Assembly: GCA_947644195.1 (NCBI GenBank)
Contig: CANRZB010000035.1
Coordinates: 1 to 41,511 of the forward strand
From: an uncultured Clostridium sp.
Lineage (GTDB): Bacteria > Bacillota > Clostridia > Lachnospirales > Lachnospiraceae
Length of the DNA: 41,511 nt
Direction of reading: 5' to 3'
Shown: positions 1 to 41,511 of the stretch, piece after piece
Position numbering within the stretch: the first letter of the stretch is position 1
Layout of the letters: each line of letters opens with the position of its first letter
Program-made: the position numbers and the translations under genes
Notes under the pieces: model-generated
Told to the model about the DNA's origin: nothing
The model's input: only the letters and a program-made list of their open reading frames with translations
The model's database searches: none

Positions 1-59
1 TTATGAAAATAGGATCTGTTTCGACAATTTACACCTTGTCCTCAAAAAATCTTCAGAGA

Positions 60-1361
60 TCATGGGAGTGATACCAGTCCGGCATCCACCAGATATTGCA
101 GGGACATCGTAATGCCGAAACGAGCGTGATACCAAGTCAATCCACCCTGGAAATAGACGGCGTATGGCGGTTCTACCGGACCGTCTGCGCTTAGCTCAAT
201 GGAAGAACCCTGAACAAATGCGCCTGCCGCCATAATGACGTCACTATGATAGCCGGGCATCGCATATGGTTCTGGCGCTACATGGCTGTCTACCGGAGAG
301 CCTGCTTGAATCCCCTTGCAAAAAGCAATCACACCCTCTGGGGATCCCAGAGTAACCGCCTGGATAATATCATGACGGGATTCTTTGCTGTCCGGCACCA
401 CTGGAAATCCTAGCTTTTCATAGACATTTGCTGCAAAAACGGCTCCTTTGAGGGCACCTGCAGTAACCGTTGGCGCCAGAAAGAGTCCCTGATAAAAGGA
501 ACGGTTGACGCCCAACGTTGCCCCGACTTCTTTTCCCAGGCCGGGAGCCGTCAAGCGATAGGCGCAGAGATCAATCAGATCCTGTCTGCCGACAATGTAA
601 CCGCCAATTGGTGCCAAGCCGCCACCCGGATTTTTAATCAAAGAGCCTACGCAGAGATCTGCGCCTACCTGGATTGGTTCCCTTTCTTCGACAAATTCGC
701 CATAGCAGTTGTCAACCATACAGATAACATCCGGCTTGATACTCTTGATCCGGGCGATCAACTCCCCGATCCGCTCCACGGAAAGGGTAGGTCTAGCTGC
801 ATATCCTTTGGAACGCTGGATGGTAATCAGTTTGGTATTGTCATGGATTGCGGCACGGATCCCGTCGTAATCGAAAGAACCGTCTGGCAGCAGGTCAACT
901 TGTGCGTATTGGATACCAAACTCTCGTAACGAACCCGGCGGATTGTCCGGTTTTATGCCGATTACTCCCTCCAGGGTATCATAGGGTTTGCCCACCGGAG
1001 ACAGCAATTCATCCCCCGGGCGGAGGATGGCTGACAATGCCACTGTCAATGCGTGGGTTCCACAGGTAAGCTGGGGACGCACTAATGCTGATTCCGCCTG
1101 AAAGATCTGCGCATATACAGCCTCCAAGGTTTCCCGTCCCAGATCATCATACCCATATCCGGTGCTGGATTCAAAGCAGGCGGTACTGACCCGGTTCTTC
1201 TGCATGGCATGCAGTACTTTCATCTGGTTTACCTCTGCCATAGCATCCATCGCCTCGAAGCGATCCCGCAGCCCTTCCTGGATCTCTGCACAGAAATCAT
1301 AGACTTTCGCTGAAATCCCTGCAGATAAATAATTTTCCCGTAATAATTCCCTTGTATTCAT
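60..1361 (-). CDS. PLP-dependent methionine gamma-lyase-like protein (YnbB / 'aluminium resistance' family)
   Basis: A 433-residue fold-type I PLP enzyme, cytoplasmic, of the family annotated as aluminium resistance protein or methionine gamma-lyase family protein (B. subtilis YnbB). The likely Schiff-base lysine is K243 in GSLIKNPGGG, and the cofactor-contacting aspartate is D217 in VDNCYGEF. The N-terminal FESSTGYGYDD stretch and the CGTHA motif near residue 100 are typical of the family. Length is normal. The start follows a GAGGG Shine-Dalgarno. It lies 73 bases downstream of miaA on the same strand, an arrangement common in Firmicutes, and may be co-transcribed with mutS-mutL-miaA. True substrate unknown: the family is related to Cys/Met metabolism enzymes, and the aluminium resistance label is historical. 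The 59 bases beyond its stop hold nothing I can identify. Confidence 0.9.
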   Translation of the reverse strand: MNTRELLRENYLSAGISAKVYDFCAEIQEGLRDRFEAMDAMAEVNQMKVLHAMQKNRVSTACFESSTGYGYDDLGRETLEAVYAQIFQAESALVRPQLTCGTHALTVALSAILRPGDELLSPVGKPYDTLEGVIGIKPDNPPGSLREFGIQYAQVDLLPDGSFDYDGIRAAIHDNTKLITIQRSKGYAARPTLSVERIGELIARIKSIKPDVICMVDNCYGEFVEEREPIQVGADLCVGSLIKNPGGGLAPIGGYIVGRQDLIDLCAYRLTAPGLGKEVGATLGVNRSFYQGLFLAPTVTAGALKGAVFAANVYEKLGFPVVPDSKESRHDIIQAVTLGSPEGVIAFCKGIQAGSPVDSHVAPEPYAMPGYHSDVIMAAGAFVQGSSIELSADGPVEPPYAVYFQGGLTWYHARFGITMSLQYLVDAGLVSLP

Positions 1362-1434
1362 GTTCTGTCCCTCTCTATAGAATAATCAGTCTATCTAACG
1401 AAAATAAGTAACACCATAAATATCATGGTAATTT

Positions 1435-2412
1435 CTATCTCTTTATCATACCATAATTCTGTAAATCCTGGATACAATATTCCAGTAATGCCTCTTCCGT
1501 TTCAAATTGTTCCTTGTCGAGCCAGGTAACGTCCCGTTCCCTGCGAAACCAAGTGTTTTGACGCTTTGCAAAATGTCTGGTCTCCTGTTTGATTTTATCA
1601 AAGGCTTCCTCCATGGTAATCTCACCATCCAGTGCCTGTAGAATCTCTTTATAGCCCAGTCCCTGCATGGATACCAGATCCTTGGTGCAGCCCGATTCCG
1701 ACAATTTACGGACCTCATCTTCCAATCCCTCCTGGCGCATCTGGTCTACACGCTGATTGATTCGCTCATACAGTATTTCCCGTGGCAGGCGCAGTACATA
1801 GTAACGAAATCGAAACGGAGAAGTTTTTTGCTGTTCCTCGGCATTATGTTCCGATATTTTTGCTCCGGTCTGCCGATAGAATTCCAATGCCCGGATGACC
1901 CGTTTGATGTTATTGGGATGAATCTGTTTTGCCGCCTCCGGGTCAACCTGTGCCAACTGCCGGTGTAAAACTTCCGCTCCCCTGCTCTCTGCTTCCTGCT
2001 GTAATTGCTTACGATACGTTTCGTCCTGTTCTGTCTGGGTAAAATGAATCTGGTATAACACTGCCTGGATATAAAATCCTGTCCCTCCTACCAGAATCGG
2101 AATATGCCCCCTGTCATAGATTTCTGTCATACATTGGTTGCAATAATTTTGAAATGCCGCTACATGAAAGGGCTCCCTGGGATCCAAAATATCAATCAGA
2201 TGGTGGGGAATCCCCTGCATTTCCGAAGGCCGGATCTTGGCAGTGCCGATATCCATGCCACGGTATACCTGCATAGAATCTGCGGAAATAATCTCGCCGC
2301 CCACTGCCTTTGCCAATCCAATGGATAATGCTGTCTTGCCCACCGCAGTTGGGCCTGTCAAAATAATCAAAGGCTTATGTGCCGTTTCTATTCTGTCCGT
2401 TTTTTGGGACAT
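1435..2412 (-). CDS. miaA: tRNA dimethylallyltransferase MiaA
   Basis: 325 residues. It transfers a dimethylallyl group from DMAPP to N6 of A37 in tRNAs that read UNN codons, the first step toward ms2i6A. The P-loop is GPTAVGKT near residues 20-27, followed by the family motif DSMQVYRGMDIGTAKI and the IPHHLIDIL stretch. The C-terminal half keeps the KQETRHFAKRQNTWFR segment that contacts the anticodon arm. Length is normal. The start is supported by a GAGG site about 8 bases upstream. It lies 127 bases after mutL in the same direction. Many Clostridia carry hfq immediately after miaA; here a PLP enzyme gene follows and no hfq-like frame is visible in the 73-base gap. Confidence 0.97.
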   Translation of the reverse strand: MSQKTDRIETAHKPLIILTGPTAVGKTALSIGLAKAVGGEIISADSMQVYRGMDIGTAKIRPSEMQGIPHHLIDILDPREPFHVAAFQNYCNQCMTEIYDRGHIPILVGGTGFYIQAVLYQIHFTQTEQDETYRKQLQQEAESRGAEVLHRQLAQVDPEAAKQIHPNNIKRVIRALEFYRQTGAKISEHNAEEQQKTSPFRFRYYVLRLPREILYERINQRVDQMRQEGLEDEVRKLSESGCTKDLVSMQGLGYKEILQALDGEITMEEAFDKIKQETRHFAKRQNTWFRRERDVTWLDKEQFETEEALLEYCIQDLQNYGMIKR

Positions 2413-2425
2413 AGCAATCCTCTTT

Positions 2426-2520
2426 TCTGAGCGGCAAAATACGAAAAGGCAATGATCATTCTACCGATGCCGTTTCCCTTCCTCCATTCAAGCTATTTGT
2501 TTCCGCTCAGAACAAATAGC
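2426..2520 (-). promoter_or_regulatory. Hairpin with loop complementary to the miaA leader
   Basis: In the mutL-miaA gap, 2492-2501 and 2511-2520 form a perfect 10-bp stem with a 9-base loop. The loop plus two stem bases (2503-2512) are a perfect 10-base complement of 2426-2435, which lies just upstream of the miaA ribosome binding site. In RNA this could form a pseudoknot or switch between two folds. There is no U-run after the hairpin on the minus strand, so a simple terminator is unlikely. The pairing is read directly from the sequence; any regulatory role is inference. Confidence 0.4.
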
Positions 2521-2539
2521 AAACTTTCTGTATCCTAAC

Positions 2540-4612
2540 TTAGAGAATTCGCTTGAATTTCTTTTCTAGTTCCCGTTTCGTCATACGGATCATGGTTGGT
2601 CTGCCATGTGGACAATGATAGGGATTCTCTAATGTCATCATTTCACGGATCAACTCCTCTGCCTGCCGCACATCCATTTTATGATTCCCCTTGACAGCAG
2701 CTTTACATGACATGGAGGCCACACGTTCTAACAATAATTCAGGGGTTGTGCTGCCATGATGCCCTGCCAACAGATCTAACGCATCGGTCAGCATGTCCAC
2801 CGTATTTATCGTAGGCAAATGGGCCGGAACACCGGTTACCGCATATTCCCTGCCTCCAAACGACTCGATCTGGAAGCCCAGCGCCTGAAAGAGTTCTTCC
2901 TGTTCTTCGAGGATCTGCTGTTCTGCCATGGACAGGGTCAATACTATGGGAGGTTGTGTCATCTGGATCATCGGTTGATGTTCACGGATCTGCTTCATGA
3001 ATCTTTCATACAGGACTTTCTCATGTGCTGCATGCTGATCCACGAGATACATACTGTCCTCATATTCCATGATCCAATAGGTGGAAAATACCTGGCCGAT
3101 CATACGGATCTCTTTCCCAGCCTGATCTGATAGTATACCATCCCCAAATAAGGACTGTTGCTTTCCATAGACCGGACCCTGCTCTGCAACTTGCTGCGAA
3201 ATCTGTCTGTTCTCTGCGTTTGTTTCTTCCGGCTGCTTCCTGGTTTGTTGCAAAATGGTTCCACTCTCTGCGTTTGTTTCCTCCGGCTGCTTCCTGGTTT
3301 GTTGCGAAATGGTTCCACTCTCTGCGTTTGTTTCTTCTGGCTGATTCCTGGTTTGTTGCGAAATCAGTCCGCTCTCTGCATTTGTTTCTTCTGGCTGCTG
3401 TCTGGCCGGTTCCACTTTTTGCAGTTTCTGAGTTTTGGGGAATTGTCCCGTTTCTGTATCCTGCCGTACATCCGCAATTTGTTCTGGTTCCTTTGGTAAC
3501 GGATTTCTCTGTCCAGAATGATGTTCTTCCTCCGTCCTCCGTCTGGTCTCAAATGGCTCATTTCCCCGGTCTTTTTTCTGTCTGACCCGCGGCTCCTGCT
3601 GTAGGCGGATTTCAGGAATAAACTCTTTCTGCTTTAATCCTTCCGCAATCGCATGATAGATACTTTGAAAGATTTCCTGTTCCTTTGTAAACCGAATCTC
3701 CATTTTTTGTGGATGTACATTGACATCAATATATTGGGGATCAATCGTCAGATGGAGCACCGTAAAAGGATAGCGATGCTGCATCGTATATTGCGAATAA
3801 GCTTCCTCGATTGCTCGGTGAATCACGGTGCTGCGGATATAACGGCCATTAATAAAATAATTCATATAACTGCGGTTACCCCGGGATAGAATCGGCTTTC
3901 CCAGAAAACCATCTATCCGGGCAAAAACTTCCTCCGTATGGATTTCCATAAGATTTGAGGCGACTTCTTTGCCGTAGATATGATAAATCACATCTTTTAA
4001 ATTGCCATTGCCAGCCGTGGTCAGTTTTGGCTGGTTCTGGTTGATAAAACGAAACGCAATTTCAGGATGGGATAATGCCAAACGTTCTAATGCCGTGTTA
4101 ATATAACTGGCCTCTGTGGGAGAAGTTTTCAGGAACTTGAGCCGCGCCGGGGTATTATAGAACAAATTCCGCACAATAAAGGTAGTTCCCTCCGGACAAC
4201 CAACGGACTCGTTTGTTTTCTCCTCACCGCCCTCTATGACATAACGGGTTCCCATCAAAGCATCCCTGGTCTTGGTAACCATTTCTAACTGTGAGACAGC
4301 GGCAATGCTTGCCAGGGCCTCCCCCCGGAATCCCAGACTGGACACTGCCAATAAATCCGTTGCATCCTGGATCTTGCTCGTCGTATGGGGCAAAAATGCC
4401 AGCGGAATTTCTTCCGACGCAATGCCACAGCCGTTATCTGTCATCCGAATTAATGCCTTGCCTCCATCACGTATTTCCACCGTAACCGCATTGGCGCCTG
4501 CATCAATCGCATTTTCCACCAATTCCTTTACCACGGCCATAGGACGCTCCACAACCTCACCTGCCGCAATCTGGTTAATTGTCTCCTGGTCTAAAAGATG
4601 GATTTGTGGCAT
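2540..4612 (-). CDS. mutL: DNA mismatch repair protein MutL (endonuclease type) with repeat-expanded linker
   Basis: 690 residues from the ATG at 4612, chosen because MPQIHLLDQ matches the family N-terminus and an AAAGGAG site lies 10 bases upstream; the frame stays open 27 codons further. The N-terminal GHKL ATPase shows NAIDAG, DNGCGI and GFRGEAL. The C-terminal dimerisation domain has the metal-site motif DQHAAHEKVLYE and CPHGRPT, so this is a nicking MutL as expected in bacteria lacking MutH. MutL couples MutS mismatch recognition to strand incision. The linker between the domains is hydrophilic and holds four in-frame 18-residue repeats (about residues 406-477). It lies 119 bases after mutS in the same direction. 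Confidence 0.97.
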   Translation of the reverse strand: MPQIHLLDQETINQIAAGEVVERPMAVVKELVENAIDAGANAVTVEIRDGGKALIRMTDNGCGIASEEIPLAFLPHTTSKIQDATDLLAVSSLGFRGEALASIAAVSQLEMVTKTRDALMGTRYVIEGGEEKTNESVGCPEGTTFIVRNLFYNTPARLKFLKTSPTEASYINTALERLALSHPEIAFRFINQNQPKLTTAGNGNLKDVIYHIYGKEVASNLMEIHTEEVFARIDGFLGKPILSRGNRSYMNYFINGRYIRSTVIHRAIEEAYSQYTMQHRYPFTVLHLTIDPQYIDVNVHPQKMEIRFTKEQEIFQSIYHAIAEGLKQKEFIPEIRLQQEPRVRQKKDRGNEPFETRRRTEEEHHSGQRNPLPKEPEQIADVRQDTETGQFPKTQKLQKVEPARQQPEETNAESGLISQQTRNQPEETNAESGTISQQTRKQPEETNAESGTILQQTRKQPEETNAENRQISQQVAEQGPVYGKQQSLFGDGILSDQAGKEIRMIGQVFSTYWIMEYEDSMYLVDQHAAHEKVLYERFMKQIREHQPMIQMTQPPIVLTLSMAEQQILEEQEELFQALGFQIESFGGREYAVTGVPAHLPTINTVDMLTDALDLLAGHHGSTTPELLLERVASMSCKAAVKGNHKMDVRQAEELIREMMTLENPYHCPHGRPTMIRMTKRELEKKFKRIL
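3182..3397 (-). repeat. Four-copy 54-bp in-frame tandem repeat inside mutL
   Basis: Four successive 54-base units (3344-3397, 3290-3343, 3236-3289, 3182-3235) encode 18 residues each, beginning QPEETNAES in three copies and QPEETNAEN in the last. The marker word tctctg recurs exactly every 54 bases, at 3211, 3265, 3319 and 3373. The middle two units are nearly identical at nucleotide level and the outer copies have diverged more, which suggests recent expansion. Because 54 is a multiple of three, gain or loss of units would keep the reading frame. Confidence 0.95.
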
Positions 4613-4731
4613 ACTTCGTTGTCTCCTTTCTCTTAACCTATTTCTACGTCTCTTTCCCCCAAGAAAGAGATACTTGCGTTTTTTCAGAGTCATACCGTTT
4701 ACAGCCGCAGTATGCTATATAAACCGTAATT

Positions 4732-7425
4732 TTAAATGCGTTCCTTCAACTTCGTTTGGATCCGATACAGTATATTCATCGCTTCTATCGGTGTCGTAGC
4801 AGATAGATCCAGATCATGTAGTTCTACAATAATATCGTCTGTCTTAATTTTGGTACTCTCGGAATCAAACAGAGACAACTGCCCCATTTCATCCTCCGGC
4901 ATTTTTCGTTTCTGTCTCGTCTTCGTCTGTTGTTCCATCCCATAGGGATATTCTAACATCGGTTCCTCTAAATCAATCTCAATCTCCCTGGCTTTGGCGG
5001 CAATGTCATTGTCACTGAGCTGGTCAACAAGTTCCCGGGCACGTTTTAGTACATTTTCCGGGACACCAGCCAATTTTGCGACCTGAATTCCATAGCTTTT
5101 ATCTGCACCACCTTTTACAATTTTCCGAAGGAAAATGATATCATCCCCTTCCTCCTTGACGGCGATACAATAATTGTCTACGCTGTTCAGTTTGCCCTCC
5201 AATTCCGTCAATTCATGGTAATGGGTTGCAAACAGGGTTTTTGCACCCAACAGTTTCGTGTTGGCAATATGTTCAATCACAGCCCAGGCAATACTCAATC
5301 CATCAAAGGTACTGGTTCCCCTGCCGATTTCATCCAAAATAATCAAACTCTCCTTCGTGGCATTGCGTAGGATATTTGCAACTTCCGTCATTTCCACCAT
5401 AAAGGTACTCTGGCCGCTTGCCAGGTCATCGGATGCTCCCACACGGGTAAAAATCCGGTCTACAATACCAATGGTGGCAGAATCTGCCGGAACGAAAGAA
5501 CCAATCTGTGCCATTAACACGATCAACGCCGTCTGGCGCATATAGGTAGATTTCCCTGCCATATTAGGACCTGTGATAATCGAAATACGGTGTTTATGGC
5601 TATCCAGATAGGTATCGTTAGAGACAAACAGATCATTTTGGATCATCTGTTCCACAACGGGATGTCTGCCATTTTTGATATCAATTTTGCCCATCCGGTC
5701 CATCTGGGGACGCACATAACGATTCTGTTCGGCTACCAATGCCAGGGAGACATACATGTCAACTGCCGCAATGATCTTTGCTGTCTGCTGCACTCGGCTA
5801 ATCTCCGCATAGATCCGCTCTCGAACCTGACAGAACACCTCGTACTCCAAACTATATAAGCGATCCTCTGCCCCCAGGATCGTATCTTCCAATTCTTTTA
5901 ATTTAGGTGTGGTATAACGCTCTGCATTGGCCAATGTCTGCTTTCTGGTCCATTCCTCCGGAACCAGGTCTTTGTAGGAGTTGGTCACTTCCAGATAGTA
6001 TCCGAATACTTTATTGAACTTAATCCGCAGATTTTTAATCCCTGTACGCTCCTTTTCTGATTCCTGTAATTCCATCAGCCACTGTTTACCATCCGTTTTC
6101 GCCGCACGAAGACGGTCGATTTCCTCCTGGTAGCCGCTACGGATCATTCCACCTTCCCGCATGGCGATGGGTGGATCTTCTTCGATCGCATCCTCAATTA
6201 AACGACAGAGATCTTCTAAGGCGTCCAATTCCTCTCCATACGTTTTTAGGTAGGATTTCTCAAAGGTCTGCAACAGGTATTTGATAGAAGGTAGCATAGA
6301 TAAAGACTGCCGGAATGCTACCAGATCCCGTGGATTGGCGCTGCGGTAACTAATCTTGCTGATCAGCCGCTCCAAATCATAGATTGGGGTCAGATATTCC
6401 CGCAATTCCTCCCGGTTGATCACATGTTCCATTAATTCTTCAATCATGGTGTGCCGTTTTTCTATCTCATCTAAATCCAGCAGCGGCTGTTCCAGGGAAT
6501 TGCGCAGCAGACGCGCTCCCATCGCCGTCTTGGTCTTATCCAACACCCAGAACAGGGAACCCCGTTTGGATTTTTCGCGCATTGTCTCACATAGTTCGAG
6601 ATTGCGTCTGGTTGCCCGGTCGAGCAACATATATTGATTCGGTTCATAAGGCTTGATGGAACAAATATGATCTAAGGAAATCTTTTGCGTCTCCCGCAGA
6701 TATTGCATGACTGCGCCTGCGGCAACCATTCCAATCGAGTAATCATCCAACCCCAGGCCAGACAGGGCCGATACCTGAAAATGATCCTGTAAAGTCTGTT
6801 TACAACGATCCTCATCAAAATGCCAGTTGTCGACAGCCGATATCGCAATCCCCAGCCGATCCCGCAGATCTTCCAGATCAATACCAGACACCAGAAAAGC
6901 ATCGTTACAGATAATTTCGGATGGCATCGTTTTCCCGATTTCATCCAGTAATTTATTTTCAGCGTCAAACTCAGTGACATAATAATCTCCCGTTGTGACA
7001 TCCACATAGGAAACTCCATAGGCATTGGTGGTGTAGACAACGCACATGAGGTAGTTATTCCGGGATTCATCTAACGACTGCGTATTTAAGTTTGTACCCG
7101 GTGTGGCAACACGGACGACCGCCCGTTTTACCAATCCTTTCGCTGTCTTGGGATCCTCGACCTGCTCACAGATCGCCACCTTGTACCCATTTGCAACCAA
7201 TTTATCCAGATAGACGTCCACAGCATGAAATGGTACGCCGCACATAGGTGCTCGTTCCTCTAACCCACAGCTTTTTCCGGTCAGCGTCAATTCCAGGACC
7301 TCACTACAGATCTTAGCATCCTCGAAAAACATCTCATAAAAGTCCCCTAAACGATAAAAAAGAATACAATCTTTGTATTCCTCCTTAGTCTCCATATATT
7401 TCTGCATCATTGGTGTGAGTGGCAT
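4732..7425 (-). CDS. mutS: DNA mismatch repair ATPase MutS
   Basis: 897 residues, the size of MutS1. The N-terminal mismatch-binding segment contains FYRLGDFYEMFFEDA, which includes the Phe-x-Glu wedge (FYEMF) that stacks on the mispaired base. The Walker A motif GPNMAGKST lies near residue 617, followed by DEIGRGTSTFDG (Walker B region) and TLFATHYHELTEL. The C-terminus has the helix-turn-helix dimerisation part and a variable charged tail. It recognises mismatches and recruits MutL, encoded next. Start at 7425 is preceded by AAGGAG about 10 bases upstream; an in-frame ATG pair five codons later is a less likely alternative. The RNase P RNA gene ends about 100 bases upstream on the same strand. 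Confidence 0.98.
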   Translation of the reverse strand: MPLTPMMQKYMETKEEYKDCILFYRLGDFYEMFFEDAKICSEVLELTLTGKSCGLEERAPMCGVPFHAVDVYLDKLVANGYKVAICEQVEDPKTAKGLVKRAVVRVATPGTNLNTQSLDESRNNYLMCVVYTTNAYGVSYVDVTTGDYYVTEFDAENKLLDEIGKTMPSEIICNDAFLVSGIDLEDLRDRLGIAISAVDNWHFDEDRCKQTLQDHFQVSALSGLGLDDYSIGMVAAGAVMQYLRETQKISLDHICSIKPYEPNQYMLLDRATRRNLELCETMREKSKRGSLFWVLDKTKTAMGARLLRNSLEQPLLDLDEIEKRHTMIEELMEHVINREELREYLTPIYDLERLISKISYRSANPRDLVAFRQSLSMLPSIKYLLQTFEKSYLKTYGEELDALEDLCRLIEDAIEEDPPIAMREGGMIRSGYQEEIDRLRAAKTDGKQWLMELQESEKERTGIKNLRIKFNKVFGYYLEVTNSYKDLVPEEWTRKQTLANAERYTTPKLKELEDTILGAEDRLYSLEYEVFCQVRERIYAEISRVQQTAKIIAAVDMYVSLALVAEQNRYVRPQMDRMGKIDIKNGRHPVVEQMIQNDLFVSNDTYLDSHKHRISIITGPNMAGKSTYMRQTALIVLMAQIGSFVPADSATIGIVDRIFTRVGASDDLASGQSTFMVEMTEVANILRNATKESLIILDEIGRGTSTFDGLSIAWAVIEHIANTKLLGAKTLFATHYHELTELEGKLNSVDNYCIAVKEEGDDIIFLRKIVKGGADKSYGIQVAKLAGVPENVLKRARELVDQLSDNDIAAKAREIEIDLEEPMLEYPYGMEQQTKTRQKRKMPEDEMGQLSLFDSESTKIKTDDIIVELHDLDLSATTPIEAMNILYRIQTKLKERI

Positions 7426-7474
7426 GGTACGTTCGCTCCTTATCTATCCGTATGGATCTTTTATTCCGTAAAAT

Positions 7475-7510
7475 ACAGGGTACAGCAAAGAATCTGTGAC
7501 TGCACCCTGT
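7475..7510 (-). terminator. Probable intrinsic terminator after rnpB
   Basis: An 11-base inverted repeat with one mismatch (7475-7485 against 7500-7510, 14-base loop) lies between the 3' end of RNase P RNA and mutS. On the minus strand it is followed by TATTTTACGG, a modest U-rich tail; on the plus strand it is followed by a better T-run (ATTTTTCTTTT), although no plus-strand gene leads into it. Likely separates rnpB from mutS, with possible read-through. Confidence 0.5.
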
Positions 7511-7524
7511 GGATTTTTCTTTTA

Positions 7525-7873
7525 GAGTAACACTATAAGCCGAGTTCTGTATCAAACGATCATCTATCTAGGACTACTGTTACCAGCAGCCTCAAGCAAC
7601 CTACCCGGAACACGGCGGGCTACCGTATCGTTCCTGTTCGGTCTTGCTTCGGATGGGGTTTACATCTGCCATCTCTGTTACCAGAGATGCGGTAAGCTCT
7701 TACCTTACCGTTTCACCCTTACCACAGTGAAGCCTATGGCGGTTATTTTCTGTTGCACTGGCCTGGGAGTCGCCTCCACCGGACGTTATCCGGCATCCTG
7801 CCCTGTGAAGCCCGGACTTTCCTCACCTGCGGCCTTTCGGCACTTGCAGCTGCGATCGTCTGTGTTACTCATG
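7525..7873 (-). ncRNA. rnpB: RNase P RNA (rnpB), class A type
   Basis: The catalytic RNA of ribonuclease P, which removes 5' leaders from pre-tRNAs. On the minus strand it contains the conserved GAGGAAAGTCCGGGCTTC near the 5' end and ACAGAACTCGGCTTATAG near the 3' end, the two halves of the P4 core. A perfect 9-bp P1 helix pairs 7862-7870 with 7525-7533. The central part contains GTAAACCCCATCCG, matching the conserved J11/12-P12 region context. The length of about 350 nt and the absence of the B. subtilis-type peripheral elements point to class A architecture. End positions are set by P1 and by the promoter just upstream, so they are accurate only to a few bases. Confidence 0.96.
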
Positions 7874-7879
7874 GCATAT

Positions 7880-7908
7880 ATTCTAACATAGAGAATTGAA
7901 AAAGTAAA
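7880..7908 (-). promoter_or_regulatory. SigmaA-type promoter for rnpB
   Basis: On the minus strand, TTTACT (7903-7908) and TAGAAT (7880-7885) are separated by 17 bases, and the -10 box is preceded by TGT, giving an extended -10. A start 6-7 bases downstream falls at about 7873, immediately before the first P1 strand of RNase P RNA. Position relative to the RNA makes the assignment convincing, but it is a motif reading, not a measured start. Confidence 0.65.
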
Positions 7909-7935
7909 GAAAGACTGCAACACGATCACATAACC

Positions 7936-8850
7936 TTATAGAGCCTTGCAGATTGCAACAACATCATATTCCGGTGCAAATGTTTCTGCAATTTCACAGA
8001 TATGTTTTATCCGTTTAGGTTCTTCCTCCAATTCCTCTGCGATCACGTTTTCCTCTTTGCCTTTTTTCAGTTTACGGCAAACGAGTGAAACAAGTTTTCG
8101 AGTTTCTCCCTGAGCGATTCCTTGCTCGATTCCTCTTGCAATGTATGCATCTAAAACTTCACACATCGTTACGGCACCCCCCTCTTCCTTTTCTAAATGC
8201 TTCGTATAGTCCAGATAACGCCGATCTTTTGTAAATATGGATATAAATTCCAAAATTTCCTGTGGATGTTGTAGTATCGTTGTACTGTCCATAGGATCTT
8301 TTCCCAACCGCTTGCTCTTAAAAAATCGAGCAATCTCTCCAAAATCACTGGTAAACGATTGGATGGTTTCGTCATCCAAAAATGCAATGTCAAATACAAA
8401 GATTTTATAATCCTGTACATATTCTGATAATTCCGGCACTATGTCCAACATTTCGTGGAGACTTTTTGGAGCAGTCCATCGATTCTCTGTCATGTTTAAT
8501 ACAATGGTAATGACAGGCATCATTTGGGCTTCTCCATCATGAATCTGTTGCTGATACGTTCCCACATCGTATCTCATAACCCGAATCGGCATTGTCTTGT
8601 CATGATACGCCTGATTTTCAATCCCGAAAGAACTAATCATCAGATTTGTCTGATTGTGATACCTCTTTAGGATATCTCTTCCCTGACTATGGAATCTCTT
8701 AGAATCTGTTTTATAAACGGACTCTGTTGGCCCACTCTTTAGTCGTTCTGGAAGTAGGACTTGTTTTCGGAAAAGCAAGGTATTATAAATATCAGCAAAC
8801 ACCTCATTATAGTCTTCTAGTTTTTTGGCGGATAAGTCTTTTTCAGCCAT
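7936..8850 (-). CDS. Rpn-family recombination-promoting nuclease / YhgA-like putative transposase
   Basis: 304 residues of the family typed by E. coli RpnA (PD-(D/E)XK-like fold, old name transposase_31/YhgA-like). Visible traits are the early acidic DYNEVFADIYNTLLF region, the GIENQ motif near residue 77 followed by MPIRVMRYD, and the C-terminal ARGIEQGIAQGE helix found in many members. RpnA has been shown to be a DNA endonuclease that raises recombination; activity here is inferred. These genes occur in many copies in Lachnospiraceae genomes and behave as semi-mobile accessory genes. There are no terminal inverted repeats or target duplications that I can see around it. The start follows GGGAGG five bases upstream. 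It sits alone between rnpB and the DUF2207 gene. Confidence 0.8.
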   Translation of the reverse strand: MAEKDLSAKKLEDYNEVFADIYNTLLFRKQVLLPERLKSGPTESVYKTDSKRFHSQGRDILKRYHNQTNLMISSFGIENQAYHDKTMPIRVMRYDVGTYQQQIHDGEAQMMPVITIVLNMTENRWTAPKSLHEMLDIVPELSEYVQDYKIFVFDIAFLDDETIQSFTSDFGEIARFFKSKRLGKDPMDSTTILQHPQEILEFISIFTKDRRYLDYTKHLEKEEGGAVTMCEVLDAYIARGIEQGIAQGETRKLVSLVCRKLKKGKEENVIAEELEEEPKRIKHICEIAETFAPEYDVVAICKAL

Positions 8851-8992
8851 TTTGCCTCCCTGCTAAAAATTCGCATCCGCAGCTCCCCCGTACGCATTAC
8901 TTCGCTTATTTCTATATTTATTTGATATAGTATAAGCAAGATAATATTTTGCTTCATATGTAATTATACAGTCCGACCAGTAAAATTGCAAG

Positions 8993-9026
8993 AAAAAAAT
9001 TCCATGTAATTCCCCGAAAAATGGAA
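8993..9026 (-). terminator. Probable intrinsic terminator of the DUF2207 gene
   Basis: Just after the stop of the DUF2207 gene on the minus strand, TTCCAT (from 9026-9021) pairs with ATGGAA (from 9005-9000), followed at once by seven T (8999-8993). The stem is short at six pairs but the U-run is strong and the position is right. Confidence 0.55.
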
Positions 9027-9032
9027 AGGCCG

Positions 9033-10979
9033 CTACCAGCTTCCACCGCCGCCACCAACAGCACCGCCACCGGAAAAACCGCTTCCCGCAGAAGATGAGG
9101 AAGAAGCCTCTCTCATTTCTGCCGCTGCTGCTTCGATCTTGATATCCTGAATCGGCTTTTCAATATGATGATTCATCTGGTGGTTCAGATACAACAGAGT
9201 AAACATGGTATGGTCATGACATTGATACCAGTCTGGTTCCGGTATCGTCATTCCTTCAAATCGTTTCGCCCAATCATCCATCATGCCAAATGCCATAGCA
9301 TATGGTAATACACCATAGTAATAGGATGGGTTTTCTTCCACCAGCATTTTCAGCTGTGGCAGTTCTGCCGTCTGGATAAACTGCCGCAGTCCCAATAATT
9401 TGCCTATCATTTCCTGCTTATAGGCAGAAAAATGAATCAGTTTTGCAACGTTTAACACAGAAAGGGTTGTTACGAATCCCACGGATAACAGAGGGATCGT
9501 GGAAAGAAAACTGTCCGGTCCGCAGCACAGGAATGTCATAATCATGACCAGAATCCAGGTACACAGACCATAGACATACAGTGCAATCCATCCTCCTGTT
9601 TTTCGCAATGGATCCCTGCCTCTCAAGCATAGACGGACAATACCGTATAATAATAAGGCGACACCGGATACAAGACCAAACGGCAGGTTCGTTACCAGGG
9701 AAACCTGACTGCTAAAACCAAGCGCCAATGTATAAAAAATACACAGCATGGAAATTAGGCAAATTCCGGTAGCAAGTCCTGTCGATAATCTTTTTTCACC
9801 GGTATAGATATTGTTAAGCTGGCTTTTGGCAGCATTAAATTTTTTGGCAAAGTTCTGCTCTAGATTCGATAAATCAGCAGTCTCGGCATCCTTTGGAAAT
9901 AGTGCCTTAAATAATTTTTTCTGATATTTCGGCGCATCCTCTGGCAGTTGTTTCATCAGATGCAGACAGAAATGTCCGTGTTTCCCGGTGCGTCCCTTTT
10001 TATCCGGCACCTCTTCCATCCAGAGATACCCCTGGTCTGCCCACCAGGGAAGTAAGGACATCAGATCAATGTCATCCGCACTTTCGTCTACGATCGTACC
10101 CACTTCTGCACTGCTCATTCCCTCCGGTGGATAGAATTCGATGGTCTGCACGACTGGCCGATCTCTTTTCAGGAATTCAACAGCCAAAATAAATAGGGCA
10201 AAGACGATCGTCAGAACGAAGGTTATCCGAAACGGAACCGGAGTAGTTTTCCGAGCTCCCTCAAAATATCCCTGCGGCAGATTCGTAAAAATGGTTATCG
10301 CCTGTTTCGGCCCAATATCATAGGCTTCTCCCGTAATTTCAGTGGAGGAGGCATCATACATAACATGAAGCGCATTTTCATCCTCTCCCAGTTTACCGCT
10401 ATAAATTTGTAAAGCTGCCTGGGCTTCTTCTGGCAGCGCTTTTTCAAAAGACAGATCAAAGGTAAAATGCCGGATCGTCGTATCCCAGCCGGAACCCAAC
10501 ACAGAATAAAACAAAAAATCACTATTGGAAATGCGGTCGTCCGGCATCACATAACGGTAAGAAATGCGGTAAGTCTGATCCCCGGTTACTTTCGTATCCT
10601 CATCCCCAATTCGGATGACATAATTACCATTTTTATGTTCCGTATCATAATCCCAATCATCTATCTTTAATCCCTTGATCTTATTGGCATAATCCATGAC
10701 ACGGCTGCTGCTTCCATCCAAATTCGGAGAGGTATCCCGATTGACATACATATGCGTTGGAATATTCCGATAGATACCATGCCGTTTCTGGCTAAAATGC
10801 ACCTGGATGGTCTCTGTGATCTCCAGGACATTGTTTTTTTGTAACAAGGCATCCACATGGTATTCCTTTACCGTATATCCCCCATCGTCAGCATTTGCGG
10901 CTCTGGCTGGCCATATCCATGTCAGCAGCACAATCATAATGAGATAGAACACTCTGAATTTCCTGTTTTTTGTACCCAT
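9033..10979 (-). CDS. DUF2207 domain-containing membrane protein
   Basis: 648 residues from the ATG at 10979, chosen because GGAAGGAG lies 6-7 bases upstream and the protein then opens with a typical signal peptide (positive MGTKNRKFR, hydrophobic core, cleavage likely after ARA or ANA). An extracytoplasmic DUF2207 domain of about 200 residues follows, beginning near GGYTVKEYHVDALL, then a transmembrane helix near residues 255-280, a soluble stretch, and four more helices at about 400-530. The C-terminus is a Ser- then Gly-rich tail ending GGGGGSW, common in this family. Function unknown: members are envelope proteins of unclear role. It follows the CmpB-like gene by about 60 bases and is probably co-transcribed with it. 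Confidence 0.85.
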   Translation of the reverse strand: MGTKNRKFRVFYLIMIVLLTWIWPARAANADDGGYTVKEYHVDALLQKNNVLEITETIQVHFSQKRHGIYRNIPTHMYVNRDTSPNLDGSSSRVMDYANKIKGLKIDDWDYDTEHKNGNYVIRIGDEDTKVTGDQTYRISYRYVMPDDRISNSDFLFYSVLGSGWDTTIRHFTFDLSFEKALPEEAQAALQIYSGKLGEDENALHVMYDASSTEITGEAYDIGPKQAITIFTNLPQGYFEGARKTTPVPFRITFVLTIVFALFILAVEFLKRDRPVVQTIEFYPPEGMSSAEVGTIVDESADDIDLMSLLPWWADQGYLWMEEVPDKKGRTGKHGHFCLHLMKQLPEDAPKYQKKLFKALFPKDAETADLSNLEQNFAKKFNAAKSQLNNIYTGEKRLSTGLATGICLISMLCIFYTLALGFSSQVSLVTNLPFGLVSGVALLLYGIVRLCLRGRDPLRKTGGWIALYVYGLCTWILVMIMTFLCCGPDSFLSTIPLLSVGFVTTLSVLNVAKLIHFSAYKQEMIGKLLGLRQFIQTAELPQLKMLVEENPSYYYGVLPYAMAFGMMDDWAKRFEGMTIPEPDWYQCHDHTMFTLLYLNHQMNHHIEKPIQDIKIEAAAAEMREASSSSSAGSGFSGGGAVGGGGGSW

Positions 10980-11040
10980 GCCACACTCCTTCCTGAAATC
11001 ATTGTATCCACTAGGATTGATCATTCAAAACTATAATACC

Positions 11041-11847
11041 TTAGTCTCGTTTGATCCGAACCCGATTTTTCACAGATTGTAAGATTCGGTCAAATTGTTC
11101 TTTCGTTTTCCCGTCATAATGAGTTCGAAATCCCGCAACACGTCTAACCGTAGACCGCAGGATATCATTGGTTGTCAACATGAGATGTTCCAGAGATTCT
11201 CTGGAAAAGCGTTCCCGCTCCTCGGCAATCCTGGTTTCCACGCTCTGCAGCCTGGCTCCCATATTGGCAACCCAAGCCTCCATATGTCGGTTGATTAGAC
11301 TGAAATAAGCATTTACGGTACGGTCAAAGTTACGCAGAGATACTACTGTTAGCGTCAAATCGACAGACATCACTCCCATCATCACCAGAGAGAAAAATAC
11401 CATCATTTCCAGGGGAACGTCTGCGGTCCACCGGCACATAAACGGATAGAGGTAATAAACGATCAATGTACCGGCAACACCAAATCCCAGGGATGCCGGC
11501 AGGCAAATCTTTCCCTGGATATTAAACGGGGCACTGCTGTAGTCCCACCAATAAGCGTGAAAGACCTTTTCTAATCCCCATGCCGTAGTAAATTCCAAAA
11601 CCATACTGCCAAAAAAAGAGATCAAAAAGATCTGCCACCAAGTATAGTCCGTAAATCCAAGGTATTCCATCCATTCTGCCACTGCTGAAATCCCGGCAGC
11701 TCCTATCCCATAAATGGGACACATTGGTCCAAACAGAAATCCCCGATTTTCCCAGGTATGGTGTTTGATGGACATGACGATGGTCTCATAGATCCATCCG
11801 GCGATACTAAATAACACAAACCAGACAAAGTATCTGCTAATTATCAT
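11041..11847 (-). CDS. Putative ABC-transporter type IV / CmpB-like membrane protein
   Basis: 268 residues from the ATG at 11847, where MIISRYFVWFVLFSIAGW starts the first membrane helix; AAGGAAA lies upstream. The family (PF06541-like, named putative ABC-transporter type IV, CmpB) is recognised by GWIYE in helix 1, the NRGFLFGPMCPIYGIG segment and a later FTTAWGLEKVFHAYWWDYS stretch. I count about five hydrophobic helices in the first 180 residues, then a cytoplasmic, Arg/Glu-rich helical tail of about 80 residues. Despite the family name there is no ATPase or binding-protein gene here, so transport is not supported by context. The start overlaps the end of the HD-domain gene by 11 bases, suggesting translational coupling. 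Confidence 0.82.
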   Translation of the reverse strand: MIISRYFVWFVLFSIAGWIYETIVMSIKHHTWENRGFLFGPMCPIYGIGAAGISAVAEWMEYLGFTDYTWWQIFLISFFGSMVLEFTTAWGLEKVFHAYWWDYSSAPFNIQGKICLPASLGFGVAGTLIVYYLYPFMCRWTADVPLEMMVFFSLVMMGVMSVDLTLTVVSLRNFDRTVNAYFSLINRHMEAWVANMGARLQSVETRIAEERERFSRESLEHLMLTTNDILRSTVRRVAGFRTHYDGKTKEQFDRILQSVKNRVRIKRD

Positions 11848-12310
11848 TGGTTTCCTTTCCCCTTCTTTTTCTCTTACGTATTGTTTCTTCCAACGAAACA
11901 TATTTATCAATCATACATAAAATCCATGCTTCTCGGCTTCTCGGAATCTGGGTAATGGTAAGCGGCCACATGTGCGTCCGTATCGCCTGCTGTACCGGTA
12001 ATGGTACACCTAGATACCGTTTTGCGTTCTTTGCGGCACGTGCCGGATGCTGAAATCCATGAAGACGGTGCAGTCCACCATCCCGGTCATGCCAGTCATA
12101 TAAATACAGGTCATGCAAAAAAGCCGCCGTAACCAATGTCTCCGGATCCGCTCCCATGTTCCAGGTATGATTCCAGTACAGACATTTTCGCGCCACATCC
12201 AGACAATGGTCATAGGTAGACACACTCCCATGCTGGATATATTTCTTCATTTGCAATACCTTTTTTTCAGACAGATAAGAAGATAAAATTTCATACAATT
12301 CTTCTTCCAT
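11837..12310 (-). CDS. HD-domain phosphohydrolase-like protein
   Basis: 157 residues. The HD superfamily metal motif is visible: H33 in STYDHCLDVAR, HD in AAFLHDLYLYDWHD near residue 65, further histidines in HRLHGFQHP and IRTHMWPLT, and a late aspartate in CMIDKYVS. This is the layout of small HD hydrolases acting on nucleotides or phosphate monoesters. The substrate cannot be told from sequence. A ribosome binding site AAAGGATG precedes the start. Its 3' end overlaps the following CmpB-like gene, forming an apparent three-gene unit with the DUF2207 gene. Confidence 0.82.
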   Translation of the reverse strand: MEEELYEILSSYLSEKKVLQMKKYIQHGSVSTYDHCLDVARKCLYWNHTWNMGADPETLVTAAFLHDLYLYDWHDRDGGLHRLHGFQHPARAAKNAKRYLGVPLPVQQAIRTHMWPLTITQIPRSREAWILCMIDKYVSLEETIRKRKRRGKETNDN

Positions 12311-12404
12311 ACAATCACATCCTTTGTATCGGCCAAAACCATCTATTCTACAGATCTATGTTTACAAACAGGAAATCGACGGCTGATCTGGTAAAACGGC
12401 GCTG

Positions 12405-12680
12405 TCATTCTCCATCTTCCTCAATCACATGGATTTCCAGGAAATCAAAATCCACCGTTTCCATAAAATTGTCCTGGTGGAAACGGGTTTTATCATGCCT
12501 TTGGAATTCCCGGATGTTCTGATCCAGCCAAATCGGTTTTCCCAAGTCAAAAGTATAACAGATTTCATCCAAAGCATCAAAAACTTTTTTCGTCCGATTT
12601 TTTTCTGCCGCGGTATCACAGATCGTGATATCCCGTACAAGACGGTTATCTGAAACTATTTTCCCCCACATTCGGAACAT
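12405..12680 (-). CDS. Small conserved-looking protein of unknown function
   Basis: 91 residues, acidic, no signal peptide or membrane helix. A strong AAGGAGG site seven bases before the ATG and its position 12 bases after the preceding gene argue that it is real. Notable stretches are MFRMWGKIVSDNRLVRD at the N-terminus, a central helix TKKVFDALDEICYTFDLG, and a C-terminal DFLEIHVIEEDGE. The composition looks like a small beta-rich binding protein, but I do not recognise the family. It is the last gene of the packed run radical SAM - DUF2344 - rng - ADH - nucleoid protein. The frame is unbroken and codon use resembles its neighbours. Confidence 0.75.
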   Translation of the reverse strand: MFRMWGKIVSDNRLVRDITICDTAAEKNRTKKVFDALDEICYTFDLGKPIWLDQNIREFQRHDKTRFHQDNFMETVDFDFLEIHVIEEDGE

Positions 12681-12692
12681 AGTTTTTCCTCC

Positions 12693-13709
12693 TTACCGGG
12701 TTAAAATTTTGTTGATATTTTTTATTAAAACAGAAATTGTACCATCCGCATTGGTAATAAATTCCACCTGATTAATATCCTGGTACTGCTCCATTGGAAT
12801 ATTGATCTCAATCCCCGTGTCTGTTTTCAGATATTGTTTCTCAAATTTCCTGGTCGTCTGTTCACTCTGGGGATGCACTTCTGCTTTCTCCATATGGTAT
12901 TTTTCCAGTTTTGCATCAAACTCTTCTTTGATATCGGGGGTATCCCCATATATTTTTTCGCTGATCGCCTCTACACGGATCGCTCCCTGGTTTTCTTCCA
13001 ATTCCTGACGGATTATACTTTTGGCCTCCATCTGCTTGACTGGTTCTTCCTCAAAATATTTACGGTTGACCTGATCCACCGCCTTGGTTACAATAGCGAG
13101 CCTGGATTTGGAAGAAAGGGACGCCTGACATTGTAGAAACAGCTCCGACAAATAGTTTACTTTGGTCCCATTTACCTCATATTTTTTTTCTACAATCTGT
13201 ACCGTGTAATCCTCCAGATCAATGATGACCGCCTCTGCCAATTTTGATCCGGTTGCTGGAAGCGTGGAACGATAACGGATAATCTGATTGACATTGCCAG
13301 ATTCTTCCGTCTGCGTCATATGTACAAAACTTTCCTTGTAATTCATTTTGAGCAGCGCCAGATAATGTTTTCCCTGAATCTGGAATGTGACAATGATCAG
13401 ATCTGCCGATGGAATGGAAATATTGGAATTCATAATGGAGTAAAGTCTTTTCGTCAGCTTCTTGCTGATCTCCACCAGATTTTCTTCCTCCCATTGCTGC
13501 ATCACGGCGTAGACCTCCGACGGTTCCTCCTCGGAAAAATAGCATTTCTTGAGTTCATCGCCCGCTAGAACCTTGTAGAGATGAGCCCGCAGAAAATCAT
13601 TAATATCAGGATTCAGGTCCAGTTCCTGTTCAGAAAAAACCGGATACCCCAGTTCTGCATCCAGAATATGTACGATCGCCCGCCTAATAATGATTTCATC
13701 CTGTGTCAT
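12693..13709 (-). CDS. Nucleoid-associated protein, NdpA/YejK-like (NA37 superfamily)
   Basis: 338 residues from the ATG at 13709, whose ATGA overlaps the TGA of the upstream alcohol dehydrogenase gene; AAAGGATGG lies upstream. The N-terminal pattern (RRAIVHILDAELGYPVFSEQ, followed by a helical DINDFLRAHLYKVL segment) resembles the NdpA/YejK family of nucleoid-associated proteins. The middle has a regular alpha/beta segment including LIIVTFQIQGKHYLALLKMNY, and the C-terminal 50 residues are beta-rich. Cytoplasmic. Role in nucleoid organisation is family knowledge only. The assignment is by resemblance to the family pattern, so moderate; otherwise it is a conserved clostridial protein of unknown role. 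Confidence 0.65.
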   Translation of the reverse strand: MTQDEIIIRRAIVHILDAELGYPVFSEQELDLNPDINDFLRAHLYKVLAGDELKKCYFSEEEPSEVYAVMQQWEEENLVEISKKLTKRLYSIMNSNISIPSADLIIVTFQIQGKHYLALLKMNYKESFVHMTQTEESGNVNQIIRYRSTLPATGSKLAEAVIIDLEDYTVQIVEKKYEVNGTKVNYLSELFLQCQASLSSKSRLAIVTKAVDQVNRKYFEEEPVKQMEAKSIIRQELEENQGAIRVEAISEKIYGDTPDIKEEFDAKLEKYHMEKAEVHPQSEQTTRKFEKQYLKTDTGIEINIPMEQYQDINQVEFITNADGTISVLIKNINKILTR

Positions 13710-14827
13710 ATGCCGCCATCCTTTCTGTCTGTTTGCCTGCTGGCAGCAGAACGGATGATTCCCTCCACGGTCTGCTTCTCTACCGCAAAAGGGACTGCCG
13801 CCAGTTTCCGTTCGGACTGCATAATTTCCGCTAACATTGCTGTGATCTCCTGCTCTGTCAAATTTGGCCTGCCAATACATTCTCGAATCCATCCTGCAAA
13901 TTGTTCCAGACAGCCAAAACCGAGGATGCGCAATACCATCATTACCTCTGCTTCCATCGACTCAGTAAACAAATCCAGATAGCCAGGCAGGAAAAATCCC
14001 ACCGCTTGTCCATGAGGAATTCCCCGATGGTAGGTCAGATAATAACTAAGTCCATGCGGCAGAGAGGTGCCGGTATGCGTAATTGCCATTCCCGCCAGAC
14101 TGGAAGCAAACATCAGGCTGGTAAAATCCTCCGCCTCCGGTTCCATCCCAGATAACACATGCTTACAAGCTCCCCACACATCCATTCCCTGGATCGCAAG
14201 CATACGGCTGTAATCCGTTGCTTTGGCATGAAAATAGCTTTCGATCAAATGCCCGAGCGCATCAATCGCCGTGTTTGTCAGCACCGTAAGAGGAGCTCCC
14301 TGTAGATAGCACGGATCCACCAATGCCAGAGCCGGAAAAATCAGATGACTGATACTCTGTTTGGTTTCCAGATCTTCCCTGGTCAGGATAGCATAGGGAG
14401 TCACTTCTGACCCCGTGCCGCAGGTCGTTGGCACTTCTACCACGGGCAAGGACCGCAGGGCTAATGGCTGGTACAAAACATCTGCGGAGCTGTCCCGGTT
14501 CAGGATCATCAGGGCGATTGCCTTTGCGGCATCCATTGGCGATCCACCACCAATGCCAATCACAAAATCCGTTCCCTGTTCCCTGCCCTGTCTGGCTGCG
14601 TCCATCACCATTTCAATGGTTGGGTTTTCCCCGATCCCGTCATAGATTCTATATTCCACGCCGTATTCTTCCAAAGTCTCCTGGATATCTCGCAAGGATC
14701 CATTCTTTTTAGAAGAATGGCCGCCCGTGACAATCAAAGCTTTTTTACCAAAAGATACCAGTTCCATCCCATGGTTTCGCACGGCACCTTTTTCCTGATA
14801 AACTTTTGTTGGCATATAAAAATTCAT
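13706..14827 (-). CDS. Iron-containing alcohol dehydrogenase family protein
   Basis: 373 residues of the group III (iron-activated) alcohol dehydrogenase/glycerol dehydrogenase superfamily, NAD(P)H-linked. The nucleotide loop is GIGGGSPMDAAKA near residue 95. The metal ligands are readable as the aspartate in NTAIDALGHLIES and the histidine in that motif, the histidine of SLPHGLSYY, and the last in GIPHGQAVG. The ATG at 14827 is chosen because GGAAAGGAAGG lies just upstream; an ATG six codons earlier lacks a site of its own. ATGA overlaps link it to rng upstream and to the nucleoid protein gene downstream, so all three are likely translated as a unit. Substrate unknown, with a short-chain aldehyde or alcohol most likely. 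Confidence 0.88.
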   Translation of the reverse strand: MNFYMPTKVYQEKGAVRNHGMELVSFGKKALIVTGGHSSKKNGSLRDIQETLEEYGVEYRIYDGIGENPTIEMVMDAARQGREQGTDFVIGIGGGSPMDAAKAIALMILNRDSSADVLYQPLALRSLPVVEVPTTCGTGSEVTPYAILTREDLETKQSISHLIFPALALVDPCYLQGAPLTVLTNTAIDALGHLIESYFHAKATDYSRMLAIQGMDVWGACKHVLSGMEPEAEDFTSLMFASSLAGMAITHTGTSLPHGLSYYLTYHRGIPHGQAVGFFLPGYLDLFTESMEAEVMMVLRILGFGCLEQFAGWIRECIGRPNLTEQEITAMLAEIMQSERKLAAVPFAVEKQTVEGIIRSAASRQTDRKDGGI

Positions 14828-16086
14828 TCGTGCCTTCCTTTCCATACCTGCTCATATAAAGATTTCCGTATTTTTTTCCTCGTTACCTCTACCAGTCCCA
14901 ATTTCGTCATGTCTACTACTGTAGTCTGCACGGGATCCCGTAATACCGCCTGCCGCAGTAGCTCCATAATATCCTGTTGATCCTGTCGGGAGGTCATGTC
15001 AATAAAATCAATTAAAATCATACCAGATAGATTTCGAAGCCGCAACTGTTTGGCAATTTCCAGCGCTGCCTCCCGATTGATTTTGTAAAATGTCTGCTGA
15101 ATATCTTTTTTCTTTGTCACTGCTTTTCCGGTATTGACATCAATAGAGACCAATGCTTCCGTAGGCTGAATTACCAGATAGGCCCCACTTTTTAACCAAA
15201 CTTTTGACTTCATTGCACGTTCCAACGTCTTGGAAATCTGATAGATTGCATCCAGCTTGCCATGTTCAGGATCCCATAATTCCAATAATTCCTGGTTCTC
15301 CCAGTCATTATCCTGCAGGTATGCCCTAATCTCCTCAAAGAGCAGTTCATCTTCCGTCCGAATCCGTGTCAGACGCTGTTGATGACTGTCCCGGATTTGG
15401 GTCAGATAACCGCCCGGAGACTGCCGCAAGACGGAAAATCGTGCCTTATGTTTCCCATAGTCCACAATTTGGCGGTACTGCCGGATCAACCGTTCGGCTT
15501 CCTCCCGTAACGCTTCTCGGGATGCCATGGTACTGTTGGTACGGACGACAAATCCATATTCCGATGTACAATAGGCGGCGATTTGTTCTTTCAGTTCTGC
15601 CCGTTTCTCTCCCTCCCGGATTTTTTTGGAGACACGAACTCCTTGTATTGCCGACCTATTCTGTTCGGATTCTATCACTCCGCCCCCAACCTGCGGCGTT
15701 TCTCCCACCGCCATTAAAACCAGGTATTTACCAGGAAGTTCCAACTTACCGCTTAGCGTCGGAGGCTTCGTTTTAACCGCTTCCCCGCTAACCTGCACAA
15801 TGATTTCATCCCCGATCAGCACCCGGCCAGGCTGAAATGGCGCTCCATCCGTATGTATCGGCAGATTGGCAGTATCCAGAGACAGATAGCCCATTTGGCC
15901 CTTTTGAAATTCTACAAAAGCGGCATGTATGTTTTTTACCACATTCCGAACCTTACCTACATAAATATTTCCAAGTAGACCATCCTGCTCAATGGAGTCT
16001 GCCTGAATCTGCACGATCTGATTCTCCTCAAGTCGTGCTGTCAGAATATGATGCTCCTGTCGAATGATAATTAATTCTTCCCCCAA
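14824..16086 (-). CDS. rng: Ribonuclease E/G family endoribonuclease (RNase G type)
   Basis: 420 residues starting at a TTG (16086), seven bases after AAAGGAG. The S1-like RNA-binding fold comes early (GLLGNIYVGKVRNVVKNIHAAFVEF), then the DNase I-like catalytic part with the two metal-binding aspartates in VSIDVNTG and ILIDFIDM, and the conserved ending TKLGLVEVTRKKIRKSLYEQ. The protein stops there, so it lacks the degradosome scaffold of E. coli RNase E and is of the RNase G type. It acts in 5' end-dependent rRNA and mRNA processing. It follows the DUF2344 gene by 93 bases. In many Clostridia rplU-ysxB-rpmA comes next; here an alcohol dehydrogenase gene does. Confidence 0.93.
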   Translation of the reverse strand: MGEELIIIRQEHHILTARLEENQIVQIQADSIEQDGLLGNIYVGKVRNVVKNIHAAFVEFQKGQMGYLSLDTANLPIHTDGAPFQPGRVLIGDEIIVQVSGEAVKTKPPTLSGKLELPGKYLVLMAVGETPQVGGGVIESEQNRSAIQGVRVSKKIREGEKRAELKEQIAAYCTSEYGFVVRTNSTMASREALREEAERLIRQYRQIVDYGKHKARFSVLRQSPGGYLTQIRDSHQQRLTRIRTEDELLFEEIRAYLQDNDWENQELLELWDPEHGKLDAIYQISKTLERAMKSKVWLKSGAYLVIQPTEALVSIDVNTGKAVTKKKDIQQTFYKINREAALEIAKQLRLRNLSGMILIDFIDMTSRQDQQDIMELLRQAVLRDPVQTTVVDMTKLGLVEVTRKKIRKSLYEQVWKGRHE

Positions 16087-16179
16087 CTACCTGCTCCTTT
16101 CCGACATATAAAACGAATACACTGCATAGTAAACTGTTCCACGTAAACAAACTTGGTATTCATTGAACTAAAATTCACT

Positions 16180-17001
16180 CTAATATTCCGATAACGGCAC
16201 CAAATGGCAGGGCGGATCGGAACGTAATGTGCGGATCTCTCCCTTTTTTCCACCCTGGTCCCCGTACATTTCCATTCGATGGATCTGGTAAGCAAACGGA
16301 TCAAAAACCTCTCCGGTAAAATCTGCCATCGCCTGCAACACCAGTTCCGGTTTAATATTAATCACACTCCCTGCTGTCAATTGCATATATAAAACCGGAG
16401 TGCCTGCACTGCTATCCAGGCAGCAGATAGATCCATGATCCCTGGTCTCTGTATCAAAAGTGTCCCGTTTTTCGGACAGAACATAGATGTTTTCTCGAAT
16501 ATCCACCAATTTTTCCGAACGTTTTGTCTTTTTGAGAATCTCAATTCGTTCCTGAGCCAAAAAGTCCTGTAGGAGTTCTGCCATATTGATGTATTTCTCT
16601 GTATTACCAAAATGTTCCGGCAACAGAAAGGAATCCTTCTGCGGTTTTACAGTCACCATATAGTCGCAGGCAGCGAGCATTGCCATGGATGGCTTCGCAT
16701 CCTCCTCCAAGAGAATGAGATCCCGCACACGGATCTCCTCATTCATCTGAGAATTCATAGCTGCAAGCATCTGTTTCGGATCGTCGCAGGAATCCAGCGT
16801 CAGATCCAGATATTCCGCATCACTGCTCAGACCAATCCCCAGCGGCGAGGCAAAGGACATCAGCGGATGCGGCGAATATCCCTGGCTGTAGCTGATAGGA
16901 ATTCCGGCACGGCGAAATGCTTTCTGAAAATACCGCATGACATCCAAATGTCCAATAAAACGCATTGATCCACACTTTGAAAATTTTATCCTGGCTTTCA
17001 T
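16180..17001 (-). CDS. TIGR03936 / DUF2344 radical SAM-associated protein
   Basis: 273 residues from the ATG at 17001, one base after the stop codon of the radical SAM gene, with GAGGGAGG upstream overlapping that gene's end. The family N-terminus is clear: KARIKFSKCGSMRFIGHLD, then RRAGIPISYSQGYSPHP and FASPLGIGLSSDAEYLD. Members nearly always follow a TIGR03960 radical SAM gene and are fused to it in some genomes, so the two proteins are thought to act together. The reaction is not established; a role linked to RNA modification has been suggested from the association with RNase G and ribosomal genes. No membrane or signal segment. Confidence 0.9.
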   Translation of the reverse strand: MKARIKFSKCGSMRFIGHLDVMRYFQKAFRRAGIPISYSQGYSPHPLMSFASPLGIGLSSDAEYLDLTLDSCDDPKQMLAAMNSQMNEEIRVRDLILLEEDAKPSMAMLAACDYMVTVKPQKDSFLLPEHFGNTEKYINMAELLQDFLAQERIEILKKTKRSEKLVDIRENIYVLSEKRDTFDTETRDHGSICCLDSSAGTPVLYMQLTAGSVINIKPELVLQAMADFTGEVFDPFAYQIHRMEMYGDQGGKKGEIRTLRSDPPCHLVPLSEY

Positions 17002-17002
17002 C

Positions 17003-18868
17003 CTAACCCTCCCTCTGCACACACACGCCACACTGGAACGATGCGGCACCACAACCGCTGCACTGCTGTCGGCAGTTTGGAGTCACAATCCCTTCCTTGG
17101 CACGGTGATATTCCCGCAGCAAAAAGTCTTTCGTCACACCGATATCAATGAAATCCCAAGGAAACCGTTCCTCTTCGTCCCGTTCTCGCTCCAGATAAAA
17201 GGAGGTCGTCAAGCCCTGGTCTGCCATGGCCTGTTTCCAGATCTCGTACCGGAAATACTCACTCCATGCATCATAGATACAGCCCTGCTTGTACACCTGC
17301 AAAATCACATCATTTAGCCTGCGGTCCCCACGGGCAAGAACGCCCTCAAATTCTGATACATCGGCATCGTGGCAGTTATATTTGATGCTCTTGGAATTAA
17401 GCTGACTTTTGATTTGATCCAGCAGATAAAAACGCTTCCGTTCCGCTTCCTCTTTGGTATTCATTGGCGCCCACTGAAATGGTGTAAACGGCTTCGGCAC
17501 AAAGATGGAAGTACTGGTAACAATATTCACTTTGCCGTTTCTCTGCTCCTTAGGAATCTCATAGTATTCCCTCGCAATCTTATCCGATAATACCGCAATC
17601 TCTGCGATATCCTCTTCGGTCTCTCCCGGCAGGCCTAACATGAAATACAGCTTCACTCGGTTCCATCCTCCCTGAAAAGCTTCCCCGGCGCCCTGTAGAA
17701 TCATTTCTTCCGTCAGTCCCTTGTTAATGACATCCCGCATCCGCTGGGAACCTGCCTCCGGCGCAAAAGTCAGGCTGCTCTTTCGAACATCCTGTACCCG
17801 GGACATGACATCCAAAGAAAAATTGTCAATCCGCAGGGACGGCAGGGAAATGTTCACTCCCTGAGATTTAAACTCATCAATCATCCAATAAATTAATTCC
17901 GGAAGCTGTTCATAGTCACTGGAACTCAGAGAACTTAACGTAATCTCATCATATCCGGTATTCTTTAACATCTTTTTTGCCAGATTCTTAAGATAATCGA
18001 GATTTCTAGGACGAATCGGACGATAGAGCATCCCTGCCTGACAGAAACGGCATCCACGGATACATCCCCGCTGAATCTCTAACACTGCCCTCTCCTGGGT
18101 TACCTTAATATACGGCACCAATGGGGCCTCAGGATAGTAGGTATCCGACAGATTGCTCTCCACCTGTTTCATCACACGTTCCGGCGCCTCCGGCACGAGT
18201 GGCCGGAACTCAGCTAACGTACCATCCTCATGATAAGAAACTTCATAGAACTGCGGTACATAAATGCCCGGTATCTGTGCCGCCCGTTTTAAAAAAGCCT
18301 GGCGGTCTTCCCCGGATTTTTTCCACGCTTGATAGGCATCCATCAAATCAAAATAGACAGTTTCACCCTCTCCGATATAAAACAGATCAAAGAAATCTGC
18401 AATGGGCTCTGGATTATAGGAGCAAGGCCCCCCGCCAATTACAAAAGGATCCCCCATCTGCCTCTCTGTGGCCCGCAAGGGAATCCCCGACAGATCCAGA
18501 ATTTGTAATATATTGGTGTAACACATTTCATATTGCAGCGTAATTCCCAAAAAATCAAACTCCCGCACCGGGTCCTGGCTTTCCAGGGCAAAGAGCGGAA
18601 TCTGTTTCTCCCTCATGATGCGGTCTAAATCAACCCATGGCGAATAGACCCGTTCACAGTAGATATCCTCTCTCTGGTTAAACATGTCATAGAGGATTTG
18701 TATTCCCAAGTGAGACATCCCGATCTCATAGACATCGGGAAAACACATGCAAAACCGGATCGCAACCTCTGCCGGATCTTTGACCACCATATTAATTTCT
18801 CCGCCGATATAACGCGCCGGTTTTTCAACCGATAATAGTATTTCATCGCTTAATGCGAGCTTACGCAT
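17003..18868 (-). CDS. TIGR03960 B12-binding-domain radical SAM protein
   Basis: 621 residues. The N-terminal third resembles a cobalamin-binding fold (CFPDVYEIGMSHLGIQILYD and later DPFVIGGGPCSYNPEP). The radical SAM cluster motif C-x3-C-x2-C is in RGCIRGCRFCQAG near residue 270, followed by the SLSSSDYEQL stretch and a TIM-barrel. It should bind a 4Fe-4S cluster and SAM. Length is typical. The DUF2344 partner gene begins one base after its stop. Substrate unknown. The N-terminal motif matches B12-type relatives but the usual cobalamin-ligand histidine motif DxHxxG is not seen, so actual B12 binding is uncertain. Confidence 0.92.
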   Translation of the reverse strand: MRKLALSDEILLSVEKPARYIGGEINMVVKDPAEVAIRFCMCFPDVYEIGMSHLGIQILYDMFNQREDIYCERVYSPWVDLDRIMREKQIPLFALESQDPVREFDFLGITLQYEMCYTNILQILDLSGIPLRATERQMGDPFVIGGGPCSYNPEPIADFFDLFYIGEGETVYFDLMDAYQAWKKSGEDRQAFLKRAAQIPGIYVPQFYEVSYHEDGTLAEFRPLVPEAPERVMKQVESNLSDTYYPEAPLVPYIKVTQERAVLEIQRGCIRGCRFCQAGMLYRPIRPRNLDYLKNLAKKMLKNTGYDEITLSSLSSSDYEQLPELIYWMIDEFKSQGVNISLPSLRIDNFSLDVMSRVQDVRKSSLTFAPEAGSQRMRDVINKGLTEEMILQGAGEAFQGGWNRVKLYFMLGLPGETEEDIAEIAVLSDKIAREYYEIPKEQRNGKVNIVTSTSIFVPKPFTPFQWAPMNTKEEAERKRFYLLDQIKSQLNSKSIKYNCHDADVSEFEGVLARGDRRLNDVILQVYKQGCIYDAWSEYFRYEIWKQAMADQGLTTSFYLERERDEEERFPWDFIDIGVTKDFLLREYHRAKEGIVTPNCRQQCSGCGAASFQCGVCVQREG

Positions 18869-18907
18869 GGTACAACCTACCTTTCTAGTGGAACATCTCT
18901 TCCCCTC

Positions 18908-19171
18908 TCAGGGCCGTATTTTTTCGATTCCCTGATAGATCTGCGCCGTGACCTGTCTCCATACGGTATCATCTTTTAACCAGTGTTCCACGTACTCTTT
19001 ATCAAACCCCTGATAACTGAAATCAAAATAAAATGCAACGGCTAAAACCAAAAAGAGCATCCCAGCCGTCATCCATCGCAGGAGACAATAGCGACGCTCC
19101 ATTTTTTTATTCTGTTCCTCGGCTTCCTGTTCCCGCCTCCGTCTCGAGCGGTAACGATATTCATTTTCCAT
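18908..19171 (-). CDS. Small single-pass membrane protein of unknown function
   Basis: 87 residues from the ATG at 19171, seven bases after AGGAGG (an ATG two codons earlier is too close to that site). The N-terminus is very basic and charged (RYRSRRRREQEAEEQNKK), followed by one hydrophobic helix at about residues 31-50 and an outside tail with many aromatics ending KIRP. The positive-inside rule puts the N-terminus in the cytoplasm. It lies between gpsA and the radical SAM gene on the same strand with gaps of 107 and 39 bases. I do not recognise a family; small proteins of this layout often partner larger membrane proteins. Confidence 0.65.
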   Translation of the reverse strand: MENEYRYRSRRRREQEAEEQNKKMERRYCLLRWMTAGMLFLVLAVAFYFDFSYQGFDKEYVEHWLKDDTVWRQVTAQIYQGIEKIRP

Positions 19172-19278
19172 ACCCATACCTCCTGTCTGTATAGACCGTT
19201 GCTCTGTGATTGGCCGCAAACACAGCCAAAGACGGTCCTGCATCATTATATGAGGCATGTCTGTGGAATATGACAAGA

Positions 19279-20289
19279 TTACCATCCCTGATCCGGGTAT
19301 TCATTACAGCGGTCTCTGGTCAGCAGAAGGAACATGGCCTTCTCTGCGGACAACCCTTCAAAGAGAACCTTGTTGATCCCCTCCACAATCGGCATGGAAA
19401 CCTGATATTTTTCTGCCAGCTTACGGGCAGCTTTCGCGGAATACACGCCTTCAACCACCTGTTTTACCTCATCCATGGCAGCCTGCATGGTATATCCCTG
19501 TCCAATCAAAACTCCTGCATTATGGTTTCGACTGTGCGTACTGGTACAGGTAACGATCAGATCTCCGATCCCGGATAACCCGGCAAAGGTCTCCGGTTTG
19601 GCCCCCATCGCCTCACCCAGTCTCATAATCTCCGTAATTCCGCGGGTAATCAATGCCGCTTTCGTATTATCACCGCATCCCAGTCCATCACAGATCCCTG
19701 CCGCCAGCGCAATCACATTTTTAATAGAACCGCCCAGTTCAATTCCTAGCACATCGGGGCTGGTATAAACCCGAAACCGCTCATTCATAAAAATTTCCTG
19801 CAGTGCCATGGCATATTCTTTCTGCCCTGCGCCTACTACAACTGTAGTAGGAACTCCGACGGATACTTCTTCCGCATGACTTGGCCCGGATAAGACTGCC
19901 ACTTCTGCCTGCGGAATCTCCTCCTGGATAATGTCGCATAACGTCATCAGGGTATCTTCTTCGATTCCCTTGGCTACGTTGACAATGCGCTGCCCCTGTG
20001 GAATCAATGCAGAAACCTCTTTTGCCGTACCGCGGACATACGGGGAAGCCACTGCAAAAACAATGAAATCCGTACCTCGCTCGACCGCCTGTTCCAGATC
20101 TCCTGTAATCTCAATAGAGGCAGGCAGTTTCACCCCCGGCAGACGATGCAAATGTTCCCGGTGTTCGGTCAGCATCGTCACTTCATCTTCCATTTTCGAC
20201 CACATGGTTACCTTATGTCCGTTCTTTGCCAATAAGATTGCCAGAGCGGTTCCCCAGCTTCCCGCCCCCAAAAAAGTAATTTGTTTCAT
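19279..20289 (-). CDS. gpsA: NAD(P)-dependent glycerol-3-phosphate dehydrogenase GpsA
   Basis: 336 residues from the ATG at 20289 (MKQITFLGAGSWGTALA). It reduces dihydroxyacetone phosphate to sn-glycerol 3-phosphate for phospholipid synthesis. The dinucleotide motif GAGSWGTA is at residues 7-14, followed by the conserved NVAKGIEEDT, LSGPSHAEEV and LAAGICDGLGCGDNTKAALITRG segments. A GAGG site precedes the start. It follows plsY by 19 bases, and PlsY uses its product, so the pair forms a functional unit for the first step of phosphatidic acid synthesis. Confidence 0.97.
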   Translation of the reverse strand: MKQITFLGAGSWGTALAILLAKNGHKVTMWSKMEDEVTMLTEHREHLHRLPGVKLPASIEITGDLEQAVERGTDFIVFAVASPYVRGTAKEVSALIPQGQRIVNVAKGIEEDTLMTLCDIIQEEIPQAEVAVLSGPSHAEEVSVGVPTTVVVGAGQKEYAMALQEIFMNERFRVYTSPDVLGIELGGSIKNVIALAAGICDGLGCGDNTKAALITRGITEIMRLGEAMGAKPETFAGLSGIGDLIVTCTSTHSRNHNAGVLIGQGYTMQAAMDEVKQVVEGVYSAKAARKLAEKYQVSMPIVEGINKVLFEGLSAEKAMFLLLTRDRCNEYPDQGW

Positions 20290-20308
20290 ACTATCCTCTT
20301 TTCTGACG

Positions 20309-20926
20309 CTAGTTCTTCGGCGCCCCCAATTTATTCTCCGTCCCATGGATCAGCCGAACGATGTTCTGCCGATGCTGTACATAAGCCAGAACCGTAAATA
20401 TTAAGCTGATTACCATCATATGGACAAATAATTTGTCTGTCCGATGAAAGAAAAATGTGTTGGCTGGAATATACCAGGCAACAAACAAAGATCCCAGGGA
20501 AACATATCGTGTCACAGCAACCACGGCGATAAAGATCGCCAGACCAATTGGAATCATAATCGGATGGGCCGCGGATAAAACGACAGCAGCCGTCACTGCA
20601 ATTCCCTTTCCACCCTTGAATTTCAAATAGAATGGATAGTTGTGGCCCAGTACCACACCCAGACCGAAATACAGACACAACAGATAGGCAATTTCCCCCG
20701 AAAAGAAACAGCGGATTACCACAATAGGCAAAATCGCTTTTGCCAGATCTCCCGCAAATGTAGTTAACGCCGGAAGTTTCCCCAAAGTCCGCAACACATT
20801 GGTCGTCCCTGCATTACCGCTTCCAGCATCGCGGATATCAATATGATAGATCTTTCCGACGAAATATCCACTGGAAATGCAACCACATAAGTATCCGATG
20901 ACCAGACAAATAAAATATTGAACCAT
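20309..20926 (-). CDS. plsY: Acyl-phosphate:glycerol-3-phosphate acyltransferase PlsY
   Basis: 205 residues, integral membrane. It acylates glycerol 3-phosphate using acyl-phosphate made by PlsX. Three family motifs are visible: SGYFVGK near residue 20, DIRDAGSGNAGTTNVLR, and KFKGGKGIAV with the phosphate-binding GGKG. Around five hydrophobic helices. The ATG at 20926 opens the first helix; AAGGAGG lies 12 bases upstream, a little far, but a start 10 codons earlier would place the site inside the gene. It lies 85 bases after der and 19 before gpsA. Confidence 0.95.
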   Translation of the reverse strand: MVQYFICLVIGYLCGCISSGYFVGKIYHIDIRDAGSGNAGTTNVLRTLGKLPALTTFAGDLAKAILPIVVIRCFFSGEIAYLLCLYFGLGVVLGHNYPFYLKFKGGKGIAVTAAVVLSAAHPIMIPIGLAIFIAVVAVTRYVSLGSLFVAWYIPANTFFFHRTDKLFVHMMVISLIFTVLAYVQHRQNIVRLIHGTENKLGAPKN

Positions 20927-21011
20927 TACCAGCCAGCACCTCCTTTTTGACAGCATCGACCCAGCAACTGCATTGTGCTATCTTTCCTTTTTATAGAATT
21001 CCTGTATTTCC

Positions 21012-22331
21012 CTATTTCTCCTTCTTCTGACGGATAAAAAACCGTAACGGTGTACCACCGAATCCAAAAGCCTCCCGAATCTTATTTTCCAGATACCGGG
21101 TATAGGAGAAATGCATCAGCCGTTTATCATTGACGAATACTGCAAACGCAGGTGGCTTCACACTGACCTGTGTCATATAGTATATCTTAAGGCGACGCCC
21201 TTTATCCGACGGTGGTTGCTGCATTGCCACGGCTTCCATCAAAATTTCATTGAGCACACCCGTCGCAATCCGCAGGGCATGATTCTGAATCACGGTCTCC
21301 AGCGCATCAAACAGTTTCGGCAGACGCTGTCCGGTTTTTGCAGAGATAAACAAAATCTCAGCATACGGCATGAAAGATAATACCTGACGAATTTTATTCG
21401 TAAATTCCCGGACAGAATGATTATCCTTTTCAATGGCATCCCATTTATTGACGGCAATAATCATTCCCCTGCCTCTGTCATGGGCTATGCCGGCAATTTT
21501 TGCATCCTGTTCGGTTACGCCCTCCGTCGCATCAATCATCAAAACAACCACATCCGCCCGCTCGACTGCTGACACAGTGCGCAGGATACTGTAGCGTTCA
21601 ATTTCTTCTTTGATTTTATTCTTACGGCGCAATCCCGCTGTATCTATAAATATATATTCCTTACCGTCCCAAATAATCTCTGTATCAATGGCATCTCTGG
21701 TCGTACCAGCCACATCCGATACAATGACACGGTTTTCTCCCAACAATTTGTTAATCAGAGAAGATTTTCCCACATTCGGTTTTCCGACGATGGCAACGCG
21801 GGGACGCTCATCTTCCATTTCATCCTCATCCTTGGGAAACAGGGCGGTAACCTCGTCTAACAAATCCCCCAATCCCATTTTATTAATGGAAGACACCGCA
21901 TGCGGATCCCCAATCCCCAGATTATAAAACTCATAGACATCCGGCAGCATTTTCTCATAACTGTCCACTTTATTGACAACCAGAACGACATTTTTATTCC
22001 CTTTTCGCAGCAGATCCGCAACTTTGTAATCTGCATCCAGAACGCCCTGCTGCACATCTACAACAAACAGAACCACATCCGCCATTTCAATCGCCATCTC
22101 TGCCTGTTCCCGCATGTTGCGCAGCATCTGATTTGTGGTTTCCGGTTCGATCCCACCGGTATCCATCAGGGTAAAACTGTAATTCAGCCAGGAAACATCT
22201 GCGTAGATGCGGTCACGGGTCACACCCGGCGTATCCTTGACGATGGCAATACGCTCTCCTGCAATCATGTTAAATAGGGTAGATTTTCCCACATTCGGCC
22301 GTCCAACGATTGCCACAATTGGTTTACTCAT
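21012..22331 (-). CDS. der: Ribosome biogenesis GTPase Der (EngA)
   Basis: 439 residues with the diagnostic two consecutive G domains: GRPNVGKS at residues 10-17 with DTPGVTRD, DTGGIE and NKVD, then GKPNVGKS near residue 182 with DVAGTTRD, DTAGLRR and NKWD. The C-terminal KH-like domain follows (LKIYYMTQVSVKPPAFAVFVN). It acts in 50S subunit maturation. Its start follows GAGGAAGAA. Gene order der-plsY-gpsA is common in Clostridia. Confidence 0.98.
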   Translation of the reverse strand: MSKPIVAIVGRPNVGKSTLFNMIAGERIAIVKDTPGVTRDRIYADVSWLNYSFTLMDTGGIEPETTNQMLRNMREQAEMAIEMADVVLFVVDVQQGVLDADYKVADLLRKGNKNVVLVVNKVDSYEKMLPDVYEFYNLGIGDPHAVSSINKMGLGDLLDEVTALFPKDEDEMEDERPRVAIVGKPNVGKSSLINKLLGENRVIVSDVAGTTRDAIDTEIIWDGKEYIFIDTAGLRRKNKIKEEIERYSILRTVSAVERADVVVLMIDATEGVTEQDAKIAGIAHDRGRGMIIAVNKWDAIEKDNHSVREFTNKIRQVLSFMPYAEILFISAKTGQRLPKLFDALETVIQNHALRIATGVLNEILMEAVAMQQPPSDKGRRLKIYYMTQVSVKPPAFAVFVNDKRLMHFSYTRYLENKIREAFGFGGTPLRFFIRQKKEK

Positions 22332-22446
22332 TTCTTCCTCGCTTTCCCGGTTCCGGTTTCCTTTCTATTCCCAAACAATCAGATACAAAAGATCCGTTTG
22401 TTTGGTTTTACCGGAAATTTTCTCTTTTGGTCTGAAGCATCCTGTG

Positions 22447-23511
22447 TTATTTTTCCGTTACATTTCCGGCGAGATATTCTTTGACTTTATTATTGAGCAG
22501 ATCATCCATCAAGATATCCTTGGCATTCTTGCCATAATAGGATTGGAACATTTCATCTGCCGCTTTTTCGTCTTTCAGATTATTATTCTCCATTACGGCT
22601 TTCAAATCCTCCTGGTACTCTTCCTCTGATACGGTAATCTTTTCCTTTTCTGCGATTGCCTCATAGATTAACATATTTCCCAGGTTCTGTTTTGCAGATT
22701 CTTCCATCTGTTTGTCGTAATCTTCCTGTGACATTTTCTGAGCTTCCAGATATTGCTCCATGGAAACGCCCTGTTGGGATAAATAATAGCTAATTGATTT
22801 ACTCATCCGCTGTGTTAAATCCTTTAACTTCTGTTTTGGATATTCATTAATTTTAGAAGCCTCATAGACATAACTCCATGCTTGTTCTTCCACAGCCGTC
22901 TCACGAATTGTTTTCTGGTAGGATTCCGCTGTTTCCGTTTCGCTGATTTTTTCCTTCACAAATTCATCCGTCAACTCAGGAATGTGTTCTGCGCCCTGCT
23001 TGGAATTAATTGTTACTGTAAATACGACAGGCTTTCCTGCCAGATCCGGATTACTCGGATAAGATTCTGGAAAGGTAAGATTAATATCACAGGTTTCTCC
23101 TATTTTCTTGCCAATCAGCGCATCTTCAAAACCAGGAATGAATTGTCCTCCTCCGATCTTAAGATCATATCCTTCCGGCTGTTCCTTTTCCGTCAGTGTG
23201 CCACCCTCGAAAGCCGTTCCATCCATTTTTCCAACATAAAAAATATTGACGGTATCTCCCTCGGCAACTTTACCCTTAGTGATCTTGTCAAAGGTCGAAT
23301 TATTTTGCAATACTTGATCAATCTGCAGTTTCGCCTGGGAATCGATCTGACTGGATTCCAATGAAATGTTCTTGTAATCTCCTAAGGTAACACATTTATC
23401 ATAGTCAATTTTTTCTACTGTTTTTTCTTTTTTTTGACCGCCACAGCCACCTACCATCACTGCTGTTACCGCAATACACATTGTTGCTATCCATTTTCTT
23501 TTTAATTTCAT
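22447..23511 (-). CDS. Lipoprotein with FKBP-type PPIase and trigger-factor-like C-terminal domain
   Basis: 354 residues from the ATG at 23511; a TTG immediately before it is better spaced from AGGAGG and could be used instead. A short basic N-terminus, a hydrophobic core and the lipobox VGGC (Cys23) mark it as a lipoprotein exposed outside the membrane. Residues about 85-180 form an FKBP domain (EGDTVNIFYVGKMDGTAFEGG, then GFEDALIGKKIGE and NLTFPESYP). The rest, from HIPELTDEFVKEK on, is a helical region like the trigger-factor C-terminal chaperone arms. So it resembles trigger factor without the ribosome-binding N-domain, moved to the outside, a likely foldase for secreted proteins comparable in role to PrsA. 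It lies 115 bases before der. Confidence 0.88.
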   Translation of the reverse strand: MKLKRKWIATMCIAVTAVMVGGCGGQKKEKTVEKIDYDKCVTLGDYKNISLESSQIDSQAKLQIDQVLQNNSTFDKITKGKVAEGDTVNIFYVGKMDGTAFEGGTLTEKEQPEGYDLKIGGGQFIPGFEDALIGKKIGETCDINLTFPESYPSNPDLAGKPVVFTVTINSKQGAEHIPELTDEFVKEKISETETAESYQKTIRETAVEEQAWSYVYEASKINEYPKQKLKDLTQRMSKSISYYLSQQGVSMEQYLEAQKMSQEDYDKQMEESAKQNLGNMLIYEAIAEKEKITVSEEEYQEDLKAVMENNNLKDEKAADEMFQSYYGKNAKDILMDDLLNNKVKEYLAGNVTEK

Positions 23512-23656
23512 CAAAATAAACTTCCTCCTGTTTTCCAGCCTTTACCTACAAGGCTTCTTTTTACCGCCTCTGTCCCACGTCAGATACAGCAAAAAGATGA
23601 AATATCACATACAACATTCTCCTTTATACCACAAAACGACGGAAAAAGAAAGTCTA

Positions 23657-23685
23657 TTGACGGAAAAAATGAAACACGATATATT
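23657..23685 (+). promoter_or_regulatory. SigmaA-type promoter for the PRPP synthetase gene
   Basis: TTGACG (23657-23662) and TATATT (23680-23685) are separated by exactly 17 bases, each one base from consensus in its key positions, about 50 bases before the start codon. The divergent lipoprotein gene on the other strand must have its own promoter in the same 220-base gap; a TATAAA box on the minus strand at 23623-23628 is a candidate but I see no good partner -35. Confidence 0.65.
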
Positions 23686-23731
23686 GTTAGGGTAAGTAAG
23701 ATTTCAACATAGGCAAAGAAAAGGGGAACAA

Positions 23732-24916
23732 ATGGCAAATAGAAAACTTCAGGATTCGATGCCACTGGCGCCATTAAAAATAGTGGCTATGGGCAATTGC
23801 AGAGAAATTGGAAACCGGGTAAACGAGATCATCCAGTCCCGTAGAAAAGAGGCGTTACATCATTCCAATAAACCGGAATTTATGACGGCGGATTACGGGA
23901 TTGACAACTATCTGGTGGACTTTGACATACCTCGTTTTGGTACCGGGGAGGGACGTGCCATCATCCATGAATCTATTCGTGGCTCGGATCTGTTTATCAT
24001 TTCGGATACTGTCAATTATCATGAAACCTATGACATGCGGGGAAAACGTACTCAGATGTCACCGGATGACCATTTTATGGATCTGAAGCGTATTATTATG
24101 GCATGTAGCGGACAGCCCCGCCGAATTACAGTCATTATGCCGTATCTGTACGAAGGCAGGCAACATCTCCGCCTGATCAATGAGTCTCTGGATTGCGCAC
24201 AGGCGATGCAGGAACTGGTGGCGATGGGGGTAGAAACGATTATCACGTTTGATGCCCACGATAACCGTGTGCAAAATGCAATTCCGAACCACGGTTTTGA
24301 TAATTTTTATACTTCTTACCAATTCATTTCTGAAATAATACATACCACTCCGGGACTACAGGTAGACAGCGACCATCTGATGGTAGTCAGCCCGGATGAG
24401 GGTGGCATGAAACGTGCTGTCTATTATGCCAGCTTGCTGGGAGTCGATATGGGCATGTTTTATAAGCGGAGGGATTATTCCGTAATCATTGAGGGGGAGC
24501 ATCCGGTAGTATCCATGGAATTCCTGGGCAATGACGTCACTGGGAAAGACATTATCATTGTGGATGACATGATTGCCTCCGGCAGAACCGTCCTGGAAGT
24601 TGCTTCCGAGTTAAAGAAACGAAATGCAGCCAAAGTTATCATCTGTGTGACATTCGGACTCTTTTCCGATGGGATCCAGCGGTTGGATGAAGCCTTTGCG
24701 CAAAATTTATTTGATACCATTTATACGACAAATCTCTGCTACTGCCCGGAAGAACTGTTTACCAAACCTTACTACCATAATGTGGATCTAAGCCGTTATA
24801 TCGCACTGATCATTGATACACTCAATCACGATACCTCTGTTAATGAGATCCTAGATTCCACCAGTCGGATCCAGGAATTGTTGGATTTGCATCATGCCAA
24901 GTCTAATACCCCGTAA
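23732..24916 (+). CDS. prs: Ribose-phosphate pyrophosphokinase (divergent PRPP synthetase)
   Basis: 394 residues, longer than the usual 310-320. It should make PRPP from ribose 5-phosphate and ATP. The PRPP-binding loop is IIIVDDMIASGRT near residue 280. The ATP-site segment reads PYLYEGRQHLR where classical Prs has PYxxYARQDR, keeping the Arg-Gln pair. The region normally DLHAGQIQGF reads FDAHDNRVQNAIP. A flexible-loop KRRDY is present. These differences put it in a divergent Prs branch that I associate with Clostridia; other genomes may carry a classical prs too. An AAGGGGAACAA ribosome site and the promoter above support the start. Its stop lies 12 bases from the end of the convergent pgeF gene. 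Confidence 0.88.
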   Translation: MANRKLQDSMPLAPLKIVAMGNCREIGNRVNEIIQSRRKEALHHSNKPEFMTADYGIDNYLVDFDIPRFGTGEGRAIIHESIRGSDLFIISDTVNYHETYDMRGKRTQMSPDDHFMDLKRIIMACSGQPRRITVIMPYLYEGRQHLRLINESLDCAQAMQELVAMGVETIITFDAHDNRVQNAIPNHGFDNFYTSYQFISEIIHTTPGLQVDSDHLMVVSPDEGGMKRAVYYASLLGVDMGMFYKRRDYSVIIEGEHPVVSMEFLGNDVTGKDIIIVDDMIASGRTVLEVASELKKRNAAKVIICVTFGLFSDGIQRLDEAFAQNLFDTIYTTNLCYCPEELFTKPYYHNVDLSRYIALIIDTLNHDTSVNEILDSTSRIQELLDLHHAKSNTP

Positions 24917-24928
24917 CGGAGCAACGGG

Positions 24929-25867
24929 TCAGGTGTTCTCCGCGGATCGGTGCGAACGGTTTCTCCAAATAAATCCATTAAGGTTTCCCCGTTGTCCCTG
25001 GGTGGCGCGATGGGAAAACAATAGCCTCGGCTGACAGCAGGTGCAAACCCGGGAGACCTGAATCTTCTCCGCTGGGACACCTGCTTTTCTAATGGTATGG
25101 TAGCAAGCTGCCCACAGATCCAATTGATATTTTCCTTCGACTACCCCCGGCATGGCAATCTCTGACAGTTCCTCCGCAGAATAGACTGCGGCAAACTGAT
25201 CCATAACGTCCTGGCTGACCTCATAACAGTTCTGGCAGATGGATGGTCCCACCAGAGCAAGGATATGTTCCGGCTGACAACCGAATCGTTTCTCCATCAA
25301 CGCTATCGTTTTCCTTCCAATCTGTCCCACCGTCCCCTTCCAACCAGAATGAGAAGATGCAATCACATGCCTAACCGGATCCGCAAAAAACAGGGGAACA
25401 CAATCCGCGTAGGAGGTTGCCAGCGTGATCCCCTCCCGATCGGTACACAAACCATCGACACCGGTCAGTTTCTTCTCTAAGTTTTTCCCAGCCTGCTGTG
25501 CTTCTGTCACATATTCTACAACTGTATCATGCACCTGGTCAGAAAACACCAGACTTTCTTCATTTCTTCCTAATGCCTGACAAATTCGTCGATAATTTTC
25601 CTTTACTGTGGCTGCAGAATCTCCCCGGTTCCATCCCAGATTCAATTCGGCAAGACAACCTTCACTAATTCCGCCTAGACGGGTTGAAAATGCCATTCCC
25701 ATCCAATCCCGCTGCTCCTCGAAACAGGCAAAAGTCAGTAACGGTATCCCCTTGTGCACGACCAGAGACACATCCTGGAACCTGGTTTCCCGCTCATAGG
25801 ATTTGTGAGTGTTTGTCTGTGTTACTTGATATCCATGCTGGTTTAATAACGATTCCGTCCACTTCAT
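24929..25867 (-). CDS. pgeF: Laccase-domain peptidoglycan-editing / purine nucleoside phosphorylase family protein (PgeF/YfiH)
   Basis: 312 residues, somewhat longer than the usual 250-280. The metal and catalytic motifs of the YfiH family are present: FSDQVHD, TSYADCVPL and SHSGWKGTVG, followed by GPSICQNCYEV and the C-terminal CTCCQPRLLFSHRA. Known activities of family members are adenosine/purine nucleoside cleavage and correction of peptidoglycan peptide errors (PgeF in E. coli). An extra 40-50 residues at the N-terminus precede the domain, and the C-terminus runs past the common RGNL ending with a short basic tail (RNRSHRSAENT). Start supported by GGGAGGAG. It is convergent with prs, 12 bases apart. 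Confidence 0.88.
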   Translation of the reverse strand: MKWTESLLNQHGYQVTQTNTHKSYERETRFQDVSLVVHKGIPLLTFACFEEQRDWMGMAFSTRLGGISEGCLAELNLGWNRGDSAATVKENYRRICQALGRNEESLVFSDQVHDTVVEYVTEAQQAGKNLEKKLTGVDGLCTDREGITLATSYADCVPLFFADPVRHVIASSHSGWKGTVGQIGRKTIALMEKRFGCQPEHILALVGPSICQNCYEVSQDVMDQFAAVYSAEELSEIAMPGVVEGKYQLDLWAACYHTIRKAGVPAEKIQVSRVCTCCQPRLLFSHRATQGQRGNLNGFIWRNRSHRSAENT

Positions 25868-26045
25868 TCGATTGCTCCTCCCGGTCTTTAATCATGCTCT
25901 GTTAAAAAATAAATATATGATATTTTATCATCTCATATTTTAGCTTACAAGTACAAATCTATCTGGAGGGCAAGTATACCTTGAAATAGTCGAAAAAAAG
26001 TGAAATATAGTTGTCACAGAAACTGTTTTAACGATCAAATTAGTA

Positions 26046-26073
26046 TTGAATCTTTTGAAAAAAGGGGTATAAT
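26046..26073 (+). promoter_or_regulatory. SigmaA-type promoter in the receptor leader
   Basis: TTGAAT (26046-26051) and a perfect TATAAT (26068-26073) with a 16-base spacer. Predicted start is near 26080, about 455 bases before the receptor start codon. It therefore drives either a long leader or a short separate transcript. A second TATAAT at 26358-26363 is closer to the gene but has no convincing -35 box. Confidence 0.55.
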
Positions 26074-26083
26074 AAAGAGAGAG

Positions 26084-26141
26084 GGTTCGGCATCCCGTTT
26101 TCATATATAGCGATGCCGTTTGCCAAACAGAACCAATTTTT
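26084..26141 (+). ncRNA. Structured RNA element with terminator-like end, class unknown
   Basis: Starting a few bases after the predicted transcript start, GGTTC (26084-26088) pairs with GAACC (26130-26134) and GGCATC (26089-26094) pairs with GATGCC (26112-26117), giving a two-level stem, followed at once by AATTTTT. The layout fits a short transcript of roughly 60 nt or a leader attenuator. I cannot assign it to a known RNA family. TGCC at 26121-26124 could compete for the same GGCA, allowing alternative pairing. Confidence 0.35.
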
Positions 26142-26534
26142 AAGTTAAGGCGAATGTAAATTTTATTTTCACAATATATACACCTATGTTTAGTCGAGTA
26201 AACATTCTATCATCTGTGGGGAAACCGAAAAATGAGACCATCATTTTTCATTTCTCTGCCAGTATACTCAAATTTCGATCATAAAACTCCTCATAAACCG
26301 TGATGCATATCTTGTCCAAAGAAATTCCACTGCACCCGAAAACCTAGAAATTGAAGCTATAATAGGGTCAGGTAAGTAGAAAACACTAGGTTTCAATGAA
26401 AAAACAGAACAACGATGCATAAGCTTTGGGATGAAAACAGGACAGAATGTAATTTAGCAGCAAATTCCCCGTTGCCAGAGGACGAGGCATTTGGCTTATT
26501 TTCGTTGTGCCGGTAACAGTTTAGGAGGATTTCA

Positions 26535-28241
26535 ATGAAAAAAAGAGAAAAAAAAGAAATGATCGAAAAAAAACTTACCTATTCCTTTTTCAATATTTCA
26601 GCAATCACAGCGTTAGCAGCTATTTTGGGATTGGTTGCATTAATCATTATATCAACCAGATATTCCCATGCTCTACAGTATTTTGGTTTCGCCCAGGGAG
26701 ATATCGGGAAAGCAATGTTTGAATTTGCCGATATCCGTTCCTCGTTACGGGCTGCCATTGGATATGATGACCAGGACGCCATCGACGAAGTGGTAAAACA
26801 GCATGATGACAAAAAATTGATCTTTGAAAAAAACCTGGCAGAAGTAGAAAAGACCATTGTATCCAAAAGCGGACGGGAAACCTATGATGAAATCAATGCG
26901 GAATTAGAGGATTACTGGGATTTAGATGCCCGCATAATGTCTCTGGGTGCAAATACAGACCGAGAAAAATGCAGGCAGGCCCAGGAATTGGCCCTCAACG
27001 AACTATCAGATGCCTACAACGGCATTTATGATAAGCTGGATGAACTCCTGGAGGTCAAAGTGGAGGAAGGAAAGAGTCTGGCCGGAAGACTAACCATCTT
27101 CGGATGGATTTTAGTGGCTGCCATTATCGTTGTCATTATTATCGCCATTATTTTCTCCACCAAACTGGGTAAAAAAATTGCCAAATCGATATCAGACCCG
27201 CTTGGCAAGCTGGGTGGACGACTAAAAACGTTTGCGGCAGGCGATCTATCCTCTCCTTTCCCAATGGTGGAAACTGGTGATGAAGTAGAACATATGGAAA
27301 AAGATGCCACAGAAATGGCAGAAAACTTAAACACCATCATTCATGATATCGGCGCTGTTCTGGGTGAAATGGCATCCGGAAACTACACGATTCGTTCCCA
27401 GGTATCGGATAAATACACTGGCGACTTCCAAAAACTATACGTTTCAATGCGTGAACTGAGGGATCAAATGACAGAAACACTGCTGGCAATTGGAGAAGCT
27501 TCCAATCAGGTATCTGCGGGGTCAGGTGATCTGGCCAATGCGGCACAATGTCTGGCAGAAGGAGCAACCGATCAAGCACATTCCGTACAGGTATTACATT
27601 CTACAATCTCAAGTATTACCACATCCATGGAAAAAAGTGCAGGCAGTGCCGAGGAATCTTATCATAAAGCCCAGCAATATGCCAACCGCGCTGACAACAG
27701 CCGGGAGGAAATGAATACCATGATGGCAGCTATGGAGCGGATTAATGATGCTTCTACTAAGATTGGAAATATTATCTCTGAGATTGAATCAATCGCTGCC
27801 CAGACGAATCTGCTGTCACTGAATGCATCCATTGAGGCCGCCAGGGCAGGAGAATCCGGTCGTGGTTTTGCAGTTGTCGCAGATGAGATCCGGGAACTGG
27901 CAGATCAGAGCGCCAAAGCTGCTGTAGATACCCGGGAATTAATCGAGAGTTCTCTGTCGGAAGTGACGGAAGGAAACCTGGCGGCAGAACGCGCTTCCGA
28001 TGCTATCGAATCTGTCGTAACTGGAATCAAAGAAATTGCTGAATTTTCTAATAACCTCAAAGAAATTGTCGAGGAACAGGCCGACGCCATGCGGCAGGCA
28101 GAAATGGATGTCAACCAGATTAGTGAAGTTGTCCAGAGCAATGCAGCTACTGCGCAGCAGGCTTCGGCAACCAGCGAGGAATTATTTGCCCAGGCTAACA
28201 TCCTGGATGAACTGGTAGGACAATTTGAATTGGTAAAATAA
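26535..28241 (+). CDS. Methyl-accepting chemotaxis protein
   Basis: 568 residues. Order of parts: basic N-terminus, membrane helix about 17-40, an outside four-helix-bundle-like sensor (41-185, all helical), membrane helix 187-208, HAMP (about 209-262), then a long coiled-coil signalling domain. The tip that binds CheA and CheW is clear at residues 417-459, with [20 protein letters not shown] and [16 protein letters not shown]. The sensor resembles the 4HB_MCP type; the ligand is unknown. There is no C-terminal CheR/CheB tether. AGGAGG lies seven bases before the ATG. No other chemotaxis genes are near, so it is a stand-alone receptor working with a system elsewhere. Confidence 0.95.
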
Positions 28242-28288
28242 TACAAAGCCATCCAAACTAAGATGATCTATTACAAATACGGATACAT

Positions 28289-28339
28289 AAACAGGAGGCT
28301 TCTGCTGAATCGTGGTATTTCAGCGGAAACCTCCTGTTT
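28289..28339. terminator. Bidirectional terminator between the receptor gene and yraN
   Basis: Two 21-base arms (28289-28309 and 28319-28339) match except at two positions, both transitions that allow wobble on one strand, around a 9-base loop. It follows the receptor gene by 47 bases and its last base is the first base of the yraN stop codon. U-runs are short on both sides (TTT), but stem strength and position between convergent genes make the role likely. Confidence 0.75.
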
Positions 28340-28710
28340 CATGCGTTCTGTATAAATTCAAACGCATTTTCTATATGTAACATTTTTTCATTTCCATAGA
28401 TGGCGATCACATCAAAACGACAGGGAATCTCGGAACTCCCCAAATATTTCGCACAATAATACAAAGCGCTGCGGCAAATTCGGTTCTGTTTTCGCCTGTC
28501 TACTGCTTCTAAGGGATCTCCATACTGGCGGGAGGAACGGTATTTTACCTCAGCAAAGATTAACATTTCATCGCGGCTAGCAATGATATCAATTTCTCCA
28601 TATCGGTTTTGGTAATTAGTTTTTAGAATCTGATACCCTTTCTGTTCCAACAATTCCACTGCCTTCTGTTCGAATCTATGCCCGATTTCCCGTTTGTTTT
28701 CCCGCTTCAT
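28339..28710 (-). CDS. yraN: YraN family (UPF0102) endonuclease-like protein
   Basis: 123 residues, normal for the family. The fold is Holliday-junction-resolvase-like; the nuclease-type motif appears as RYGEIDIIASRDEMLIFAEVKYR, with acidic residues and the E-x-K end. The N-terminal GHRFEQKAVELLEQKGY is also typical. Biochemical role is not settled. AAGGGAGAG precedes the start. The gene ends the rbgA-lepB-rnhB-flhB-like run, as in related genomes where yraN follows rnhB. Confidence 0.93.
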   Translation of the reverse strand: MKRENKREIGHRFEQKAVELLEQKGYQILKTNYQNRYGEIDIIASRDEMLIFAEVKYRSSRQYGDPLEAVDRRKQNRICRSALYYCAKYLGSSEIPCRFDVIAIYGNEKMLHIENAFEFIQNA

Positions 28711-28755
28711 CTCTCCCTTTCTAACCCCATGTCAAAGATTCCAAAACCAGCATGG

Positions 28756-29085
28756 CTATTTTCTTTCCTGGTCCCAGCGCCCCTTGATCTTATCCATCGA
28801 ATCTACAAATAGCAATACCTCCGCAACAACCTGATACAATTCCGGCGGAATATATTCTCCAATTTCAATTTCAGCCAAGCTTTTCGCCAGATTCTCGTCC
28901 TGGTGTACCGGAACATGATGTTCCTCCGCAGTCTCAATAATTCGCTCCGCAATATGTCCCTGTCCACCTGCCACCACTTTCGGGGCGCGGTCGGTATCCG
29001 GTTCATATTCTAATGCAACTGCCGTTTTCTTACGCTGTTTTCCCACAATATCTCTGCCATAGATTTTTCCCCGTGATTCTGCCAT
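28756..29085 (-). CDS. Stand-alone FlhB C-terminal-domain protein (YlqH-like)
   Basis: 109 residues from the ATG at 29085, with AAGGAA eight bases upstream. It corresponds to the cytoplasmic domain of FlhB/EscU type III export switch proteins: KKTAVALEYEPDTDRAPKVVAGG, then HHVPVHQDENLAKSLAEIEIGEYIPPELYQVVAEVL. It has no membrane part, and the position of the NPTH self-cleavage site reads differently (the protein starts only shortly before it). B. subtilis has the same type of protein, YlqH, next to rnhB and ylqF. Proposed roles link it to flagellar export, since such domains can substitute for the cleaved FlhB part; here unproven. Confidence 0.88.
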   Translation of the reverse strand: MAESRGKIYGRDIVGKQRKKTAVALEYEPDTDRAPKVVAGGQGHIAERIIETAEEHHVPVHQDENLAKSLAEIEIGEYIPPELYQVVAEVLLFVDSMDKIKGRWDQERK

Positions 29086-29141
29086 ATGCATCGTTCCTTT
29101 CCTGCATCTACGAATGGGTCGTCTTACAAGGCTGTTCCCTT

Positions 29142-29912
29142 TTACACAAAGTTCCTGATAAAAGTACGCCGATGAATGGGACAAGGACCGTACTGACGGA
29201 TCACTTCGATATGTGCTTTAGAACCATACCCTTTATGGCCCGCAAAGCCATATTCGGGATACCTGGCATCCATTTCCACCATAATACGATCCCTGGTCAC
29301 TTTCGCCATAATACTGGCTGCGGCAATCGAAACACTCTTAGCATCTCCCTTAATAATTCCGGTCTGTTTCTGGACAACCTCCGGGATATGTACGGCATCC
29401 ACCAGAAGGTGATCCGGTGTTACAGATAATTTTCCAATCGCTTGCCGCATTGCCTCATAGGTAGCTTGTAATATATTAATCTCGTCAATTCGTTCCTGAG
29501 ATACGATACCTACCGCCCAGGCGACCGCCTTTTCCTGAATTTCTTCATAAAGTTGCTCTCGCTTTGCCTCTGAAAGCTTCTTGGAATCATTCAAATATAA
29601 TATTTCACAATCTGGTGGTAAAATAACCGCCCCTGCCACGACTGGTCCCGCAAGAGGCCCCCTGCCAGCCTCGTCAATACCACAGATTGCCTGACAGTCC
29701 TGGTATTTCTGTTCAAACACCCACATTTGCTGTAAACGATCCCGCTCCTGCTGCAGTTTCTCCTGCTGTCTCCTGGCTTTCAGGATGAGACTCTGCACAC
29801 CTTTACGGGGATCCGTTTCATATTGTGCTAATCGTTCTGCCAATGATTCCCCGGCAGTTTCTATTTCCTCTTTAATCACTGCAATCGGTTTTGCCGTTCC
29901 TGTGTCCATCAT
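29142..29912 (-). CDS. rnhB: Ribonuclease HII
   Basis: 256 residues from the ATG at 29912, five bases after AAAGGAGG (a second ATG follows directly). It cuts RNA in RNA-DNA hybrids, including single ribonucleotides in DNA. The catalytic DE pair is D80/E81 in GIDEAGRGPLAG, a third acid in LVDAVHIP, and a fourth in SIMAKVTRDRI. A helical N-terminal extension of about 70 residues precedes the domain, as in other Firmicutes. It lies 28 bases after the long signal peptidase gene. Confidence 0.96.
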   Translation of the reverse strand: MMDTGTAKPIAVIKEEIETAGESLAERLAQYETDPRKGVQSLILKARRQQEKLQQERDRLQQMWVFEQKYQDCQAICGIDEAGRGPLAGPVVAGAVILPPDCEILYLNDSKKLSEAKREQLYEEIQEKAVAWAVGIVSQERIDEINILQATYEAMRQAIGKLSVTPDHLLVDAVHIPEVVQKQTGIIKGDAKSVSIAAASIMAKVTRDRIMVEMDARYPEYGFAGHKGYGSKAHIEVIRQYGPCPIHRRTFIRNFV

Positions 29913-29940
29913 CGGGTCCTCCTTTGTATCTTCTGTCGCA

Positions 29941-32280
29941 TCAATGTGGTATTTTACCCGCCTTGGAAAAAGGCAAAACACGTCTCCACGCCTTGCCGAC
30001 AATATTCTTCTTTTTTATTAAGCCCACATAACTGCTGCGGCTGTCGGTACTCATATTGCGGTTATCTCCCAGCACAAAATATTCATCCGCCGCCAGAGTA
30101 ATCGGCTCTCCGGCATCTCCCGGAATATCTATGTATTCATCTTTTCCGTAGATATCGTCCTCCAGTTCTTTGTCGTTGATAAAAATCTTCCCTTCTTCAA
30201 TCTGTACGGTTTCTCCGGGTAGTCCAATCACACGTTTGATATAATTGGTCTCCGAATTGTACACCGGGAAAACAATGACATCATACCGGTCAGGCGATCC
30301 AAAATAATAACTGAGTTTTTCAATAATCACCGTATCCCCGTCGGTCAGTGTCGTCTCCATGGATTCTCCCTCTACTTTAGTAGGATGCGCCACGAAGTTA
30401 GTAACGAGTGATGATATCAGGAGAGCAATACAAACACAAAGGATAACCACTAATACATTTGTAATTATTTTTTTTGCTTTTTCACGGGATTCCGCATTTT
30501 CGGGATCTGTCATTTTATCTAGAATCAAATCCCGCAGTTTCCAAGCTGCGGCCATCGTAAATTGTTTCACCTGGACTGCCTTTTCCTGAATCACTTTGGC
30601 AGTTGTTGGCTCTCCGGTCTCCGCCCTTTTCTTTTTCAAGCGTTCTGCCTGTTTTTGCAGCATCATCTTGCGTTGCTGATAAGACGAATCCGAACTAGGC
30701 GTTCTTTTCAGCTCTTTTGCAAAGATGGAATCGATTTCCTCTTTCGACAGTTTGGGTTTATTCCCGGCCCCCTGATTTCCCTCAGCGCCTCCTCCCGTTG
30801 CCATATCTCCTGGCTGTACTCCAGGGATTGACAGCATCGGCATAGGAATCTGATTCCCTGGTTCGGTAACGGTAGCTTGGGCTTTCACCGATGTATTTTG
30901 CTCAGAATCTGCCTCCTGTGCCATCACATTCTCGCCAGTCGAAATTCCCTCGGCTTCCAACTGCAACTGCCTCATCCGAGCTTCTAATGTTGCCATCTCT
31001 GCCTGACGTTTCAGTTCTTCTGCCCGTTTCCGCAGACGTTCTACTTCCAAATCTTTCGGCGTTTGTATGACGGCATCCGGCATTTCTTGCTTTTGTCCCT
31101 CTGTAACACTCTGCTGTTTCTTTTTCTCTTCCTCGCGTCGCTTCTGTTCCTCTCTGGCCTGAAGTTCCTGTTTTCGTTTTTCCTCCTCTAACACCAGTTT
31201 CCGTCTACGTTCTTTTTCCTCGGCTTCTTTCCTTGCCTTTTCCTCCGCTTCCTTTCTGGCCTGTTCTGCCAGCCGCCTTCTCTGTTCCTCTATCTCCCGC
31301 TGCAGCTGTTCTTCTACCAGTTTCTGCCGTTCCGCTTCAATTTGACGACGCGCCTGTTCCTGCCGTCTTTGTTCCTCTGCCAGTCTCCGTCGTTCCTCTT
31401 CTATTTTCCTGCGTTCTGCTTCTTGCTTTTTCTTCTCCTCGATCTCCGCTAACTTTTGCCGTTCCTTCTCCGCTTCCATCTGACGGCGTTCTTCTTCCAG
31501 GCGCTTTTGTGCTTCCTGTTCTGCCAGTCTCCGCTTTGCTTCTTCCTGTTCCAGACGGTGCTGTTCCTCCACCATCCTTCGTTTCTCCATCAACTCCGCT
31601 TCCCGACGTTTCGCTTCTTCCTGTGCCCGACGGCGTTCTTCTTCCATCTGACGGCGCAATTCCTCCTGCCGTTTCTGTTCCTCTGCCAGTCTCCGCCGTT
31701 CCTCTTCTATTTTCCTGCGTTCTGTTTCCTGTCTTTTTTTCTCCTCTATTTCTGCCTGACGGCGCCGCTCCTTCTCTGCCTCAATCTGTCGTCGTTCTTC
31801 CTCCAAACGTCTCTTCTGTTCCTGTTCTGCTTGACGACGCCTTACTTCCTCCTGTTCTAAGCGACGGCGCTCCTCCTCCAGGCGTTTTCTCTGTTCCTGT
31901 TCCGCCTGTCTGCGTTTTGCTTCTTCCTGTTCTAAACGGCGGCGCTCTTCTTCCAGGCGTTTTCTCTGTTCCTGTTCCGCCTGTCTGCGTTTTACTTCCT
32001 CCTGTTCTAAGCGACGGCGTTCCTCCTCCAGTCTTCTCTGCTCTTGTCGCACTGCGGCATCGGAGGAAGCAAAAGGATCCCCCATAGAATATGGTTCCTG
32101 TCCCGTATTCTCCGTATGGGGGTTCTCTGTTTCCATATGATAGGCCAGATTGACAAAGAGCTCATCCGTATCATGATCTTCCAAAGGATCAAACTCGTCC
32201 AGAGCATCTTCCTGATCATATAACTCCTTCATCTGGCGAACAAATTCGAGGCTGTCCTCGATTCGGTTCTTGTCGTACAT
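29941..32280 (-). CDS. lepB: Signal peptidase I with very long charged N-terminal helix
   Basis: 779 residues, about four times the usual Gram-positive length. Residues 1-76 are acidic; about 77-392 are an almost unbroken E/R/K/Q helix, with near-identical 25-residue repeats starting at 84, 109 and 134 (LEEERRRLEQEE...). A less charged stretch (393-600) follows, then one membrane helix (605-629) and a complete S26 catalytic domain: nucleophile S640 in VEGESMETTL, general base K682 in NYIKRVIGLPGE, and GDNRNMSTDSR. It should remove signal peptides outside the membrane while the helix lies in the cytoplasm. The helix could be a coiled coil or a single alpha helix. Start follows GAGG seven bases upstream. 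Neighbours are rbgA and rnhB. Confidence 0.93.
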   Translation of the reverse strand: MYDKNRIEDSLEFVRQMKELYDQEDALDEFDPLEDHDTDELFVNLAYHMETENPHTENTGQEPYSMGDPFASSDAAVRQEQRRLEEERRRLEQEEVKRRQAEQEQRKRLEEERRRLEQEEAKRRQAEQEQRKRLEEERRRLEQEEVRRRQAEQEQKRRLEEERRQIEAEKERRRQAEIEEKKRQETERRKIEEERRRLAEEQKRQEELRRQMEEERRRAQEEAKRREAELMEKRRMVEEQHRLEQEEAKRRLAEQEAQKRLEEERRQMEAEKERQKLAEIEEKKKQEAERRKIEEERRRLAEEQRRQEQARRQIEAERQKLVEEQLQREIEEQRRRLAEQARKEAEEKARKEAEEKERRRKLVLEEEKRKQELQAREEQKRREEEKKKQQSVTEGQKQEMPDAVIQTPKDLEVERLRKRAEELKRQAEMATLEARMRQLQLEAEGISTGENVMAQEADSEQNTSVKAQATVTEPGNQIPMPMLSIPGVQPGDMATGGGAEGNQGAGNKPKLSKEEIDSIFAKELKRTPSSDSSYQQRKMMLQKQAERLKKKRAETGEPTTAKVIQEKAVQVKQFTMAAAWKLRDLILDKMTDPENAESREKAKKIITNVLVVILCVCIALLISSLVTNFVAHPTKVEGESMETTLTDGDTVIIEKLSYYFGSPDRYDVIVFPVYNSETNYIKRVIGLPGETVQIEEGKIFINDKELEDDIYGKDEYIDIPGDAGEPITLAADEYFVLGDNRNMSTDSRSSYVGLIKKKNIVGKAWRRVLPFSKAGKIPH
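31807..32031 (-). repeat. 75-bp tandem repeats in the helix part of lepB
   Basis: Three consecutive 75-base units encode 25 residues each (residues 84-158). They differ at few bases, the copies at 31957-32031 and 31882-31956 being closest. Further, more diverged repeats continue to about 31105. Both the units and the wider segment are rich in gag/gaa, cgt/cgc and cag codons on the coding strand. Confidence 0.85.
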
Positions 32281-32347
32281 ATTGTTTCCTCATTTCCAAC
32301 CAGTGTACCAAAGCACTCTCTTGATTGAGAACGCCGTTTCCATCCTT

Positions 32348-33202
32348 CTACTCCTGTAGTATATCAACAGGACGCTCCAGACTGATTGTTCCAATCTTTC
32401 CATTGCGAAAATCATCTACCAGACATTTGGCCGCCTTATCCAGATCCCACTCTCCACCACTTTTTAAGCAGCCCCTTTTCTCTGCGATCTGTGTCAACTG
32501 TTCCTCTGTCGTTCCACCGGAAATCTGATAAAACTCCTTGACAGCCTGCGGATATGTTTCTGATAAATATTTCGTCAATAATACACTGAGTTCATAAATA
32601 TTATATAATTCATCTTTGATCGATCCAATGTATGCCAGACGTAAACCAACAGCCTGATCTTCAAACTTCGGCCATAAAATACCAGGGGTGTCCAGTAATT
32701 CCACTTGTTTATTCAGACGGATCCACTGCTTTCCCTTGGTTACGCCCGGTTTATTGCCGGTCTTTGTGCAAGCTTTTCCGGCAAAACTATTGATAAACGT
32801 AGACTTTCCAACATTCGGAATCCCAACGATCATAGCGCGGACAGGACGGTTTAAGATCCCTCTCCTGCGGTCGCGTTCTATTTTTTCCTTGCACGCTTCC
32901 TGGATCAGGTTTTGTACCGCCTTAACTCCTTTTCCGTTTTTGGAATTTACTTTTGTGACATAGTAATCTCTGGCTTCGTAATAGGAAATCCATTCTTCCG
33001 TCGCTGCGGGATCGGCCAAATCAAATTTGTTCATCAATAAGATACGGGACTTGCCAGCAGCCAGCTGGTCTATATCCGGGTTCTTGCTGCTATATGGTAC
33101 TCGTGCATCCACCAATTCAATAATGACATCAATTAGCCGGATGTCCTCCTGCATTGCCCTTCTTGCCTTCGTCATATGACCCGGATACCATTGAAACTGC
33201 AT
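32348..33202 (-). CDS. rbgA: Ribosome biogenesis GTPase RbgA (YlqF)
   Basis: 284 residues from the ATG at 33202, seven bases after GGAGG; MQFQWYPGHMTKARRAM is the family start. It is a circularly permuted GTPase: NKFDLAD (G4) comes before GIPNVGKST (G1) and DTPGILWP (G3). It is needed for late 50S assembly. The C-terminal ANTAR-like RNA-binding part is present. The gene sits between the two signal-peptidase-type genes and before rnhB, an order related to ylqF-rnhB in B. subtilis. Confidence 0.97.
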   Translation of the reverse strand: MQFQWYPGHMTKARRAMQEDIRLIDVIIELVDARVPYSSKNPDIDQLAAGKSRILLMNKFDLADPAATEEWISYYEARDYYVTKVNSKNGKGVKAVQNLIQEACKEKIERDRRRGILNRPVRAMIVGIPNVGKSTFINSFAGKACTKTGNKPGVTKGKQWIRLNKQVELLDTPGILWPKFEDQAVGLRLAYIGSIKDELYNIYELSVLLTKYLSETYPQAVKEFYQISGGTTEEQLTQIAEKRGCLKSGGEWDLDKAAKCLVDDFRNGKIGTISLERPVDILQE

Positions 33203-33278
33203 CAGTCCCTCCAATCTTGTCCTTTTCCAATCTGCGGTACATTTCATTATAACACAAAATCAATGAAAGCACTATGTT

Positions 33279-33899
33279 TTATTCCGAAGATGCATCGGAT
33301 TCTTTCTCTTTTTTCTGTCTGGCATAGCCGTCGATATGGCTGATCAGAGCCAGAGAGTTCGTTCTGAGCCAGGCTTTTCCGATAATATTTTGTTTCTGAA
33401 CATTACCGATATTGGCATTTCTGCTGTCTTCACATTCGTTTCGGTTATCGCAGAGCATAAAATATTCCCCGTCTTCCATGGTGATCTCTTCAAGCGCCAG
33501 ACCACCATTTTCCATCTTGGGAAAATCATATTTTTCTTTGAGTTTTTTTCCATTAATGAATATTTCCCCGTCCTGGATCCTAACCTTCTCGCCTGGCATG
33601 CCAATAACACGTTCCACGGTATAATAGTTGTGCTCTGATCCATTATGCTGAACTACCACAACATCATTTCTCTTAATCGGAAATACCTTATACCGCATAC
33701 GGTCAATCAGGATTTCATCGCCATCCATCAGGGTTGGACTCATATATTCGCCAGACACATTCATTCGCTCCAGGCCATAATGCGTGATCAGATACGCAAC
33801 AAAAATAACCAGAATTATTTCCAGCAAAAAAAGGAGGATACGAAGTATCATCTTTTTTCTCTTTTTACTCTTATCCTCCAAATCAAAATCATATTTCAT
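33279..33899 (-). CDS. Signal-peptidase-like protein lacking both catalytic residues
   Basis: 206 residues with the S26 fold layout: cytoplasmic basic start, one membrane helix (about 17-40), then the domain with VSGEYMSPTLMDGDEILID, YTVERVIGMPGE and CDNRNECEDSRN. Aligned to the neighbouring active LepB, the Ser nucleophile is Tyr52 (TAT) and the Lys base is Glu96 (GAA). The glycine before DNRN is Cys150. The frame is intact and the fold core (MPGE, NGKKL, IIGKAWLR) is conserved, so it reads as a retained pseudoenzyme rather than a decaying gene. GGAGAG lies eight bases before the start, and it lies 13 bases after mecA. A precedent is the non-proteolytic SipA pilus-assembly protein of Streptococcus pyogenes. 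Confidence 0.9.
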   Translation of the reverse strand: MKYDFDLEDKSKKRKKMILRILLFLLEIILVIFVAYLITHYGLERMNVSGEYMSPTLMDGDEILIDRMRYKVFPIKRNDVVVVQHNGSEHNYYTVERVIGMPGEKVRIQDGEIFINGKKLKEKYDFPKMENGGLALEEITMEDGEYFMLCDNRNECEDSRNANIGNVQKQNIIGKAWLRTNSLALISHIDGYARQKKEKESDASSE

Positions 33900-33912
33900 G
33901 AACTACTCTCCA

Positions 33913-34689
33913 TCAATAATATTCCCGCATGACCTTCAGGGCATGTTTACTTATCAGACATTCAAAATGTTCTTTGCAGTATTGCTCAACAAAAGGCTGC
34001 TCGGAACACAGGGAACCATAGTCCGATAAACGGCTGCAAAGCTGCTGGTATTCGTCCATTTTCAGTTTCCCCTTTTTCACCAGTAAATAGTATTTTCCGG
34101 CAACCAGGTCCCGGTATACCTTGCTGGAAATGTTCTTGGCTGTCTGATAGTCCTCCGCAAACTGCTCTAGATCCGTAAATTTATGAAATTCAAAGACTTT
34201 TGCAGAATTCAGCTTACGCTTTTCTTTTTCCCGCTGCAATTTCTCAATCTCACGCATATGTTTCTGGTATTCTTTTTGCTTCTCTTTATCCATTCCTGTG
34301 GCAGAATTACCAGAATTTTTTGTATTATGTATGTCTTTGCCCTTCTTACGCTGCTCAATATTCCACTCTTGCAGTTTATCAATATCCTCATCCATCATTC
34401 CAGCTAACTGCTGAATTTGATGCAACATTCCCTGCAGTCCATCCTCTGCACGGTCCGTAAATGTAATCGTCAGGGAATTATCCGGCATGCGCATTAACTG
34501 CATAGATACCATACCGCTCTCTACCTCATAGCCTACTTCTTCCTCTGCCATCTCTACGATTTGTTCCAAAAAATCACGGGATTTCTCCTGATCAGTAAAA
34601 AAGTCCTCGATCTGAAGCCCGTATTCGTTCATCTCTTCCTCTGTCATACGACATTGCACCGTATTATCGTCAATTTTACGAAAATCCAT
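33913..34689 (-). CDS. mecA: Adaptor protein MecA
   Basis: 258 residues from the ATG at 34689, chosen because GAGGG lies five bases upstream and MDFRKIDDNTVQCRMTEEEM matches the family start. MecA links substrates to the ClpC unfoldase for ClpCP degradation. The N-terminal substrate-binding domain covers about 1-85, a charged linker (about 105-165, rich in K and E) follows, and the C-terminal ClpC-binding domain starts at AKVFEFHKFTDLEQFAEDY. The sequence is divergent from B. subtilis MecA but the layout is the same. It may share a transcript with the signal-peptidase-like gene 13 bases downstream. Confidence 0.9.
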   Translation of the reverse strand: MDFRKIDDNTVQCRMTEEEMNEYGLQIEDFFTDQEKSRDFLEQIVEMAEEEVGYEVESGMVSMQLMRMPDNSLTITFTDRAEDGLQGMLHQIQQLAGMMDEDIDKLQEWNIEQRKKGKDIHNTKNSGNSATGMDKEKQKEYQKHMREIEKLQREKEKRKLNSAKVFEFHKFTDLEQFAEDYQTAKNISSKVYRDLVAGKYYLLVKKGKLKMDEYQQLCSRLSDYGSLCSEQPFVEQYCKEHFECLISKHALKVMREYY

Positions 34690-34831
34690 CGTATCCCTCA
34701 TTTCTAATATTGATTACACTTTCGGTTGTACCGTCGGAAACGGCACATAAATTGTTTCCTGTATTTGATACAGATAACTTCGCACTCTAATTATGCTCAT
34801 GATGTTATCTTAATCCCAAACGGCGCATCTG

Positions 34832-35728
34832 TCAAACACCAAAATATAACAAGATGACAATGGCCAGTATCATCCGGTACCAACCAAACGGCTTAAAATC
34901 ATGTTTGCGAATGTAATCTAACAGAAAACGAATCACCAATAAGGAGACCACAAAAGCGGTAACCATACCCGCCAACAACATTCCCAATTCATATCCGGTA
35001 AAATGGAAGCCAAAATCCAGAACTTTCATCAGACTGGCGCCAAACATAACGGGCACTGCGAGAAAAAAAGTAAATTCTGCGGCAACGGTTCTGGACAATC
35101 CAAGAACCAGCGCCCCGATAATCGTTGCCCCGGAACGGGAGGTACCCGGGAATACTGCAGCAATTAACTGAAACATGCCAATGAGAAATGCCTGTTGGTA
35201 GGTAATTTCTGCAATTGTTGTGACAGTCGGCTTCTGCTTCCGATTCCAGTGCTCTACTACCAGAAATACAATTCCCACCAGGAATAACATAACTGCCACC
35301 ACCTGATAATTGTAAAATGCCGCTTCCAGGGCATCTCCCCAGACAAGTTCCACAATCGCTGCCGGAATACATGCCACTACGATCTTGAACCACATCACCC
35401 AGGTGTCTTTTTTCATCATACCAGAAACTATCTGTATCAAGCTGCCGCCATTCGAAGATGAACGTTGCGACCTCCCATGGTTCCTGTCAGTATGCGGATA
35501 CGGTTTTTCCGGTTTGGTAAACGGCCACAACTGCCCCCAAAATAGCAGGACAACTGCCAGAATCGCACCGAGCTGGATGACCACCAGATACATCTCCCAG
35601 AACGACTCACTGACCGACATCGGCAATATTTCATCTAACAGAATCATATGCCCCGTACTGCTGACGGGCAGCCATTCCGTAATTCCCTCGACGATGCCAT
35701 AAAAAATTGATTTCAGAAATTCTATCAT
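34832..35728 (-). CDS. uppP: Undecaprenyl-diphosphatase UppP (BacA)
   Basis: 298 residues, polytopic membrane protein. It removes a phosphate from undecaprenyl diphosphate to recycle the lipid carrier of peptidoglycan synthesis and gives some bacitracin resistance. The two active-site motifs are GIVEGITEWLPVSSTGH near residue 12 and PGTSRSGATIIGAL near residue 195. A hydrophilic loop at about residues 70-95 (His/Arg/Ser/Asn-rich, PYPHTDRNHGRS) is longer than I would expect. A weak ribosome site (AGAAGG) precedes the start. Confidence 0.96.
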   Translation of the reverse strand: MIEFLKSIFYGIVEGITEWLPVSSTGHMILLDEILPMSVSESFWEMYLVVIQLGAILAVVLLFWGQLWPFTKPEKPYPHTDRNHGRSQRSSSNGGSLIQIVSGMMKKDTWVMWFKIVVACIPAAIVELVWGDALEAAFYNYQVVAVMLFLVGIVFLVVEHWNRKQKPTVTTIAEITYQQAFLIGMFQLIAAVFPGTSRSGATIIGALVLGLSRTVAAEFTFFLAVPVMFGASLMKVLDFGFHFTGYELGMLLAGMVTAFVVSLLVIRFLLDYIRKHDFKPFGWYRMILAIVILLYFGV

Positions 35729-35950
35729 GGTTTCTATCCATCCTTCTATTGATTCTCCCTAGCATGGTTTCTCTATCGGTCTGCAAACGGTAGCAAACAA
35801 TCCAGAAACCACCTCTCTATGCTATCATGTATATTCTGATTCGTCAAAGGAAATTCAGAAGAATACGGTAAAGTAAATGCGATCTTCCATTATAAATTGA
35901 ATTTCTGTCCCTATGCGATTGTTTTAAGAATCCTATAGGAACGGAACGAA

Positions 35951-35985
35951 CAGAAAAGAGAGAACTGCCGAAACAATTCTCTCTC
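35951..35985 (-). terminator. Intrinsic terminator of the butyrate/etf operon
   Basis: AGAGAGAA (35957-35964) and TTCTCTCT (35977-35984) pair perfectly around a 12-base loop. On the minus strand the stem is followed by TTTTCTGTTCGTT. It lies about 85 bases after the etfA stop. Confidence 0.65.
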
Positions 35986-35997
35986 ACTTCCTGTAAT

Positions 35998-36040
35998 AAT
36001 CTCTGGGGTACCGTATCTATAATACGATACCTTGGAGATT
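35998..36040 (-). terminator. Long hairpin just after etfA
   Basis: Two 19-base arms (35998-36016 and 36022-36040) with four mismatches, all transitions, around a 5-base loop. It has no U-run. It begins 28 bases after the etfA stop, and could protect the mRNA 3' end or act with the U-run terminator downstream. Confidence 0.5.
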
Positions 36041-36068
36041 GCAATTTCGTATTTTGTTACTCTATTTT

Positions 36069-37106
36069 TTATTTCTCGTAATTCTTCAATGCCTCGGTCA
36101 GCTTTGGCACGATTTTATTGAGATCCCCAACAATACCGTAATCAGCCACATCAAAGATCGGAGCAGTCTCATCTTTATTGATCGCTACGATGATATCTGC
36201 CTCCTCCATACCTGCAGTATGCTGGATTGCTCCGGAAATCCCGATCGCAAAGTATACATTAGGACGTACCGTTTTACCGGTCTGACCTACCTGCAGCTCT
36301 TTTGGCATCCAGCCATTATCTACAACGGCACGGGAACAGCTTACCGTTCCACCGATAGCAGACGCCAGATCTTCCAGAATCTGGAAATTCTCTTTGCTTC
36401 CTACCCCACGGCCGCCAGATACCAGGATTTTAGCCTCCTGGATATCAACCGTATTGTTTAACTCTTTTACAATTTCCAAAATTTCTACATATTTGTTGTT
36501 AGGCGTAAATCCAGGATTATACTCAATTATTTCAGCCTTCGCACCTGCAATTGGAGCGATTTTCTGCATAACACCAGGACGTACCGTAGCCATCTGCGGA
36601 CGGTTATCCGGGCAGGCAATGGTAGCAATCGTGTTTCCACCAAATGCTGGACGGGTCATGAGCAACTGATTATGTTTCTGCTCCTGTCCCGGAATTGGAT
36701 TGAGTGGGAAATCACCGATTTCCAGCACAGTACAGTCAGCCGTCAGACCGGTAGCCACACGGGCAGATACACGAGGTCCCAGATCACGTCCGATGGCTGT
36801 TGCGCCAACCAGAACAATCTCCGGCTTGTATTCATTGATGACAGAAGACAGTGCGTGTGCATATGGCTCGGTACGATAATCCTTTAATTCCGGATCATCG
36901 ACTACGATTACCTTATCTGCACCGTACTCTGCTAACTGGTCTGCCAGACCCTTCACGCCAGAACCAATCAGGACGGCGGAAACGTCTGTGTTAAGATCTG
37001 CGGCCAGCTCTTTTGCTTTTCCAAGCAATTCAAAAGCGATTCCGCTTAATTCATTGTCTACCTGCTGTGCAAAGACATAGACACCCTTATATTCTTCTAA
37101 ACCCAT
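36069..37106 (-). CDS. etfA: Electron transfer flavoprotein alpha subunit
   Basis: 345 residues from the ATG at 37106, which fits homologue starts (EYKGVYVFAQQ) and has GGTGA five bases upstream; two GTG codons at 37115 and 37118 are alternatives. The FAD-binding C-terminal domain shows LVSGGRGVGSKENF and VRPNVYFAIGISGAIQHTAGM. EtfA with EtfB passes electrons to and from the acyl-CoA dehydrogenase encoded upstream. In butyrate-forming Clostridia the Bcd-Etf complex couples crotonyl-CoA reduction to ferredoxin reduction by flavin-based bifurcation; that this complex bifurcates is inferred. Confidence 0.96.
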   Translation of the reverse strand: MGLEEYKGVYVFAQQVDNELSGIAFELLGKAKELAADLNTDVSAVLIGSGVKGLADQLAEYGADKVIVVDDPELKDYRTEPYAHALSSVINEYKPEIVLVGATAIGRDLGPRVSARVATGLTADCTVLEIGDFPLNPIPGQEQKHNQLLMTRPAFGGNTIATIACPDNRPQMATVRPGVMQKIAPIAGAKAEIIEYNPGFTPNNKYVEILEIVKELNNTVDIQEAKILVSGGRGVGSKENFQILEDLASAIGGTVSCSRAVVDNGWMPKELQVGQTGKTVRPNVYFAIGISGAIQHTAGMEEADIIVAINKDETAPIFDVADYGIVGDLNKIVPKLTEALKNYEK

Positions 37107-37132
37107 TTTATTCACCACTTTTCCTTTTCAAA

Positions 37133-37918
37133 TTAGATTACGTGTTTCTCTGCTAACTTATCCATAATATAAGACACTGCCTCTTCCGGTGAATCTGGAG
37201 CCACCTGCTCTCCGGCTCCCTTTCTGACCTTATCAGAAGCTTTTGCGATCTTGGTTGGAGATCCTGCCAGACCCAGGTTGGAGTCATCGACATCCTTTAA
37301 GTCTGCTCTGCCCCATACGGTAATTTCAGAATCATATGCATCAAAGATACCGCCTGGTGTCATATAACGAGGCTCATTCAACTCGGAAAGAGCAGTAATC
37401 AGGCAAGGCATTTTTGCCTTTACCATATGGTATCCATCGTCATACTGACGCTGTACAATCACACTGTCTCCTTCCACCTTGATATCTTTCGCATAAGAGA
37501 TGACCGGCAGATCCAGATGCTCGGAAATCTGAGGGCCTACCTGTGCGGTATCCCCATCAATTGCCTGACGGCCTGTAATAATCAGATCATAATCAATATT
37601 TCTAAGTGCGCCTGCAATGGTAGTAGAAGTTGCCCAGGTATCTGCACCACCTAAGACACGGTCTGTTACCAGAATTCCTTTGTCCGCACCCATAGCCATA
37701 GCCTCACGCAGTACATCTTCTGCCTTTGGAAGACCCATGGTCAAAACTGTGACTTCTGCGCCACATTCATCTTTTAATTTCAGAGCTGCCTCTAAGCCGG
37801 CCTTATCGTCCGGGTTCATGATGGCAAGCATTGCACCTCTGTCCAAAGTACCGTCCGGGTTAAACTTTACGCCGCCCTTGGTATCTGGAACCTGTTTTAC
37901 ACATACAACTATTTTCAC
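37133..37918 (-). CDS. etfB: Electron transfer flavoprotein beta subunit
   Basis: 261 residues with a GTG start at 37918, ten bases after AAGGAG. The start MKIVVCVKQVPDT and the GRQAIDGDTAQVGPQ motif are characteristic. The protein carries the second flavin or AMP site, and in bifurcating complexes a bound FAD. The subunit is encoded between bcd and etfA with only 26 bases to etfA, so the two are certainly co-transcribed. A 169-base gap separates it from bcd. Confidence 0.96.
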   Translation of the reverse strand: MKIVVCVKQVPDTKGGVKFNPDGTLDRGAMLAIMNPDDKAGLEAALKLKDECGAEVTVLTMGLPKAEDVLREAMAMGADKGILVTDRVLGGADTWATSTTIAGALRNIDYDLIITGRQAIDGDTAQVGPQISEHLDLPVISYAKDIKVEGDSVIVQRQYDDGYHMVKAKMPCLITALSELNEPRYMTPGGIFDAYDSEITVWGRADLKDVDDSNLGLAGSPTKIAKASDKVRKGAGEQVAPDSPEEAVSYIMDKLAEKHVI

Positions 37919-38087
37919 GGCTTTGTCACTCCTTGTCTTTATTTTATTCTCGCCCCACGGATCCGTGGAACTGTTGACTTAATAATTTGTTCTCGTTGTT
38001 TCCATCCAACAATACAGTACAGATTCCTTCCGAAAACCTGTATTGCGCCTGCCCTGTATAGCAAAACTCGTGTTGGGCAGACAAAGA

Positions 38088-39263
38088 TTAGTTCAATAAA
38101 GCACCTGAGATGACCATACGCTGAACCTCGGAAGTTCCTTCGTAAATCTCTGTAATCTTTGCATCACGCATCATACGCTCTACATCATACTCACGGATGT
38201 ATCCATAACCACCAAACAACTGAACACACTTGGTCGTAACTTCCATTGCAGTCTCAGCGGCAAACAGTTTTGCCATCGCAGCTTCTACGGAATAGGAAAC
38301 CTTTGCGCCATTGGCAAATTCCTGCTTCTTTAATGCTGCACGGTATACCATGTTCTTAGCAGCCTCTACCTGTGTTGCCATATTAGCAAGCTGGAACTGT
38401 GTATTCTGCTGTGCAGAAATAGAACGTCCAAACTGTTTTCTCTCTTTGGTGTATTCAATGGTTCTCTCCAAAGCGCCCTCAGCCAGACCTAATGCCTGTG
38501 CTGCAATACCGATACGTCCACCATCCAGGGTATGCATGGCAATTGGGAAGCCTTTCCCTCTCTGACCTAACATAGCATCCGCAGGGATACGGCAATCCTG
38601 GAAAATCAACTCATAGGTAGAAGAACCACGGATACCCATCTTCTTCTCTTTGGTACCGAAACTAAATCCCGGCGTTCCCTTATCTACGATAAAAGCAGAG
38701 AATTTCTTCACTTTTCTGCCACGTTTATTTTCTACCACATCAGTATAAGCAATGATAATATAAACATCGCCCACCTCACCGTTGGTAATAAAACACTTGG
38801 AACCGTTCAGAATCCATTCGCCGGTCGCTTCATCCTGTACCGCTTTGGTCTGTACTCCCTGTGCATCTGTACCAGCACCCGGCTCTGTTAAACCAAATGC
38901 ACCCAGCTTCTTGCCAGAACACAGATCCGGCAGATATTTTTTCTTCTGCTCTTCTGTTCCATACGTGAGAATTGGATCTACACACAGAGAAGTATGTGCA
39001 GATACCACTACACCTGTAGTACCACAAACTTTGGAGAGCTCTTCTACACACATAATATATGTAAGAATATCTGCTCCCTGTCCACCGTACTCCTTAGGAA
39101 CCGGAATCCCCAGAAATCCACTCTTTCCCATCTTATCTACAGTTTCCTGTGGGAAATGCTCTGTCTCATCTGTTTCCTGAGCCAAAGGCTTTACTTCATT
39201 CTCGGCGAACTCTTTGAAAAGCTGTCTCGCCATCTCATGCTTTTTACTTAATGTAAAGTCCAT
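38088..39263 (-). CDS. bcd: Acyl-CoA dehydrogenase, butyryl-CoA dehydrogenase type
   Basis: 391 residues from the ATG at 39263; AAAGGTGG lies about 11 bases upstream. FAD-dependent reduction of crotonyl-CoA to butyryl-CoA. Family parts are FGLTEPGAGTDAQG (FAD contact), CFITNG, and the C-terminal GGYGYIREYDVERMMRDAK with the catalytic glutamate in EIYEGTSE. Context with crt, hbd and etfBA fixes the short-chain specificity. The upstream gap to hbd is 212 bases and full of repeats. Confidence 0.95.
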   Translation of the reverse strand: MDFTLSKKHEMARQLFKEFAENEVKPLAQETDETEHFPQETVDKMGKSGFLGIPVPKEYGGQGADILTYIMCVEELSKVCGTTGVVVSAHTSLCVDPILTYGTEEQKKKYLPDLCSGKKLGAFGLTEPGAGTDAQGVQTKAVQDEATGEWILNGSKCFITNGEVGDVYIIIAYTDVVENKRGRKVKKFSAFIVDKGTPGFSFGTKEKKMGIRGSSTYELIFQDCRIPADAMLGQRGKGFPIAMHTLDGGRIGIAAQALGLAEGALERTIEYTKERKQFGRSISAQQNTQFQLANMATQVEAAKNMVYRAALKKQEFANGAKVSYSVEAAMAKLFAAETAMEVTTKCVQLFGGYGYIREYDVERMMRDAKITEIYEGTSEVQRMVISGALLN

Positions 39264-39325
39264 GATCTTTTTTACCACCTTTCGTTTTTTTATTATTGTA
39301 AATCATCCTGGCAAACAAAAATTAT

Positions 39326-39482
39326 AGCCATATTCCAATTAATGTTAGCCGTTCCGCCAATGTGCTAGTTTCGGCTAGCCAGGAGAAGAATATGGCGAAG
39401 CCATATTCTGATTAATGTTAGCCGTTCTTCGCCAATGTGCCCAACTGCACATTGGCGATTTTAGAACGCCTTACATTAATTG
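39326..39482 (-). repeat. Duplicated long-hairpin element between hbd and bcd
   Basis: A sequence starting AGCCATATTC occurs twice as a direct repeat (39326-39365 and 39399-39440, two-base length difference). The second copy pairs with 39447-39480 to form a long hairpin made of three perfect blocks of 8, 6 and 12 bp with small internal loops. The first copy could pair with the same right arm instead. A separate perfect 10-bp hairpin with a GAA loop (39387-39396 with 39400-39409) lies between the copies, and a 5-bp one at 39364-39379. The hbd stop codon lies inside the right arm. REP-like or MITE-like; no transposase is present. Confidence 0.85.
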
Positions 39483-40315
39483 TAGTCATAAAATCCAACA
39501 CCAGTCTTTCTACCCAGTTTACCAGCACGAACCATCTTTCTCAGCAATACATGAGCACGATATTTGGTGTCTCCGGTCTCATGATATAGTACATCCATGA
39601 TTGCCAGGCAGATATCCAGTCCTACCAGGTCACCCAGAGCCAATGGTCCCATTGGATGATTTGCACCCAACTGCATTGCTGTATCAATTCCCTCAACGGA
39701 AGCAACACCATCTGCATAGATACCAACTGCTTCATTAATCATAGGAATCAGAATACGGTTTACAACAAAGCCAGGAGCCTCATTTACTTCTACAGGCGTC
39801 TTACCAATCTCTTTTGAGATCTCAATGATTTTATTGGTTACTTCATCCGTTGTGTTCTCTCCACGGATAACCTCGATCAGCTTCATGACAGGAGCCGGAT
39901 TGAAGAAATGCATGCCGATTACCGGCTTGCTGATACCAGCACCAATCTCTGTGACAGACAGGGAAGATGTGTTGGTAGCAAAGATGCAGTTATCGTTTTT
40001 CACGATTTCTTCTAACTCTTTGAACGTCTGCTTCTTGATATCCATAACTTCCAGAGCAGCCTCCACAATCAAATCTGCATCGGTACAAATCTCTTTGGTA
40101 CCTGTCGTGATTTTTGCCAGAATAGCGTCAGCAGCGGACTGTTCCATTTTGCCTTTTGCTACTCTCTTCTCAAATCCCTTTGCAATCTTGTTTTTACCGT
40201 TTGCGGCAAACTCATCATTGATATCGCAAAGATATACCTCATAACCTTCTGTCTGTGCAAATGCCTGAGCAATACCGGATCCCATGGTACCGGCACCAAT
40301 TACGCCTACTTTCAT
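39476..40315 (-). CDS. hbd: 3-hydroxybutyryl-CoA dehydrogenase
   Basis: 279 residues from the ATG at 40315, seven bases after GGAGG. It reduces acetoacetyl-CoA to 3-hydroxybutyryl-CoA with NAD(P)H. The dinucleotide motif is VGVIGAGTMGSGIAQAF at the N-terminus; the catalytic histidine is in GMHFFNPAPVMKLIE, followed by EAPGFVVNRILIPMINEA and the C-terminal domain with GLDICLAIMDVLY. Length is normal. It follows crt by 64 bases. The stop lies within a hairpin arm shared with the intergenic element. Confidence 0.97.
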   Translation of the reverse strand: MKVGVIGAGTMGSGIAQAFAQTEGYEVYLCDINDEFAANGKNKIAKGFEKRVAKGKMEQSAADAILAKITTGTKEICTDADLIVEAALEVMDIKKQTFKELEEIVKNDNCIFATNTSSLSVTEIGAGISKPVIGMHFFNPAPVMKLIEVIRGENTTDEVTNKIIEISKEIGKTPVEVNEAPGFVVNRILIPMINEAVGIYADGVASVEGIDTAMQLGANHPMGPLALGDLVGLDICLAIMDVLYHETGDTKYRAHVLLRKMVRAGKLGRKTGVGFYDYN

Positions 40316-40379
40316 TTGATTACCTCCATATTTTATAATTTTTATTGACACAATACTGGATTAGTATGTGCAAAGTGCA

Positions 40380-41171
40380 TTAACAATTCTTAAAGTCTAC
40401 GACCTTGACTTTCTGATCCTTTGGAGCCAGGAAGTTCCCCATACCGGCTTTCTGGTCTTCTGTCTCAAAACAGTCGCCAAATAATTTCTCCTCAATGACT
40501 AATGCATCGTCAATGTTCGTCTGCAAGCCATCATTGATTGCTTTCTTACAGTTACGAACAGCGATCGGAGCATTGGCTGCAATGGTAGAAGCCATTTTCT
40601 TCGCTGCGCCCATGAGTTCTTCCTGCGGATATACCGCATTGACTAATCCAATCCGAAGTGCTTCCTCCGCTTTGATATTTCTAGCCGTATAGATCAACTG
40701 TTTTGCCATTCCGACACTGACACATCTTGCCAATCTCTGCGTACCGCCAAAACCAGGAGTAATCCCCAGTCCTACCTCCGGCTGGCCAAACATTGCATTA
40801 TCGGAACAGATCCGAATATCACAGCTCATGGAAATCTCACATCCACCGCCCAGTGCAAATCCATTCACAGCAGCAATCACCGGAATCGGAAGTGTCTCTA
40901 ATTTGCGGAATACATCATTTCCCTTCTTGCCAAATGCCTCGCCCTCTGCTTTCGTCAATGTGCTCATCTCACCGATATCCGCACCGGCAACGAAAGACTT
41001 GTCTCCTGCGCCAGTCAGGATGACACAGCGCACGGTGTCCAGATCAATGGCATCCAGAGTAGCGCCTAATTCATCCAAAACCTGACTGTTTAACGCATTT
41101 AAAGCCTTGGGACGGTTAATTGTAATTGTGGCAACTGCACCATCAACTTCATATAAAATAAACTCAGCCAT
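40380..41171 (-). CDS. crt: 3-hydroxybutyryl-CoA dehydratase (crotonase)
   Basis: 263 residues from the ATG at 41171, with AAAGGAG upstream. It dehydrates 3-hydroxybutyryl-CoA to crotonyl-CoA. The crotonase fold shows NRPKALNALN, the oxyanion-hole segment FVAGADIGEM, NGFALGGGCE and the second catalytic glutamate region QPEVGLGITPGFGGTQRLAR. The C-terminus reads GMGNFLAPKDQK and ends DFKNC, unlike the common AFxEKR ending, but the frame is intact. It lies between thl and hbd in the butyrate pathway. Confidence 0.95.
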   Translation of the reverse strand: MAEFILYEVDGAVATITINRPKALNALNSQVLDELGATLDAIDLDTVRCVILTGAGDKSFVAGADIGEMSTLTKAEGEAFGKKGNDVFRKLETLPIPVIAAVNGFALGGGCEISMSCDIRICSDNAMFGQPEVGLGITPGFGGTQRLARCVSVGMAKQLIYTARNIKAEEALRIGLVNAVYPQEELMGAAKKMASTIAANAPIAVRNCKKAINDGLQTNIDDALVIEEKLFGDCFETEDQKAGMGNFLAPKDQKVKVVDFKNC

Positions 41172-41399
41172 GTTATGTATTCTCCTTTTTCTAGTCTGTA
41201 CCTGCGGCCGCAGCAAACTGTCGGAACCATCCAGAGCGAATCTGTATGATGTATTTTATGCATCCTGTCAGTCTCTTAGACATCCCTCTTTGCCGTTTCC
41301 TGCGTCACAGGTACAGGTTTGATTATCCATATTCTTTTCCAGAATATTTACATCCATTTGCAATTGATTTGTGGGTTGTTGTTCTATCTTAGACGGAAA

Positions 41400-41511
<112 letters not shown>

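Follow-up and report, generated by a model that had tools for sequence, protein, structure and literature searches.

A conserved N-terminal motif in a Lachnospiraceae signal peptidase I suggests a putative transferable docking module, with a charged helix-like linker as a clade-specific spacer

In the signal peptidase SpsB of S. aureus, an N-terminal transmembrane domain is followed by a C-terminal extracellular enzyme domain, as described in PMC11898559. According to the same source SpsB is enriched at the septum, and the location of a signal peptidase can thus matter. Its homologue SpsA is described as lacking two conserved catalytic residues (PMC12445088). Single alpha-helix (SAH) domains are reported as linkers, spacers and springs in myosins, CAF-1 and drebrin (PMC4183817, PMC10335832, PMC12203971, PMC5378345). 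Here, we analyzed a stretch of 41,511 nucleotides from an uncultured Clostridium sp. of the Lachnospiraceae (contig CANRZB010000035.1; hereafter the window). It encodes a 779-residue signal peptidase I in which the membrane anchor is preceded by about 600 residues. ORF and profile matches agreed with the original prediction in coordinates, length and the size of this pre-anchor region. The short pre-anchor region usual in Gram-positive enzymes, which does not define the family, is not present here, about 600 residues standing in its place.

The protein was assigned to the S26 type I signal peptidases by two profiles, both above their curated cut-offs. PF10502 matched residues 613-765 with 141.8 bits (cut-off 22.9), and TIGR02227 gave 147.5 bits (cut-off 47). 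Alignment to the solved signal peptidases 4nv4, 4wvg and 4wvh places the Ser/Lys dyad at Ser640 and Lys682. The enzyme is active-looking with an intact dyad, as had been predicted, and both residues were retained in 34 of 34 aligned peptidases carrying the N-terminal motif described below. The start ATG is preceded by GAGGAAACAAT, a plausible ribosome site. A homologue scan of contigs returned 57 loci, mostly parts of catalytic domains with 31-53% identity and none of them a near relative. The features of the locus are collected in Table 1.

Table 1. Features of the window and of related loci. Coordinates refer to the window unless a locus (L) is given.
Feature	Coordinates	Strand	Basis or remark
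Signal peptidase I with long N-terminal region	29941..32280	-	779-residue ORF; PF10502, TIGR02227
Ribosome-binding-site-like stretch, 5' of start codon	32281..32297	-	sequence inspection
Conserved N-terminal motif, putative docking motif	32209..32280	-	residues 1-24 (MYDKNRIEDSLEFVRQMKELYDQE); conservation, AlphaFold2 helix 4-28
Second half of module, degenerate, Trp motif missing	32128..32208	-	DTDELFVNLAYH; module profile
Charged single-alpha-helix-like rod	31105..32052	-	residues 77-392; charge pattern, AlphaFold2
Helix 409-444	30949..31056	-	sequence similar in G003, G011; AlphaFold2
Low-confidence spacer	30748..30948	-	residues 445-511; pLDDT ~30-35
Juxtamembrane segment 512-560	30601..30747	-	KLSKEEIDSIFA...; similar in G003, G011, weakly in G016
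Membrane anchor	30391..30471	-	~residues 604-630; sequence, AlphaFold2 helix 596-631
Peptidase S26 domain with Ser640 and Lys682	29986..30444	-	profile, codon numbering, alignment
rnhB, ribonuclease HII, downstream neighbour	29142..30002	-	true start probably inside ORF
GTPase, presumably ylqF/rbgA-type, between the two signal peptidase genes	32348..33247	-	profile, gene order
lepB-1, signal peptidase without catalytic residues	33279..33899	-	Ser->Tyr, Lys->Glu, GDNRN->CDNRN
Pel-cluster membrane protein with module	L217:1891-4746	+	module profile
Pel-cluster membrane protein with module	L218:1550-4420	-	module profile
Pel-cluster membrane protein with module	L240:2830-4755	-	module profile

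Orthologues lying between ylqF and rnhB have the short motif IEDSLEFCRxI in common at their N-termini, and the genus consensus at the protein start reads MYDExEIEDSLEFCRxI. A first set of genus orthologues was picked by a pattern containing this motif, so that the selection itself partly accounts for M, Y, S and L being invariant there; profile and operon searches give the better count. By profile searches, 23 of 28 genus genomes carry the motif: 22 matched at E 2.7e-7 or better with a profile that 15 of these 22 had seeded, and one more (G007) matched the module profile introduced below. In 20 of these 23, a single open frame spans both the motif and the catalytic domain. The G003 gene is apparently split across two contig ends, both inside the rod; that the pieces form one gene is deduced from lepB-1 and ylqF beside one and rnhB beside the other. 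The motif-bearing gene of G021 contains stops. In G016 (L116:5016-7111 (-)), the frame that starts with the motif overlaps a different one that contains the catalytic part. G005 and G018 (L112, L113) keep lepB-1, ylqF and rnhB, but the last two genes have no signal peptidase gene between them. The lepB-1 of G010 lies on a short contig and has no neighbouring ylqF, and no such locus was found in the 63% and 60% complete genomes G013 and G023.

In the family, 299 genomes (298 genera) were searched, and the motif was detected in 14 with E values up to 6.4e-4. Two of these belong to the window's genus and the remaining 12 to other genera, of which 297 had been sampled. Eight of these 12 had seeded the profile, and four were new (G105, G299, G328 and G159). 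In all 14, the motif lies near the start of the signal peptidase adjoining ylqF. Within the window's own genome it matched this peptidase only (E 1.5e-12; next match 0.66). The fusion had been proposed for a search in other genomes, and motif-bearing peptidases were found across the genus and in other genera, some of them with long N-termini. Further weaker matches comprised ten at E 0.007 to 0.05 in the family search, G005:C4 and G004:C201 in the genus motif search, and G017:C107 (E 0.087) in the genus module search. A 1148-residue ylqF-linked signal peptidase of G208 (L151:1432-4875 (+)) has a long charged N-terminal region and does not carry the motif. In open-access titles and the beginnings of abstracts, no description of a signal peptidase with this motif and a long linker was found.

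The most conspicuous part of the window's protein is the rod of residues 77-392. It contains 99 E, 76 R, 42 Q, 32 K, 25 A and 21 L, with E/D/K/R making up 65.5% of its residues, which bears out the predicted richness in E, R, K and Q. Opposite charges at i+3 and i+4 exceeded composition-preserving shuffles by 3.4 to 11.1 s.d. Acidic-to-basic pairs (E/D followed by K/R) numbered 76 at i+3 (33.9 in shuffles) and 62 at i+4 (33.7), basic-to-acidic pairs 62 at i+4 (33.2), and like charges at i+4 occurred 8 times where 66.5 were expected (z -9.7). A hydrophobic heptad was not found in residues 77-392: power at period 3.5 was 0.02, and occupancy of a/d positions was at shuffle level (0.277 compared with 0.261, s.d. 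0.016). The helix at 409-444 lies outside the range covered by this test. A weak hydrophobic period near 4.1 was detected (p 0.019 for the LIVMF set, p 0.005 with Ala included). Salt bridges at i+3 and i+4 together with the lack of a 3.5 period are the signature of a single alpha helix and not of a coiled coil, and the rod shows both hallmarks of SAH domains, E/K/R richness with opposite charges at i+3/i+4 and no heptad.

AlphaFold2 was run on the single sequence, so the model counts as weak evidence. It placed helices at residues 4-28, 39-48, 75-230, 234-391, 409-444, 513-525, 533-555, 560-590 and 596-631. In the model a short break thus divides the rod into helices 75-230 and 234-391. In the rod pLDDT was mostly 70-90, falling to 48-57 for about residues 211-250, and it stayed below 50 across most of the catalytic domain. 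Judged by charge pattern and model, residues 77-392 look like a single alpha helix. The prediction had left the choice between a single alpha helix and a long coiled coil; the first fits the charge pattern, and the coiled coil was rejected because the a/d hydrophobic pattern is missing. The length of 47 nm suggested for the rod holds as an upper bound, the rod being modelled with a break.

The gene region of the rod contains tandem repeats of 75 bp in 2.9 copies. Between copies 25 codons apart, 36 of 61 base differences fall on third positions (binomial p 5.4e-5), and 27 codons differ synonymously and 18 non-synonymously. The bias is weaker between copies 102 codons apart (84 of 196 on third positions, p 0.006; 75 non-synonymous and 32 synonymous codons). 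The third-position bias indicates that the rod is translated and selected as a protein. An antisense ORF rich in Pro, Leu and Ser (31233-32087 (+)) was judged a mirror of the repeat and no gene.

These data also bear on two doubts that had been raised along with the original prediction, an internal translation start near residue 600 and an assembly error; both are unlikely. In the first case translation would begin near residue 576-590 and the upstream part would not be made, and there is an ATG at residue 576 with AGGTGA about 12 bases upstream. Against this stand the third-position bias in the rod and the first 24 residues, which follow a ribosome-site-like stretch and are conserved in 23 genomes of the genus and in 12 other genera. 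Together they leave an internal start extremely improbable. Related genes occur in many separate assemblies, including an 877-residue frame in G011 and a motif-bearing 311-residue frame in the one-contig genome G315, which speaks against an assembly error.

We compared the linkers between motif and anchor. Among relatives they range from 37 to 712 residues, G003 and G016 entering with minimum values. When counting starts at the stop that precedes the frame, the pre-anchor region is just 75-109 residues long in 17 of 22 genus rows; the long ones have 207 (G009), at least 263 (G016), at least 289 (G003), 605 (G000) and 699 (G011). Composition varies by lineage and is helical, acidic or rich in Pro/Thr/Ala. 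The G000, G003 and G011 linkers are charged or Ala-rich helices, with EARAKAEA repeats in this group. The G016 linker is acidic, that of G009 consists of KPSDEVVAE repeats, that of G298 is Pro/Thr/Ala-rich and that of G336 Pro/Gln/Ser-rich. A clear charged-helix score was reached only by G000 (z 12.8), G011 (7.8) and G003 (4.9), followed by G014 with 2.9 over 63 residues. In a tree of 61 catalytic domains, from which the truncated row G034_3 had been dropped, 34 motif-bearing domains lie on one side of a branch with support 78/97, where 78 is the percentage of bootstrap trees in a bootstrap that was not fully settled. The clade of G000, G011 and G003 was supported with 100/98. Long linkers are scattered over at least four positions in the tree, namely this clade, the pair G336/G298, G322 and G009; G016 falls near the G000/G011/G003 clade at a position that the tree does not fix. 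In G336 and G298 (L149:2218-4392 (-), L152:1712-4468 (+)), a second similar stretch (ITIKFDIAG... and ITINFDFTN...) was seen before the anchor, after otherwise unrelated linkers.

This turnover changes how the rod is to be regarded. It had been proposed as a scaffold in the cytoplasm; a tether-like role fits the data, while a conserved scaffold does not, as relatives have unrelated linkers of 37 to 712 residues and the motif is the part that is conserved. That the rod itself acts as a scaffold, spacer or self-association element we consider doubtful. The strong single-helix pattern common to the supported three-genome clade, the protein-level selection on its repeats and the similarity of helix 409-444 and segment 512-560 within the clade would fit such a function. 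Relatives, on the other hand, keep the motif with unrelated linkers, and the missing heptad in residues 77-392 gives no indication of self-association of the rod by a coiled coil. The opposite view, a nearly neutral linker in which repeat slippage lengthens a tolerated region so that its length has no meaning, is a serious possibility, although we would not bet on it. Long linkers of differing composition in at least four tree places, the tandem 75-bp repeats and the short pre-anchor regions of most genus rows are all compatible with it, but the rod repeats diverge mostly at third positions and the charge pattern is kept.

In part of the genus the motif extends to a module of about 55 residues. 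Its second part follows after a variable gap and contains an invariant Trp, mostly within LFxxM...W-EKVLDE in ten chosen genus members. A module profile was built from ten signal peptidases only and searched in the 28 genus genomes. It matched the window at 32128-32280 (E 1.5e-8, positions 1-43 of 59), where the first half is kept and the second half as well as the usual Cys14 are lost. When the family was searched with the fuller module, matches in most other genera did not go beyond its first 23-30 positions. Weak matches there in G373 (histidine-kinase-like), G344 (helicase-like), G183 (ABC-ATPase-like), G418 and G245 (both guanylate-kinase-like) were taken as chance, the names being given from reading the sequences. 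Twelve module members searched against Pfam gave a best E of 0.019, and no two of them matched the same family. Against PDB sequences the profile gave no convincing match, the best being a chain named MPP1 (E 0.0066) followed by a de novo protein.

In three genomes of the genus, the peptidase-derived profile also detected a membrane protein unrelated to the peptidase: G015 (E 1.8e-15; frame of 952 aa), G001 (4.1e-11; 957 aa) and G007 (1.2e-9; 642 aa, cut by a contig end). By their sequences these look like orthologous multi-span membrane proteins. The gene following the G015 protein belongs to DUF2194, similar genes were seen by eye in G001 and G007, and past the latter lies PelF in G007 (NF038011, 205.2 bits, cut-off 100). 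From these neighbours we assign the proteins to a Pel-like exopolysaccharide cluster; PMC7112168 describes pelDEADAFG clusters of Gram-positive bacteria. Of 200 family genomes searched, 22 had homologues of the Pel membrane protein; the window's genome and G002 gave no match. According to a simple hydropathy scan, two predicted spans flank the 245-residue loop that contains the module, and this loop is probably cytosolic. Alignments of homologues stop at query residues 289-313 and resume at 451 or beyond, except for one in G197 that runs through. The corresponding region has 30-40 residues in four and 79-183 in the other four of eight proteins from seven genomes, compared with 204 residues in G015 and 216 in G001. 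The module was not matched in the loops of the eight other homologues (best E 1.1). The loop is thus generally variable, with the module as one of several sequences that occupy it.

This second home also weighs on the idea that the module is a docking peptide for Sec, SRP or the ribosome and places the peptidase at the translocon. Only functional logic speaks for it, as signal peptidases work at the sites of preprotein passage through the membrane. The Pel-cluster membrane protein has no obvious need for a translocon and carries the same module, and we therefore give this idea little credence.

Next to the motif-bearing peptidase, the gene cluster contains the dead paralogue lepB-1. The order lepB-1, ylqF, peptidase, rnhB was found in 20 of 26 genus genomes examined; the G014 and G016 stretches lack lepB-1 only, and the G003 stretch begins inside the gene. 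Further upstream of lepB-1 lie a MecA-family and a BacA-family gene. LepB-1 matched the S26 profile with 115.1 bits and has Tyr and Glu at the dyad positions, like the inactive SpsA type. Among 24 genus homologues, which include G014b from another locus, Lys is lost in all 24 and Ser in 23 (G022 keeps Ser), and the Gly of GDNRN is Cys in 23 (exception G014b). A further copy in G003 has the same residues by eye. In other genera, the upstream peptidase lacked a complete dyad in 6 of 12 cases with the motif and in 1 of 14 without it, with Lys-to-Arg counted as loss in G148, G159 and G205. Counted by lineages, which are related to one another, Fisher's test gave p 0.013 (7 of 13 and 1 of 14); the 14 motif-less cases are not random, as they derive from 18 stretches among the matches listed that had been picked for long frames or N-terminal coverage.

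The module could accordingly be imagined to engage lepB-1 and form a regulated pair of an active and an inactive enzyme. The common gene cluster and the association of motif and incomplete dyad point in this direction. Half of the other motif-bearing genera have an intact upstream dyad, the association carries the limits just given, and only about 20 residues precede the lepB-1 anchor; we regard such a pair as quite improbable.

We read the N-terminal module as a transferable cytosolic docking module, putative at this stage, and the rod as a clade-specific spacer. On balance, the enzyme is probably an active type I signal peptidase on a cytosolic tether that ends in this putative docking module, with binding positioning the enzyme and the linker giving reach. 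Weighing against this reading are the shortness of the motif, the loss of the second module half and of Cys14 in the window's own copy, the two genus genomes that lack this peptidase at the locus, and the confinement of the Pel case to three genomes of one genus. The cytosolic side of the tether is expected from the single-anchor topology of Gram-positive signal peptidases. The free N-terminal end would form a short amphipathic docking module that binds a cytosolic or membrane-peripheral partner, and the peptidase would thereby be concentrated or positioned. The linker would supply the reach by which a membrane-fixed protease gets to this partner. In the window's clade it may have become a stiff charged single helix, which may add a fixed distance; elsewhere it would be a flexible Pro/Thr/Ala-rich or acidic chain. 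Relatives lack the stiff helix, and stiffness is therefore at most a local refinement. A bolder version, in which an undescribed cytosolic module of about 55 residues gathers the signal peptidase and the Pel membrane protein onto one shared partner, with lepB-1 turned into a non-catalytic subunit, we put forward only tentatively. The enzyme family itself is known, and the novel part is the module with its second home. Such a handle, conserved and on the cytosolic face of a signal peptidase, would offer a concrete bait for a positioning partner. The eye-catching rod of 316 residues may be replaceable, and it is the plain 20 residues before it that are conserved.

With type I signal peptidases (PF10502, TIGR02227) as described in PMC12445088, the window's protein shares the catalytic domain, the Ser/Lys dyad and one membrane anchor. 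It differs from SpsB in its roughly 600 pre-anchor residues with a putative docking motif. As in S. aureus, where SpsA is described beside SpsB, one cell has both an active signal peptidase and an inactive homologue, and SpsA may by analogy serve as a precedent for lepB-1. In contrast to SpsA/SpsB, ylqF lies between the two genes here, the active enzyme bears the motif, and the dead one recurs in 24 of 24 genus homologues examined. The rod resembles the described SAH domains in its E/R/K richness and its salt bridges along the helix, but it sits on a bacterial membrane protease whose relatives have non-helical linkers. Two further systems are comparable in layout. The C-terminal linker of FtsZ is variable and ends in a short conserved binding peptide, and domain II of TolA is a long Ala-rich helix. 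These are different proteins in different places, and no homology is claimed. The likeness to FtsZ lies in a variable linker that ends in a short conserved peptide, and the likeness to TolA in a long Ala-rich helix such as that of G011.
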